Position numbers and translations under genes: made by a program. Below are positions 1-53,543 of a DNA stretch of 53,543 nucleotides, piece after piece; the first letter of the stretch is position 1; the number at the start of each line of letters is the position of its first letter. Below the pieces are notes generated by a model. The model was given only the letters and a program-made list of their open reading frames with translations. It was not told the DNA's origin and searched no databases. Location of the stretch: contig JAHHID010000051.1 in the NCBI GenBank assembly GCA_019359015.1, positions 1 through 53,543 of the forward strand, given 5' to 3'. This stretch comes from Spirirestis rafaelensis WJT71-NPBG6. GTDB lineage: Bacteria; Cyanobacteriota; Cyanobacteriia; Cyanobacteriales; Nostocaceae.

Positions 1-59
1 TAACCAACTAACAATTCTTCTTTGCTTAAGTGGTTAGCGATCGCAATCTGTTTCGGCAT
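1..59 (-). CDS. N-terminus of a probable IS630-type transposase (partial)
   Basis: The first 19 codons of a minus-strand gene run off the left edge. They begin MPKQIAIANHLSKEELLVGY, which resembles the N-terminal lead-in to the helix-turn-helix of cyanobacterial IS630-family transposases (typically MPK-x-I-x-I-x-x-HLS-x-EEL). Nothing catalytic is visible because the DDE domain lies outside the window. The assignment rests on this short stretch only. No terminal inverted repeat was recognised between 60 and 191. Confidence 0.45.
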   Translation of the reverse strand, partial: MPKQIAIANHLSKEELLVG

Positions 60-400
60 AGTACTTGAATAGATACACTGCAACGATTCCACCTTTATTA
101 TAAGTAATTATCCGAACTTGATATTACTCAAATTATTTACTTTTAGAACTCAAATAAACTCGGCTTTCTCTTAACACATTAATATTGATTTTTGTCAATA
201 TCTGCTGAACCTTTTTTAGATGCGTTTGCCCTGAGATCTGCCTGTAACACATGGCAAAAAGATGAGAACGAGTACGTTCTCATCTGCGATATTCGATATC
301 TCCGTAAGTTTATAAAGGTGAAATTGTGGCGTGAAATCGATCTGATGATGCACAGTTCTGTTGCAATTTCTATTGCACGGTCAATTGAGATGGAAACACA
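60..400. other. gene-poor gap with no supported gene
   Basis: AT-rich sequence between the transposase start and the fragment at 401. One plus-strand ORF of 74 codons starts at a TTG (192-416), but it has no ribosome-binding site and no recognisable family, and it overlaps the coding-like minus-strand fragment at 401-553. Nothing else can be supported here. Confidence 0.5.
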
Positions 401-553
401 CTACTGCTGGAAATAGTCGCGCCAACTTTTGGGTAAGGCTTCAAGCTGAGCAGCGTGGTGAAGTAACTCTGGATTGTCTTCCTCACGAAGATAAAGTTGA
501 GTGATATCGGCAACCGTGATTGGGCTCTCGACGATTGCTATGTTCTCATAGCA
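401..553 (-). pseudogene. unidentified protein fragment downstream of the cupin gene
   Basis: Reading on in frame past the cupin TGA gives 50 sense codons (roughly IAIVESPITVADITQLYL, then a segment ending PKSWRDYFQQ) and a TAG at 401-403. The composition looks like real protein, with charged and hydrophobic residues in a natural pattern, but there is no start codon between the cupin stop and the segment. It may be the C-terminal tail of a gene whose front was lost when the cupin arrived, or of a longer ancestral cupin fusion. The family was not recognised. Confidence 0.3.
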
Positions 554-991
554 TCAGGCGGAGGGTAGGGTTCCGGGCGGACCCAGAATTTCGTCGCCAA
601 TCTCAGCGGAAATGCGTTCAACTAGCTCCATGTCCGATGATTCTGTCTCAGAGAGCGTCCCCACTGCTGCAATCAGCCGAGCAAAGGCACTGGGCGCAGC
701 AACGACCAACCCGCGAGCTGGCTGATCGCCGAGTACAGCGACGACGTGAGGTGTGCCAACCGGAATTAGGAAGCTTTCACCAGCGCTTAGCACAACCTTG
801 TTCTCACCTGCCCAGACCGTGAACTCCCCGGACAGCACATAGAGTTGTTCGGAATAGCGCGTGTGGCGATGGGGAGGAGTCTGTGAGCCAGGTGGGAAAT
901 AGCCTTCGATCAGATCGTACTGACCCCCGGTCGTGGTGTGATCGGCAACGATGGTGAGGCGAGAGCCAAAAAACCAGAGTGATTGTGACAT
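554..991 (-). CDS. small cupin-domain protein
   Basis: A 145-residue single-domain cupin. Cupin motif 1 is seen at residues 37-60: PPHRHTRYSEQLYVLSG supplies the two His and the Glu (H-x-H-x4-E) of the metal site, and motif 2 includes the PVGTPHVVAV segment with the third His. Such small cupins bind a divalent metal; substrates vary and none can be assigned here. It is the last gene of a minus-strand run with the FMN split-barrel protein (17 bp upstream) and GST, all divergent from a TetR gene, which suggests a stress or xenobiotic response. The C-terminal 40 residues after the barrel have no motif. Confidence 0.8.
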   Translation of the reverse strand: MSQSLWFFGSRLTIVADHTTTGGQYDLIEGYFPPGSQTPPHRHTRYSEQLYVLSGEFTVWAGENKVVLSAGESFLIPVGTPHVVAVLGDQPARGLVVAAPSAFARLIAAVGTLSETESSDMELVERISAEIGDEILGPPGTLPSA

Positions 992-1008
992 GAGATTGCT
1001 CCTAATAA

Positions 1009-1662
1009 TTAATGACTTGTGTTATCAGCAGTAATTGAAGAAGTGCGATGTACTAAAAGTACGTCCTGCGGATCGCCCAACTGCTGTTCTAACTCGGCAA
1101 TCCGAGCTTGCAGGGGAGCCATCATCGCTTCAACTTCTGTTTCTGAATAGCGGATGGGAATATGCTGAGGACAATTTTCGCTATCCTCTTCCACGTGGAA
1201 GAGGATAGCGCGTTCAATTGCGGCAGGATAATCTGGAACTTGTAGTCGTTCAATTAATGCTGGATTATCTTCAACATATTCGGCTGTTCCCCAAATCTTG
1301 ATGCGTTTGCGATGACGATAATCCATCAAGAACAAAAACGCTTTGTCGTTGCCAGACAGATTGCCCACCGTGATGTACTGCACATTTCCAGAAAAGTCAG
1401 CAAAGCCGAGGGTTTTCTCATCGAGCACCTTCAACAAACCGGAGGGTCCGCCCCGAAACTGGATATAGGGATAGCCATTAGAACTGACGGTTCCCAAGTA
1501 AAACCCATCAAGTTGAGCGATGAATTCCTCAATCTTTGGGGTGATAGCATCATTGCTAGGACCCTTCGCAATGTAGCGTTCATAGGTCTGCCGTGAACCC
1601 CGTTGTTCTTGTGCGGCTTGCACTTGGGGCGTAAAGGCAATTTCTCCAAATTTACGTGGCAT
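1009..1662 (-). CDS. pyridoxamine 5'-phosphate oxidase-like FMN split-barrel protein
   Basis: Flavin-binding split-barrel protein of about 217 residues, probably a flavin or F420-type oxidoreductase. The central segment GFYLGTVSSNGYPYIQFRGG followed by FLFLMDYRHRKRIKIWGTAEY is typical of the family. A predicted coiled tail (EAMMAPLQARIAELEQQL) follows the barrel. The ATG at 1662 is preferred over one 39 nt further upstream because TAAGGAGGG lies just before it and it puts the gene 10 nt after the GST stop; the longer version would overlap GST. Co-transcription with GST and the cupin is likely. Substrate unknown. Confidence 0.85.
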   Translation of the reverse strand: MPRKFGEIAFTPQVQAAQEQRGSRQTYERYIAKGPSNDAITPKIEEFIAQLDGFYLGTVSSNGYPYIQFRGGPSGLLKVLDEKTLGFADFSGNVQYITVGNLSGNDKAFLFLMDYRHRKRIKIWGTAEYVEDNPALIERLQVPDYPAAIERAILFHVEEDSENCPQHIPIRYSETEVEAMMAPLQARIAELEQQLGDPQDVLLVHRTSSITADNTSH

Positions 1663-1672
1663 GATGCCCTCC

Positions 1673-2290
1673 TTACGCTGCAACAGGCTCTGCAATGCCA
1701 ATCATGCCGACAAAACCAGGAAGATGTTTGACGCGATCAATCCAGGCAAGCACATTTGGATAATTGTCGAGGGAAATTTTGCCATCGGGGGCGAGGGCAA
1801 CGTAAGGGAAGACTGCCACATCGGCGATCGTAGGGCGTTCTAACGCCAGCCATTCCCGATCCGCTAGATGATCGTTCAGTTGAGTCAAGATGAACTCTGC
1901 TTTCTGATTTGCCTGTTCCAGGTTGATGCTGGTCGCTTTGAACAGGTAGTACAAACGTGCTGCTTCTGGACCTTGCCGAATTTCTCCCGCTGTGGTCGAT
2001 AGCCATCGAATCACGCGACTCATGGGTTCTGCCTCTCTTGGCAACCAGGATTCACCACCATATTGCCGAGCCAGGTAAACGAGAATCGCTTGAGCATCGG
2101 CTAGAACAGTATTTTCATCAACCAACACCGGCACCTGCCCAAACGAATTCAGTGCTAAAAACTCAGGCTGTTTGTGCGCCCCTGCCAACAAATCGACTTT
2201 AATCCACTCGTAGTCTAAGCCCAGCAACGAGAGCATTAATTTTGCTTTGTAGCTGTTGCCAGATAGTTCGTAACCGTAGAGCTTAATCAT
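1673..2290 (-). CDS. glutathione S-transferase family protein
   Basis: A 205-residue GST. The N-terminal thioredoxin-fold half (MIKLYGYELSGNSYKAKLML) carries the Ser of the GSH-activating SGNSYK segment and the GQVPVLVDENTVLADAQAIL cis-Pro and glutathione-binding region; the C-terminal half is all-helical and ends in the DNYPNVLAWIDRVKHLPGF motif common in bacterial GSTs. Probable role: conjugation or reduction of electrophiles in the cytoplasm. The start is supported by GGAGG about 9 nt upstream. It is the first gene of the GST-split-barrel-cupin run and divergent from the TetR gene 96 bp away, so it is the likely main target of that regulator. Confidence 0.9.
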   Translation of the reverse strand: MIKLYGYELSGNSYKAKLMLSLLGLDYEWIKVDLLAGAHKQPEFLALNSFGQVPVLVDENTVLADAQAILVYLARQYGGESWLPREAEPMSRVIRWLSTTAGEIRQGPEAARLYYLFKATSINLEQANQKAEFILTQLNDHLADREWLALERPTIADVAVFPYVALAPDGKISLDNYPNVLAWIDRVKHLPGFVGMIGIAEPVAA

Positions 2291-2310
2291 GGCTTAGTCC
2301 TCCAAATCAG

Positions 2311-2356
2311 ATAATACCGAATCAGATTTATTTTTGTACCGTTCGTTTGGTATAAT
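2311..2356. promoter_or_regulatory. divergent promoter/operator region between GST and TetR genes
   Basis: On the plus strand TATAAT at 2351-2356 fits a -10 box for the TetR gene. On the minus strand TATTAT (2316-2311) fits a -10 for GST. An imperfect palindrome TACC-N3-CG-N3-GGTA spans 2337-2352 and overlaps the TetR -10; a half site ATACCGAA lies at 2314-2321. This arrangement is typical of TetR autorepression with control of a divergent gene. The -35 boxes are weak and operator occupancy is inferred. Confidence 0.5.
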
Positions 2357-2386
2357 GTCAAGAGAAAACTTTAAACTTGCGCTCTT

Positions 2387-2977
2387 ATGCCTAAAGAAAC
2401 CTATATTCCCTATCTGCTGCGCCTGTTCCGGCAGTATGGTTACGATGGCGCAACCCTATCCAAGATTTCTGAAGCAACTGGATTAGGGAAAGCTAGCCTT
2501 TACCATCACTTCCCTGGCGGCAAGGATCAGATGGTTGAGGTGGTGCTGGATTATCTTGAGTGCTGGTTAGATCAAAATGTTGTGCAAACGCTCAACAGCC
2601 GAGGCGAACCCTTATCCCGATTGCAACATATGTGCGATCGCGTCAATGAAGTCTATGAAGGGGGAAAGCAACCTTGCTTATTTGCGATTTTGCTCTTGGG
2701 TTCCGCCCGCGATGTGTTTCATGACAGAGTGAAAGCCATTTATCGGGTCTGGATTGATGCGATCGCCACCATGTTAGTTGAGTCGGGTATGGATGAGAGA
2801 CTTGCCCAACAGCGTGCGGAAGACGCACTGACCGCGATTCAAGGCTCATTGATTGTATCTCAGGGATTGGATGACCCATCTGGGTTTCAGAGGGTGATGC
2901 AGCACCTACCAGAAGAACTCTGCAAAGGTACATTGCCGAATTCTCGACTTCATCCTCATTTACTCCTAAGGGATTAG
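2387..2977 (+). CDS. TetR/AcrR family transcriptional regulator
   Basis: A 196-residue TetR repressor. The N-terminal helix-turn-helix is clear (GATLSKISEATGLGKASLYHHF, about residues 21-42), with the SLYHHFPGGKDQM recognition segment. The C-terminal ligand domain is of the type that follows this HTH in LmrA/YxaF-like regulators; its inducer cannot be read from sequence. It is divergent from GST and shares the 96-bp control region with it. Its 3' end overlaps the 3' end of the convergent quinone reductase by 12 nt. Confidence 0.9.
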   Translation: MPKETYIPYLLRLFRQYGYDGATLSKISEATGLGKASLYHHFPGGKDQMVEVVLDYLECWLDQNVVQTLNSRGEPLSRLQHMCDRVNEVYEGGKQPCLFAILLLGSARDVFHDRVKAIYRVWIDAIATMLVESGMDERLAQQRAEDALTAIQGSLIVSQGLDDPSGFQRVMQHLPEELCKGTLPNSRLHPHLLLRD

Positions 2978-3937
2978 AACAATGGAGCCTGTTGTTTTAC
3001 GTGCTTGCAAATCGATATGAGCCTGTACCGCCTGACTCAGAGGATAGCGGTGATTTACCTCAATTTTAACTTTACCATTGTTGACCACATCGAACAATGT
3101 GTTGGCTGACTCCAGCAATTCTTGCCTGGTTGCCGTGTAATGGTGGAGTCCTGGATTCGTAACACTAAGCGACTTATCAATTAGGCTATGTAGGTCGAAC
3201 GGCGGCACTTTTCCGGAACTCCAGCCGAAAATTACCATCTGTCCTCTCACTTTCAGGCATTCAAGTGACTTGATAAAAGTAGCTTTGCCTACACCGTCGT
3301 AAACCACAGGTACGCCTTCACCGCCTGTAATCTCCCTGACCCGCTCAACGAAATCTTCCTGGGTGTAGACAATTGGGTAGTCGCAACCGTGCGCTTTGAC
3401 TAGCTCAGCCTTTGCTTCACTGCTTACGGTTCCAATAACAGTGGCACCTAAATGTTTCGCCCACTGGATGAGAATGAGTCCGACTCCGCCGGCTGCTGCG
3501 TGGACTAAGATGGTGTCGCCTGGTTTGATGGGATAGGTTCGACGCACAAGGTACTCTGCCGTCATGCCTTTTAGCATCATGGACGCCCCTTGCTCGTCAC
3601 TGATAGTTTCTGGCAGCTGCACTAATCGGTCAGCCGGGATGATTTGTTGACTGGCATAGGCACCAGTGACTAGTTGATGAGCTACGCGATCGCCGACTTT
3701 GACATCTGTTACGCCCTCGCCAACTGCCTCAACAACCCCGGCACCTTCGTGACCAAGGATAAAGGGAAATTGTTGGATCTTGAGATCGCCTTCGCGGAAA
3801 TAAATATCCGAGAAATTGACGCCCGCTGCCGTCTGACGCAGGCGCACTTGACCCGGACCTGGTTCAGTAATATCCACCTCCTCATAGCGCAGTACCTCTG
3901 GTCCACCGTATTCATGAATTTGTATCGCATGAATCAT
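2966..3937 (-). CDS. NADPH:quinone reductase-type zinc-independent MDR oxidoreductase
   Basis: A 323-residue medium-chain reductase of the quinone oxidoreductase (QOR/crotonase-free) type. The GroES-like N-terminal domain carries the GVNFSDIYFREG motif; the Rossmann half has the nucleotide-binding AAAGGVGLILIQWAKHLGA. Catalytic and structural zinc cysteines of alcohol dehydrogenases are absent, as expected for QOR. It probably reduces quinones or other electrophiles with NADPH. The start is supported by AGGAGAG about 8 nt upstream. It heads toward the TetR gene and belongs to the detoxification cluster, followed upstream by the SDR remnant and hydrolase on the same strand. Confidence 0.88.
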   Translation of the reverse strand: MIHAIQIHEYGGPEVLRYEEVDITEPGPGQVRLRQTAAGVNFSDIYFREGDLKIQQFPFILGHEGAGVVEAVGEGVTDVKVGDRVAHQLVTGAYASQQIIPADRLVQLPETISDEQGASMMLKGMTAEYLVRRTYPIKPGDTILVHAAAGGVGLILIQWAKHLGATVIGTVSSEAKAELVKAHGCDYPIVYTQEDFVERVREITGGEGVPVVYDGVGKATFIKSLECLKVRGQMVIFGWSSGKVPPFDLHSLIDKSLSVTNPGLHHYTATRQELLESANTLFDVVNNGKVKIEVNHRYPLSQAVQAHIDLQARKTTGSIVLIP

Positions 3938-3978
3938 TATCTTGCTCTCCTATGTTGATTGAGTTTTGTCCTGCAAAT

Positions 3979-4559
3979 TTACAACAGTGTAAAACCGCCA
4001 TCGACCACTAGCTCTTCGCCAAGAATGAACGAAGACTCCTCGATGGCAAAAAACAGAAGGATTTTTGCGATTTTCTCAGGTATGCCACGATGAAACCTTC
4101 GAGTGCAAACTTGCTGGCGCAATATAGCGAAAGCATCGGCAGCGTGAATACGCCACCTCCGGAACTTATATTGAGGATCAAACCGCCTTTGTTTTGCCGA
4201 AAATGTGGCAAAATCGCGCGCGTAACATCCATGACCCCAAAGACGTTGATGTTGAATTGCTCCGCTATCTTTTCGGGTGGTGTCGCCTCGAACAACCCGA
4301 AGAGTCCAAAGCCAGCATTATTGACTAAAGCGTCGATTCGCCCAAATAGAGCGATCGCAGCCTCGATTGCCGTAGCGATGCTCACGCGATCTTGAACGTC
4401 TAACCGCGTGACAAGCACGTTGGGGAGTTGGACAAGTTCTCGTTCTTCCTCCGGTCGCCGCATTGTAGCCACAACGTTCCAGCCTTCGTGGGCGAAAAAG
4501 CGCGCAGTGGTTTTGCCCAGTCCTGAGGAGGTTCCTGTAATGAAAATGGTTTTTGTCAT
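3979..4559 (-). pseudogene. chimeric, frame-broken short-chain dehydrogenase (SDR)
   Basis: The N-terminal part (about 155 codons from the ATG at 4559) is a normal SDR: TGTSSGLG cofactor motif at residues 8-15, NNAG, ISS and YCASKFALEGF with the catalytic Tyr and Lys. The frame then drifts into a short tail and stops at 4008. In another frame the downstream DNA encodes a clean SDR C-terminus (RGIPEKIAKILLFFAIEESS, then ILGEELVVDGG, ending at a TAA at 3979-3981). That tail is the FabG-like type with VDGG, unlike the partner expected for this N-terminus, so two neighbouring SDR genes seem to have been fused by a deletion, out of frame. The product lacks the substrate-binding C-terminal part and is probably inactive. 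Confidence 0.75.
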
Positions 4560-4623
4560 ATTTATCTCAAATACTTTTCTTTGACTACTCGCAGCTTAAA
4601 TGATTTGCAGCGACAAAGGACTT

Positions 4624-5529
4624 TCAAGCCTGCTTCAAATATTTCTCGAACCATCTCAAGGCAGTTGTACTTGCAATCTCGAAGCCCTCTCCCTGGAAGC
4701 CGTCAAAGTGTCCGCCCTTCAAAATTGTGAGAGACTTCGGCTCCATCGCACGCGCATGGACATCGGCGGTCAAGTCGGCAGGTGAAAGAAAGTCCTTCTC
4801 GCCCGTAATGAGGCATAGCGGGGTGGGAAAGATCGCCTCAAGGTGAGGAACCGGTTCGTAATAGAGACAGTGTTCAATCGATTCAAAGGAGATCCGATTC
4901 TCCCATCTTCCTTCACTCGCGCTCTTGACCGATTCAACCCAATTGAACGCATCGGGCGTCGCAAGGAAGCTGGGTTGACCGGGTGGGGCAACCAACGGGA
5001 GGTAGCTCACCTCTGAGGTTTGATACCGTTTTATCCGGTCAAGTGAAACTATCTTCGTGAGTTCTTCGAGTTCAAGTGGGGAGGCAACGCGGCGGGAGAT
5101 GAGAAACGCATTTACCGTAGGCATCTGTGCCACGATTGCTTTCACGCGCGGATCGAATGCGGCCAAATGCAGCGCATGACCGCCGCTATAAGAAAAGCCC
5201 CACAGACCTATGCGTTCAGGATCAACTTCGCTTTGTAGTTGGGTCCAGGTGATGGCATTGCGGAAGTCCTCATGCTGCTCGGCAGGGATCATTTGCCCAC
5301 GAGGCTCTCCCTCACTGGCACCAAGGTAGCGATAATCGAACAGCGAGACGACGAACCCGGCTTGAACGAAGAGCTCAGCAAACTGCGGCAGACCCATCTC
5401 TTTGGTCAAGCCAATTCCATGAGCCATGACAATGGCGGGAAAGCGATCGCCGGATGCGACTTGATCCGGAGTGTAAAAGGTGACGGAACACTTTAGTCCT
5501 TTACTTTCAAAACTGGTTCTTCTTTGCAT
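4624..5529 (-). CDS. alpha/beta hydrolase
   Basis: A 301-residue alpha/beta hydrolase. Visible landmarks are the oxyanion-region [10 protein letters not shown], the nucleophile elbow GFSYSGG (G-x-S-x-G), the acid region [12 protein letters not shown] and the catalytic His in [12 protein letters not shown]. The sequence resembles the dienelactone-hydrolase/acetyl-xylan-esterase-like or DltD-unrelated peptidase S15-like hydrolases often found beside SDR and GST genes. Substrate unknown. GAGAGGG lies about 10 nt before the ATG. It lies 64 bp upstream of the SDR remnant on the same strand. Confidence 0.85.
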
Positions 5530-5575
5530 AGCTGCTTACCCTCTCTTTTTTAGTTGGGGTTAAAGACCAGGAACA

Positions 5576-6112
5576 TTAATGACTTGCAGTGACAATAGCT
5601 GCCATCAACTGCTCAATGTTCCAGGGACTGGTATATCGAATTCCATTAATAAACAAAGCTGGGGCAGCCGTTACTCCACTGTGTAATCCACTTTCTATAT
5701 CTTGATTAATACGCGCTATGTGTACTTGAGAGGATATATCTTGCAGAAATTGGGGAATATCGAGTCCTAGATTATTGGCATACTCCACAAGATAATCGTT
5801 TCCTAACGCTTGTTGATGGGTGAGCAAAATGTCGTGCATCTGCCAAAACTGACCTTGGGTGGCTGCCGCTTGGGCTGCTTCAGCTGCACGTTGAGCATAA
5901 GGATGTATTTGCAACTGTGGAAAGTGGCGAAATACAAAACACAAGTCATTGATCTGATGCTGGATTGCCTTGATTAATCGGTGAGCTTCGCCACAAGTGG
6001 GACACTGGTAGTCACCATATTGGACGAGTGTCACTGAAGTACTCACCAATCCCTGAATATGATCTTGTTCTGAAATCGGCACAAGCAACCGATTATAATC
6101 ACCGAGACTCAT
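5576..6112 (-). CDS. DsbA-family thioredoxin-fold protein
   Basis: A 178-residue protein with a DsbA/FrnE-like thioredoxin fold: YGDYQCPTCGEAHRLIK carries a CPTC active site, the helical insertion follows (HPYAQRAAEAAQAAATQGQF), and the cis-Pro strand is VTAAPALFINGIRY. No signal peptide is visible, so it is probably cytoplasmic, unlike classical DsbA. It may reduce or isomerise thiols, which fits the oxidative-stress flavour of the neighbouring genes. AAAGGTG before the ATG supports the start. Confidence 0.85.
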   Translation of the reverse strand: MSLGDYNRLLVPISEQDHIQGLVSTSVTLVQYGDYQCPTCGEAHRLIKAIQHQINDLCFVFRHFPQLQIHPYAQRAAEAAQAAATQGQFWQMHDILLTHQQALGNDYLVEYANNLGLDIPQFLQDISSQVHIARINQDIESGLHSGVTAAPALFINGIRYTSPWNIEQLMAAIVTASH

Positions 6113-6325
6113 TTGGCACCTTTAAGGAAAAGAGTGCAGCAGATAGAGACAGATGATTGCTATGAATGAAACTTTTTTCACAATTGGGTAAACCGATGTC
6201 GCTCTGTTATCTGTTGCATAATCTCAATTTAGAGGGTTCATTCGATTTTGTCGCTGAGAAAAATGTCAGGAGATAAGCTGACAAATTAGACAGCTAATAA
6301 ACTGACAAATTTGACAGGTATCACG

Positions 6326-6955
6326 CTACAAGCTAACAATGCCACGCCTTAACGCAACGATTACAGCCTGAGTGCGATCCTCCACACCCAGCTTACTTAA
6401 AATATGATTGATATGAAAATTGACAGTGCGTTCAGTAATATGTAAAGCTTTGCTAATAGCTTGGGTACTCTTGCCCGTTGTAATGAGTTGAAGCACCTCT
6501 AACTCGCGATCGCTTAATTCTGGACTCGCCATGCGCTCTAAAAGTTTGGCACCGACGCGGGGTGGAACGTGCTTCTGTCCTTTGTGAACGGCGCGAATCG
6601 CGTCCAGCAATTCTTCTGGCTCGGCATCCTTGAGTAAATATCCTTTGGCACCTGAGCGCAATCCTTGATAAATTTCTTCATCGCCGTCGTAGGTCGTCAA
6701 CACGATGATTCGAGCAGCAGGAAACTCGGCGCAGATGGCAGTAATGGCAGCGACGCCATCCATCAGGGGCATTCGCAAGTCCATTAAAGTCACATCTGGT
6801 TGCTGTTGACGGAAGACGGCGAGTGCCTCACGACCATTCCCAGCTTGTTCAACTACAAGAATATCTGGCGCTTCTTCCAGCATCGCAACCAAGCCCTGAC
6901 GCACAACAGGGTGATCGTCTACAACCAGAATACGAATGGTATTGGGTTGGCTCAT
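6326..6955 (-). CDS. NarL/FixJ-type response regulator
   Basis: A 209-residue two-domain regulator. The receiver has the acidic pair D13/D14, phospho-acceptor D59 in VTLMDLRMP, and the conserved Lys in GYLLKDAEPEEL. The C-terminal LuxR-type HTH runs from LSDRELEVLQLITTGKS to LSKLGVEDRTQAV (about 147-197). Its ATG overlaps the stop of the upstream histidine kinase by 4 nt, so the two are translationally coupled and should form a cognate pair; the kinase is of the HisKA_3 class that normally works with NarL-type regulators. Target genes are unknown. Confidence 0.95.
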   Translation of the reverse strand: MSQPNTIRILVVDDHPVVRQGLVAMLEEAPDILVVEQAGNGREALAVFRQQQPDVTLMDLRMPLMDGVAAITAICAEFPAARIIVLTTYDGDEEIYQGLRSGAKGYLLKDAEPEELLDAIRAVHKGQKHVPPRVGAKLLERMASPELSDRELEVLQLITTGKSTQAISKALHITERTVNFHINHILSKLGVEDRTQAVIVALRRGIVSL

Positions 6956-9900
6956 GATAGCTTTTCCTGATTCACGGACACTGCAATTTCTGTCCCTTGT
7001 CCAGGGGCACTCTGGATTTGGAGCTGTGCCCCAATGCGATCAGCCCGTTCTGACATCCCCAATAAACCAAAACCATTGTGACTAGAAGAACGATCGATGG
7101 AAAATCCCTGTCCATCGTCCTTGATTCTTAATATGCACTGCGTGGACTGATAGATTAGTTCAACGCGAATTTCAGTTGCATAAGCATACTTGAGCGCATT
7201 AGTCAATGCTTCTTGTCCAATCCTCAGCAGATTATTCTCCACCTCTGAAGGTAGCGGATAGGGGATACCGATGGCTTCGCACATAATTATCGTACCTGTA
7301 GATGATTCTAGCTGGGTTATTAGATGCTTGAAAGCGCTAAGCAGATCATTATTTTCCAATAAGTATGGACGGCGCAGCGCCTCTACAGAGCGGCGTGCCT
7401 CAGCCAGTCCAGTTCGAGCTAAGTTCTGTACTTGAGCCAGGTAAGCCAGAGCTTTTTCCGGATCTAACGTTATCTTGTTTGCAGCAGATCTAGCGTGAAT
7501 GATAATGCCGGTGAAGGACTGTGCCAGCGTATCGTGAATTTCGCGTGCCATACGGTTACGTTCATCCAAAATTGAGGCTTCTTCGGCTCGTTTACGTTCA
7601 CGCAGTGCAGCGTTTCGCTGTTCGCTAATGTCTGTGATTAGACCATAGAATCCTCTCACTTGAGCATTGCCATCGAAATCGGGGATCAAGGTAGCACTGA
7701 TATACTTTTTACCAAACGAAAAGAGAATTTCTGCTTCAATTGTTGTCGTTTGGCCTTCTAACGCTTGATTGATATACGGTTCAACAATTTGATAAGCCGC
7801 CTCACCCAGGAGTTCACGAACAGACTTGCCCAAAATCTCATCTCGACTACAGCTAAACCAGACTTCATAGGTGCGGTTGATAAATTGATAGCATCGATTG
7901 GCATCTACATAGCTGATTAGAGCAGGTAGAGCATCGGTAATCAGCCGTAATTCCTGTTCCCGATGGCGTAGTTCTGCTTCGCTTTGCTGTAAAGCCGCCG
8001 TTCGTTGGGCGATTTGTTGTTCTAAGGTGCGGTTGTAATCGGCTAGGAGTTGCTCGGCTTGTTTGCGTTCTGTAATGTCTTGAAAGGCTACAATCGCATA
8101 AGCCACATTGCCCTGTTCATCAAATACTGGAGTCCCCCACGCCTCAATTGGAATGGTTGCGTTATTTCGGTGAATTTCCATATCGTCAACTGTGGTGCGT
8201 TCGCCGCGCAACGCCCGGATGATTGGCAGTTCCTCAGTTGGATATTTTTGCTCCGTTCCCGCCAGATAAAATTGATAAACCTCTGCGAACTGCTCTGGTG
8301 TTACAGAAGGATCAATCCCTTTACCTACTAACTCAATTCTCCGTTGATTGGCGTAGTAGGGGCGACCCGCCGCATCTAATACTGCAATTGCCACTGGAAC
8401 CGCTTCTAGAAATTGAGCCATCTGACTTTCGCTAGCACGTAGCTTTGAGTAGAGTTTGGCATTTTCAATTGCAATGGCTGCTTGGGATGATAACAGATTC
8501 AAGACCTGCGATCGCTCTGGTGTAAACGCCCCAGTTATTAATTGATTTTCTAGATACAACACACCAACGAGCTTACTTTGATTTAATAGCGGTAAACAGA
8601 GAAGTGATTGAATTTGGTTCTGTTGAATGTAGGGATCATTGATAAAATTACCTTCACGAGTTGCATCACTTAAAATGACAGACTCATGCGTTCGGATTAC
8701 ATATTGAATAATTGATTCAGATAAGCGACCTGTTGTTGGAAGCGATTGCAGCACGCGTGTAGCACCAACATTTTCACCATCATTTAGTTCACAAGCAGCT
8801 TCGATCGCCCATTCTCCTGAGTTTTCTAAAATCAAGCGTCCGGTTTGTGCGCCAGCATTCTCAATTAGAATCTGCATCAACGAACAGAGTAACTGCTCTA
8901 GTTCAATTTCACTGGAAATGGCTTGAGAGGCTTTCAATACCGCCGCTAGATCAAAAGAGTTGTCTGAGCGACTCAAGGTGGTTCCAGAAGTAGTCCGGAT
9001 TGGCGTGTCAGCGCTGTCCAACGATTGAGGAAAGAACTGTGGATAGCGATTTTCTAAATCCTTAACCTTTGCAATCGCTCCCCAACGCTCATAGCAGTAG
9101 TGAGCTTCTTTCATATAGGTTTGGGCAATTTTTTCCCGACCCCGCACCAGATAATGTTTGGCAGCTAATTCGTAGGCTAAGGCTTCTTCTTGAATGTACT
9201 CATTGTCTCTAGCACCAAGAATTGCTTGTTCGTAGAACTCTTCTGCGTCAAACAACCGCCCTAAAACTCGCGCTTTCTCTGCCTCAACTAGATAATATTT
9301 ATGCAAATAATTCATCGGAGCATACTGTGCCCAGTGTTTCATTTCTTTTTGATGAGCCGCAACTTTTTTGAGAGTTTCTGGCTGTGCTTGAGCACAGCTT
9401 TCAGGATATATTGCGAGTCTAGTTAAAGAATCATAGAAATAGTACAAAACCTTAGCAAAGGTAGCAGTCATCTGGAGCAAATAATTTTCTGCTATATCTG
9501 AGTTCTGAATTGCCTGATTATACTCATAAAATAAATAGCATAGGAAAAGCTTATTTAAATGTACATTGAAGATTGCAAATCCATCATTTGCTATTTCATG
9601 CTGTGGCAGTTTGCTTTCCTCATTGTATGCTTCTCCAATTAGACGGAATGGATTAACTGAGCGTCCGATTAAATTCAAGATAGACTGCTGATATACCTGA
9701 TTCCAGGTAAGTGCTACTTCTTGTTTAATTTGACGGATTGCTTCACCATGCTTCGTCATCTTACGTTCAAGTTCCACGAGTTCTTTCCCGACAGCAAAGG
9801 AGTGAAAGCAATAACAATGAGCACAATAGGCAGCAAACTCTAAATCTCCTGTTTCAAGCCCACTTTGATAGCCTTCTAGGAATTGCTGCAATGTTTCCCT

Positions 9901-10542
9901 GACATGTTTCTTCCACGGGGTAATAAAGTTACTTACAATTGTTACAGTCCGAGATTTGATTGCATGGGTATATGGCTGTGACAAAAGTCTTAGGGCAAGC
10001 TGCCCAAACTCGTAACCAGACTTTATGTTTCCAACCATCCCACACAGAATTAACCCAAAGTTTGCATAGGCAACAGGAGATGTAGACGCATTTCCATTCT
10101 GAATTGACAAGCTGACTTGCTTAGACGCAAATAGAGGCATCAAATTAGGAGCCGCAATTTGGGCAACGGTCGTTATCCTTGATAGGATTCTCATTGCTTC
10201 TAACTTATCTGGTTCGACCATTTCCGGCAAATAACTCAGCTCTTCAATCGGCATCTCGTTAAAGAGTGATGCGATCGCGTCTATTTCAAGCTGAATATCC
10301 AACTGACTTGGCTGTTCGGAAAACCTGATTCCCAGTTGCTGTAAAACGTGCAATGCTGTATTGATCGCTTCTAAGAGATGGTTCTGCGCGATGTAAGTTT
10401 GGATTTTAATGTCATAAATTTTTACGGTATCAAGAACTCTTTGAGCTGATTGTAGAACGATCGCCGCCCAGGATTCTACCTGCTCAAAATCGCCACACAA
10501 GTAAGCGACTTCTGTTATTTCTAAATGTAAGTTTAATGTCAA
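6952..10542 (-). CDS. 3' half of a MITE-split multi-domain sensor kinase (TPR-like/GAF/PAS/HisKA_3)
   Basis: 1,196 codons open from a TTG at 10542. Order: about 500 residues of helical TPR-like ATPase-linked repeats, a GAF domain (about 545-700), two PAS domains with PAC motifs, a coiled linker, then HisKA_3 with phospho-acceptor His about 1003 in MAREIHDTLAQSF and an HATPase_c ending near the stop. The first residues (LNLHLEITEVAYLCGDFEQ) continue exactly where the upstream ORF (10666-13122) leaves off, so both are parts of one gene encoding about 2,000 residues. A 151-bp element separates them. No ribosome-binding site precedes the TTG, so expression of this half is doubtful; if translated it would still be an intact GAF-PAS histidine kinase. 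It overlaps the response regulator by 4 nt. Confidence 0.85.
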   Translation of the reverse strand: MTLNLHLEITEVAYLCGDFEQVESWAAIVLQSAQRVLDTVKIYDIKIQTYIAQNHLLEAINTALHVLQQLGIRFSEQPSQLDIQLEIDAIASLFNEMPIEELSYLPEMVEPDKLEAMRILSRITTVAQIAAPNLMPLFASKQVSLSIQNGNASTSPVAYANFGLILCGMVGNIKSGYEFGQLALRLLSQPYTHAIKSRTVTIVSNFITPWKKHVRETLQQFLEGYQSGLETGDLEFAAYCAHCYCFHSFAVGKELVELERKMTKHGEAIRQIKQEVALTWNQVYQQSILNLIGRSVNPFRLIGEAYNEESKLPQHEIANDGFAIFNVHLNKLFLCYLFYEYNQAIQNSDIAENYLLQMTATFAKVLYYFYDSLTRLAIYPESCAQAQPETLKKVAAHQKEMKHWAQYAPMNYLHKYYLVEAEKARVLGRLFDAEEFYEQAILGARDNEYIQEEALAYELAAKHYLVRGREKIAQTYMKEAHYCYERWGAIAKVKDLENRYPQFFPQSLDSADTPIRTTSGTTLSRSDNSFDLAAVLKASQAISSEIELEQLLCSLMQILIENAGAQTGRLILENSGEWAIEAACELNDGENVGATRVLQSLPTTGRLSESIIQYVIRTHESVILSDATREGNFINDPYIQQNQIQSLLCLPLLNQSKLVGVLYLENQLITGAFTPERSQVLNLLSSQAAIAIENAKLYSKLRASESQMAQFLEAVPVAIAVLDAAGRPYYANQRRIELVGKGIDPSVTPEQFAEVYQFYLAGTEQKYPTEELPIIRALRGERTTVDDMEIHRNNATIPIEAWGTPVFDEQGNVAYAIVAFQDITERKQAEQLLADYNRTLEQQIAQRTAALQQSEAELRHREQELRLITDALPALISYVDANRCYQFINRTYEVWFSCSRDEILGKSVRELLGEAAYQIVEPYINQALEGQTTTIEAEILFSFGKKYISATLIPDFDGNAQVRGFYGLITDISEQRNAALRERKRAEEASILDERNRMAREIHDTLAQSFTGIIIHARSAANKITLDPEKALAYLAQVQNLARTGLAEARRSVEALRRPYLLENNDLLSAFKHLITQLESSTGTIIMCEAIGIPYPLPSEVENNLLRIGQEALTNALKYAYATEIRVELIYQSTQCILRIKDDGQGFSIDRSSSHNGFGLLGMSERADRIGAQLQIQSAPGQGTEIAVSVNQEKLS

Positions 10543-10693
10543 CAGGACTTACGCAACTGGCACATTTATCTGAAAACTGTCACATAGAATTAATATGGCT
10601 CTAAGGTTTATAAATCAATGCTTACAAGCATTTACGGCAAATTGAAATATATGTGCCAGTTGACCTTATATTGTGACGCTTGCGTAAGTCCTA
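10543..10693. mobile_element. MITE (151 bp) inserted in the multi-domain kinase gene
   Basis: The ends are inverted repeats: AGGACTTACGCAA at 10544 and TTGCGTAAGTCCT ending at 10692. Internally CTGGCACAT and ATGTGCCAG repeat the symmetry, with about 20 extra bases in the right arm. GTCAA occurs directly on both sides (10538-10542 and 10694-10698), a 5-bp target duplication. Removing the element and one GTCAA restores the kinase reading frame (TDYDLTLNLHLE). No transposase ORF is present, so it must have been moved in trans. The GGACTTACGCA end is a familiar one among small cyanobacterial inverted-repeat elements. Confidence 0.85.
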
Positions 10694-13122
10694 GTCAAAT
10701 CATAATCTGTTTGCCAGCTAGACGCTCCTAGCCATTTCCTTCCTGTAGCTAAATAGTTTTTTGCCGTACTATACGCGATCGCCCCTTTTGCTTTCTGACC
10801 TGCGATTAAATTTAGTTTGGCAATTTCATTGCGTTCAGATTGATTGGTGAGAAGTTCAATCCCATGATTTAAGTGATCAACAATTTCAAACACTCTGTCC
10901 GTTAATCGCTCTGGTAAAGTTTTTTCGAGGAGATTACGACCGATTTGCAGATGAATGATTTGCCTCTGTGACGCATCAATCAAAGCATAGGCGGCTTGCT
11001 GTACGCGATCGTGCAAAAACTTATATTCTTGAACTAACAGATTTTCGTCTAATTCAGATAAAGGTTGAATTAATCGAGCTTGGATGGCTACTAGTAAATC
11101 TAGAGAAACCGCTTTAGCAGTTTTCTCGCAAACGATCGCTAACGTATCTAAATTAAATTCAGCACCGATACAAGCTGCTAACTGGAGAATTTGCTGTGTA
11201 TTTTCTGGTAATTTCTTTAACTGGATCAGTAGCAACTCCACCACATTATCGGTAATATCCTGGGCTTGAATATCAGCAATGTTCCATTGCCACCCCCCTT
11301 TACTTCCCCCCTTACTAAGGGGGGATTGAGGGGGGTCAAAGGTCAGCAGATTTTCGCTATGCAGCATTCTCAAAAATTCACCGACAAAGAAAGGATTGCC
11401 CTCGGTTTTACGCAGTACTAACTCGGCTAAGGAACAAACTGTGTCTGCATTCTGATGTAGCGTCTCGGCAATCAACTGAATCAGTGGCTCAAGCGTTAAT
11501 GGTGAGAGGATTATCTCCTGAAGCACTGCCCCTTGTTTTCGGAGTTTCTCTAGCGTTAACATCAACGGATGGGTTGAATTTACCTCATTATCTCGATAGG
11601 CTCCAATCAAAAATAGCGATTGGGTTTGCTCATCAAGCAGCATCAACTCGATTAACTTAAGTGTTGCTGAGTCTATCCACTGCAAATCATCTAAAAAGAT
11701 CACAAGCGGGTGTGACTTTGAACAAAACACCCGCACAAACTTCCCAAAAATTAGATTAAAGCGATTTTGAGCTTCCGTTGCCCCAACTTCTGATACGGGT
11801 GGCTGCTTGCCAATAATCAACTCAACTTCCGGGATCACATCAATGATGATTTGTCCGTTGGTTCCCAAAGCCTTTAGAAGGTGCGATCGCCACTGCAACA
11901 ACTGCTCATCAGGTTCACCCAGTACTTGTTGCACTAATTTTTGCAGGGCATGAGCGATCGCGCTGTAGGGAATGTTACGCTGAAATTGGTCAAACTTACC
12001 AGAGATAAAATAACCACGTTTCGCCGTGATGGGTTTGTAGATCTCTTGTACCAGTGCTGATTTGCCAACTCCAGCGTAGCCAGATAGCAACATCATTTCG
12101 ACGTTGAATCTTGTTTCAACACTGTCCTCCGAACACGCAACCCGATTGTCCTCTGGACACGCTACGCGAACGAACGCCGCTAACAGCATTGCAATTTCCT
12201 TATCCCTTCCATATAGCTTCTGGGGAATGTGAAACTGATCGGAAATATCTTGCAGAGCTAATTGAATGTGAGCAATTTGACCTGTTGTTGTAAATTGCTC
12301 TGAACAGCGTTCTAAATCCGCCTTGATGCCCCAAGCACTCTGATAGCGATCTTCTGCATTTTTCGCCATTAGTTTCAGAACAATCTCTGAAATGGTTTTA
12401 GGAATCTTGGCATTCAGTTCATCCGGAGAAACAGGTGATTTAGCAATATGACAATGGACTAGCTCCAGAATGTCTGTAGTGGGAAACGGCAACTGTCCAG
12501 TCAGCAGTTCGTAGAATGTTACGCCAAGCGAGTAGAAATCAGTGCGGTAGTCGAGCAAGCGGTTCATGCGTCCGGTTTGCTCTGGAGACAGGTAAGCAAG
12601 TGTTCCTTCTAAACCATGAGGGCTTTGAAACGTTGGATTTGTGCGGTTAAAGCGGGTAGCAATCCCAAAATCAATGATTTTAACAACACCAGTATCCGGA
12701 TTAAAAACGATGTTTCCAGGGTTAATATCTTTATGAACGATATTGGCGGCATGGATTCTGCCCAGTATATCTGTGAGCTTGATCGCGAATCGTAAAAAAT
12801 TGCCTAGGGACATGGGGCGGAAGTCTGGTTGCTGCCGTATCCATCGTTCGATAGATTCTCCGCCAAAATCTTCTAAGAGAATGGCGATCGTGCGTTCATA
12901 GTCCTGCTGGCTGTATGCCTTGACAACTCCTTCCTCTTTGAGGGAACGAGTAATTTCATATTCCTGTCTGTAGCGAGTCCGTTCTTGGGGAGAAGGATAA
13001 TCAAGCTTTAGCATTTTTACGATGATCGGTTGATCATCTTGCACTCTGATGCCCCGGTACACCAGAGATGCTGAACTCTCATAGATTTTTTTTTGGAAGG
13101 CCACTCCGGTTAGGGCGATCAT
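10666..13122 (-). CDS. 5' half of the MITE-split kinase: Ser/Thr protein kinase plus AAA ATPase
   Basis: 818 codons. The N-terminal protein kinase domain (1-265) has VHKDINPGNIVF in the catalytic loop and DFG in KIIDFGIATRF, but Lys replaces the Arg of the HRD motif. It is followed by an AAA/NACHT-like ATPase with Walker A GYAGVGKSALV and Walker B VIFLDDLQWID (about 340-640), then the start of the helical repeats. The last seven or so residues (RTYASVTI) are encoded by the MITE. Such Ser/Thr kinase-ATPase-GAF-PAS-His kinase proteins are common in filamentous cyanobacteria. Two short in-frame inserts derived from intergenic repeats are visible (about 11291-11338 and 12105-12180). The start at 13122 places the kinase motif at the usual distance. 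Confidence 0.85.
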   Translation of the reverse strand: MIALTGVAFQKKIYESSASLVYRGIRVQDDQPIIVKMLKLDYPSPQERTRYRQEYEITRSLKEEGVVKAYSQQDYERTIAILLEDFGGESIERWIRQQPDFRPMSLGNFLRFAIKLTDILGRIHAANIVHKDINPGNIVFNPDTGVVKIIDFGIATRFNRTNPTFQSPHGLEGTLAYLSPEQTGRMNRLLDYRTDFYSLGVTFYELLTGQLPFPTTDILELVHCHIAKSPVSPDELNAKIPKTISEIVLKLMAKNAEDRYQSAWGIKADLERCSEQFTTTGQIAHIQLALQDISDQFHIPQKLYGRDKEIAMLLAAFVRVACPEDNRVACSEDSVETRFNVEMMLLSGYAGVGKSALVQEIYKPITAKRGYFISGKFDQFQRNIPYSAIAHALQKLVQQVLGEPDEQLLQWRSHLLKALGTNGQIIIDVIPEVELIIGKQPPVSEVGATEAQNRFNLIFGKFVRVFCSKSHPLVIFLDDLQWIDSATLKLIELMLLDEQTQSLFLIGAYRDNEVNSTHPLMLTLEKLRKQGAVLQEIILSPLTLEPLIQLIAETLHQNADTVCSLAELVLRKTEGNPFFVGEFLRMLHSENLLTFDPPQSPLSKGGSKGGWQWNIADIQAQDITDNVVELLLIQLKKLPENTQQILQLAACIGAEFNLDTLAIVCEKTAKAVSLDLLVAIQARLIQPLSELDENLLVQEYKFLHDRVQQAAYALIDASQRQIIHLQIGRNLLEKTLPERLTDRVFEIVDHLNHGIELLTNQSERNEIAKLNLIAGQKAKGAIAYSTAKNYLATGRKWLGASSWQTDYDLTRTYASVTI
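11291..11338. repeat. short dispersed repeat inserted in frame in the kinase gene
   Basis: The sequence contains CCCCCCTTACTAAGGGGGG followed by ATTGAGGGGGGTC, a common Nostoc-type intergenic repeat. Here it sits inside coding sequence and is translated as DPPQSPLSKGGSKGG. It falls between two helices of the ATPase region, keeps the frame, and has not introduced a stop. Confidence 0.75.
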
Positions 13123-14024
13123 TAAACTCTTTCCCTATGAGTGTCATGAGCCACATCACTAATTATACTCACGAACCCTGATTTTTCACAAGGCACGAAA
13201 AAATCATCCATATGAGCAAGAATTATTATAGTTTTACGTAAGAGCGTAGGGCTTTTAAATGTATCGCAGGTTCATGCATTAACATAACGGGTCAATGTAT
13301 TTGGGCACATCCCAATGCATTTACTAACATTTAGAAGGGTGTCGCTAAACGAACTAAACCCACCTGCGTGGGCTAAAATCTTCAAGCCTGCGGAGGCAGG
13401 CTTTGTTCGTTTAGCCCCAGGAATCTCATGCCTGTGGGCGTTTTTAAACGCAGAGGTGAATCATCCGGTGGAATCGGTTTCCGTCCCGTCGAACTGATGA
13501 ACCTAAAGGGGGCAAAGGAGGTAAACGCGGAGAGTCGCAGAGTTTTTGTTAAATATTTCTCTATAAAATGCGTCCAATGCGTGTACTTAGTCTAGGACTG
13601 TTAATTAGACCTTTTGCACTCATTCTATAAATATATGTTTTTTCATACCCTTTCCCCTTTCCCCTACGTCTCCAAGAAGTCTATTGATAAGTTAGTCCAA
13701 GAATATACTAAGCAAAACTCGTGACTTTAGTCATGGATGAGTTTAGAACTATTGATACATATGATTGTTTGAGTTAATTTCATATGATGGATATCAAAAG
13801 TGTTTACACTAAAGCAAAAGCAACAAGTACAAAAAACGTATGCGTGTATGCAGTAGCTGAAAGTGAGTTATACAAAAAGAAAGATATATACAAACCTGTA
13901 TGAGGCTCGATTAAAACACTATTAATTCAAGAAATCGTTAATACAAAATTATCATATTATAGTTAACCTAAGTTTTTCTAGCAATGCCTCTCGGTAGCCA
14001 TTATTTCTACACCGGAAATTAAAA
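13123..14024. other. long intergenic region with dispersed repeats, no gene
   Basis: A 0.9-kb gap between the split kinase and the efflux operon. It contains the cruciform-like repeat at 13344-13415, a degenerate stretch containing GGTTTCCGTCCCGTCGAAC and a remnant of the type ACGCGGAGAGTCGCAGAG (about 13540). From 13700 it is AT-rich and must carry the promoter of the efflux operon, but no confident -35/-10 pair was recognised. A 60-codon ORF at 13315-13497 is made of repeat sequence and was not accepted. Confidence 0.6.
13344..13415. repeat. compound palindromic repeat (three-stem)
   Basis: Outer stem GCTAAACGAAC / GTTCGTTTAGC closes over two inner hairpins, CCCACCTGCGTGGG and GCCTGC-GGAG-GCAGGC. 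Pieces of the same repeat recur at 17071-17117 and 22681-22816. Confidence 0.75.
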
Positions 14025-15746
14025 ATGAAATTAGATACATCACAGCCTGTAGATTCCACAAATTTTTTGCCCGAACAAAAGAAGAAGAAGAAAAAGGGCA
14101 GAATTAACTGGCTACCTTGGCTACTGGCATTTTGTATTTCGGGTGGAGGAGGCTACGTAGTTTATCGGCAGGCAGTCGTTGTTCCCAAACAAGAAGCAAA
14201 CCAAAAAGTTTTGACACAGCCTGTATCTCGTCAAAATTTAGCGATTAAGATTTCGGCGAACGGAACTGTTAAGCCCGAAAAGTCGATTAATGTCAGTCCG
14301 AAACAATCAGGCATACTGAAAAGATTGCTGGTGAAGGAAGGGGATACGGTTAAACAGGGTCAGATACTTGCGAATATGGATGATTCTAACCTGCAAGGAC
14401 AACTCACCCAAGCCAGAGCGCAAATAGCACAACAAGAGGCAAATCTACAAAAAGCGATCGCAGGTAATCGTCCTCAAGATATTGGTTCTGCACAAGCAGC
14501 ATTAGATGAGGCTCAAGCAAATTTGCAAAAAGCACAAACAGGTAATCGACCTCAAGATATTGGTTCTGCACAAGCAGCATTAGATGAGGCTCAAGCAAAT
14601 TTGCAAAAAGCACAAACAGGTAATCGACCTCAAGATATTGGTTCTGCACAAGCACGTTTACAAAGCGCTCAAGCAAACTTAACTAAAGCAGAAGATGATT
14701 TACGCCGCAATCAGCAACTTTACAATTCTGGAGCCATTTCTCTTCAAACTGTAAACCAAAGCCGTGCAGATCGTGACAGTGCCCAAGGTCAAGTAAATGA
14801 AGCACAGCAAGCATTAGGGTTGCAAAAAGCCGGCTCGCGTCCAGAAGATATCGAACAAGCACGAGCTGTTGTCAGGCAAAGACAGCAGGCTTTAGCACTT
14901 TTGAAAGCCGGCTCGCGTCCAGAAGATATCGAACAATTACGAGCTGTTGTCAGGCAGAGACAGCAGGCTCTAGCACTTTTGAAAGCGGGAACACGCACAG
15001 AAGATATTGAACAAGCACGCGCTCAGTTAGCTTCCGCTCGCGGTTCGCTGCAAACCATCCAAACCCAAATCAATGACACCGTACTTCGGGCACCTTTTGA
15101 TGGTGTTATAACTCAAAAGTATGCTGACCCAGGCGCTTTTGTCACGCCAACCACCTCAGGTAGTGCTGTATCTAGTGCAACTTCTTCTTCAATCGTATCT
15201 TTGGCTTCTACAAATCAGGTTGTAGCAAATATAGCTGAAGTAAATATTGCTAAAATCCGCCTTGGTCAGAAAGTCATAATTACAGCAGATGCCTATCCAG
15301 GAAAAACCTTTGAGGGTAAAGTCAGTCAAATTGGCGCTCAAGCAATAGTAGAGCAAAATGTTACCAGCTTTCAAGTGAAGGTAGCCATTGTCTCGGATTC
15401 CGAAAATCTATTGCGCTCTGGGATGAATGTAACAACAGATTTTGAAGTAGGTCAATTAAAAAATGCTCTTGTGGTACCGACAGCAGCGGTTGTGCGCCGA
15501 GAAAGGTCTACAGGTGTGTTTGTGGCAGGAGAAGATAACAAACCTGTGTTTACTCGCATTCAAACTGGCGCTACTGTAGATAAATATACCGAAGTTAAAT
15601 CTGGATTGAAAGGAAACGAAAGGGTATTACTCAGCTTTCCACCAGGGTCACGACCGCAGTCAACACCGCGAGGAGGGATTCTTCCTGGTGTAGGAGGAGG
15701 TGGTGGTAGTGGTCGTGGTGGCGGTGGTCGTGGTGGTGCGCCTTAA
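14025..15746 (+). CDS. efflux pump periplasmic adaptor subunit (MacA/HlyD type)
   Basis: A 573-residue membrane-fusion protein. After a Lys-rich cytoplasmic stretch (about residues 20-27) a single membrane anchor runs WLPWLLAFCISGGGGYVVY; a lipoyl half motif follows (VSPKQSGILKRLLVKEGDTV, about 88-107), then a long coiled-coil hairpin, the second lipoyl half (TVLRAPFDGVITQKYADPGAF), the beta-barrel and membrane-proximal domains, and a Gly/Arg-rich tail. The hairpin contains three 26-residue repeats on the descending side (from GNRPQDIGSA) and about three on the ascending side (from AGSRPEDIEQ). It bridges the inner-membrane ABC pump encoded next to an outer-membrane channel, which is not in the window. 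First gene of a three-gene plus-strand operon. Confidence 0.9.
   Translation: MKLDTSQPVDSTNFLPEQKKKKKKGRINWLPWLLAFCISGGGGYVVYRQAVVVPKQEANQKVLTQPVSRQNLAIKISANGTVKPEKSINVSPKQSGILKRLLVKEGDTVKQGQILANMDDSNLQGQLTQARAQIAQQEANLQKAIAGNRPQDIGSAQAALDEAQANLQKAQTGNRPQDIGSAQAALDEAQANLQKAQTGNRPQDIGSAQARLQSAQANLTKAEDDLRRNQQLYNSGAISLQTVNQSRADRDSAQGQVNEAQQALGLQKAGSRPEDIEQARAVVRQRQQALALLKAGSRPEDIEQLRAVVRQRQQALALLKAGTRTEDIEQARAQLASARGSLQTIQTQINDTVLRAPFDGVITQKYADPGAFVTPTTSGSAVSSATSSSIVSLASTNQVVANIAEVNIAKIRLGQKVIITADAYPGKTFEGKVSQIGAQAIVEQNVTSFQVKVAIVSDSENLLRSGMNVTTDFEVGQLKNALVVPTAAVVRRERSTGVFVAGEDNKPVFTRIQTGATVDKYTEVKSGLKGNERVLLSFPPGSRPQSTPRGGILPGVGGGGGSGRGGGGRGGAP
14463..14696 (+). repeat. three tandem 78-bp coding repeats in the adaptor gene
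   Basis: Units at 14463-14540, 14541-14618 and 14619-14696 encode GNRPQDIGSAQAALDEAQAN plus six further residues; the first two are nearly identical, the third diverges in its second half. The ascending arm (about 14830-15040) has its own 78-bp units with GSRPEDIEQ, so both arms of the coiled coil appear lengthened by the same 26-residue step. Confidence 0.85.
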
Positions 15747-15770
15747 AAATTTAGTTATAAATATAACAAT

Positions 15771-17042
15771 ATGCTTAAGGTTTTTACTAAACAGAAAAAT
15801 AGCCGTACTGTCTCACTGTCAGAAATCTTGTCAATGGCTGTGGAGACACTTTGGAGTAACAAATTACGCACAGGACTAACTATGCTGGGCGTGATTATTG
15901 GGATTTCCTCAGTAATTGCTATTACTTCTGTTGGTCAGGGTGTGCAAAAAGGAACCGAGCAACAGATACAAGCATTGGGTCCGGATGTTCTTTCAGTCTT
16001 TTCTGGTGCAGCTACAAGCGGAAATATCCGTCAAGGAATTGGTTCTAGCAGTACATTAACTTGGGATGATGCGAAAGCGATCGCTCAACAAGCACCATCT
16101 GCCCAAATTGTCTCTGCCTACCTACAACGAAATGCACAAATTGTTTATGGAGGTCAGAACGATTCAACACCTGTTTATGGTACTGATTTAAATTACCCAG
16201 AAGTAAGAGATATCCAGATCGAAAATGGAAGATTTTTTAATCAAGAAGAACTAGATACTGCCAGAGAAGTTGCTGTTATTGGACCTACGCTTGAGAGTAC
16301 TCTGTTTAACGACGGTGGCGATCCCATAGGCAAGAGAATCCGGATTAGAGGAGAGGCTTATGAAGTGATTGGCGTAACGCAGTCTAAGGGTTCCCAAGGA
16401 GGGATGGATCGAGATAACCTAGTTTTTATACCTCTTACTACTATGTCAGCTAGACTTGTAGGTAACAATGCTTTATCTGGCGTTTCTGTAAATGGGATTT
16501 TAATTAAAGCTGGAAATCAGGAACAGTTAGAAGCTGTTCAGTTTCAAGTTACCAATCTTTTACGTTTGCGTCACAATATCTACCCACCGCAGGCTGATGA
16601 TTTTCGGATTACTAACCAAGCTGATATTATTAGCACCTTTACGAATATTGTTGGTTTATTTACGGTGATGGTGGTAGCGATCGCTGGAATTTCTTTAGTT
16701 GTTGGTGGCATTGGAATCGCCAATATTATGCTGGTTTCTGTTGTCGAACGAACGCGGGAAATCGGAATTCGCAAAGCAGTAGGGGCGACAAATTCAGCTA
16801 TTCTTAATCAATTTTTAGCGGAAGCGATTGTAATTTCTACTGTTGGCGGAGGTATTGGAATTGGAAGTGGAATTTTAATTGCTTTTGTAGCGGCAACTAT
16901 TTTTAAGTTTCCTTTTGTAGTTTCTTTCTGGTCAATAATTGTCGGGTTTGGACTTTCGTTAAGTGTTGGTTTACTCGCGGGAGTCATTCCAGCACGAAGC
17001 GCTTCTAAATTAGATCCAATTACGGCTTTAAGAAGTGATTAA
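15771..17042 (+). CDS. ABC transporter permease (MacB/FtsX type)
   Basis: A 423-residue permease with the MacB core topology. The first transmembrane helix is near residues 34-54 (LRTGLTMLGVIIGISSVIAI), followed by a periplasmic domain of about 230 residues (MacB_PCD), then three C-terminal helices: TNIVGLFTVMVVAIAGISLV, the region after FLAEAIVISTVGGGIGIG, and WSIIVGFGLSLSVGLLAGVI. The typical VVERTREIGIRKAVGAT loop couples to the ATPase. It lies 24 bp after the adaptor gene. The ATPase, fused to the permease in E. coli MacB, is here a separate gene 194 bp downstream. Confidence 0.93.
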   Translation: MLKVFTKQKNSRTVSLSEILSMAVETLWSNKLRTGLTMLGVIIGISSVIAITSVGQGVQKGTEQQIQALGPDVLSVFSGAATSGNIRQGIGSSSTLTWDDAKAIAQQAPSAQIVSAYLQRNAQIVYGGQNDSTPVYGTDLNYPEVRDIQIENGRFFNQEELDTAREVAVIGPTLESTLFNDGGDPIGKRIRIRGEAYEVIGVTQSKGSQGGMDRDNLVFIPLTTMSARLVGNNALSGVSVNGILIKAGNQEQLEAVQFQVTNLLRLRHNIYPPQADDFRITNQADIISTFTNIVGLFTVMVVAIAGISLVVGGIGIANIMLVSVVERTREIGIRKAVGATNSAILNQFLAEAIVISTVGGGIGIGSGILIAFVAATIFKFPFVVSFWSIIVGFGLSLSVGLLAGVIPARSASKLDPITALRSD

Positions 17043-17070
17043 TATCTATTTTTTTTGATGATTTATTCCT

Positions 17071-17117
17071 CAGGCTATAAGCCTGGGGCTATACGAACAA
17101 AGCCCACCTGCGTGGGC
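17071..17117. repeat. dispersed palindromic repeats between permease and ATPase genes
   Basis: Two adjoining small palindromes, CAGGCTATAAGCCTG (17071-17085) and GCCCACCTGCGTGGGC (17102-17117), of the same family as 13344-13415. They lie within a transcription unit, so they may form RNA hairpins that modulate readthrough or mRNA stability. Confidence 0.7.
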
Positions 17118-17176
17118 TAATTAGCTATATTTTTATATATAAATGGGATCACAACTATCAAAGAACAACTAACCAC

Positions 17177-17204
17177 GTAGAGACGCGATTAATCGCGTCT
17201 CTAC
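17177..17204. repeat. perfect 28-bp palindrome
   Basis: GTAGAGACGCGATT joined directly to its reverse complement AATCGCGTCTCTAC. This GTAGAGAC-ended palindrome is a common dispersed cyanobacterial repeat. It sits 33 bp before the ATPase start. There is no T-run, so it is not a typical intrinsic terminator. Confidence 0.85.
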
Positions 17205-17236
17205 AAACAACAAAGAACTAACAATTTTAAATCAAT

Positions 17237-17908
17237 ATGACAACGATGATTTGGATGGAATCTATTACTAAAACTTACCATTTAGGAGAAGTTACTGTCC
17301 CCATATTGAAGGGAATTCAACTCTCTATTGAAGAAGGTGAATATGTCTCGATTATGGGTGCGTCAGGTTCGGGTAAATCTACGTTAATGAATATTGTCGG
17401 TTGTTTGGATCGTCCGACAACTGGAAACTATATTTTTGAAGGTAGAAACCTGACTACTTTTGATGATGATGAATTAGCGTATATTCGCAACCAAAGAATC
17501 GGTTTTGTTTTCCAACAATTTAACCTTCTATCGCGTGCAACTGCTCTAGATAATGTTATGTTACCTATGGTTTATGCGAACCTACCAAAGCCACAACGCC
17601 GTAAAAGAGCATTAGACGCTTTGAGAAGGGTGGGATTAGGCGATCGCATTTCCAATCGTCCCAGCCAACTTTCTGGGGGACAACAACAACGAGTAGCGAT
17701 CGCGCGTGCTTTAGTCAATAGACCTGCATTAGTTTTAGCAGATGAACCAACGGGAGCTTTAGATACTGAGACTTCTTATGAGGTAATGAATTTGTTAACA
17801 GAACTTAACGAACAAGGTATCACAATTGTGATTGTGACTCATGAACCAGATATCGCGGCTCAAACAAAAAGAATTATCCGAGTTCAGGATGGTTTAATTG
17901 TAAGTTAG
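17237..17908 (+). CDS. ABC transporter ATP-binding protein (MacB/LolD type)
   Basis: A 223-residue ATPase. Walker [11 protein letters not shown]-loop region [18 protein letters not shown], signature [15 protein letters not shown], Walker [13 protein letters not shown] and the switch His in [10 protein letters not shown] are all present. Length and motifs match the LolD/MacB-N subfamily that powers tripartite macrolide or lipoprotein export. It energises the permease at 15771-17042 and works with the adaptor at 14025-15746. The substrate is not deducible. Confidence 0.95.
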
Positions 17909-17952
17909 TTTTGTAACCTCAAATAAACGTTCATTTAGCAAGCGCTTATTAC

Positions 17953-18693
17953 TTAAGAACCTTTACTAACAAATACAAATCCCCGCGTCTTACCTGACTC
18001 AGAATCAGTTGTTGCCATCGCTTTCCACAAGTCTGCTGCTCTTACCCACACGGGGGGATATTTGTAACGCGAAACATCTAAAATTAAAAACCTATCTGTC
18101 TGCTCATTGTACGCCGCTAAGGGTGAGATATGCCCGCCTTTTTCTTGCCCAATTTCTTTGCGTAAGTAGTTAATTAAAATGAAATTTCCCGGCTGTTTTA
18201 AATTCTCTGCTGCTAAAGAGCGAAACTTTTCTATACTAGTGTCAGCAGCATGATAAACATTAACTTTGACGTTATAACTTGCTAATAATCCACCAATTTG
18301 GTCTAAAGTCATACCTTTTTGAGAAACAACCTCAGCCGGAAGGACTTTTTTAGTTTTTTCATTGCTAAAAAAGTTTTCTTGAGTAAATACTCGATAGGGT
18401 TTATATTGCGGTACTTCTGGTGCGGGTATTCCTAAACTATTTAACACCATCACAATACTAGCTACCCCACAATATGCTTGATTGTTTTGAGTAACAAACT
18501 GCGTGCTTAGGGGGAAAAAATCTTCTCTAGATTTACTGTCAATTAATAACTTTTCTCCTTCATCTGAGTTGAAGCCAATCAAATTAGGTGAAAGAGGTAG
18601 GGTTTGAGAAAGAACACTTCCACTCGCAAGACAAAACCAAACAATACTAGCTTGAACTGATGTTTTGATAACTTGGCGTAAATTGGTATTCAT
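17953..18693 (-). CDS. phytochelatin synthase-like gamma-glutamyl-cysteine dipeptidyl transferase (NsPCS type)
   Basis: About 246 residues, a half-length prokaryotic phytochelatin synthase. The papain-like triad is visible: Cys75 in QAYCGVASIVMVLNS, His188 in GGHISPLAAY and Asp206 in FLILDVSRYKYPPVWV; Arg237 follows in KTRGFVF. Each lies five residues after the Nostoc NsPCS residues as remembered (Cys70, His183, Asp201, Arg232), a consistent offset. NsPCS mainly removes glycine from glutathione and makes little phytochelatin, so the same is expected here. An N-terminal hydrophobic stretch (ASIVWFCLASGSVLS) suggests export or membrane attachment. A GTG four codons upstream (18705) is an alternative start. 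It lies 60 bp downstream of the betaine transporter genes on the same strand. Confidence 0.93.
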   Translation of the reverse strand: MNTNLRQVIKTSVQASIVWFCLASGSVLSQTLPLSPNLIGFNSDEGEKLLIDSKSREDFFPLSTQFVTQNNQAYCGVASIVMVLNSLGIPAPEVPQYKPYRVFTQENFFSNEKTKKVLPAEVVSQKGMTLDQIGGLLASYNVKVNVYHAADTSIEKFRSLAAENLKQPGNFILINYLRKEIGQEKGGHISPLAAYNEQTDRFLILDVSRYKYPPVWVRAADLWKAMATTDSESGKTRGFVFVSKGS

Positions 18694-18765
18694 AAATTCA
18701 GTCACTCATAAAAATTTTGTAGTAAGCACTTTACTGCTTAAATTACATGAGCAATAAACTGCTGA

Positions 18766-19698
18766 TTACGAATTGCTAATACTATCTTTGGGTGAAGCTA
18801 AACCCTTAGATTTGCGAAACTGGCGTACAACGTCTTTGATATCTTGTAATTCACCCTCAACCAGATAATTTAATTGTCGCATTTCATCAGCAGTAATTCT
18901 ACCAGAAAGTTGAGCGATCGCTTTTTTGACTTCCGGATATTTTTTCAAAGTTGCTTGACGCACAATCGGTGCTGCTTCATAAGGAGGAAAATACTGCTTA
19001 TCATCTTTTAGCACCACCAAACCCAAGCGGGCAATCTGTCCATCAGTGGAATTACCATTTATCATGTCTACTTGTTTTTGCAGCAAAGCCCGATATATTA
19101 ACCCCAACTCCATCAAGCGGGGAGATTTAGCAAAGCGTAAATCATAAGTTTTCGCTAATCCGGGAAAACCATCTTCCCTTTCCACAAATTCATAGCCAAA
19201 ACCACCACGCCATTGAGGTGTATATTCAGCAGCTTGGGAAAGAGTTTGAATATTGTAGCGCTTTGCATCTTCACCGCGAATAATCATTGCAAAAGTGTTT
19301 TCAAAACCCAAAGGTCTCATTACTTCTAAATTGAATTTCTGCGCGTAAGCTTGTTTCAACTTTTCGTAAACTACTTTTGGATCGTTTATAACTTTTTGCT
19401 TCAATATACTTGTAAAAGCCGTGCCTGTATACTCAACATACGCATCAATTTTGCCAGCAATCAGAGCATTGTGTGTCACCAAAGCACTAGTAAAGCGGCG
19501 ACGTTCGACTTTGAAATTAGTTGTGGTTTCAATTTGCTGTGCTAATAGTTCGCTTAAAATATCTTGCTCAGTGAAGCCTTTAGAAGCAACAACAATCTCA
19601 GCACTACTTTTATTATTGGAATTAAGCTGACAACTTGCCAGTGAAACTATTAAAGCAAAAGTTAAAAAGCAGAATACAAAAAATCTTTGAACATTCAT
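18766..19698 (-). CDS. glycine betaine/choline-type substrate-binding lipoprotein (OpuCC/OsmF type)
   Basis: A 310-residue extracytoplasmic binding protein. The N-terminal lipoprotein signal ends in LASC with the lipidated Cys23. The mature part starts IVVASKGFTEQDILSELLAQ and includes VEYTGTAFTSIL, the typical layout of OpuCC/OsmF/ProX-like quaternary-ammonium binders. It is the last gene of an ATPase-permease-binding protein operon, 1 bp after the permease stop. Osmoprotectant uptake is the likely role; the exact ligand is not deducible without the aromatic cage being modelled. Confidence 0.92.
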   Translation of the reverse strand: MNVQRFFVFCFLTFALIVSLASCQLNSNNKSSAEIVVASKGFTEQDILSELLAQQIETTTNFKVERRRFTSALVTHNALIAGKIDAYVEYTGTAFTSILKQKVINDPKVVYEKLKQAYAQKFNLEVMRPLGFENTFAMIIRGEDAKRYNIQTLSQAAEYTPQWRGGFGYEFVEREDGFPGLAKTYDLRFAKSPRLMELGLIYRALLQKQVDMINGNSTDGQIARLGLVVLKDDKQYFPPYEAAPIVRQATLKKYPEVKKAIAQLSGRITADEMRQLNYLVEGELQDIKDVVRQFRKSKGLASPKDSISNS

Positions 19699-19699
19699 G

Positions 19700-20332
19700 T
19701 TAATTTTTAACTTTTAATTTACTTTCTAGCAAACCAATAGCAAAATCTGCAATTAAAGCAATTACCGCTGCTGGAACTGCGCCAGCTAAAATTAAATCAT
19801 TATTTACAACTGAAATTCCGCGAAAAATTAACTCACCCAAACCACCAGCACCAATTGCCGCTGCGATGGTTGCAATACCAATAGCAATCACCGTCGCTAC
19901 GCGCACACCCGCGAGAATCACTTGCATTGCCAAGGGAATCTCAACTTGCAACAACAATTGTCTATCTGTCATTCCCATACCCCGTCCAGCTTCCCGAATA
20001 GCTGGATCGACATTAGTAATACCAGTATAAGTGTTGCGAATGATCGGTAAGAATGAATATAAAGTAAGTGCAACAATTGCTGGAGTTGCGCCAATTCCGC
20101 CAATAAATGGCACAGGAATAAGTAAGCCAAATAGCGCCAAACTGGGAATTGTTTGCAGAATATTTGCAATAATAAGAATTGGTTGGCGCAGGCTAGTTAT
20201 GCGGGTAATTAAAATGCCTAAGGGAATGCCTATAAGTATGGCAATTACAATTGCAATGCTTACCAAAAATAAGTGTTCTAGTGTATGCTGGAGGATTTCT
20301 GGAGCGTATTTGATGAGGAAGAAATTGTTCAT
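19700..20332 (-). CDS. osmoprotectant ABC transporter permease (OpuCB/OsmW type)
   Basis: A 210-residue inner-membrane permease with about five or six helices, for example HLFLVSIAIVIAILIGIPLG near the N-terminus. The coupling loop is EAGRGMGMTDRQLLLQVEIPLA, the EAA motif of binding-protein-dependent permeases, followed by AGVRVATVIAIGIATIAAAIG. It overlaps the ATPase stop by 4 nt (ATGA), so the two are translationally coupled. Only one permease gene is present, so it presumably forms a homodimer. Confidence 0.93.
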   Translation of the reverse strand: MNNFFLIKYAPEILQHTLEHLFLVSIAIVIAILIGIPLGILITRITSLRQPILIIANILQTIPSLALFGLLIPVPFIGGIGATPAIVALTLYSFLPIIRNTYTGITNVDPAIREAGRGMGMTDRQLLLQVEIPLAMQVILAGVRVATVIAIGIATIAAAIGAGGLGELIFRGISVVNNDLILAGAVPAAVIALIADFAIGLLESKLKVKN

Positions 20333-21099
20333 AAACTGTCTTTAGAGAAGGTTTCCAGGGTACGCAGACATTCAATAAAGGCAAGGGCTTCTGGATGAGG
20401 CGATCGCCTAAATTCTGTCGGCGTATCTAATACTATCAATTCTCCTCCATACATTAAACCAATCCTTGATGCCAAAACAAAAGCTTCTTGAATATCATGC
20501 GTGACAAAAACAACTGTCTTGCCTAATTCTTGTTGTAACCTTCTAAATTCTTGTTGCAATTCTAAGCGTGTAATTGGATCGAGTGCGCCGAAGGGTTCAT
20601 CCATCATTAAAACGGGCGGATCGGCTGCTAATGCTCTTGCCACACCCACCCTTTGTCTTTGCCCTCCCGAAAGTTCATGAGGATATCTTTGCGCGAATTG
20701 TTCGGGATTTAAACCGACTAATTGCAACAATTCATAAACTCGCGTTTTAATTTGTTTCGATTTCCAACCTTCTAAAGAAGGAACTAAACCTACATTTCGT
20801 TCAACAGTGAAATGAGGAAATAAACCAGTTTCTTGAATTACATAACCAATCTTGCGCCGGAGTTTAATTTCATTCCATTGAGTTGTGGGAATACCATCAA
20901 ATAAAACTTCGCCTTTTGTGGGAATAAACAGGCGATTAATTAATTTCATTGTCGTAGTTTTGCCGCTTCCACTGCGTCCAAGTAATACCAATGCTTCTCC
21001 TTGACGGATGGTGAAGTTGAGATTTGATACTAACGGGCGATTATTGCGGCTAAAGGTGACATTGCGAAATTCGACAGCGATTTGGTTATTTTGCGGCAT
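20329..21099 (-). CDS. osmoprotectant ABC transporter ATP-binding protein (OpuCA/OsmV type)
   Basis: A 256-residue ATPase with Walker A LLGRSGSGKTTTMK, the Q-loop in IGYVIQETGLFPHFTVERNV, signature LSGGQRQRVGVARALAADPP, Walker B VLMMDEPFGALDP and switch His VFVTHDIQEA. The regulatory CBS pair found in OpuA/OpuCA of Bacillus is absent; the protein stops soon after the ABC domain. First gene of the three-gene betaine transporter operon. Confidence 0.93.
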   Translation of the reverse strand: MPQNNQIAVEFRNVTFSRNNRPLVSNLNFTIRQGEALVLLGRSGSGKTTTMKLINRLFIPTKGEVLFDGIPTTQWNEIKLRRKIGYVIQETGLFPHFTVERNVGLVPSLEGWKSKQIKTRVYELLQLVGLNPEQFAQRYPHELSGGQRQRVGVARALAADPPVLMMDEPFGALDPITRLELQQEFRRLQQELGKTVVFVTHDIQEAFVLASRIGLMYGGELIVLDTPTEFRRSPHPEALAFIECLRTLETFSKDSL

Positions 21100-21162
21100 G
21101 GGTAATTGGTGCAGGGTGGCTTTATGTCATTATGTGATGATTTTGCCGCTTGCGATGTCAGC

Positions 21163-21738
21163 CTACCAAACCTCAGTTAAGTCTAAGACAAATCCCGGTA
21201 GTAAATTTTCTCCTGATAAAGTGGCAGGATTATCTAATATTTCTACATCCTGATTTTGCCTGTATATCTCGACCTTGCGGTTTTTTCTGTCAATTAACCA
21301 CCCTAAAGTAGCTCCATTTTCTTTGTATTCCTGCATCTTTGCTCGCAATGTGTCCATGCTGTCAGAAGGAGAACGTAATTCTACAACAAAATCTGGGCAT
21401 ATAGGCGCAAAACCTTCTCGTTGTTGGGGTGTAAGTGCTTCCCAACGTTGTAGTTTAATCCAAGACGCATCGGGAGAGCGATCGGCTCCATTTGCTAAGT
21501 GAAAACCCGTAGAAGAATTAAACGCTTTACCCAGTTTAGTTTGACGGTTCCACAACCAAAGCTGCCCTTCAATATCTAAGTTGCGGTTGCCCGTATCGCT
21601 TCCAGTAGGAGGCATGACAATTAATTCTCCAGCTGCGGTTCTCTCTAGCTTTAAATCACGGTTAACAGTAGCGAGTTCCTGGAATTGGTCGTGACTCACT
21701 TTGAATGCTTGGGGAATGGCAATGTTAAAGTTGAGCAT
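21163..21738 (-). CDS. Uma2 family endonuclease (DUF820)
   Basis: A 191-residue PD-(D/E)XK-fold protein of the Uma2 family, which is strongly expanded in cyanobacteria. Seen: RTAAGELIVMPPTGSDTGNR, then GADRSPDASWI, the core PDFVVELRSPSDSMD containing the Asp-x-Val-Glu-Leu catalytic strand, and GWLIDRKNRKVEIYR. DNA targets are unknown. It is a single gene, probably horizontally mobile or part of the general expansion, 63 bp upstream of the transporter operon on the same strand. Confidence 0.9.
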   Translation of the reverse strand: MLNFNIAIPQAFKVSHDQFQELATVNRDLKLERTAAGELIVMPPTGSDTGNRNLDIEGQLWLWNRQTKLGKAFNSSTGFHLANGADRSPDASWIKLQRWEALTPQQREGFAPICPDFVVELRSPSDSMDTLRAKMQEYKENGATLGWLIDRKNRKVEIYRQNQDVEILDNPATLSGENLLPGFVLDLTEVW

Positions 21739-21934
21739 AAAGCCTCTGTTGCGGCAGGAATTGCAGGCTGTTACTTAATCTATGGTGTCATAGATACGCA
21801 ATCTAATATGCAATTAAAATTTTTCGTTTATTATCTAGACGAGTAATGTTGGGTTTCATGTTGTTAAACCCAACAATTCATTAGTTACAAACTTGAGTTT
21901 CATTCCTCAACGCAACCTAGATTATGCTTAAAAA

Positions 21935-22360
21935 TTACTGCGGTAAAAACACACGCTCAAAAGGTTGGCGACGATAGCGACGATAAATATCGAAGTCTTT
22001 ATCAAGAGTAGCGATCGCACTAATATTCAAACGCTCAGAAACAGCCACCAATGACAAATCTGCAAAATCTCCTGGTAAACTAGCGTACTGAGTATTAAGT
22101 TCGGCAATACGGGCAAAATCCTCAACTATCAACGATTCACATTCATACAAACGAATAGCTACATCAGATAAAAACTCATTTTGCACGCGCGAATTAGGAG
22201 CAAGCAAATACATCACTTCGGTAATACAAGCTTCTGTAGTTATGAGCCTGCTTGTAGAGTCTGCAAGAAAGTCTTGGACTTGGACATGATAGCTGTCTCT
22301 TGCATTGTAATAGGCTACCAGTAAAGAGCTATCAACAAGAATAACAGGGTAATAAGTCAT
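21935..22360 (-). CDS. PIN-domain toxin (VapC type)
   Basis: A 141-residue PIN-domain RNase. Acidic active-site residues are D10 (ILVDSSLLVAYY), the Glu in ACITEVMYLL and the Asp pair near LPGDFADLSLVAVSE, with a late TLDKDFDIYR. VapC toxins cleave RNA until bound by their antitoxin. Its ATG overlaps the stop of the antitoxin gene by 4 nt, the usual coupled antitoxin-first order. Confidence 0.9.
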   Translation of the reverse strand: MTYYPVILVDSSLLVAYYNARDSYHVQVQDFLADSTSRLITTEACITEVMYLLAPNSRVQNEFLSDVAIRLYECESLIVEDFARIAELNTQYASLPGDFADLSLVAVSERLNISAIATLDKDFDIYRRYRRQPFERVFLPQ

Positions 22361-22632
22361 GCTTCTTGCTTCTGCTGGCTTTGTTCATACCGTTTCTGGA
22401 AATACTCCGCAAGATACTTGGATCTTGCATCACGGTCAGATAAATCACTAGGACCTTCAAGTAAATGCTCAGGATGCCCACCCCGCCGTTCTAAAAAGGT
22501 CTTACGCGGCTGCAAGCTTTGCCAATGTTCATGCAACAGGCGTTTTATCAATTCATTACTTGTTATTTTTTCTTGCGCGAGAATCTCTACTAAATACTTC
22601 TCAGCTTCGTCATCCAAATTTACGTTGAGCAT
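22357..22632 (-). CDS. VapB-like antitoxin
   Basis: A 91-residue protein starting MLNVNLDDEAEKYLVEIL, consistent with a short ribbon-helix-helix or related DNA-binding N-terminus (ITSNELIKRLLHEHW as the helical part). The charged C-terminal tail (SKYLAEYFQKRYEQSQQKQ) would thread along the toxin. It precedes and overlaps the PIN toxin. Autoregulation by the complex is expected from the family; no operator was identified. Confidence 0.85.
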   Translation of the reverse strand: MLNVNLDDEAEKYLVEILAQEKITSNELIKRLLHEHWQSLQPRKTFLERRGGHPEHLLEGPSDLSDRDARSKYLAEYFQKRYEQSQQKQEA

Positions 22633-22680
22633 AACAATTCCTGCCTTTTATTTAGAGTATATAATTCATTTTTGCGCCTT

Positions 22681-22816
22681 AAGCCCCTCAGACTGGAAGT
22701 CTGGGGCTATACAAACAAAGCCTGCCTTGTCTACGACACGCTACGCGAACGCGGACTCTATCAAGCCTGCCTTGTCTACGACACGCTACGCGAACGCAGG
22801 CTTTGTTTGTGTGCCC
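22681..22816. repeat. compound dispersed repeat with duplicated 35-bp insert
   Basis: A hairpin AGACTGGAAGTCT-type stem is followed by a perfect 15-bp inverted repeat, ACAAACAAAGCCTGC (22711-22725) and its complement (22796-22810). Between them lie two 35-bp direct copies (22718-22752 and 22763-22797) containing CTACGACACGCTACGCGAAC. The outer parts match the palindrome family at 13344 and 17071. Small ORFs across this stretch are repeat artefacts. Confidence 0.8.
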
Positions 22817-22885
22817 GTAAACTCCGCGAATTCTATTCGCTTGGTATTTGGGTAACAATTATTGGGCATAATATCCAATATTTAC

Positions 22886-24724
22886 CTACATACTTTGCTT
22901 GTATTCTTCTAATAGTTGCGGAATATAATCATATCCATCTACGCCAATTACGGCGATGATTTTTGGACGATGTTGTTGCAATGCATTTTCAAAAGCTTCC
23001 GCACCCATTTGTCCTTGTAAAATTGTCAGTAACGCGGCTGCTTTACGCCACTCTTGAGAAGTAATTTGATTTAGCAAATACATTCCCAGACAACCTGTAT
23101 AAATTGCTCTATTAAAACTTGCCATGCTGTAATTTGCTTCAGCTAAATTCGCTAAATTTAAACCTTGTAAATATAAATCACCGGATGTTTGCGCTGTGTT
23201 AAAACCGTCTTCTAAGTGTTTGATGGCGAGTTGTGGTTGTTCTGTTACTAAGTAGGCAATTCCTAAGCTGCTAACACACAATGCTTTACTTTGAATATCG
23301 CCTAATTGTTCTGATAACTTTAAGCCTTGTTGCAAATAGTTAATTGCCATTTCATAAGTTTCTGGTTCAATTTCTTTGAGCTGCTGCGCTTGCATAACTT
23401 CGCTGTAGCCTAAATTTACCAGTGCGTTTGCTTCTCCGGTGCGATCGCCTGCTTGTCTACTGAGTATTAATGCGCGTTGACTGTTGTTAATCGCTTCGGC
23501 ATAATTTTCAGATGCCACAAAAGTACGGCTGAGATGGTTGAGATTAGCTATTTCACAAGGGCGATCGCCTGCATTTCTAGCTATCTCTAAAGCTTGCTGA
23601 TGAAATTGGAGCGAGCGATCATATTGCCCCATTGCTCGCTGTGAATAACCTAAAAGTGTCAAAATACGCGCTTTTTCTTGGGTTCCCTCGGCTTGTCGCA
23701 GCGGTTCATCTAAATAATCTAAAGCATCTCGTAAATAACTTCCCGAAAATGAAGCGAAAATTCCCCCGTATAAGGGAAAGTACGCACGCTGGGCAAAGGT
23801 TCGCAAAATTTGTAACAACACTTGCGAAGATGCATTACTATAGCGGCTTATACCCTCAAAACCATTTGCTAACTGATTCCAAATGGCGGCAAATGTCAAG
23901 AAAGTTGAAATAGATAACTTTGAACCGGCTTTGACGTTGTAAGCTTGTTGGTCAAACCAGTTAACTAACCCGCGCTGCAAGTACTGCAACACCAATGTTA
24001 ATTCCACCCAGTCACTATCTGTAATAAAGCGTTGCTGTTGGGCAAATTCAATCGCCGACTGTTCCATTGCCAGCGTGTGAAAAAGTGCTTGAATTAAAGG
24101 GCTATTAACTGTCTTTTCCCAACTTGCCCAAGGACCATTTTCACCGGGTACACCGCCAAATCCGATTGATGAGCGGTTTTGCTCATACATCCAGCCGAGC
24201 AAATTATCAGAAAGTCGTTGCCAAGATGCTAAACCACGGATGATACCTTCTGATAGTTGCAGAATTTCTTGATTTTCAGAACCCTGCTGTAGAGATTTTG
24301 CCAACTGCTGAAGTTGTTGTAAGTTCAGAGGATACTTTCGGTTCGGGTCAATGACGCGCATTAATGCCGCAAGCCGATCGCCTGCATCTGCGGTAATTTC
24401 TTTAACGGAGGAGGCGATCGCATTGTTAGCTTTATTTTGCTCTTGGGTGCGTTGCCATTGATTTTCAATCGTCTTGATTGCTCTTAAACTGCGGGTAGCT
24501 TTCGCTTTTTTCAGTTCATCTTTTTCTGAGTCTACCAAGCTCTGGGCGGCAGCGAGGCGATCGCTCAAAGCTAACTCAAAAACTTCACCCGTCCCCGAAC
24601 TTACCCCCTTGAGCAACATTTGATAAACTTGCTCAACAGAGCTAATCTTACCCTTGAGGGTAGTTTGGACAATTTCATCGATTAAGGCTAGATAGCGATC
24701 GCGCAATGACAGAGAATCTGACAC
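22886..24724 (-). CDS. TPR-repeat protein
   Basis: A 612-residue, all-helical, apparently cytoplasmic protein without signal or membrane segments. The first 330 residues are a cyanobacterial conserved helical region of unknown function (starting MSDSLSLRDRYLALIDEIVQ). Then come TPR units of the kinesin-light-chain-like type, for example ARILTLLGYSQRAMGQYDRS, ANALVNLGYSEVMQAQQLKE and ALCVSSLGIAYLVTEQPQLA. A scaffold or adaptor function is inferred. Its C-terminus (GVDGYDYIPQLLEEYKQSM) is distinct. The gene is monocistronic, bordered by repeats on both sides. Confidence 0.8.
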   Translation of the reverse strand: MSDSLSLRDRYLALIDEIVQTTLKGKISSVEQVYQMLLKGVSSGTGEVFELALSDRLAAAQSLVDSEKDELKKAKATRSLRAIKTIENQWQRTQEQNKANNAIASSVKEITADAGDRLAALMRVIDPNRKYPLNLQQLQQLAKSLQQGSENQEILQLSEGIIRGLASWQRLSDNLLGWMYEQNRSSIGFGGVPGENGPWASWEKTVNSPLIQALFHTLAMEQSAIEFAQQQRFITDSDWVELTLVLQYLQRGLVNWFDQQAYNVKAGSKLSISTFLTFAAIWNQLANGFEGISRYSNASSQVLLQILRTFAQRAYFPLYGGIFASFSGSYLRDALDYLDEPLRQAEGTQEKARILTLLGYSQRAMGQYDRSLQFHQQALEIARNAGDRPCEIANLNHLSRTFVASENYAEAINNSQRALILSRQAGDRTGEANALVNLGYSEVMQAQQLKEIEPETYEMAINYLQQGLKLSEQLGDIQSKALCVSSLGIAYLVTEQPQLAIKHLEDGFNTAQTSGDLYLQGLNLANLAEANYSMASFNRAIYTGCLGMYLLNQITSQEWRKAAALLTILQGQMGAEAFENALQQHRPKIIAVIGVDGYDYIPQLLEEYKQSM

Positions 24725-24782
24725 TTTAGCTAATAGAAAAGGTTACGTTAATTCTCATTTTAGTCATTGTTGGGGAATAGGG

Positions 24783-24880
24783 AGAGCGGAGGAGGGGGGG
24801 AGGGGGAGATGGGGAGAAAGAAGAATTATTCTCCTTGTCTCCTGTCTCCTTGTCTCCTGCCTCCTGTCTCCTGCCTCCTC
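24783..24880. repeat. short tandem repeats: G-rich arm, AT spacer, C-rich arm
   Basis: GGGGAG-type repeats are followed by a short AT-rich spacer and then TCTCCTTGTCTCCTGTCTCC-type repeats, i.e. roughly complementary arms able to fold back. It lies between the 3' end of the hybrid kinase and the 5' end of the TPR gene. Similar blocks occur at 35049, 43057, 47015 and 52562. Confidence 0.8.
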
Positions 24881-24881
24881 T

Positions 24882-27800
24882 TCAAGTCCTTCCAGCAAGA
24901 TTTGCTACCACTGCCGCTAGTTCGGCTTGATTGATTGGCTTGGGAACGTGTAGCTGAAAGCCTGCTAAAAGCGCCTGTGTGCGGTCTTCTGCCCTAGCAT
25001 AAGCTGTCAGGGCTACGGCGGGAATCCGTCCTCCTTGCTCTTCTTCAAGCTCCCTCAGTTTACGAATTAGGGCGTAACCATTTTCTCCTGGCATCCCGAT
25101 ATCGCTTACCAAGACATCAGGCTGAAATGCTTGCAAGGCAACAAGTGCTTCAATTGCAGATGCGGCTGCCATTACTTGTACTCCTAATGGTTCTAGCATT
25201 GTGGCGATTAACTCGCGGGCATCAACTTCATCATCCACGACAAGCACCCGCAAGCCTTCAAGGGTTGGCAAACATTTTTCAACTACTTTATTTGCCTCAG
25301 TGGGTGATAATTGCTCTGGTGTAGTTGGCGGTGCGATCGCAGCTTTACAAGGTAGAGTAACAATAAACGTTGCTCCGTGTCCGATTCCTGGACTTTCGGC
25401 GCGGACTGTGCCACCATGCAATTCTGCCAAATGACGGACGATCGCCAGTCCTAATCCAAGTCCACCATGCGATCGCGTGCTAGAACTATCTGCCTGACGG
25501 AAACGCTCAAATACATAAGGCAAGAAATCGGCAGCAATTCCCTCTCCGGTATCTCTGACCCGAATTTGCACATCTGAATCAATCTGCACTAGTTGCACAT
25601 CCACCTTTCCCCCGTGGGGTGTGAATTTGATGGCGTTAGAAAGCAAATTCCAGACAATTTGTTGCAAGCGGTTGGCATCGCCTAAAACTAATCCTAATGA
25701 TGAATCGGATATACTTTGAAGGCGAATTTCTTTAACCTCAGCTGCTGGACGCACAATATCAAGTGCTGCTTCCACAACTTTTATCAGTTTTACTGGTATG
25801 ACTTTCAGATTAAGCTTACCAGTGATAATGCGCGATACGTCCAAAACATCTTCAATTAATATTTTCAAGGTTTTGGTATTGCGGTCAATTGTTTCTAGCG
25901 CACGAGTTGTGGTAGTTTCATCAAACTTACGGGTAGTTAGTAGCTGCGTCCAGCCAAACATCGCATTTAGGGGAGTACGCAGTTCATGAGAAAGTGTAGC
26001 TAAAAACTCGTCTTTCAAGCGATTTGCTGTTTCAGCTTCGGTGCGTGCGGCTTTTTCTCGAAGTAGCAGTTGTTCGCGTTCTTGCTCTGCTTTCTTGCGA
26101 TCGCTAATATCGTTAATTAAAGCAACAAATCCTTCTACCGCTTTTTCTTTATTAAACTGGGGAACGTAAGAAACCTCAACATAACGGCTTGCGCCATCTT
26201 TATCGGATACTTTAGTTTCGTAAGTGACTTCTTCTCCTGATAATACTGCTTCTATATAAGGACGAATTGACTCATAAACTGACTCGTCCACAAATTCTTG
26301 AATATGCTTACCATAAATTTCCGAAGCGGGAACGCCATACCATTCTTCATATTTCTGATTATTAAATCGATAGCGTTGCTGGGAATCGACATAAGAAATT
26401 AGAACCGGTACAGCATTTGTAATCAAGCGCAGTTGTTCTTCTCGTTGACGCAGCGCTTCTTGTGTTCGTTTGTGTTCGCTTAAATCTAGAGAAAATACTA
26501 TTGTCTGTCCAACGCCGCTAGATTCCTGCAACAATGCACCACCAATTAGAATGGGGACACGACTACCATCTTTGCGGATGTATTCTTTCTCAAAAGGTGT
26601 GGTGCTTCCATGCATTCTTGTTTGTTCTAATGCTTGTACCTGCAAATCGTGGTATTCTGGTGGTGTCATTTCATCCCAGCGTATTTCCCCGGAGTGCAGT
26701 TCTTCACGGGTATAACCTATCATATTTAGGAAATAGTCGTTGGCGTAGCTTATCCCCCCGCTAAAGTCACCAATAGCCACCCCAAAAATATTTGATTCTA
26801 CTAGTAGCCGAAAACGCTTCTCGCTTTCAACCAATGCTATTTCCGTTTGTTTGCGTTCTGTGATGTCTCGCTGAGTTCCCCATGCTCTAATTAAAACGCC
26901 ATTTTCGACAATTCCAACAAGATTATTCACGAAGTACTTAGAATTACCATACTTATCTACTTCATCAGATTCTGCGTCAACTAGTCGGTAGCCAGAGCGA
27001 ATAAAACTACGCAGATATTCTATATTATGGGGATCGCAGGCAACAACAATGTCTCCTAACCTTGTTCCAACAAGTTCTTCGGCACAAGAAAAGCCATACA
27101 TCTGTGCCATGACATGATTACATTCTGCTAAGTAACCATATTGATAAAAATGCTGAATTTGCTCATCTTCGGATAATTCAAGCGAAACTGGCTTTTCTAC
27201 TTCAAAGCGCCAAATAGCTTCTGAACTTTGTTCTACAAAAGCGCGGTAGCGTTCTTCGTTTGTTTTTCGGGCATTCTCTGCGTTTTTATACTGGGTTAAA
27301 TCTAATACAAAACTTATTACCTGTGGATTATTTTCTAAGGTAGCAGAACCTAGTAAAATCGGCACACGGCTATTATCTTTGCGGATGTATTCTTTTTCAA
27401 AAGGATCGTGTACGCCTTTAGATTTTAGTTCGGCAATAGAGCGATCGCTTACTTCAATATATTCCGGTGGTGTCATCTCCCGCCAGCGCACTCGCCCAGA
27501 TATTAAATCCTCACGCGTATAACCTACCATCTTCAAAAAGGCATCGTTAGCCTCGGCGATCGCGCCATCCATATCACCGACAATTACACCAATAATGTTA
27601 GACTCAGCCAAGCGTCTAAAGCGTGACTCGCTCGCTTGTAACTTTTGTAGACTGATCTCTAGGTGCTGTTTGGCAGTGCGTAACTTTGAGGAGAGCGAGC
27701 TAATTAGTATTGTTACTAACAAAAATACACTCAGCTGCACCGCAGTCTCAAAACTACCAACAAACAGCGTTTGGGATGGTTTAATTAAAAAGTAGCCGAT

Positions 27801-27998
27801 GGCTAAAGTAGACAAAGCGCTAGCCAGCATTCCTGGCTTTATCCCCCCATACCAGACACTAACCGTCACAGCAGCAACAAACAATGGAGAAATCAATGGT
27901 GTCAGTAGTGAGTGTAGCAAAAATGTCAGTAGCCATGCGCTACTAACAGCCACCACCGCCACAATATAAGGCAGAAGATGCGATCGTATTGCTTTCAT
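24882..27998 (-). CDS. membrane-anchored hybrid histidine kinase with multiple PAS domains
   Basis: 1,038 residues. The N-terminal KdpD-like DUF4118 membrane module (about 8-105) has four helices. Four PAS/PAC units follow: ESRFRRLAESNIIGVIVGD, a divergent second, a third nearly copying the first (RFRLLVESNIFGVAIGDFSG), and one ending FVALINDISDRKKAE. The kinase core has phospho-acceptor His671 in LATLSHELRTPLNAM, an HATPase with GLGLGLAIVRHLAELHGG, and a C-terminal receiver with D966 in VLVSDIGMPGENG. Signals are unknown; light or redox via PAS cofactors is possible. The output partner is not encoded nearby. The first and third PAS domains look like a recent duplication. Confidence 0.92.
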   Translation of the reverse strand: MKAIRSHLLPYIVAVVAVSSAWLLTFLLHSLLTPLISPLFVAAVTVSVWYGGIKPGMLASALSTLAIGYFLIKPSQTLFVGSFETAVQLSVFLLVTILISSLSSKLRTAKQHLEISLQKLQASESRFRRLAESNIIGVIVGDMDGAIAEANDAFLKMVGYTREDLISGRVRWREMTPPEYIEVSDRSIAELKSKGVHDPFEKEYIRKDNSRVPILLGSATLENNPQVISFVLDLTQYKNAENARKTNEERYRAFVEQSSEAIWRFEVEKPVSLELSEDEQIQHFYQYGYLAECNHVMAQMYGFSCAEELVGTRLGDIVVACDPHNIEYLRSFIRSGYRLVDAESDEVDKYGNSKYFVNNLVGIVENGVLIRAWGTQRDITERKQTEIALVESEKRFRLLVESNIFGVAIGDFSGGISYANDYFLNMIGYTREELHSGEIRWDEMTPPEYHDLQVQALEQTRMHGSTTPFEKEYIRKDGSRVPILIGGALLQESSGVGQTIVFSLDLSEHKRTQEALRQREEQLRLITNAVPVLISYVDSQQRYRFNNQKYEEWYGVPASEIYGKHIQEFVDESVYESIRPYIEAVLSGEEVTYETKVSDKDGASRYVEVSYVPQFNKEKAVEGFVALINDISDRKKAEQEREQLLLREKAARTEAETANRLKDEFLATLSHELRTPLNAMFGWTQLLTTRKFDETTTTRALETIDRNTKTLKILIEDVLDVSRIITGKLNLKVIPVKLIKVVEAALDIVRPAAEVKEIRLQSISDSSLGLVLGDANRLQQIVWNLLSNAIKFTPHGGKVDVQLVQIDSDVQIRVRDTGEGIAADFLPYVFERFRQADSSSTRSHGGLGLGLAIVRHLAELHGGTVRAESPGIGHGATFIVTLPCKAAIAPPTTPEQLSPTEANKVVEKCLPTLEGLRVLVVDDEVDARELIATMLEPLGVQVMAAASAIEALVALQAFQPDVLVSDIGMPGENGYALIRKLRELEEEQGGRIPAVALTAYARAEDRTQALLAGFQLHVPKPINQAELAAVVANLAGRT

Positions 27999-28068
27999 TC
28001 CAAATGGATTCTCCTTTGGGGCAGCTGGCGGAAAGGAATCTTACTTAAAATACTTAGACAACCCGTTC

Positions 28069-28108
28069 ACTCATTAGAGATTATGCATCTGCATAATCTC
28101 TAATGAGT
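28069..28108. repeat. perfect 19-bp inverted repeat, 2-nt loop
   Basis: ACTCATTAGAGATTATGCA, the loop TC, then the exact reverse complement. The arms have no mismatch. It is followed on the plus strand by an AT-rich run (ATTTATATTTT). It could be an operator for the divergent transcripts, a transcript hairpin or a remnant of a mobile element. Function unknown. Confidence 0.85.
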
Positions 28109-28182
28109 ATTTATATTTTACACATCTATCTCAAGTAGTAAAAAACATAATTAATAAGATTGGCTGATATTCCTTCACGACC

Positions 28183-28211
28183 AATCCTCAGCTTCTGGCT
28201 AGGATTTTTTT
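28183..28211 (+). terminator. intrinsic-terminator-like hairpin on the plus strand
   Basis: Stem AATCCT-(C)-AGC / GCT-AGGATT around the loop TTCTG, running straight into T7. No plus-strand protein gene lies upstream, so it would end a non-coding transcript starting somewhere in 28109-28180. Its loop and following bases (TTCTGGCT) resemble those of the terminator of the sRNA at 28341-28392. Confidence 0.5.
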
Positions 28212-28257
28212 CTTGTCAATCACAATTTATACCATGTCCACGTTCGTAGAGACCTTA

Positions 28258-28280
28258 GATTGTAGAAAGTCTCTACAATC
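28258..28280. repeat. small inverted repeat of the GTAGAGAC type
   Basis: GATTGTAGA / TCTACAATC with the loop AAGTC. It is preceded by CGTAGAGACC, so it belongs to the same dispersed GTAGAGAC repeat class as 17177-17204, in a degenerate form. Confidence 0.65.
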
Positions 28281-28340
28281 GAAAAGACTTTTTTGAGATT
28301 TCTCCTGATTTAGCCATAGCTGTGACGGATAAACAAATGG

Positions 28341-28392
28341 TAGATGCACCCTAATTAAATTACTGCCCTCGGTTTCTGGCTGAGGGCTTTTA
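28341..28392 (+). ncRNA. solo predicted small RNA related to the 34.4-35.0 kb array
   Basis: It starts TAGATGCACCCT, identical to the 5' core of the four array units, continues with an AT-rich linker and ends in a hairpin GCCCTCGG / CTGAGGGC followed by TTTTATT. Total length about 52 nt, the same as the array units. The hairpin sequence itself differs from theirs, so what is shared is the single-stranded 5' part, as expected for a target-recognition seed. A weak -10-like GATAAA lies 8 nt before the core, the same spacing as in the array. It ends one base before the 3' end of the convergent ExoD gene and may also serve that gene as a terminator region. Confidence 0.5.
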
Positions 28393-29025
28393 TTATTTAA
28401 ATATGGCTGGTAGTAAACTGGGAGCCATCCAGACTGCATAAGCGATGAATGCAAATAGTAAGGTAGTCAAAGCAGTAAAAATATAGCTGATACACATCAA
28501 CAAACCATCAGATTCTATATTGGCGACTGCTAATAGCAAAATTCCGACGGTAGGGATCGGATTGGTTAGGGGAACAGGTGAAATTAACAATATTGCTAAC
28601 CAAGAGATACAAAGCCCATTTAATCGCCAAGTTAAAGGATTTTTGGCTATTTTCACCAACCTGGGGCGGGTGATTTTCTCTAATATTTTAGTGACTCGCC
28701 GCAGATTTTGTAAAAGTGTCTGAGCAAAAAGGCGAGGAAATTTGTAGTTGGCAATTTTTTTAGGTAGCCAAGGCTGGCGTCTACCTAAAACCATCTGTAC
28801 TGACAATAGCAAACAAGCGCCACCAAAAGGACCCGTGAACCCAGGTGGCATGGGAAATAAAAAGGGTAAAACTAGTAATGCGATCGTCAAACTAAAACCC
28901 CGTTCTGAGGTTTCTGCCACAATATTTCCTAAAGTCAGCGGCTCTTGCGCTAACCGTTGTAGGAGTAACTTAATATCTTGAGAAAACCTCAAATGTATTT
29001 GGCTTGATTTGATCTGAGTTGCCAC
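28393..29025 (-). CDS. ExoD-family membrane protein (exopolysaccharide synthesis)
   Basis: About 210 residues with the ExoD signature ETSERGFSLTIALLVLPFLF, then PMPPGFTGPFGG, and helices near the C-terminus (LLMCISYIFTALTTLLFAFI). ExoD proteins are inner-membrane proteins linked in Rhizobium to exopolysaccharide and alkaline tolerance; their biochemical role is unsettled. The GTG at 29025 (VATQIKSSQIHLRFSQDIKL) is chosen because homologs start near this point; an upstream ATG at 29127 would add 34 residues that look unlike the family and has no ribosome-binding site. Confidence 0.82.
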   Translation of the reverse strand: MATQIKSSQIHLRFSQDIKLLLQRLAQEPLTLGNIVAETSERGFSLTIALLVLPFLFPMPPGFTGPFGGACLLLSVQMVLGRRQPWLPKKIANYKFPRLFAQTLLQNLRRVTKILEKITRPRLVKIAKNPLTWRLNGLCISWLAILLISPVPLTNPIPTVGILLLAVANIESDGLLMCISYIFTALTTLLFAFIAYAVWMAPSLLPAIFK

Positions 29026-29178
29026 AATACCCTGCTTTAATTTAACTAAAACAATTTCATTACTTAGAAATACAATTACAGTTGAGGATATTTCATTAAA
29101 CCTCAAATTTTCATCTACCGCAAGCATGGCGTATGGTAATTAGTCATTGCCCTATGCCCATTGTCCTATGCCCAATCC

Positions 29179-30066
29179 TCATAACTTTTTGCTTGGTGGC
29201 ATTAAAACAGACAATGCCTGAGGGATAACGCGGAAGTGGGCAGGGGTATAAGTTGTGATTTCACCATCGGTATTGATGGGACGCGGTTTACGGGTATAGA
29301 CTTCAAATTCTTGACCATTTAGGGCGCGGACATTCCGCGAATTAATGTATCGCCCTTGTCGCATAGCAGGCAATAAGAGAATAATTTGCCACCAATGCTT
29401 AATCTCCAAACTGTAGAGATCTAGCCTTTGGTCTTGGATTGATGCATCGTAAGCCACCGCCATCCCACCACCGTAATAACGACCGTTACCCACGGCAATT
29501 TGCACTGTTTTTACCTTTATCGATTTGCCGTTGATACGAATTTCTGCACTAAAAGGTCGAGATTCCCAAATTACTCGCAATGCGGTAGCAGCGTAAGCAA
29601 AGACTCCCCATCGTCGCTTAACTTCTTTGGTAAGTCGCTGAGTAATTTTTACACTCAGCCCTAGACTCGCAACGTTGAAAAAGTGTTTGTCGTTCACACA
29701 CCCAAGGTCGATGCGTCGCACTTCACCATGAGCGATAATGTCACAAGCTTCGGTTAGAGAGTTGGGAATTCCTAAAGTTCTTGCTAAATCATTGGCAGTT
29801 CCCAAAGGCAAGATTCCCAAAGGCAACTGGCTAGTTACTAAAGCGTCTACTGCCGCGTTTAACGTGCCATCGCCACCACCAATGATCGCCAAGTCAACTT
29901 CATGTTGATGGCGCTGGATAACTTCCGGTATTTGCTGGGCATTTTCTGTAGACTCTTCCAGCAAATCAAAACCCAGTTTTTTCAGATACTCGATTGCTTC
30001 GGACAAACTATTTTGTCCTTGGCGGGCATGAGGATTTACTAACAGCAGTGCGCGGCGGGGACTCAT
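29179..30066 (-). CDS. YegS/BmrU-type lipid (diacylglycerol) kinase family protein
   Basis: A 295-residue DAGK-catalytic-domain protein. The nucleotide-binding loop AIIGGGDGTLNAAVDALV and the segment GILPLGTANDLARTLGI are diagnostic; NPHARQGQ near the N-terminus and PINTDGEITTYTPAHFRVIP at the C-terminus match the beta-sandwich domain. It phosphorylates diacylglycerol, sphingoid bases or a similar lipid at the membrane; the substrate is not determinable. It lies 153 bp upstream of the preferred ExoD start on the same strand. Confidence 0.93.
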   Translation of the reverse strand: MSPRRALLLVNPHARQGQNSLSEAIEYLKKLGFDLLEESTENAQQIPEVIQRHQHEVDLAIIGGGDGTLNAAVDALVTSQLPLGILPLGTANDLARTLGIPNSLTEACDIIAHGEVRRIDLGCVNDKHFFNVASLGLSVKITQRLTKEVKRRWGVFAYAATALRVIWESRPFSAEIRINGKSIKVKTVQIAVGNGRYYGGGMAVAYDASIQDQRLDLYSLEIKHWWQIILLLPAMRQGRYINSRNVRALNGQEFEVYTRKPRPINTDGEITTYTPAHFRVIPQALSVLMPPSKKL

Positions 30067-30155
30067 CAGTCTAATCTTTTGTAGTTTATATATATAATTA
30101 TCCCCTTTTCCGATTCACCTGGTTCAAATCTTCTATAAACCGTGCTGAGTATGTT

Positions 30156-30859
30156 ATGAAATATATTAAGGTTCTTAGTTCCCCACGCTTATTATACGGT
30201 TATTTCCGTCGCTATATCAGTGCGTTTTTTTTTGTTTAGTTTTATTATATTGCAGTATTTTAATACCTAATAAATGGCAAAATTACTCAAAATATAATTG
30301 TGAGCTAAAAATTTGTGTTTCTAATACTGGCATTCACTCTAATATTATAGTACCAACTGAAAACAGTGTTTTTGACTGGCATCAATATTTCTCTTTAGAT
30401 GAAATTGGTATAGACCATGAGAAAAATTATAATTATTTAAGTTTTGGTTGGGGCGATCGCGATTTTTATATGTCCAATTTTTCTTGGACAAATCTAAAAA
30501 TTTCTACTATCTTAAAAGCGCTATTTCTTCCCACTCCTTCTGTCATGTACGTTAAAGGCTACCAAATAATCCCCAGTTATCTAGAGGTTAAATGTATTAA
30601 AATTAATCAAAAAGATTATTGGCAATTAATAAATTTTATTCAATCTACTTTTCAACTTGATGCTAATGGCAGGCAAATTCGTTTAGGTGATGGTCACACT
30701 AACAATGCTGGATTTTATGCGGCAAAAGGTAGTTACTCTATATTAAGAAATTGTAATTCTTGGACGAGCGAAGGTTTAAGGAAAGCTGATGTAAATACTC
30801 CTTTTTGGAGTGGACTTTCATCTGCAATTATGTTGCATTTAAAAAGTAATTGTAAATAA
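30156..30859 (+). pseudogene. DUF2459 family protein, frame broken at a T9 tract
   Basis: From the ATG at 30156 the frame reads MKYIKVLSSPRLLYGYFRRY, then ISAFFFV, and a stop just after nine T (30225-30233). Shifting by one base at the T tract continues CLVLLYCSILIPNKWQNYSK and on to the DUF2459 hallmarks VSNTGIHSNIIVP and YLSFGWGDRDFYMSNFSW through the stop at 30859, giving about 234 residues, the normal family length with a single N-terminal membrane segment. So either one T was lost, or the gene is decoded by slippage, or the base call is wrong. The ATG at 30470 would give only the C-terminal 129 residues. The function of DUF2459 is unknown. Confidence 0.8.
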
Positions 30860-31113
30860 TTATGTATTTTTTGGCTGACGCAGAGAAAGAACCCCAAATT
30901 ATAACTTTTGTAATAAGTCTAATGCTTTAGTTCATAACCCTCATCCTGTCTTGGTTTTCGCAAAGTAAGAAGCTCCCAATAATGCAAAGTATCTCAGTAA
31001 AGCGCCGTGATGTAATATATATTTGCAGTAATCAAAGCAAAAACATGTTACACCGATTTCAATCGGCAAGAATTACCATTAAAGTCAAACAGTAAAAAAC
31101 TGGTGTGTACTAT

Positions 31114-31431
31114 ATGTCAACAAAAAAGCAATTCAATAGCTTTGAAGATATGCTGTCAGCTTCTGATTTACCCGTGTTGGTAGATTTTTATGCTGATTGG
31201 TGCGGTCCATGTCAAATGATGGTGCCGATTTTAGAGCAAGTCAATGCTCAACTCACCGGAAAGATGAAAATCGTCAAAATTGATACGGAAAAATACCCTG
31301 AGTTAGCGAGTGCATATCAAATTTCGGCTCTACCAACGTTAGTACTATTTAAACAGGGCAAGCCTGTGGATCGAATTGAGGGTGCGATGGGCGCACCGCA
31401 ATTAGTTCAGCATCTACAAACTGTGCTATAA
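31114..31431 (+). CDS. trxA: thioredoxin
   Basis: About 105 residues: FADWCGPC-type site seen as YADWCGPCQMMVPILEQV, cis-Pro in ISALPTLVLFKQG, length typical of bacterial thioredoxins. It supplies electrons from thioredoxin reductase to target disulfides. The ATG at 31114 (MSTKKQFNSFEDML) is preferred over one nine bases upstream from homolog length; no strong ribosome-binding site favours either. Several thioredoxins occur per cyanobacterial genome, so the symbol is only a family label. The gene is preceded by 245 bp of AT-rich sequence in which nothing was recognised. Confidence 0.9.
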   Translation: MSTKKQFNSFEDMLSASDLPVLVDFYADWCGPCQMMVPILEQVNAQLTGKMKIVKIDTEKYPELASAYQISALPTLVLFKQGKPVDRIEGAMGAPQLVQHLQTVL

Positions 31432-31574
31432 AAATTATGGGTAATTGGTAATAATACGATTACCAATTATCAGTATAATTATGCTGGTAATTGGTAATCG
31501 CATAGTTAAGCTTTCGTACACACCAAGCTTGCTCAACTGATCCCTGAAGCGCTCACTACCTACGCGAACATTTC

Positions 31575-32402
31575 ATGGAATCCGAACAAAGAATAACTTG
31601 GTTTAACGCAGATGCCTACACTGTCCAACAAAGAAAAAGTTGGTACAGTCAAGTTGCAGATGCTTATAATCGAGCAAGACCACGCTATCCGATGCAGCTT
31701 GTTTCTCGTGCTGTCGAGTTAGCTGAACTTGATAAAAACGCAATTATTCTTGAAGTGGGATGCGGTCCTGGAACTGCAACAACATCGTTCGCGAGTCTTG
31801 GTTTTTCGATGATCTGCCTTGAGCCAAGTTTAGAAGCTTGCGAGTTAGCACGACAAAATTGTGCCAAGTATCCAGATGTAGAAGTTAAGAATACCACATT
31901 TGAAGAGTGGGAGTTAGAGCCGACCAAATTCAAAGCGGTACTTTCAGCCACTGCTTTTCATTGGATTCCCCCGGAGATTGGCTATCCGAAAGCTGCTGAT
32001 GCGCTGCAAGACAACGGTTCTCTGATTTTGATGTTGAATATGCAAGCTCAACCTGATTACGAAGTTTACCAACTTTTGCATCAAGTTTATCAGATACACG
32101 CTCCCTCTTTGGGGCAATATGAAACGAGAGAAACTCAGGAAAAAAATTTTAGAAGCTTTGGAAAGTTTGCTATTGACTCAGGTCGCTTCCAGGATTTAGT
32201 CTCTGAAGAGTTGGTGTGTGAAGTCAGTTATAGCATTGATGATTATTTGACGCTTTTAAGTACTTACTCACCATATATAGCGCTAGAACAACAGAATCGG
32301 GATTCTTTGTTTGCGGGTTTAAGAGAAGCACTAGAGAAAAAATGTGGTGGGAGTATTGAGGTTTCGTATCTCTCAGGTTTTCATATTGCTCGAAAAATAT
32401 AG
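31575..32402 (+). CDS. class I SAM-dependent methyltransferase
   Basis: A 275-residue methyltransferase. Motif I is ILEVGCGPGTATTSFASLG, with the acidic end of beta-2 in ICLEPSLEACELAR and the post-I region ATAFHWIPPEIGYPKAADAL. This ATAFHW variant is common in a group of uncharacterised Methyltransf_11/UbiE-like enzymes. The substrate is unknown. A stand-alone gene, 143 bp after thioredoxin across a small repeat of the GGTAATTGGTAAT type. Confidence 0.88.
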   Translation: MESEQRITWFNADAYTVQQRKSWYSQVADAYNRARPRYPMQLVSRAVELAELDKNAIILEVGCGPGTATTSFASLGFSMICLEPSLEACELARQNCAKYPDVEVKNTTFEEWELEPTKFKAVLSATAFHWIPPEIGYPKAADALQDNGSLILMLNMQAQPDYEVYQLLHQVYQIHAPSLGQYETRETQEKNFRSFGKFAIDSGRFQDLVSEELVCEVSYSIDDYLTLLSTYSPYIALEQQNRDSLFAGLREALEKKCGGSIEVSYLSGFHIARKI

Positions 32403-32640
32403 TTTATCAAGAAGAATCGGTTTTATTCGCCCTCAGCCTTTTAGCCCTTGTCATTACCAAGATTTTTGAAAGTGATAGTGCGAAAGTTGTATATGAGACA
32501 ATGATCTTGGAAAACTTTACAGATGTCCAAAGTTGGGCACAGGTGCAGTAACATAGCTTTATCAGAGAAATGGGTCTAAAACCTCGTTCTTCGTTTGACG
32601 GCTTTTGTAGTAAGATTGTAAGCTAGCTAGATATCTAGGC
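32403..32640. other. intergenic stretch with no recognised feature
   Basis: Non-coding or decayed sequence between the methyltransferase and the IS200/IS605 relic. Short reading frames (for example around SAKVVYETMILENFTD) are present, but none has a start, ribosome-binding site or known family. Confidence 0.4.
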
Positions 32641-32699
32641 TCAATATTTACATCCTGAAATAGGCGGATTGAGAGCACGCGTTTGATACGTTTGTCACG

Positions 32700-32826
32700 C
32701 GCAAAGTCGTCATAGGGCATTGGGAGACTCTAAACGAACGTGGAGACTGGGTAAGACTTACTTGTAAGCACTGGTTGATGAAACGTTAAGGAATCCTCGC
32801 TCCGTATAGACGAGGAGGTATGTCAA
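32700..32826 (+). mobile_element. right-end relic of an IS200/IS605-type element
   Basis: An imperfect hairpin TCCTCG-(C)-TC / GA-CGAGGA spans 32794-32816, followed by GGTATGTCAA ending at 32826. A hairpin a few bases inside a TGTCAA end is the layout of IS200/IS605 right ends; the second such end in this window (53423-53451) has the same TGTCAA. A possible last stretch of a transposon ORF ends at a TAA at 32787-32789, but it is too short to name. The left boundary could not be placed, so the 32700 start is approximate. No tnpA is present. Confidence 0.55.
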
Positions 32827-32960
32827 CGGCTTATCCACTGAAATTCCGAAGCCAGAATTTCTTTCGCCAAGACATCGGGGGACTGCGTTACCCATTTTAG
32901 CCAAGCATCTGGAGCTAGACTAATTAAACGCTTCCCACCGATATCTGCTGCTTTGGGCAT
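32827..32960 (-). pseudogene. N-terminal fragment of a conserved cyanobacterial protein cut by the IS605 end
   Basis: From an ATG at 32960 the frame gives MPKAADIGGKRLISLAPDAW and ends SEFQWISR at the TGTCAA boundary, where the element itself supplies the TGA (32825-32823). The start resembles a family of cyanobacterial proteins beginning KAADIG-x-KRLI and related, I believe, to Rpn-like PD-(D/E)XK nucleases or putative transposases; that family label is from memory and uncertain. The rest of the gene was not found on the far side of the relic. Confidence 0.5.
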
Positions 32961-33011
32961 CTTTTCTTGGCATCCTTCTCCCTTAGGAAAAGAGAAGGGG
33001 GTTCGATATTC

Positions 33012-34325
33012 TTAAGTTGTATACTCGGCGTTAATTTTCACATAGTCGTAACTTAGATCACAACCCCAAGCTTTACCCGAACCTTGTCCATTACCAACGC
33101 TAACTGCAATTATCACGGGATTATCTAGACTTTGAGCTTTGATTGTACTTCTATCCCCTGACAAATCATTGCTCATATTCGTCGCTGTCATATTTTCTGG
33201 TTTGGAAGCATTCGCTGCTGCTTGTTTTAAATAAGCACTCGCTGCGGCACGATCAAAAGGTATTGGTTGACCATTTTCCATCATCAAGAAATCCCCTAAT
33301 TTAATTTGCAGGTTTTCTTGCTCAAAAGGAATACCTGCACGTCCGGCAGCAGCAGCGATGCGTCCCCAATTTGGATCGCGTCCAAATATGGCAGACTTAA
33401 CTAAAGATGAGCCGGCAATGGTTTTGGCGATTTGATTAGCTGCTTGTTCATCGGTTGCCCCACTAACTTGCACTTCAATAAGACAAGTTGCACCTTCACC
33501 ATCACGAGCGATCGCTTTCGCTAAATGCTGGCATACTGCTGTTAACATGGCTTCTAATTTTTCGGCTTCTGCACCCATTTCGGTAATTGCTGGGGTGCGA
33601 GATTGACCGTTGGCAAGCGCAATCAAGCTATCATTGGTGCTAGTATCGCCATCAACGGTAATCGAATTAAAGCTTCTATCTGCTGCGCGACTTAACATTT
33701 GTTGCCAAAGGGTGGGCGCAACCGCTGCATCACAAGTGACAAATGCTAACATAGTTGCCATGTTCGGATGAATCATCCCCGAGCCTTTAGCAATTCCACC
33801 AATTCGCACCGGGCGATCGCCTATAGTTGTTTCTAAAGCGATGGATTTTGTTACTAAGTCGGTGGTGATAATCGCGCCGGCAGCTGCATCTGAACCTGTT
33901 TCTGATAATGCTGCTACCAGCTTGGGAATCGCACTCCGCAAAGGTTCCATCTTAATTCTTTGACCGATTACGCCCGTAGAAGCCAGTAAAATCGATTCGG
34001 AAGGAATATTTAACGCTTGCCCTATTAGCATCGCAGATTCTAAAGCATCTAACCAGCCTTCTTTACCCGTTGCGGCATTTGCTTGTCCCGCGTTGCAGAG
34101 TATAGCACGAGCGCTATGCTTTGCTTGCAAGCGTTGATGACAATAATCTACACAAGCGGCTTTTACTTGACAGGTGGTGAATACACCAGCTGCGATCGCC
34201 TCTACATCTGATACTATCAAAGCCAAATCCGGCAATCCCGAAGGTTTTAAACCTGCGGTAATTCCCGCTGCTCGATAACCTCTAGGTGCTGTCACACCAC
34301 CAGTAACTTCCTGCCAGTCTGCCAT
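33012..34325 (-). CDS. argJ: bifunctional glutamate N-acetyltransferase / amino-acid acetyltransferase
   Basis: A 437-residue ArgJ. It transfers acetyl from N-acetylornithine to glutamate (and may use acetyl-CoA), recycling acetyl in arginine synthesis. The autoprocessing site is seen as IHPNMATMLAF, cleaved before Thr191, the nucleophile of the beta chain. Start GGVTAPRGYRAAGITAGLK and end GCDLSYDYVKINAEYTT are family hallmarks. A roughly 25-residue Asn/Ser-rich insert (around SKPENMTATNMSNDLSGDRS) precedes the last strand. The start lies about 140 bp downstream of the last sRNA unit, on the same strand. Confidence 0.97.
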   Translation of the reverse strand: MADWQEVTGGVTAPRGYRAAGITAGLKPSGLPDLALIVSDVEAIAAGVFTTCQVKAACVDYCHQRLQAKHSARAILCNAGQANAATGKEGWLDALESAMLIGQALNIPSESILLASTGVIGQRIKMEPLRSAIPKLVAALSETGSDAAAGAIITTDLVTKSIALETTIGDRPVRIGGIAKGSGMIHPNMATMLAFVTCDAAVAPTLWQQMLSRAADRSFNSITVDGDTSTNDSLIALANGQSRTPAITEMGAEAEKLEAMLTAVCQHLAKAIARDGEGATCLIEVQVSGATDEQAANQIAKTIAGSSLVKSAIFGRDPNWGRIAAAAGRAGIPFEQENLQIKLGDFLMMENGQPIPFDRAAASAYLKQAAANASKPENMTATNMSNDLSGDRSTIKAQSLDNPVIIAVSVGNGQGSGKAWGCDLSYDYVKINAEYTT

Positions 34326-34463
34326 TATTCTTACCCAACAACTATTACTCTTTGCTTGAGGGGCGATTATATCAAGTCTTCGTCACCTGTAAGTAGTAAT
34401 TTGTTAGTTATTAATAACTTGCCTATTTGAAACGCTCGCGCAGGCTAGTTTAGGAAAAAAACG

Positions 34464-34514
34464 AAAAAGGAGAGCTACTTGGGCGGCTCTCCAGATCATC
34501 AGGGTGCATCTACT
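34464..34514 (-). ncRNA. predicted small RNA, array unit 4
   Basis: Promoter TTGCAC (34548-34543), 16-bp spacer, TACTAT (34526-34521); then, 8 nt on, TAGATGCACCCTGATGAT; then the terminator hairpin at 34492-34469 with loop CCAA-type and T5 (34468-34464). The stem has one mismatch relative to units 2 and 3. Transcript ends are predictions. It is the unit nearest argJ. Confidence 0.65.
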
Positions 34515-34611
34515 TAACACATAGTACCACAATCGGGGTGAGGTGCAATACCCCTTATTAACTTTTTTGTAAAAATCTTCTGACGCAACTTCTCCCAAAA
34601 CCACAAAAATG

Positions 34612-34662
34612 AAAAAGGAGAGCTACTTGGGTGGCTCTCCAAATCATCAGGGTGCATCTACT
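34612..34662 (-). ncRNA. predicted small RNA, array unit 3
   Basis: Promoter TTGCAC (34696-34691), 16-bp spacer, TACTAT (34674-34669); core TAGATGCACCCTGATGAT; hairpin GGAGAGCCAC-CCAA-GTAGCTCTCC (34640-34617, minus-strand sense, one G-U type pair) and T5 (34616-34612). About 50 nt. The hairpin plus T-run reads as an intrinsic terminator only in the minus sense, which fixes the strand. Confidence 0.68.
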
Positions 34663-34758
34663 TAACATATAGTACCATATTTGGGGTGAGGTGCAATACC
34701 CCCTATTAAGCTTTTGGTGAAAATCTCTGACGCAACTTCTCCCAAAACCACAAAAATG

Positions 34759-34809
34759 AAAAAGGAGAGCTACTTGGGTGGCTCTCCAAATCATCAGGGT
34801 GCATCTACT
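34759..34809 (-). ncRNA. predicted small RNA, array unit 2
   Basis: Promoter TTGCAC (34843-34838), 16-bp spacer, TACTAT (34821-34816); core TAGATGCACCCTGATGAT; hairpin at 34787-34764 identical to unit 3, then T5 (34763-34759). Predicted length about 50 nt. Confidence 0.68.
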
Positions 34810-34905
34810 TAACACATAGTACCATATTTGGGGTGAGGTGCAATACCCCCTATTAAGCTTTTGGTGAAAATCTCTGACGCAATTTTTCTCAAAACCACAA
34901 AAATG

Positions 34906-34956
34906 AAAAAGAAGAGCCACTTGGGTAGCTCTCCACATCATCAGGGTGCATCTAAT
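34906..34956 (-). ncRNA. predicted small RNA, array unit 1 (diverged)
   Basis: The -10 is TATACT (34968-34963), again 8 nt before TAGATGCACCCTGATGAT. The -35 is weak (no TTGCAC). The hairpin at 34934-34911 has several base changes, two of which unpair bases, but the T5 remains. The conserved core against a changing upstream region suggests selection on the RNA 5' part. Confidence 0.55.
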
Positions 34957-35048
34957 TATCACAGTATAGCATTTTAGGACTGAGGTGTTACACCCATCTT
35001 TAATGTACTTTTTATCAAGTTCTTGTGAAGAATTATCCGGGAAAATAC

Positions 35049-35165
35049 AGTGAAGAGGGGGAGGGGGGGACAAGGGGAGTATGATTCAAAAATTCTCCTT
35101 GTCTCCTTGTCTCCCTGTCTCCTTGTCTCCCTGTCTCCTTGTCTCCCTTGTCTCCCTTGTCCCCT
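35049..35165. repeat. short tandem repeats TTGTCTCC-type at the 3' end of gatB
   Basis: A GGGGGAGGGGGG-type arm, an AT spacer (ATGATTCAAAAATTC) and then many TTGTCTCC(C) units of 7-9 bp. Same design as 24783-24880. It lies immediately after gatB on the transcribed side and before the sRNA array. Confidence 0.85.
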
Positions 35166-35168
35166 TGA

Positions 35169-36644
35169 CTAGTTATTCAACTTTTGATCTACCAATTCGT
35201 TAGTCAGTTTTGGATCTGCACGTCCACCAGTTTGTTTGAGAACTTGTCCAACAAAAAAGCCTTTGAGGTTGGTTTTACCACTCTTGTATTTCTCTAGTTC
35301 CTTGGGATTGGCGGCGATGATTTGGTCAATAATGGGTTCGAGTACGCTAGCGTCAGAGATTTTTTCTTCACCTTTGAATACTTCATCGGGAGAATTACCA
35401 GCTAGCAACTCTGGTAATTTCTCTTTTGCTTTGTTGCTACCAATGGTACCCTTTTCAATTAGGGTGATAAGTTTTGCCAGATTCGTAGGAGTGAGGGCAA
35501 TTTCGGTGATGCTGAGTTTTTGCTTGTTGAGGTAGGCAGCGATATCGCCCATAATCCAGTTAGCTGCTTGTTTGGCATTTGCACCTTTGGCGATCGCCTC
35601 TTCAAAGTACGCAGCAACACTAGTTTCCTCTGTCAACACCCGCGCATCGTAAGGTGAAAGTCCCAAATCAGATTCATAACGATGACGTTTTTCTGCTGGT
35701 AATTCTGGCAGTGTACTACGCCAAGATTCTAATTGTTCGTTTGTTACTTCAATCGGTGCTAAATCTGGTTCTGGGAAATAGCGATAATCGCTGCTTCCTT
35801 CTTTAACGCGCATACTAATAGTGCGTTGAGAAGTTTCTTCCCAAAGACGAGTTTCTTGAATAATGCGATGGCCAGCTTCTACTGCGGCTATTTGGCGTTC
35901 AATTTCATATTCAATCGCTCTTTGGATGGCGTTGAAAGAGTTCATATTCTTGATTTCCACCTTCGTGCCAAACTCTTTTTGTCCAATGGGACGCACAGAG
36001 ATATTGACATCACAGCGGAGAGAACCTTCTTGCATGTTACCGTCACTGACACCGATATAGCGGACAATGCGGCGTAATTCTTGAGCATATTCAGCAGCTT
36101 CTTGTCCAGAACGCAAATCTGGTTCTGAGACAATTTCGATCAACGGTATACCTGCTCGGTTGTAGTCTACCAGAGAATAAGTAGAACCAGAAAGGCGATC
36201 GCTTCCCGCGTGTACTAATTTTCCCGCATCTTCTTCCATGTGCAGACGAGTGACGCCGATTTTTTTCCGCATCGGATTACCATCAGCATCGACTAACTCA
36301 ATTTCTAACCAGCCATGTTCAGCAATGGGTAAGTCGTATTGAGAAATTTGGTAATTTTTGGGTAAATCGGGATAAAAATACTGTTTGCGGTCAAACTTGC
36401 TATATTTAGCGATTTGGCAATTTAGCGCTAAACCCGCTTTCACAGCGTATTCTAATACCTTTTCGTTGAGTACAGGTAATACCCCAGGTAGACCCATACA
36501 AACCGGGTCAATGTTAGTATTGGGGTCAGCACCAAAAGCCGTAGAACTATTAGAGAAAATCTTGGTGTTAGTACTCAGCTGACAATGGGTTTCTAAACCA
36601 ATAATCGCTTCGTACTCAGTTTTTACAAGAGCAGCTGAAGTCAT
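35169..36644 (-). CDS. gatB: Asp-tRNA(Asn)/Glu-tRNA(Gln) amidotransferase subunit B
   Basis: A 491-residue GatB. It carries out, with GatA and GatC, the transamidation that makes Gln-tRNA(Gln) in cyanobacteria, which lack GlnRS. Seen: YEAIIGLETHCQLSTNTKIF, DPVCMGLPGVLPVLNEKVLE, KNYQISQYDLPI, EDAGKLVH and the tail domain ending GRADPKLTNELVDQKL. Length and motifs are normal. The other subunits are not in the window, as is usual in cyanobacteria. Confidence 0.98.
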   Translation of the reverse strand: MTSAALVKTEYEAIIGLETHCQLSTNTKIFSNSSTAFGADPNTNIDPVCMGLPGVLPVLNEKVLEYAVKAGLALNCQIAKYSKFDRKQYFYPDLPKNYQISQYDLPIAEHGWLEIELVDADGNPMRKKIGVTRLHMEEDAGKLVHAGSDRLSGSTYSLVDYNRAGIPLIEIVSEPDLRSGQEAAEYAQELRRIVRYIGVSDGNMQEGSLRCDVNISVRPIGQKEFGTKVEIKNMNSFNAIQRAIEYEIERQIAAVEAGHRIIQETRLWEETSQRTISMRVKEGSSDYRYFPEPDLAPIEVTNEQLESWRSTLPELPAEKRHRYESDLGLSPYDARVLTEETSVAAYFEEAIAKGANAKQAANWIMGDIAAYLNKQKLSITEIALTPTNLAKLITLIEKGTIGSNKAKEKLPELLAGNSPDEVFKGEEKISDASVLEPIIDQIIAANPKELEKYKSGKTNLKGFFVGQVLKQTGGRADPKLTNELVDQKLNN

Positions 36645-36725
36645 ATAATCACATGCTTAGGCATAATCCTTCTTTAGGCTACTATTTTAGCCTGATCGTG
36701 ACTTTTGCTGACTCTGGAAACCATG

Positions 36726-37367
36726 CTAAATGATGCGAGATTGCCGCTCACTGAGATAATAATGCCATAATAACCGCGTGGCTACTGCTCTCCAAGGTCG
36801 CCAAATCTCAGCGATCGCTTCAATTTCTGCTGCTTTTGGACGATGGTCTAATCGTTTCACCTTCTTTATTGCCAATATTAACCCCAAATCACCTTTGGGT
36901 AAACTATCTCGTCGCCTGAGCGCCATCATTAAATATATATCAACTGTCCAATCGCCGATACCTTTGAGCTTTTTTAGCACAGTGCGTACTTCTTCATCAT
37001 CCATCGTGTTGAGGCTAGATAAATCAAGCTGCCCTGCAATGATAGATTGTGCTAATGTGCGTGCATAAAGAGCTTTTTGCCGACTAAATCCTATTCGCTT
37101 GATTTCGACATCATCAAGTTGTAGAAATAACTCTGGAGTAATTGGAGAGATAGTTTCTTGCAAACGAGTAAAAACTGCTTTGGCTGATGCGAGAGAAACT
37201 TGTTGTTCTAAAATAATTTGGATAAGCGTCGCAAAGCCTGGTTCACGTACCCAAATTGGTGGTGTACCGAGAGTTTTAAAAATTTCCGCCAAGTCTGGAT
37301 CTCGTGATACCAAAAAGTTCAAACCGTCAGCAAAATTTTCCTCAGTTAAAGTTTCTGGCATTGCCAT
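36726..37367 (-). CDS. DNA-3-methyladenine glycosylase II (AlkA-like HhH-GPD)
   Basis: A 213-residue helix-hairpin-helix glycosylase. The HhH is LKKLKGIGDWTVDIYLMMAL, followed by the catalytic Asp in PKGDLGLILAIKKV; ILEQQVSLASAKAVF and PWRAVATRLLWHYYL are typical of AlkA/MagIII-like enzymes. It excises alkylated purines. It lacks the N-terminal beta domain of E. coli AlkA. A single gene upstream of gatB on the same strand, separated by 81 bp. Confidence 0.92.
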   Translation of the reverse strand: MAMPETLTEENFADGLNFLVSRDPDLAEIFKTLGTPPIWVREPGFATLIQIILEQQVSLASAKAVFTRLQETISPITPELFLQLDDVEIKRIGFSRQKALYARTLAQSIIAGQLDLSSLNTMDDEEVRTVLKKLKGIGDWTVDIYLMMALRRRDSLPKGDLGLILAIKKVKRLDHRPKAAEIEAIAEIWRPWRAVATRLLWHYYLSERQSRII

Positions 37368-37608
37368 CAGTTTTGATATAGCTTCTCAATAGTATATAAA
37401 AATTATGCATTTGACGCATAGATAGATTTTGTATTAGGTGTAAAAACGGTTATTTTAAGCATTAAATTACTTACTAGATTATTAAACTTTATCAAATTAA
37501 TCGTAGAGTGCTAGAACATCAATTCACTAATCCCAGAAAGCGGATTTTTTTGGGTAACGATATTTTGTTCAAATCAGGTATGAAAGCCCGGTTTCTCAAC
37601 CTAAAGTT

Positions 37609-38997
37609 CTAAAACTTAATTTGTTTTATTAGTGTTTTGAGGAAAAAAGGAACAGCTCCTGCCATTTGCCATTTTTGAGAAGCTTCCAAATTTTGAGTTA
37701 TTTCGGAATAGATAATGGCACTGTAAAGAGCCGCCAAAGGTTGCGTTTTGTGAAAAAGTAAAATCAATTGTTCCATCGGTAAATAGATTGTCCAACTTTC
37801 TAAGTAAACATTGCGTAAACGGATTCGCATATCTGCAACGTCCGGAAGTTCCTCTTCAATCTTTTGCAAAAAGTTAACTATATCGAAAAAGGGGTGAGAT
37901 ATCGCTGCATCAGACCAGTCAAAATAGATATGCTTTCCATCAGTCACAACCACATTTTGCGGGTGCAAATCACCGTGTATTAGCGTTGACGGTATACCAC
38001 AGACAGCTAACTCACGGCACATTTCCTTGAGATGAGAAGTCAAAGAGCGTAATGTTTCTATTTCAGTTTCAGAAAGACCTGAGTCGGTTTGCGGTACTAA
38101 GGCTGAGGTGTCTGCAAACAGTGGATCAATTTGGCTAGTTAGTCGGTCTACCTGTCTGTCAGGAAAGCCCAAAATAAGTAATTTATCTACTTGTTCAACA
38201 GCCTGAATTTGCATTTCGGCAAACAAGCGAAGTGCTGCTTCCCATTGGGAAATATCCGTAATTTTTGCAAGATGCTTTCCACCAAAATCCTCCATTAACA
38301 TCCACTGCTCTTCTGTATCCACAGCCAGTATTTTAGGAAAGTAATTAGGATAAGTTTTACTTAGTAAATAGGTAAATTTAGGCTCATTAGCAAAGGTAGT
38401 AGGCGCTGCTTTTAAGTAAAGATTTCCAGAAGTTGTATTCACCTTTAGCAAACAAGAAATTCCCCAATTTTTTACTTGTATGATGGGAGCAGTAGCACTC
38501 AATCCTAAATTATTAAGTTGTACATTAATCCAAGCCACAGCTTTCTCAAACCAACCAATTTTCGCCCAAGGAACTCGCAATTCTGGTATGTTATTGCTGA
38601 GAATTTCAGCAAACCAAGATTTTAAGATTTGGCGCAGTTTAGGAATTGCAAATGTCAGACTATCTAATTCATGAAACTCTATCCAACGTGCATTTGTCGG
38701 AAGTGCCCATTGTGAAGAGTGATTTTCCATTGCATACACTCTACACCCAGTTTTGGTTTCTCGACAGTAATCTTCATGAAAGCAACGCAATGTCGTGACA
38801 TTTAATCCTAGTTGCACTTTGATTTCTTGATTGATGTGGTCTACAATCCCAAAGTGATGCTCGTAAGGAACAAAATGAGGCAAACACCAGCCATTTTCAT
38901 TAGATACCATTAAGAGTTGCGGCTGGGTTTTATGGGGAATAATGCTGTAATAGTCGAAATGAAAATCTGGAATGTGGTATGTAGCTACTTGACTCAT
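37609..38997 (-). CDS. aminoglycoside phosphotransferase (APH)-family protein with N-terminal Nudix-like domain
   Basis: 462 residues in two parts. Residues 1-130 resemble a Nudix fold (VPYEHHFGIVDHINQEIKVQ in the box position), but the Nudix box lacks its REUXEE glutamates, so it is probably not a hydrolase. The second part is an APH/choline-kinase-like domain with the catalytic loop STLIHGDLHPQNVVV and metal Asp in IYFDWSDAAISHPFFD. It probably phosphorylates a small hydroxyl compound; a resistance role is not implied. The start is followed by MSQVATYHIPDF; gene neighbours do not help. Confidence 0.82.
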   Translation of the reverse strand: MSQVATYHIPDFHFDYYSIIPHKTQPQLLMVSNENGWCLPHFVPYEHHFGIVDHINQEIKVQLGLNVTTLRCFHEDYCRETKTGCRVYAMENHSSQWALPTNARWIEFHELDSLTFAIPKLRQILKSWFAEILSNNIPELRVPWAKIGWFEKAVAWINVQLNNLGLSATAPIIQVKNWGISCLLKVNTTSGNLYLKAAPTTFANEPKFTYLLSKTYPNYFPKILAVDTEEQWMLMEDFGGKHLAKITDISQWEAALRLFAEMQIQAVEQVDKLLILGFPDRQVDRLTSQIDPLFADTSALVPQTDSGLSETEIETLRSLTSHLKEMCRELAVCGIPSTLIHGDLHPQNVVVTDGKHIYFDWSDAAISHPFFDIVNFLQKIEEELPDVADMRIRLRNVYLESWTIYLPMEQLILLFHKTQPLAALYSAIIYSEITQNLEASQKWQMAGAVPFFLKTLIKQIKF

Positions 38998-39046
38998 AAC
39001 TCGGTTCCTCTAACATCAATTTCCTGGCAATAATCAACACAGAGGA

Positions 39047-39135
39047 AGCCTCGTAACCCATGAAAAATCTTCCTCTCAATCATAAAAATGCTCTTGAAAG
39101 GTGTTTTCAATTTTGAAAGAAGTTACGAGGCTTTA
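39047..39135. repeat. inverted repeat flanking about 60 bp
   Basis: AAGCCTCGTAAC near 39048 and GTTACGAGGCTT near 39123 are exact reverse complements enclosing an AT-rich segment. It lies between the APH-family and CHAT genes. It could be a small MITE-like element; no target duplication was identified. Confidence 0.55.
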
Positions 39136-39230
39136 CTGCTGGCGAAACATAGGTGTAGCGAGTTATGAAATAGTACTGGTTGTTTCAGGATCATTTTAAG
39201 TATACAGCACAAACCCAGAGATTTAATCTT

Positions 39231-39264
39231 GTAGTGAGCGTTTGAGCTCTGAAATGCTCACTAC
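39231..39264. repeat. 13-bp stem palindromic repeat (GTAGTGAGC type)
   Basis: GTAGTGAGCGTTT and AAATGCTCACTAC pair along 13 positions (one G-T) around an 8-nt loop. It sits 14 bp before the 3' end of the CHAT gene. This GTAGTGAGCG palindrome is another dispersed cyanobacterial repeat and may stabilise the mRNA end. Confidence 0.75.
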
Positions 39265-39277
39265 GAAGAAGAAATTA

Positions 39278-42200
39278 TTAAAAATCTTGGTCGATTATTA
39301 GGGCGTAAAAATCTTCTAGTTCATCTAATTCTTTTGCCTTTGTAATTAGTTTACCTGCAATTGTGAATGCTGCCCAGTAGTAAGGGTGATTGTACAGCTT
39401 TTCATCTGCTGCCAATTTTCTAGTTCTATACATTTGTGTTGCTAAATACGCCTTAATTCTAAATTGGTCGGCAGGCAAAGTATTTAGTAAATTTTCATAC
39501 CATTTTTTCAACTCTCCAACAGTTAGTTCTTTAAGCCATTTTATGGCTTCTGCAAACGCCGTTGCTTCTAATTTGTTTGGCTGTCGTCGGCGATAAAACT
39601 CAATCATTAGTAAGGCATTTGCAGTTGATTCTACAGTCCACAAGGTACTAACTACATGAGCAGAACCACGACTCAAAAAACCACTTGCTAAACCTAGATA
39701 CTCGGTCGTGATAGTTTGCTTGCTAGTAAGAGCAGTTTCGCAAGCTGAAAGAGTAACTAAATTGTAACTTGCAAGTGTCTTTTGGCAGATTTCTTGTAAG
39801 GTTAGTTTATCGTCACCTGATAATACGAGTTGTGATTTTTTCGGTTCAATAAAATTGTCAGTTCCATGACCTGTAAAATGAAATATATTGTAATCACCAG
39901 ATAAGGCATATTCCACTACATTTTTAGTCGCTTGTGTTCCCTGGAATCGTTTGGGATTATCGAACATCTGGCAAATAGTTTCTGATTCAAGTTTGGCAAA
40001 TTTTAGTGGTGGATAATCTGTACTGTTGGGATGCTCAACACTTAATAATTTCTCTTTATTTGCCCTGGGTTGTAGTTGCGAATTTAAAGATAAGCCGATT
40101 TGAGCGCTTGGCAAATAGGTAATTGTGTAATTTGTATCGACGCTCGGTAATTCTTCTTCATAATAGATATTGAAAAGGGCATGAAGAGGAAATCTGTGTA
40201 AGTCGCGGTGTGGAATTAATATTAATTGGTTAATGCCTTCAAGTTCATCTTCAATGGTGGAAATATTAAGGATATTTTTCAGACCCAAAAGCCTCTGTTC
40301 CATATCCATTAACCAGGAATGATTATTTTTGCTTTGTTTGTCTTGCTCTAAGCTGCGATATTCCTGGTATTGTTGATTCCAATCGTCTAGCCAATCTTCA
40401 AATTCCACCAAAATTTGCACGGCTTCAGGTAGGGTAAATTCATCACTTACTCCGGCACTGATTATGGGTGTAAAGACGGGGATAGGCTCTGGGGCATTAT
40501 CTTTGATAATGAAGGTGCGTAGAGCATAAGGGCTGATGTGCCAGTAAATGATTGCAGTTGTAGGATTCAGTAGTTGCTGAATTTGTGCGTAATTGGGTGA
40601 GTCAATGTCATCAGTCCAACCAAAAATAAGCCAAGTTAAACAAGCATTTTTGTTGTATTCGGCGATTTCTAAAGCTTGTCGCAATTCGCCAGATTGTATG
40701 GCTAAATCAACAGCTAACTGTCCAAATCCAGTAAATTTCAAAGCTAATTGATTTTTAGTTTCTTCAGAATTTTGTTCATCTAATAAACGTTGCCATGCAT
40801 CTGTCGCGTATTGTAATAGCTCTTGTGCGTATGTAATTTCCCCCAAACCTAAAAGGGTTTTAATGAAGTTTTGTAATACTTCTAGATGCAATTGGGGAAA
40901 ATCTTCTTGTGTGAGGGTTAAAAGCGCCTGATTGTACTCAGATGCGGCTTGATGCCAATAATAGCGGGGTGTGGGATGTCTTTTTCCTCGGTCGTAGTGT
41001 GCGTTGGCGATCGCTAAATGTAATCTTCCCCAACCTTCTGGGTGTGTATCTTGGCGAACATAGTTTAACCCGGCTTCATAACTGATCAGTTTCGCATCAT
41101 AATCGCCTTCTTTCAAAATCGGATTTACTGCGATTCCAGCGGATTTACCCCGACCAATCCAAGCTTCCCAATAATCTGGTTGAATTTGCAAAGCACCATC
41201 ATAAGCAGCGATCGCTTCTACAAATTCTCCGATATGAAACAGCGCTACTGCTTGGTTATACCAAGCTAAGTGAAAATCGGGATTAATTTCTATAGCTTTG
41301 TCATAAGAAGCGATCGCTTCAGTTCGTCGTCCTAAGTTGTCTAAGGCGATACCTCTATTAAACCAAATCAAGTAAAAATCCGGTTGAATTTCTAAAGCTT
41401 TATCCCAAGACTCAATTGCTTCTGACCATTGTCCTAATTTTCCTAACACTACACCTCGGTCAATCCAAACTTCGGGATAATCTGGATCAATTAACAGTGC
41501 ATTGTCGTAAGAAGCGATCGCTTCCGAGTTTCGTTGATCTACAGCGAGTGCAATTCCTCGGTAATACCAGCTTTGCGGGTCGTGTGGTTGCAGTTCTAGC
41601 GCTTTGTCGTAAGTAAAAACGGCTTCTGATAGCCTTCCTAATTTCAGCAGCGCGAAACCTCGGCTAGACCAAGCTTCTTCGTAGTCTGGTTGAATTTCCA
41701 ACGCGACATCAAAGGAGGCGATCGCTTCTTCAAAATTTCCTAATTCACCTAAGATGCCGCCTCGATTGTACCAAGCCTTATGAGAATCTTGTTTGATTAA
41801 GAGCGCTCTGTCATAAGAGGCGATCGCTTCGCTAAACTCTCCTAAGTGAAATAATGTCAAACCTAGGTTAAACCAAACTTCATACATCGACGGGTTAATT
41901 TGTAAAGCTTGATCGTAGGAAGCGATCGCCCCTGACAAATCACCAGTCTTGGCTTGCTGAAGTCCTTGATAAAACCATTCTTGCGCCTGAGTGTCAGCAC
42001 TAATTAGTTGTGCTGATTCAGATGAGTGAATTGCCAGCCCCGAAGCAAGTTGCTGGACTAAACTGGTACTTTGGTCTAATCTGACCAACAACTCATCTAG
42101 CGTCTGGGCTACATCTGGTTCTAAATTTGCCAACGACTCATCCCAAGTTGTTTGTACGGATGGTTCTGGGCTATTTTCGACCAACGTTTCGCCAACAGAC

Positions 42201-42973
42201 ATTGAGCGATCGCTTATTACCTGTTCCACAACAGGCGTTATACTTTCAGTTTCTGGCGCTTGAAACTCCCATACCAGTTCGCCCAAGTTCTGTATCAACT
42301 CTTCCTCAGTTTGAGTTTGCTCTGGTATCGGCGTTATACTTTCAGCTTCTGGCGCTTGGAACTCCCATAATAATTCGCCCTTTTGTATTCCCCCCCTTGC
42401 TGAAGCAGTAGGCACATGCTGAGTACTAGTTTCAGTTTCAGCCGCTTCATACTGCCATTCCAGTTCTTCAAAGTTATCCGCATCACCAACTTCAATAGCA
42501 GTGAGAACTGCTGTAGACATTGTATATTCTGTATTTTCCTCGTTTTCGTCCCAATAAACTTCCCCTAAATTCCGCGTCAACAATCGGATACCAATGTCAT
42601 AAGAAAGATCGCCAATTCTGCCGATATCAAGTTCACCCAGTTGCACCATTCGCGTTGCTAACTGATTATTCGGTGCAGGTGATGATAACAATTTTTCGCC
42701 AAAATTGAGCAACCAATCTAACCAGCGGTCAACGCTAATCCGATTTTCGATCCGTTGTAAATATTTCTGCGCCCACTGTTGTCCTCGTGCCTGATGTACG
42801 CCTTCTAGCAGTTGATTATACAAAACTTCAAGATCGGCGTTTGTCAGTTCTGGTGCTTGATGCACCACATTTTGTCTTTTTCTACGGTTTTCAGAACGAG
42901 TCCGTTTCGTGCCAAAGGCGCGTTTCCACAATTTATTAAGCCACTTTACTAGCCACTTGAGCATCTGCCGCAC
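39278..42973 (-). CDS. TPR protein with C-terminal CHAT (caspase-like) protease domain
   Basis: 1,231 residues. The N-terminal domain (1-145, LEVLYNQLLEGVHQARGQQW) is paralogous to the protein at 43299-44021. It is followed by an acidic linker with two copies of WEFQAPE-x-ESITP, nine or so TPRs of about 34 residues (330-620, e.g. AWYNRGGILGELGNFEEAIA), a helical connector, and the CHAT domain with catalytic His1036 (FHFTGHGTDNF) and Cys1078 (LVTLSACETAL). CHAT proteases are activated by partner proteins or ligands through the repeat domain; in cyanobacteria they are numerous. Substrate unknown. Confidence 0.9.
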   Translation of the reverse strand: MRQMLKWLVKWLNKLWKRAFGTKRTRSENRRKRQNVVHQAPELTNADLEVLYNQLLEGVHQARGQQWAQKYLQRIENRISVDRWLDWLLNFGEKLLSSPAPNNQLATRMVQLGELDIGRIGDLSYDIGIRLLTRNLGEVYWDENEENTEYTMSTAVLTAIEVGDADNFEELEWQYEAAETETSTQHVPTASARGGIQKGELLWEFQAPEAESITPIPEQTQTEEELIQNLGELVWEFQAPETESITPVVEQVISDRSMSVGETLVENSPEPSVQTTWDESLANLEPDVAQTLDELLVRLDQSTSLVQQLASGLAIHSSESAQLISADTQAQEWFYQGLQQAKTGDLSGAIASYDQALQINPSMYEVWFNLGLTLFHLGEFSEAIASYDRALLIKQDSHKAWYNRGGILGELGNFEEAIASFDVALEIQPDYEEAWSSRGFALLKLGRLSEAVFTYDKALELQPHDPQSWYYRGIALAVDQRNSEAIASYDNALLIDPDYPEVWIDRGVVLGKLGQWSEAIESWDKALEIQPDFYLIWFNRGIALDNLGRRTEAIASYDKAIEINPDFHLAWYNQAVALFHIGEFVEAIAAYDGALQIQPDYWEAWIGRGKSAGIAVNPILKEGDYDAKLISYEAGLNYVRQDTHPEGWGRLHLAIANAHYDRGKRHPTPRYYWHQAASEYNQALLTLTQEDFPQLHLEVLQNFIKTLLGLGEITYAQELLQYATDAWQRLLDEQNSEETKNQLALKFTGFGQLAVDLAIQSGELRQALEIAEYNKNACLTWLIFGWTDDIDSPNYAQIQQLLNPTTAIIYWHISPYALRTFIIKDNAPEPIPVFTPIISAGVSDEFTLPEAVQILVEFEDWLDDWNQQYQEYRSLEQDKQSKNNHSWLMDMEQRLLGLKNILNISTIEDELEGINQLILIPHRDLHRFPLHALFNIYYEEELPSVDTNYTITYLPSAQIGLSLNSQLQPRANKEKLLSVEHPNSTDYPPLKFAKLESETICQMFDNPKRFQGTQATKNVVEYALSGDYNIFHFTGHGTDNFIEPKKSQLVLSGDDKLTLQEICQKTLASYNLVTLSACETALTSKQTITTEYLGLASGFLSRGSAHVVSTLWTVESTANALLMIEFYRRRQPNKLEATAFAEAIKWLKELTVGELKKWYENLLNTLPADQFRIKAYLATQMYRTRKLAADEKLYNHPYYWAAFTIAGKLITKAKELDELEDFYALIIDQDF

Positions 42974-43298
42974 TCTGGATGTTGTTTCTCATAGATTTTA
43001 ACGAGCGCTGTGTCAAAAAAAGCAAGCATTACGTAAAAAGGTAGTAGATAAATATTGGGGACTGGGGATTAGGTACTAGGGATTAGGGACTAGAGATTTA
43101 AGAATAATGGGGAATTATATCTCTTTCCCAGTGCCCAGTCCCCAGCCCCCAGTCCCCAGTCCCCAGTACTCGACCAAGCCAAAAATGACGGGTCAAGCCA
43201 GGCAGGGGAGGCAGGGGGAGCAGAGGAAGCAGGGGGAGAAAAAAACTTGATTTTCTTACCATAAACCCCGCACGCGTTGGCTTGGTGGACTACTAGTC
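42974..43298. other. intergenic region of short tandem repeats
   Basis: 43057-43172 holds GGGGACTGGGGATTAGG-type repeats, an AT spacer and CCCAGTCCCCAGCCCCCAGT-type repeats, again a G arm facing a C arm. 43195-43245 holds GGCAGGGGGAGCAG-type repeats. No gene is present. Confidence 0.8.
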
Positions 43299-44021
43299 CT
43301 ATTGATTCGCAGCTTGAAATTGATTAAACAATTCCTGGACAATCAATTGCGGATCGTCTGTCTCAATTCCTAACTGTTGGGAAATTTGCTGCCGTAAGCC
43401 TTCATCCTGCTGTAACATTACAAACAATTGGTCTAGGGTGACGGTTTGCAATTCTTCCTCTGGAACAGTTTCTAACTCTGCTGGGGGTGCAGGATCGGTT
43501 GGCAATTCTTTTTTCGACAGAGTTTCTAACTCTGCTGCTGGTGCTGTTGCTTTATTCGTTTGTTCGGGTGGAGTGGTCTTGATAACATCTGGTCCCTCAT
43601 ACTCCCATACTGGTTCGCTGACATTGCGTGTTAACAGCCGCATTCCAATATCATACCCAGTATCGCCGACTTCGCCGACTTCCAATTCACCTAGATCCAC
43701 CATCCGGGATGCTAATTCATTATTAGGTGCTGATGATGCTAACAATTTTTCACTAAAGCGCCCTAACCATTCAAGCCAACGTTCAGTTGAGACGCGATGT
43801 TCAATATTATGCAGCCACTTCAGCGCCCAAGCTTGCCCTCGTGCTTGATGTACTCCTTCTAAAAGTTCGGTGAAGAGAAATTCAAGATCCGTATCTGTCA
43901 GGGGTGGAGCGGGTTCTTTTTGAACATCACCCGCTGATGAAGATAAAGTCTGTTTTTTACCAAATAAGCGTTGAAAAAACCTTTTTAGCCAGTGAAGGAG
44001 CTTATTGAGCATCTGCTGCAC
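43299..44021 (-). CDS. stand-alone paralog of the CHAT protein N-terminal domain
   Basis: 240 residues. Residues 1-145 align with the N-terminus of the CHAT-TPR protein (shared LLEGVHQARGQ, RWLEWL / RWLDWL, APNN-LA-RMV-LGEL, YDIGMRLLTRNV). The rest is a Pro/Glu-rich linker with the repeated PAELET segment and a short C-terminal helix bundle (LDQLFVMLQQDEGLRQQISQ). There is no catalytic motif. Positively charged amphipathic starts in both proteins (KLLHWLKRFFQRLFGKK) could mediate membrane or nucleic-acid contact. It may partner or regulate the CHAT protein 325 bp downstream on the same strand; that is inference. Confidence 0.75.
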   Translation of the reverse strand: MQQMLNKLLHWLKRFFQRLFGKKQTLSSSAGDVQKEPAPPLTDTDLEFLFTELLEGVHQARGQAWALKWLHNIEHRVSTERWLEWLGRFSEKLLASSAPNNELASRMVDLGELEVGEVGDTGYDIGMRLLTRNVSEPVWEYEGPDVIKTTPPEQTNKATAPAAELETLSKKELPTDPAPPAELETVPEEELQTVTLDQLFVMLQQDEGLRQQISQQLGIETDDPQLIVQELFNQFQAANQ

Positions 44022-44292
44022 CCCTGAGTGTTGGTTATTTTAAGATTGTAGCGATGTCTACGATACACTTCATCGCGGAAGCGCTGGAATTATAAATTAT
44101 AAATTAATAAATTTTTACACTTTATATGAATTTTTATGTTGATGTAGATAGGAAATCAACCTTAAGAAGAAAGACGATTATAAGAACCAATTTCGGTTTC
44201 CTAAAGATTGGGCGGTAAGTTTAAAATAGTTTCATGCCAAACTCTGATGAGTGGTACTAATCAACCTTGAAAAGGCATTGACATTCAATTCC

Positions 44293-47013
44293 ATGTCTTA
44301 CGAACCGCTGCACCACAAGTATCGCCCGAAGAGTTTTGCCGAACTGGTGGGTCAAGAGGCGATCGCCTCTACTCTTACTAATGCTATTCGTACTGCTAAA
44401 ATAGCCCCAGCATATTTGTTTACTGGTCCACGAGGTACAGGGAAAACTTCTAGTGCAAGAATTCTCGCCAAATCCCTCAATTGTCTTAATAGTGACAAAC
44501 CCACAGCAAAACCTTGCGGCATCTGCGATGTATGTCAGGGAATCACTAAAGGCTATTCATTAGATGTAATAGAAATCGATGCCGCCAGCAATACTGGTGT
44601 CGATAATATCCGCGAACTCATTGAAAAGGCGCAGTTTGCCCCGGTTCAATGTCGCTATAAAGTTTATGTCATTGATGAGTGTCTAACTGGAGACTCTCTA
44701 GTTTTAACCAGCGAGGGTCTTGTTAGGATTGATGACTCTAACATTAAGGGTAAAAAGGTTCTCAGTTACAATGATGCAAATCGAAAGTGGGAATTCCAAA
44801 AAGTTGTCAGATGGTTAGACCAGGGAGAACGTCAGACTCTGGTAATCAAAACAACAAACCGAGAAATCAGATGTACGGGTAATCATTTAATCAGGACAGT
44901 TGAGGGATGGATACCAGCAAAACACCTGAAAAAAGGAGCGAAGATACTATCCCCTGCGAGTGTGGATGCGGCACCCTCATTTACAAATTTGGCACGGATG
45001 GACATATCCGGAGATTTGTCAGAGGACACCAGTTCAAAAACAATACATACGGGCAAAAATCATACGATCTGGAATCCATTCTTAAACAAGCTGAATTACT
45101 GCGACCTTTCTGTGCTTGCGGATGTGGAGAAAAGCTTGATGTTCCAGCCTTTTTGCGAAAAAAAGGCAAAGGACTTGTCACCATACAATCTCACTGGCAA
45201 AAACATCCATATCAAAAAGGACACGGTATTTGGGAACTTAGAACAAAAAATTTCCTTGCCGAAGCCGAGATTTTGTCACCAGAAATACTGGGACTTATTT
45301 ATGGAACCTTGCTGGGAGATGGGTCTATCACTTACCCAAATAAACACAGTAGATTCCCTAGATTATGTTGGACACACGCAGAAACGCAGCAAGAATGGTT
45401 GGCAGACCTCAAAAAATATTCCATACCCGCAATGGACTACAAGTTTGGAAACGGTCGAATCTGTCCACCTCGCTGGAGTTGAGCGAGTTTATGATATAGA
45501 AGTTGAGCATAATCACAACTTTGTGGCTAACGGTCTGTTAGTCCATAATTGTCACATGCTTAGTAATGCGGCATTCAATTCGCTACTAAAGACATTAGAA
45601 GAACCGCCGAGACACGTTGTCTTTGTCTTAGCTACGACAGACCCACAAAGAGTTTTACCAACAATTATTTCTCGCTGTCAAAGATTTGATTTTAGGCGAA
45701 TTCAGGTAGAGGCGATGGTGAAGCATTTGAAAGCGATCGCCTCGCTAGAAAGTATCAATATTTCTGATGAGGCTGTAAAATTAGTTGCCCAAATTGCTCA
45801 AGGTGGATTGCGCGATGCAGAAAGTCTGCTCGACCAATTAGCACTATTATCGGGTGAAGTGATACCAGAGCGAGTTTGGGATTTAGTCGGTTCGGTAAGC
45901 GAACAAGATTTGCTGGTATTGGTGAACGCGATCGCTGACAATAATCCGGAAGCGGTTCTTGACAGCACTCGCAAAATCCTTGACCGTGGTCGCGAACCTT
46001 TAACTATTCTTCAAAATCTTGCCGCATTCTACCGCGATTTACTCATAGCTAAAACTGCACCCAAACGCCAAGATTTAGTTACTTGTACTGACCAAACTTG
46101 GAAAGCGATCGTTGAGTTCGCCCAAAAGTTGGACATAAGTACAATTTTGACAGGACAGCAACACTTGCGAACTGCTGAAGTGCAAATCAAAAACACCACT
46201 CAGCCGCGTTTGTGGTTAGAAGTCACATTGCTAGGCTTACTACCCAGCGCGAACACCCAACCCACAGCCCCAAGCTTAGCACCCATCACTACCTCAACTC
46301 CCTCAACTCCCCCAACTCCCTCAACTCCCCCAACTCCCTCAACTCCCCCAACTCCCTCATCCCCCCCGACTCCCCCACCGGAAGCCCCTCCAGAATCCAA
46401 CGATGCTTCACTTGCAGAAACTTGGCAAAAGGTAGTAACTTACCTACCAGTTTCTACAGGTTCATTGCTGCGTCAAATGTGCCATCTGATTGAGTTTGAT
46501 GGTAATGTTGCCCGAATTGGAATTAAATCGCCAGCTTGGTATAAAAGACTTCAAACAGAGCAGCCTATAATTGCCACAGCGTTTGAAAAGGCTTTCCAGC
46601 GTCAGATAAAAGTAAATTTAGAATTAATCAGCGGGTCACCACCTTCTACTCCCCCAAAGCCTAACAGTGTAAAAGCGCAGCCTCCGCCCACTTATCAAAC
46701 TAATAATCAAAGCAATAATCAAAGCAATAACATAGCGCCGCCAGCAGAAGTAACGATGCCAGCAAAACAACCTCCTGCAAGAACTGAATCCCCCTCAGTT
46801 CCGCAAGCAGTGCAAATGCCTCCACCGCGATCGCCTGCACCACCAGCAGCCGTAGATGATATGGAAAATGCTGATCAAGTGGCGATCGCAGCTCGAAGCC
46901 TTGCAAAATTTTTTGATGGTCAAATTATCCGCTTCACAGAAGAGTCTGTAGAATTGTCAGACTCTACAATTGCATCTGATTTGTTAGAAGAACCAGAAGT
47001 GGATGAAGATTAG
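44293..47013 (+). CDS. dnaX: DNA polymerase III subunit gamma/tau, with intein
   Basis: The clamp-loader ATPase precursor. Start chosen at the ATG beginning MSYEPLHHKYRPKSFAELVG, as in homologs; a GTG 42 nt upstream would add 14 atypical residues. Counting from that GTG: Walker A GPRGTGKT (59-66), zinc-module Cys78/89/92/95, and Walker B interrupted at VYVIDE / CHMLSNAAFNSLLKTLEE by a 290-residue intein (44680-45549). After splicing the ATPase core is normal, followed by the gamma/tau helical collar, a Pro/Thr/Ser linker made of TPSTPP repeats, and a tau-like C-terminal part. Function depends on splicing, because the intein separates the Walker B Asp-Glu from the rest. Confidence 0.95.
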   Translation: MSYEPLHHKYRPKSFAELVGQEAIASTLTNAIRTAKIAPAYLFTGPRGTGKTSSARILAKSLNCLNSDKPTAKPCGICDVCQGITKGYSLDVIEIDAASNTGVDNIRELIEKAQFAPVQCRYKVYVIDECLTGDSLVLTSEGLVRIDDSNIKGKKVLSYNDANRKWEFQKVVRWLDQGERQTLVIKTTNREIRCTGNHLIRTVEGWIPAKHLKKGAKILSPASVDAAPSFTNLARMDISGDLSEDTSSKTIHTGKNHTIWNPFLNKLNYCDLSVLADVEKSLMFQPFCEKKAKDLSPYNLTGKNIHIKKDTVFGNLEQKISLPKPRFCHQKYWDLFMEPCWEMGLSLTQINTVDSLDYVGHTQKRSKNGWQTSKNIPYPQWTTSLETVESVHLAGVERVYDIEVEHNHNFVANGLLVHNCHMLSNAAFNSLLKTLEEPPRHVVFVLATTDPQRVLPTIISRCQRFDFRRIQVEAMVKHLKAIASLESINISDEAVKLVAQIAQGGLRDAESLLDQLALLSGEVIPERVWDLVGSVSEQDLLVLVNAIADNNPEAVLDSTRKILDRGREPLTILQNLAAFYRDLLIAKTAPKRQDLVTCTDQTWKAIVEFAQKLDISTILTGQQHLRTAEVQIKNTTQPRLWLEVTLLGLLPSANTQPTAPSLAPITTSTPSTPPTPSTPPTPSTPPTPSSPPTPPPEAPPESNDASLAETWQKVVTYLPVSTGSLLRQMCHLIEFDGNVARIGIKSPAWYKRLQTEQPIIATAFEKAFQRQIKVNLELISGSPPSTPPKPNSVKAQPPPTYQTNNQSNNQSNNIAPPAEVTMPAKQPPARTESPSVPQAVQMPPPRSPAPPAAVDDMENADQVAIAARSLAKFFDGQIIRFTEESVELSDSTIASDLLEEPEVDED
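44680..45549 (+). other. intein in DnaX, inserted in Walker B
   Basis: 290 codons from Cys1 (block A CLTGDSLVLTSEGLVRIDD) to Asn290. Block B is RCTGNHLIRTVEGWIPAKHL, block F GVERVYDIEVEHNHNFVANG and block G ends LLVHN before the extein Cys (+1). All residues needed for class 1 splicing are present: Cys1, block-B His, penultimate His, terminal Asn, and Cys+1. In this frame there is no endonuclease motif between blocks B and F, so it reads as a mini-intein with a long middle segment; in another frame that middle encodes an endonuclease (next entry). Confidence 0.93.
44907..45482 (+). CDS. nested LAGLIDADG-type homing endonuclease ORF inside the intein, different frame
   Basis: 191 codons, one base back from the dnaX frame. 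Two cysteine clusters (IPCECGCGTLI at 16-26 with HIRRFVRGHQ, and PFCACGCGEKL at 67-77) look like the small zinc motifs of homing endonucleases, and ILGLIYGTLLGDGSITYPNK (127-146) is a LAGLIDADG helix with the metal Asp. Only about 50 residues follow the motif, fewer than a full domain, so its C-terminal part has probably been lost. It ends exactly where intein block F begins. AGGA lies 10 nt before the ATG, so separate translation is possible. An A6 tract (about 44928-44933) lies where the two frames would join. Confidence 0.65.
   Translation: MDTSKTPEKRSEDTIPCECGCGTLIYKFGTDGHIRRFVRGHQFKNNTYGQKSYDLESILKQAELLRPFCACGCGEKLDVPAFLRKKGKGLVTIQSHWQKHPYQKGHGIWELRTKNFLAEAEILSPEILGLIYGTLLGDGSITYPNKHSRFPRLCWTHAETQQEWLADLKKYSIPAMDYKFGNGRICPPRWS
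46289..46385 (+). repeat. coding tandem repeats for the Pro/Thr/Ser linker of DnaX
   Basis: CTCAACTCCCCCAACTCC-type 9- to 18-bp units, translated as TPSTPP repeats. Similar to the intergenic short tandem repeats but in frame. Length variation between strains is expected at such a site. Confidence 0.75.
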
Positions 47014-47014
47014 G

Positions 47015-47103
47015 GAATTGGGCATGGGGCATTGGGCATGGGGAATAGGTAATAGAAAGAACTTGTCTTCAGTCCCCAGTCCCCAGTCCCTTGTCCCCAG
47101 TGC
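47015..47103. repeat. short tandem repeats between dnaX and GT2 gene
   Basis: GGGCATGGGGCATTGGGCAT-type repeats, then AGTCCCCAGTCCCCAGTCCC-type repeats with an AT spacer. The right part is translated as the last residues of the glycosyltransferase (GTGDKGLGTGD). Confidence 0.8.
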
Positions 47104-48544
47104 CTTGATGTACAGTTTTCACCCATTTCAGCCGCTTTGGTCTGACTGACATGCGGGCAGTGGCGCTGCTCATGACTACAAACCAGTGGAACATATATAT
47201 AATTCCGCGCAATGTCTGAAGCAGGGGGACAAAGTAGCTAGAAACGCGAAATTTTTTCTCTTTATCTTGACGTATCCGCTTTAGACCTGCGAACATACCC
47301 GCCATTGACATTGTGACTGTCAAGCCGCTGACTGGACTGAGAATTGGTGGACGGTGCCGCGCGATCGCCATCAATAAATCTGGTATTGCTGCTGTCGGTA
47401 AAATATACATAATCAGCAAAAACATCAGCAAATCCCAGGTTTTACTTCTCCCCATGCGATTGCGAAGAATTAAATCCCAGTAATCTAAATAACGCTGATA
47501 TCCGCCTTCTGCCCACCGATTGCGCTGATGCCAAAGAGCGATCGCATTTGTCACGCCTTCTTCTTCTACCGCTGAATTAAAAGCACAATCAATATCCCAG
47601 TCGTTTAAATGCAGGCGGAATGTCAAATCCAAGTCATCGGTGATGGTTTCCTCATTCCAGCCTCCGCAGCATTCTAAAGCTTCGCGCCGGACAAATTGAC
47701 CATTTCCGCGCAGTTCGCCGATTCCACCAATGGCAATCCGTCGCTTTTGGAAAACGGCATCAACTGCCATTTCCGCCATTTGACCTTTTGTCCAAAAGTT
47801 TTCTTTCGCGTTGGCGATCGCTTTTCGCACCTGCACCGCGCCCAGCTTTTCTTTGGCAAACAAGGGTATTACCCGCAGCAGTAAGTCTGGCGACACCTGA
47901 GCATCAGCGTCAAACACCGCTATAATTTCCCCTTGAGTCAGTGGCAAAACTTGATTTAATGCCCCTGACTTACCGCCACTCGCTTCAGCTGAACGTTTTA
48001 ATACCTTTAAATTATTGTATTTTTGCTTTAGTTGTGCTAATGCCTGCGGCGTTGTATCAGTGCTGTTATCGTCAATAATCCAGACTTCGTAATTACCTTG
48101 CGGGTATTTTAGACTACAAAGATTTTCAACTAAATTCGCAATAACAGCTTCTTCATTTTTAGCCGCCACTAATACAGATACTTTTGGTAAATTACCCAGC
48201 ATTTCCTCTTGGTAAGGGAAGAAATTATTCTCCCCTACCAAATTTTCTTTGCCCGGTCTAGCAAACACAATCCTCAGGGCGTGAATTCCTAAGACAGTGG
48301 TCAATCCTAGGATAAAAATAGAACCCCAAGAAACTAAATGTAAAGCGATCGTGCCGCTCCAGACAACAGTCAAAACTAGAGCGGCTTTTTTTCTTCGACC
48401 TTGAAACCGGGATGGTAGAAACACAGGATCGGTTTCTACCTCTTCTATCTCCAACTCATCATCTCCCGATAGGTCAGAAAATAACGAGTTGAGCGGATCA
48501 AGCTCGTTGTAAGAATCGTTTTCGGGCCAGGAATTCGCTGGCAT
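47069..48544 (-). CDS. membrane glycosyltransferase family 2
   Basis: A 491-residue processive-type GT2. Two N-terminal helices (ALVLTVVWSGTIALHLVSWG and the next) precede the GT-A domain with VSVLVAAKNEE, the DDNS and DAD motifs (VWIIDDNSTDTTP; AVFDADAQVSPDL), TDDLDL and the QRNRWAEGG acceptor motif, followed by three C-terminal helices. It resembles enzymes making membrane-linked or extracellular glycans. Its first 47 nt overlap the 3' end of the radical SAM gene. The C-terminal 11 residues come from an STRR and are probably not part of the conserved fold. Confidence 0.9.
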   Translation of the reverse strand: MPANSWPENDSYNELDPLNSLFSDLSGDDELEIEEVETDPVFLPSRFQGRRKKAALVLTVVWSGTIALHLVSWGSIFILGLTTVLGIHALRIVFARPGKENLVGENNFFPYQEEMLGNLPKVSVLVAAKNEEAVIANLVENLCSLKYPQGNYEVWIIDDNSTDTTPQALAQLKQKYNNLKVLKRSAEASGGKSGALNQVLPLTQGEIIAVFDADAQVSPDLLLRVIPLFAKEKLGAVQVRKAIANAKENFWTKGQMAEMAVDAVFQKRRIAIGGIGELRGNGQFVRREALECCGGWNEETITDDLDLTFRLHLNDWDIDCAFNSAVEEEGVTNAIALWHQRNRWAEGGYQRYLDYWDLILRNRMGRSKTWDLLMFLLIMYILPTAAIPDLLMAIARHRPPILSPVSGLTVTMSMAGMFAGLKRIRQDKEKKFRVSSYFVPLLQTLRGIIYMFHWFVVMSSATARMSVRPKRLKWVKTVHQGTGDKGLGTGD

Positions 48545-49472
48545 AAGTTACTTGATTCAATAACCAGTATTTGTCTACACCCATAAAGAAGCTGGGTATT
48601 AGGTAACACCAAACCGTGCAACCTTCACACACTTTTAGCTTACCTTGAGATTGGCGATACTGTTCGACTTCTTCCGATTCACGATAGAGGTCGTAAAGTC
48701 GCCCATTTATCGGAACTCCGGTTTGGGCAAAATGGTAACAAGGTAGTAGCAGCTCGTCATTGGGAGAAATCGCAATCACGGCATCCACCGCCTTACAGCG
48801 GGGATTTTTGGTGTCATTGCCCCCAGCTTCGATAAAAGCCAGTGCAGCCTTATTGTAGCCGACATTTTTATATTTCCTGCCAGCAACTTCAATTGCCGCT
48901 ACCATTTCCGGGGTAGGGTTCTTATTAGAGTTGTATTGGTCATAGGCGGTAAAGGCAGGGTTTAGCCAGACGCGAACAGCTAGTTTTTGTCCTAATGCTG
49001 CAACTTCTTCAATGCGATCGTAATTTTGGGCAGTCACGGTATGATTTAGTACCGGGTACTCTCCTAAAGATTGGGCGATCGCTACCGACTCTACCAAATT
49101 GTCGAAAATTTTCACCCCGCGTGACTGATCATGAGTTTCCGCATCCGCACCATCCAAAGAGAAATTCAAAAAGTCTACTAACCCTTGAATTTCCTTGGCT
49201 TTTTTCGGATACAAAATCGTATTCGTCGTCATGCTGGTATAAAAACCTTGACGTTTTGCCTCTGTATAAATCTCCCCGACATCATGTCGCAATAAGGGTT
49301 CGCCACCAGTAAAATCTACATATTTAGTCCCTAAACGGCGTAAATCTTCTAAATTACGCTTAATCGTTCCAAAATCAGCTTCTTTCCCTGGTTCTAATGC
49401 CCAAATGTTGCAAAAGTGGCAGCGGGCATTACAGCGATACGTCAAGTAATAATTTGCAACCAGCGGAGCCAT
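48498..49472 (-). CDS. radical SAM protein with SPASM-like C-terminal cysteines
   Basis: A 324-residue radical SAM enzyme. The [4Fe-4S] site is CNARCHFC (C14, C18, C21), the GGEP strand is DFTGGEPLLRHDVG, and NFSLDGADAETHD follows. Later cysteines (NPRCKAVDAVIAI, LLPCYHF, CEGCTVWC) suggest a second cluster. It resembles HpnH/PqqE-like or Fe-S peptide-modifying enzymes, but the substrate is unknown. A 47-nt overlap with the downstream glycosyltransferase suggests the two are co-expressed and may act on the same glycan or lipid. Confidence 0.88.
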   Translation of the reverse strand: MAPLVANYYLTYRCNARCHFCNIWALEPGKEADFGTIKRNLEDLRRLGTKYVDFTGGEPLLRHDVGEIYTEAKRQGFYTSMTTNTILYPKKAKEIQGLVDFLNFSLDGADAETHDQSRGVKIFDNLVESVAIAQSLGEYPVLNHTVTAQNYDRIEEVAALGQKLAVRVWLNPAFTAYDQYNSNKNPTPEMVAAIEVAGRKYKNVGYNKAALAFIEAGGNDTKNPRCKAVDAVIAISPNDELLLPCYHFAQTGVPINGRLYDLYRESEEVEQYRQSQGKLKVCEGCTVWCYLIPSFFMGVDKYWLLNQVTYASEFLARKRFLQRA

Positions 49473-49693
49473 AGTGTAAACCCACTAAAAGTTTTCCTTA
49501 AGACATCTTTAAACGGAGTTAACCAACAGTCAACATTCTTTTGGTAATGGTTAGTTGTTGGTGGTTAGTGGTTATTCTACCAACCATTGCGAGCGTGCCC
49601 ATTGCCCCATAGTTATGTATGACAATTTTTTGGGAACACTATTCAAAGCTACCTACATCCCCGGTTGTAAACTAACTTGAGGAGTATTACATT

Positions 49694-50068
49694 ATGTCTT
49701 TTGAGCAACTTCAGCCTGCGACTCAACAACAAGCAAGCGTCTACTTACCTTACGTTCAGGGCAGCAAGCGCGATTTTTTGCGTTATGCCATTGGTCTTTA
49801 TCAAAAAGGCGTTTTGGAAGGAAAACGTAAAATAGAAGGCAGTGAGCACGTTCCCTTTGTCGCTACTTGGAATATTGCCACCCTACCCTCAGACCTAACT
49901 CGTTGCCGATTTCAGTTTGATGGCGACGCTGAATTAAGTTATGAACTGATGATGGCAAGTTTCGAGTTTATTAATTTTTTAATTGAACTGATGGAAAATT
50001 ATAAGCGCTATCGCGTGACTGATTTTTCGCAAGCGTTTTACCGCAAACTGCTGCGTATAGACGAATAA
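49694..50068 (+). CDS. ebsA: EbsA-like type IV pilus biogenesis protein
   Basis: 124 residues without signal or membrane segments, beginning MSFEQLQPATQQQASVYLPY, with YAIGLYQKGVLEGKRKIEGS and PSDLTRCRFQFDGDAELSYE. The pattern matches, from memory, the cyanobacterial EbsA family, which forms a complex with pilus assembly proteins (PilB/Hfq) and was first linked to biofilm suppression. It stands before the phosphotransacetylase-like gene, an order I recall in other cyanobacteria. The name rests on recollection and needs a homology check. Confidence 0.6.
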   Translation: MSFEQLQPATQQQASVYLPYVQGSKRDFLRYAIGLYQKGVLEGKRKIEGSEHVPFVATWNIATLPSDLTRCRFQFDGDAELSYELMMASFEFINFLIELMENYKRYRVTDFSQAFYRKLLRIDE

Positions 50069-50273
50069 ATGAGATGAAGTTGGGAAATATAACTCAACAA
50101 TTGTCAGTTTTGGCAGCTTCGCCCAAAAAAGGTACGATTTTGAGCTATAAAGTATCCTTAAGATTTGGGCGATCGCTTCTATAAACCAGTTTGGTAGCAA
50201 CCTTGAGCGCGAACTTCGACCTAGAATTAGGATCTAGCTGGGTTCTACTACTTTTGAAATAAGGAGTGCATGT

Positions 50274-51368
50274 GTGCCAAAATCCGCTAAGTATTTGCTG
50301 ATTGGATCAACTGAGAGTTACAGCGGCAAATCTGCCACAGTTTTAGGTTTGTCATATCAGTTACAGCAAAAAGGACTAGATATTGCCTACGGTAAACCGC
50401 TAGGTACAAGTTTGAGGGAATTTGAAGGAAGCGTAGTTGAGGAAGATGTGCAGTTTATTGCCAACAGCCTCAATCTACCTTCAAACCGGATTGCACCCAT
50501 AATGCTTGCTTTAAATGAAGTCGCTATACAAAAACGCTTGCGTGGAGAAGACAAAACTGATTATCGGCAATCTTTAGCACAGCAATATTTACAAATATTG
50601 AGAGGTGATTTGGTATTGTTGGAAGGTCCTGGCGATTTGTCAGAAGGCAATTTATTTGACTTGTCTTTGCTGCAAGTGGCTGATGTTGTCGATGCGGCTG
50701 TGTTGTTGGTATGTCGTTATAAATCGCTGCTTTCAGTTGAGGCACTGTTATCTGCTAAACAGCGTATAGGCGATCGCTTAATTGGTGTTGTCCTCAACGA
50801 TATCCCCCTAGCCCAAATGGAAGCTGTTGATACTCAGTTGCGTCCGTTTTTGGAACAACAAAATATTCCCGTACTGGGAATGTTGCCGAAAAATGACTTG
50901 CTACGCAGTGTTAGCGTTGGCGAATTGGTAAATCAGTTAAATGCCGAAGTTCTTTGTCGTAGCGATCGCCTAGATTTAATGGTCGAGAGTTTAGCAATTG
51001 GGGCGATGAATGTCAACTCGGCGGTGAAGTATTTCCGCAAACGGCGAAATATGGCGGTAGTCACAGGAGGCGATCGCGTGGAAATTCAACAAGCTGCTTT
51101 GGAAACCTCCACTCAATGTCTCATTCTTACCGGACAACTCCCACCTCCCCCTTTCATCCTCAATCGCGCTGAAGAACTAGAAATCCCCATTTTGTCAGTA
51201 GATTTGGATACCCTCACCACTGTAGAAATTGTTGACCGCACTTTCGGTCAAGTGCGTGTCCACGAACCAATTAAAGTTCAGTGCATAAGCCAATTGATGG
51301 CTGAACATTTCGACATTAACCGCTTGTTGTCTCAACTCGGCTTAAATCCCGCAGTAGCTTTGCCGTAA
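50274..51368 (+). CDS. phosphotransacetylase-family protein (BioD-like ATPase plus DRTGG domain)
   Basis: 364 residues. The N-terminal P-loop domain has LLIGSTESYSGKSATVLGLS and LVLLEGPGDLSEGN, typical of the AAA_26/BioD-like domain found at the N-terminus of long Pta proteins; the C-terminal part carries a DRTGG-like domain (SVAIGAMNVNSAV-type segment LAIGAMNVNSAVKYFRKRRN and VTGGDRVEIQQAAL). The catalytic Pta domain itself is absent, so it is probably regulatory, sensing nucleotides. Frequently linked with ebsA. Confidence 0.85.
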   Translation: MPKSAKYLLIGSTESYSGKSATVLGLSYQLQQKGLDIAYGKPLGTSLREFEGSVVEEDVQFIANSLNLPSNRIAPIMLALNEVAIQKRLRGEDKTDYRQSLAQQYLQILRGDLVLLEGPGDLSEGNLFDLSLLQVADVVDAAVLLVCRYKSLLSVEALLSAKQRIGDRLIGVVLNDIPLAQMEAVDTQLRPFLEQQNIPVLGMLPKNDLLRSVSVGELVNQLNAEVLCRSDRLDLMVESLAIGAMNVNSAVKYFRKRRNMAVVTGGDRVEIQQAALETSTQCLILTGQLPPPPFILNRAEELEIPILSVDLDTLTTVEIVDRTFGQVRVHEPIKVQCISQLMAEHFDINRLLSQLGLNPAVALP

Positions 51369-51560
51369 ATCAACATAACTACACAATTGAAAGCATAAAT
51401 GCTCATTTATCAGTTAGAGGGCTGTGTTGCTGGTGAGGCTACAGCTGGTTCGCTTAAATTGAGCAAGCAAAAAATTGTATTAATGTTTCACACAAGCAGA
51501 CTCGTATATACACTCTGTTTGGTAGAATATCTGGGTTGTTTAATCTGATTCTGTCCATCT

Positions 51561-52064
51561 TTGAGTCAGTCCATAGACCTTATTAACCTCGATACATTAG
51601 CCCAAGAACTGGCGACTATCCAGCAAACAGGTTCTAAACGAATCGCTTTGTTAGGTTCACGTCACGTCCCAATTACGCATCAGAACCTCATTGAGATGAT
51701 GACCTATGCCCTGGTTCTATCAGGGAATCGTATCATCACATCTGGTGCTACAGGTACAAATTCAGCTGCCATCCGGGGAGCAATGCGGGCTGATGCCAAT
51801 TTATTAACGGTGATTCTACCCCAAAGCTTGGAACGCCAGCCCAATGAATCGCGCCAGCAATTAGAACAGGTAATGCATCTGGTTGAAAATCCCAGTAACG
51901 ATCATCTGTCTCTTGCTGAAGCTAGTTACCTGTGTAACAAGGAAATAGTTTCTCGTTGCCAACAATTAATTTGTTTTGCTTTTCACGACAGTCGCACTTT
52001 GTTGCAAACTTGTGGTGAGGCAGAAGAACAAAGAAAAGTGGTAACGCTGTTCTACTTTGATTAG
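51561..52064 (+). CDS. DprA-like DNA recombination-mediator protein A family
   Basis: 167 residues with a Rossmann-like DprA/LOG fold: RIALLGSRHVPITHQNLIEM, NRIITSGATGTNSAAIRGAM, and SLAEASYLCNKEIVSRCQQL. It is much shorter than DprA and lacks its SAM-like and winged-helix parts. Cyanobacterial genomes annotate such proteins as DNA recombination-mediator protein A; binding of ssDNA or nucleotides has not been shown here. It starts at a TTG (51561). Confidence 0.8.
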   Translation: MSQSIDLINLDTLAQELATIQQTGSKRIALLGSRHVPITHQNLIEMMTYALVLSGNRIITSGATGTNSAAIRGAMRADANLLTVILPQSLERQPNESRQQLEQVMHLVENPSNDHLSLAEASYLCNKEIVSRCQQLICFAFHDSRTLLQTCGEAEEQRKVVTLFYFD

Positions 52065-52165
52065 TCATTAGTTATTTGTCGCTTGTCGTTGGTCTTTTAT
52101 TTTTGACCACTGACTCTTGACTAATGACTAATGACTCTTGACTAATGACCATTGACCAATAACCA

Positions 52166-52555
52166 ATGCCTATTTTTTTGTACTCTATCGCAGCCGCTGC
52201 GGTGCTAATTTATCTGCCGTTTTTGGTGGTAGCTTATGCTCGTTTGCGTTTGGGGTATGATCAGTCTGCTCCCCGCGCAATGTTTGACAAACTACCACCA
52301 TACGCGCAAAGAGCTACCTGGGCACATCAAAATTCTTTTGAAGGATTTATGATTTTTGCTGCCGCAGCTTTGATGGCATACGTAACGGGTGTGAATTCTC
52401 CTATCGCAGTAGTCGCAGCGATCGCTTTTGTTGCCGCTCGGTTGCTATACTCAATTTTTTATATTTTGAATATACCCCTTTTGCGATCGCTCATGTTTGC
52501 TGTTGGCTCCCTCAGCTGGGGTACTCTTATGTACCTGAGCATCATCCCACGTTAA
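52166..52555 (+). CDS. MAPEG-family membrane protein
   Basis: 129 residues with four predicted helices, starting MPIFLYSIAAAAVLIYLPFL and ending SLSWGTLMYLSIIPR. The segment RATWAHQNSFEGFMIFAAAA, with its Asn and Glu, is typical of MAPEG proteins (microsomal glutathione transferase/FLAP relatives). It may act in glutathione-dependent or lipid metabolism. It lies 100 bp after the DprA-like gene; the gap is filled with TGACTAATGACT-type repeats. Confidence 0.88.
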   Translation: MPIFLYSIAAAAVLIYLPFLVVAYARLRLGYDQSAPRAMFDKLPPYAQRATWAHQNSFEGFMIFAAAALMAYVTGVNSPIAVVAAIAFVAARLLYSIFYILNIPLLRSLMFAVGSLSWGTLMYLSIIPR

Positions 52556-52561
52556 TAGCTA

Positions 52562-52706
52562 ATTGGGGACTGGGGACTAGGCACTGGGGACTAGGCACTG
52601 GGGACTGGGAAAGAAGTATTAAACAGACTTTTCCTAATCCCTAACCCCTAATCCCTAATTCCTAACCCCTAGTCCCTAGTCCCTAGTCCCTAATCCTAGT
52701 ACCTAA
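52562..52706. repeat. short tandem repeats between MAPEG and YajQ genes
   Basis: GGGGACTGGGGACTAGGCAC-type repeats, an AT-rich spacer (GAAAGAAGTATTAAACAG), and then CCCTAATCCCTAACCCCTAA-type repeats. Again G-rich arm, spacer, C-rich arm. Confidence 0.85.
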
Positions 52707-52719
52707 TCCAAAATGTTCT

Positions 52720-53211
52720 ATGGCTTCTACCTATTCCTTCGACATTGTCAGCGATTTTGACAGACAAGAATTGGTCAACGCCGTCGATCAAGTTGTCCGA
52801 GATGTTAAAAGCCGTTACGATCTCAAAGACTCTCAAACTACTGTCGAATTAAACGAAGACAACATTACCATCAGCACCGACAGCGAGTTTACCTTAGAGT
52901 CTGTACACACCATCCTGCGCGAAAAAGCTGCCAAACGCAGTCTCTCTCAGAAAATTTTTGATTTTGGCAAAGTTGAATCAGCCAGCGGAAACCGCGTCCG
53001 TCAAGAAATAAAACTCCAAAAAGGCATTAGCCAGGAAATTGCCAAGCAAATTTCTAAATTGATTCGTGACGAATTCAAAAAAGTACAAGCGTCAATTCAA
53101 GGTGACGCTGTACGAGTTAGCGCTAAAAATAAAGATGACTTGCAAACTGTGATTCAGCGCTTGAAGCAAGAAGATTACCCGGTGGCTCTGCAATTTACGA
53201 ACTATCGGTAA
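52720..53211 (+). CDS. YajQ-family nucleotide-binding protein
   Basis: 163 residues, full length. Start [20 protein letters not shown], middle [20 protein letters not shown], end [13 protein letters not shown], all characteristic. YajQ folds as two ferredoxin-like domains; some members bind cyclic di-GMP and act with a LysR-type regulator, which has not been shown for this one. The 5' region is repeat DNA, so the promoter is not obvious. Confidence 0.96.
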
Positions 53212-53311
53212 ATCACTTAGTTGGTTGGAGCGTGGATAGTGGCTAGGAGTTGCTAGTTTGTGGTTAATTGTTGACTGTTAACCAATAACTAACAACTCAC
53301 CAAGAACCAAA

Positions 53312-53422
53312 TTAACCGAGTCCCCCGATGCTTTTTTGAAATGCTGGACGTTCAGCTATCTGCTTGATGTAGTTCAACACAGCTGGATAAGCGCTCAAAT
53401 CTAATTTGAGCATTAGGGGAAT
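53312..53422 (-). pseudogene. C-terminal remnant of a glutathione S-transferase gene
   Basis: The minus-strand frame gives MLKLDLSAYPAVLNYIKQIA and ERPAFQKSIGGLG, then a TAA at 53312-53314: the standard GST C-terminal helix motif. The N-terminal part is missing because an IS200/IS605 right end (TGTCAA) joins just upstream at 53423. It is not the gene at 1673-2290, whose ending differs. Confidence 0.75.
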
Positions 53423-53543
53423 TTGACACTCCCACTGCTTGAAGCAGTGGGATTCTTGTTTCAACCAGTCAACTTACTTAGAGGAGTTTCCCCACCTAAG
53501 CAGAGGTTGTTCTGTCCACAAGCTTGAGATTCCGTATGCCCTA
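53423..53543 (-). mobile_element. right end of an IS200/IS605-type element (continues past the window)
   Basis: From the right: the end of an accessory tnpB-like gene, then a hairpin CCCACTGC / GCAGTGGG with loop TTGAA (53431-53451) and the end AGTGTCAA at 53423. The hairpin, short distance to the end and TGTCAA terminus fit the family. It interrupts the GST gene at 53312-53422. The region after the gene also fits the 3' part of an omega-RNA-like guide RNA, which cannot be tested here. Confidence 0.75.
53474..53543 (-). CDS. C-terminus of TnpB-like nuclease (partial)
   Basis: The last 22 codons of a minus-strand ORF entering from the right edge, RAYGISSLWTEQPLLRWGNS plus two residues, and a TAA at 53474-53476. 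The position 23 nt before the right-end hairpin is that of tnpB in IS605-type elements. TnpB is an RNA-guided nuclease; no active-site residue is inside the window. Confidence 0.6.
   Translation of the reverse strand, partial: RAYGISSLWTEQPLLRWGNSSK

Follow-up and report, generated by a model that had tools for sequence, protein, structure and literature searches.

The window analysed here is a stretch of 53,543 nucleotides from Spirirestis rafaelensis WJT71-NPBG6. Between its gatB and argJ genes lies a tandem array (34457-34963; period 147, 3.4 copies, 93% matches by TRF) of four predicted small RNA genes on the minus strand. All three elements, gatB, the array and argJ, point in one direction. 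The features are listed below, with RNA start positions derived from the -10 boxes.

35169..36644, minus strand: gatB, conserved upstream neighbour (NCBIfam NF004012, 701.8 bits)
34985..34995, minus strand: unit 1 degenerate HetR-type palindrome GGGTGTAACAC (GGGn5CAC; 5/6 bases of GGGn5CCC)
34963..34968, minus strand: unit 1 -10 box TATACT (sequence and consensus scan)
34906..34956, minus strand: unit 1, predicted sRNA (core 34954-34937, hairpin 34934-34911, T5; repeat, promoter/terminator scan, fold)
34838..34848, minus strand: unit 2 degenerate HetR-type palindrome GGGTATTGCAC (5/6 bases)
34816..34821, minus strand: unit 2 -10 box TACTAT (sequence)
34759..34809, minus strand: unit 2, predicted sRNA (repeat, core match, fold)
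34691..34701, minus strand: unit 3 degenerate HetR-type palindrome GGGTATTGCAC (5/6 bases)
34669..34674, minus strand: unit 3 -10 box TACTAT (sequence)
34612..34662, minus strand: unit 3, predicted sRNA (repeat, core match, fold)
34543..34553, minus strand: unit 4 degenerate HetR-type palindrome GGGTATTGCAC (5/6 bases)
34521..34526, minus strand: unit 4 -10 box TACTAT (sequence)
34464..34514, minus strand: unit 4, predicted sRNA (repeat, core match, fold)
33012..34325, minus strand: argJ, conserved downstream neighbour (NCBIfam TIGR00120, 520.9 bits)

Each unit consists of a -10 box, an invariant core (TAGATGCACCCTGATGAT), a hairpin and a T-run. The cores start at 34954, 34807, 34660 and 34512. 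The resulting spacings of 147, 147 and 148 bp, together with the TRF result, confirm the four-unit array described in an earlier note on this DNA, and the NCBIfam matches bear out its placement of the array between gatB and argJ. The promoter and terminator elements given there are also found in the sequence: units 2 to 4 carry TTGCAC-16-TACTAT, the core begins 8 nt past the -10 box in all four units, and the hairpin, 24 nt long, is followed by T5. That note had further described an invariant core beside a strongly diverged unit 1 promoter region. An alignment of the units agrees, with the core identical in 4/4, the -10 box and hairpin kept, the linkers variable, and unit 1, with the -10 box TATACT, diverged in its upstream region.

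A simple consensus scan for promoters and terminators reported those of unit 1 only; units 2 to 4 are therefore missed by such a scan alone and are revealed by repetition and conservation. Folded in isolation, the 51-nt units reach -13.3 to -15.9 kcal/mol (z -2.3 to -2.9), and 1 to 5 per 200 shuffles were as stable. Units 2 and 3 leave their first 22 nt free of pairing in the best fold, and units 1 and 4 show weak 5' pairing. Short TCTCCTTG-type repeats lie at 35094-35167, between the array and gatB, and similar ones occur elsewhere in the window.

The array units contain the 5' core of NsiR1, UAGAUGCACCCUGAU. As described in the available text of PMC9045159, NsiR1 is an RNA of ~60 nt that is encoded in 12 tandem copies at hetF and transcribed from DIF1 promoters; its targets are hetF and alr3234. 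DIF1 promoters need HetZ (PMC7377430, available text). The likeness to NsiR1 lies in this 5' core; the hairpins differ, and the units score 27.3, 26.1, 26.1 and 21.1 bits against the NsiR1 model RF02399, all below the Rfam gathering score of 39. The DIF1 motif TCCGGA is found near -35 in none of the four units. It is likewise absent from all 219 distinct gatB-argJ-type units (mostly Nostocaceae) collected from genomes of that family and from the matches listed in a named pattern scan, which include at least one record from outside the family. By contrast, 78 distinct NsiR1-type units out of 11 genomes have TCCGGA in 44 cases and the palindrome GGGn5CCC, discussed below, in none.

The array adjoins gatB and argJ and is neither upstream of nor antisense to hetF. 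An ordinary NsiR1 array exists in the same genome (contig C8), where 10 units, nine of them with TCCGGA, lie upstream of the HetF gene (NF045509, 1417.8 bits). Thus, the array shares its seed with NsiR1 but not its locus, hairpin or promoter motif. The earlier note had proposed a multi-copy small RNA with an NsiR1-related 5' core, and had suggested comparing the units with NsiR1 and with other cyanobacterial genomes. The common core, the sub-threshold RF02399 matches and the joint occurrence of promoter, core and hairpin in relatives support this proposal. Between the two possibilities that it had offered, an NsiR1 relative or a separate family, the other terminator, the lack of DIF1 and the position away from hetF favour a separate branch.

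Further NsiR1-like units were encountered. The sole RF02399 match over the cut-off in the window (28338-28394, plus strand, 42.4 bits) has TCCTGA upstream, which differs from DIF1 in one base, and points toward the 3' end of an ORF at 28393-29127. A lone unit with an exact TCCGGA promoter (G000:C20, L029; core 36437, minus strand) is flanked by ORFs that appear by eye to be lgt and cobM, and a weak unit of 29 bits (G000:C4, L030; core 101211, minus strand) has the core variant TAGATGTACCCTGA. In one non-Nostocaceae genome (G249, family f2), ten tandem NsiR1-type units (L357, 3414-4700) are preceded by TCCGGA, TCCTGA or similar sequences, and no match to hetF was found within 9 kb around them. 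A 57-nt RNA of Limnospira that resembles NsiR1 (PMC8400943, available text) may belong to either branch.

Array-like DNA is present in 211/217 Nostocaceae genomes (blastn, E <= 0.001), and argJ and/or gatB is adjacent at all of the 30 best blastn loci. These 30 loci and 39 regions hand-picked from the match list for more genera make up a family set of 69 loci, two of which come from one genome (G001). The core pattern detected a unit in 68 of the 69, with 1 to 7 units per locus; the core of the locus that it missed (L218) differs by one base. Either argJ or gatB lies in the same orientation at 67/68 Nostocaceae loci, and the last core precedes argJ by 132-601 nt at the 59 family loci where argJ was found. 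The named pattern scan yielded at least 80 loci; among the matches listed, 73/80 have argJ or gatB and 7/80 have neither in the available flank. Within the window's genus, an array match was obtained in 3/4 other genomes, the fourth (G080) being 54% complete.

A search with the hairpin only, inside the fetched loci, returned 298 hairpins, of which 287 have GATGCA ahead of them, a proportion that favours the core somewhat because similarity or a core pattern had been used to choose the loci. As judged by eye, the other 11 comprise six cores that are one base off, three that are more changed and two that are decayed. Family hairpins stand behind decayed cores at L033 (1404) and L141 (2090), and these are apparently dead units.

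A covariance model (R1) built on 116 distinct units matches 268/388 genomes of the order (E <= 1e-4), about 70 of them Nostocaceae, and 191/388 genomes of the class (E <= 1e-5), although these totals mix both RNA branches because R1 also catches NsiR1-type units at low scores. Elsewhere in the order, gatB and/or argJ occurs in the flank of 24/33 loci, and several loci have gatB alone in flanks of 1.5 kb. In other orders, a core-pattern unit occurs in 48/49 loci, and gatB or argJ is found at 35/49 within the flanks fetched, which measure about 0.5 kb at 40 of the loci and 1.5 kb at the other 9. The earlier note had raised the possibility of a new locus; the gatB-argJ locus is not peculiar to this genome and is conserved across the order and beyond. 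The array of predicted sRNA genes in the window is real, and it represents an amplified case of an NsiR1-core family that is widespread.

The promoters of the relatives reveal a feature that is absent from the earlier note. A palindrome, GGGn5CCC, occupies the position of the -35 box and overlaps the -35 region. Aligned, the 219 distinct units show an A-rich stretch, then the palindrome, then TGnTATAcT. The exact palindrome occurs at -41 (counted from the T of TAGATG) in 104/219 units, and all 112 exact placements fall between -42 and -38, with none elsewhere among 80 starts; shuffled upstream sequence gave a mean of 0.05 units with an exact site per 12 start positions. Both arms, GGG and CCC, are kept while the centre varies, with TGACA at the centre of 42/70 exact placements (69 distinct units). 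In the available text of two papers, GGGn5CCC is the recognition core of HetR (PMC4192349) and is called indispensable, and paired changes in GGG and CCC abolish HetR binding in vitro (PMC4649674). Common forms of the palindrome, such as AGGGGTCTTGCCCCTCA, resemble the HetR sites of hetP (GAGGGGTCTAACCCCTC) and hetZ (GGGTCTAgCCCagCA) given in the available part of PMC4192349.

At least one exact site is present at 38/68 Nostocaceae loci. When these loci are divided by unit number, the site occurs at 34/39 multi-unit loci and 4/29 single-unit loci. Elsewhere in the order, promoters were examined in 91 genomes from outside the family, and 89 of these have a core unit (there is none in G470 of family f8 and G260 of family f18). 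Outside families f8, f18 and f6, 53/55 of these genomes have the exact site. In f8 and f18, the core and hairpin are retained and the exact site is found in 0/33 genomes, the best matching at 4/6 bases. In other orders, all 48 genomes with a core-pattern unit have the exact site. So does the forty-ninth (G538), whose core is one base off, giving 49/49 when counted irrespective of hetR.

This distribution was compared with that of HetR, sought as Pfam PF03574 over 80 genomes and found in 53/80, with no match in 14 control genomes. Among 79 non-family genomes, with the window's genome left out, the exact site is present in 49/52 with hetR vs 2/27 without (Fisher p 4e-15, a value that overstates the case because the rows are related). 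Two of the three hetR-bearing exceptions (G501 and G274) have 5/6 bases; the only match in the third (G221) is a unit with another hairpin, TCCGGA upstream and 4/6 bases. The two genomes with the site and no hetR (G454 and G404) are drafts that are 89% and 82% complete. In f8 and f18, hetR is absent from 25/25 tested genomes, which keep the RNA and have 0/25 exact sites. A GatB tree of 50 rows, labelled as f8 and f18 versus the rest, requires the label to change three times or more along well-supported branches; the rows that lack hetR therefore do not form a single clade. Outside Nostocaceae, therefore, promoters of the NsiR1-core family track HetR. The record of Coleofasciculus sp. LEGE 07092 (L129 / L331) has a unit and promoter identical to those of a hetR-bearing genome (G401); Coleofasciculus is not known to form heterocysts.

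HetR was doubted at first as a regulator, because the site in the window is imperfect, and the alignment of relatives revived the idea. All four units read GGGn5CAC, one base short of the exact palindrome. Three further genomes of the genus gave a match, and every unit examined in them has 5/6 bases; the loci examined in genus g53 have one unit with GGGn5CTC. In the available part of the HetR ChIP-seq table of Anabaena 7120 (PMC4192349), no peak could be assigned to the gatB-argJ locus by way of a presumed argJ locus tag. Because the site is degenerate in the genus, exact at 38/68 family loci and without an assignable peak, HetR control is uncertain in the window's organism, and it may have been weakened or lost in the genus.

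Two other leads were set aside. The promoter contains a GTAn8CAC stretch that might suggest NtcA control, but it lies ~10 bp too near the predicted RNA start to serve as a class II site. In the window's own genome, two exact matches to AGGGGTn4CCCCT adjoin ORFs with no tie to HetR by eye.

The array might be an ordinary NsiR1 array, a displaced copy of the one at hetF with regulation and targets unchanged. The identical 5' core, the RF02399 matches of 21-27 bits and the presence of a hetF array in the same genome are all compatible with such an origin. However, the hairpin differs and the scores stay below the cut-off of 39, TCCGGA is found in 0/219 units vs 44/78 for the NsiR1 type, and the separate locus is conserved in other families and orders, which together make a displaced copy improbable. 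We consider it about as improbable that the units are promoter-terminator modules acting in cis, which tune argJ transcription by read-through or end that of gatB. Their orientation matches both neighbours and the last core lies close enough to argJ (132-601 nt at 59 loci) for this to be imagined, but several loci in other families have gatB alone in flanks of 1.5 kb, a terminator closes each unit, the core is conserved beyond what a terminator needs, and the units have been amplified in tandem. The least credible of these readings, and in our judgement a very improbable one, is that of a degenerating repeat array with no function in this genome. It would account for a HetR-type site that is degenerate in 4/4 units and for the failure of the promoter scan to report units 2 to 4; it fits poorly with a core that is invariant in 4/4 while the linkers differ, with the retained -10 box and hairpin, and with the presence of the array in 3/4 other genomes of the genus, given that the fourth is 54% complete.

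A different doubt concerns the palindrome, which may be bound by another regulator or be a mere -35 element for a sigma factor, with hetR and the site lost together for another reason. The frequent centre TGACA (42/70 exact placements) does resemble a -35 box, and HetR binding at this locus is a prediction from sequence. Nevertheless, both arms are kept around a variable centre, the palindrome fits the published HetR core, and the site is absent from two hetR-less families that do not form a single clade and that retain the RNA. We consider this reading of the palindrome unlikely.

We consider it probable that the four units are amplified copies of a small RNA gene that is ancient, under HetR control, built on the NsiR1 core and at home in the gatB-argJ neighbourhood. 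Each copy, with its own promoter and terminator, would yield an RNA of ~50 nt made up of the invariant 5' core GAUGCACCCUGAUGAU and the terminator hairpin. In hetR-bearing cyanobacteria, HetR would bind GGGn5CCC in place of a -35 box, beside a TGn-extended -10, and so control the RNA directly. The palindrome covers -35 beside an extended -10, as DIF1 does in NsiR1 promoters; this arrangement fits an activator standing in for a -35 box, and we infer activation, with repression as a further possibility. In the two hetR-less families, the RNA would persist with a promoter that lacks the site. The gatB-argJ RNA would then be a sibling of NsiR1, with a common core and a different promoter arm (HetR site vs DIF1). 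More tentatively, and with slightly less than even confidence, we suggest that HetR had the gatB-argJ RNA as an ancestral direct target, perhaps the one conserved most widely, and that its first role in filamentous cyanobacteria, well ahead of heterocysts, was to switch this RNA. NsiR1 would have branched off later, or in parallel, retaining the seed and coming under DIF1 control.

Like NsiR1, the RNA would use its core to pair with mRNAs, and the regions where translation starts are the most likely sites. In the available text of PMC9045159, NsiR1.4 covers the start codon of alr3234, and by analogy a block of translation is the most likely mode of action. The hairpin shows modest covariation: the count of two-sided cells is 15 vs 4.2 in shuffled alignments, a value reached by 0/500 shuffles, and three other measures were reached by 43 to 148 of 500. 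Target searches, by complements of the core in the window's own genome and in HetP-family mRNA leaders, found no convincing partner. Of 17 exact 10-mer complements in that genome, 13 are in sRNA genes and 4 elsewhere; two of the latter lie 64 nt before a pyruvate kinase-like ORF and 70 nt before a glycosyltransferase-like ORF (named by eye, in this genome only). Among 17 HetP matches, one was left out (a frame with two stops) and 9 yielded no frame, and the 7 leaders scored contain no strong pairing site for the core.

No description of a small RNA gene between gatB and argJ was found in the accessible portions, supplements excluded, of the open-licence literature on NsiR1, argJ, gatB or HetR sRNAs, nor in the available parts of PMC10287535, PMC3610870 and PMC9679502. 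A search of the open-licence literature for the locus tag alr2073 found no mention. The array adds a predicted small RNA that the Rfam NsiR1 model, at its cut-off, does not report in the window. As a predicted direct HetR target in many families and at least two orders, often in single copy, the gatB-argJ RNA makes a role of HetR in species without heterocysts testable. The association of site and hetR may help to explain that role; if the more tentative reading, that of an ancestral HetR target, is true, the obscure function of HetR in non-heterocystous species would run, at least in part, through one small RNA. Two RNA branches that share a seed would also carry two promoter motifs, the HetR site and DIF1, of the same developmental network.

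NsiR1 is among the closest known systems. It has in common with the gatB-argJ RNA the 5' core, a short transcript with a terminator hairpin, and tandem copies each with a promoter, and it differs in its location at hetF, its hairpin, its DIF1 motif in place of a HetR-type palindrome and its standing relative to the RF02399 cut-off, below which the array falls. Another candidate is sRNA 4547237r of PCC 7120, an RNA of ~51 nt that, in the available text of PMC4734099, belongs to heterocyst formers and is observed in dense cultures and once nitrogen has been deficient for long. Its length and its occurrence in heterocyst formers agree with our prediction, whereas its position and strand disagree with the presumed argJ locus tag, and TCCGGA, which would link the locus to it, is found near none of seven 7120-like loci. 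The promoters resemble those recognized by HetR at hetP and hetZ in carrying GGGn5CCC, in many cases with CA directly behind it, like the site at hetZ (PMC4192349, available text). They differ in that the predicted site would act on a gene for a small RNA instead of a protein, and in that it occurs across many families, not in heterocyst formers alone, and is one base off in the window. Finally, the array is like the multi-copy sibling sRNAs discussed in the available part of PMC9045159 in having several near-identical copies with a common seed; here, however, two seed-sharing branches bear two promoter motifs of one developmental network.
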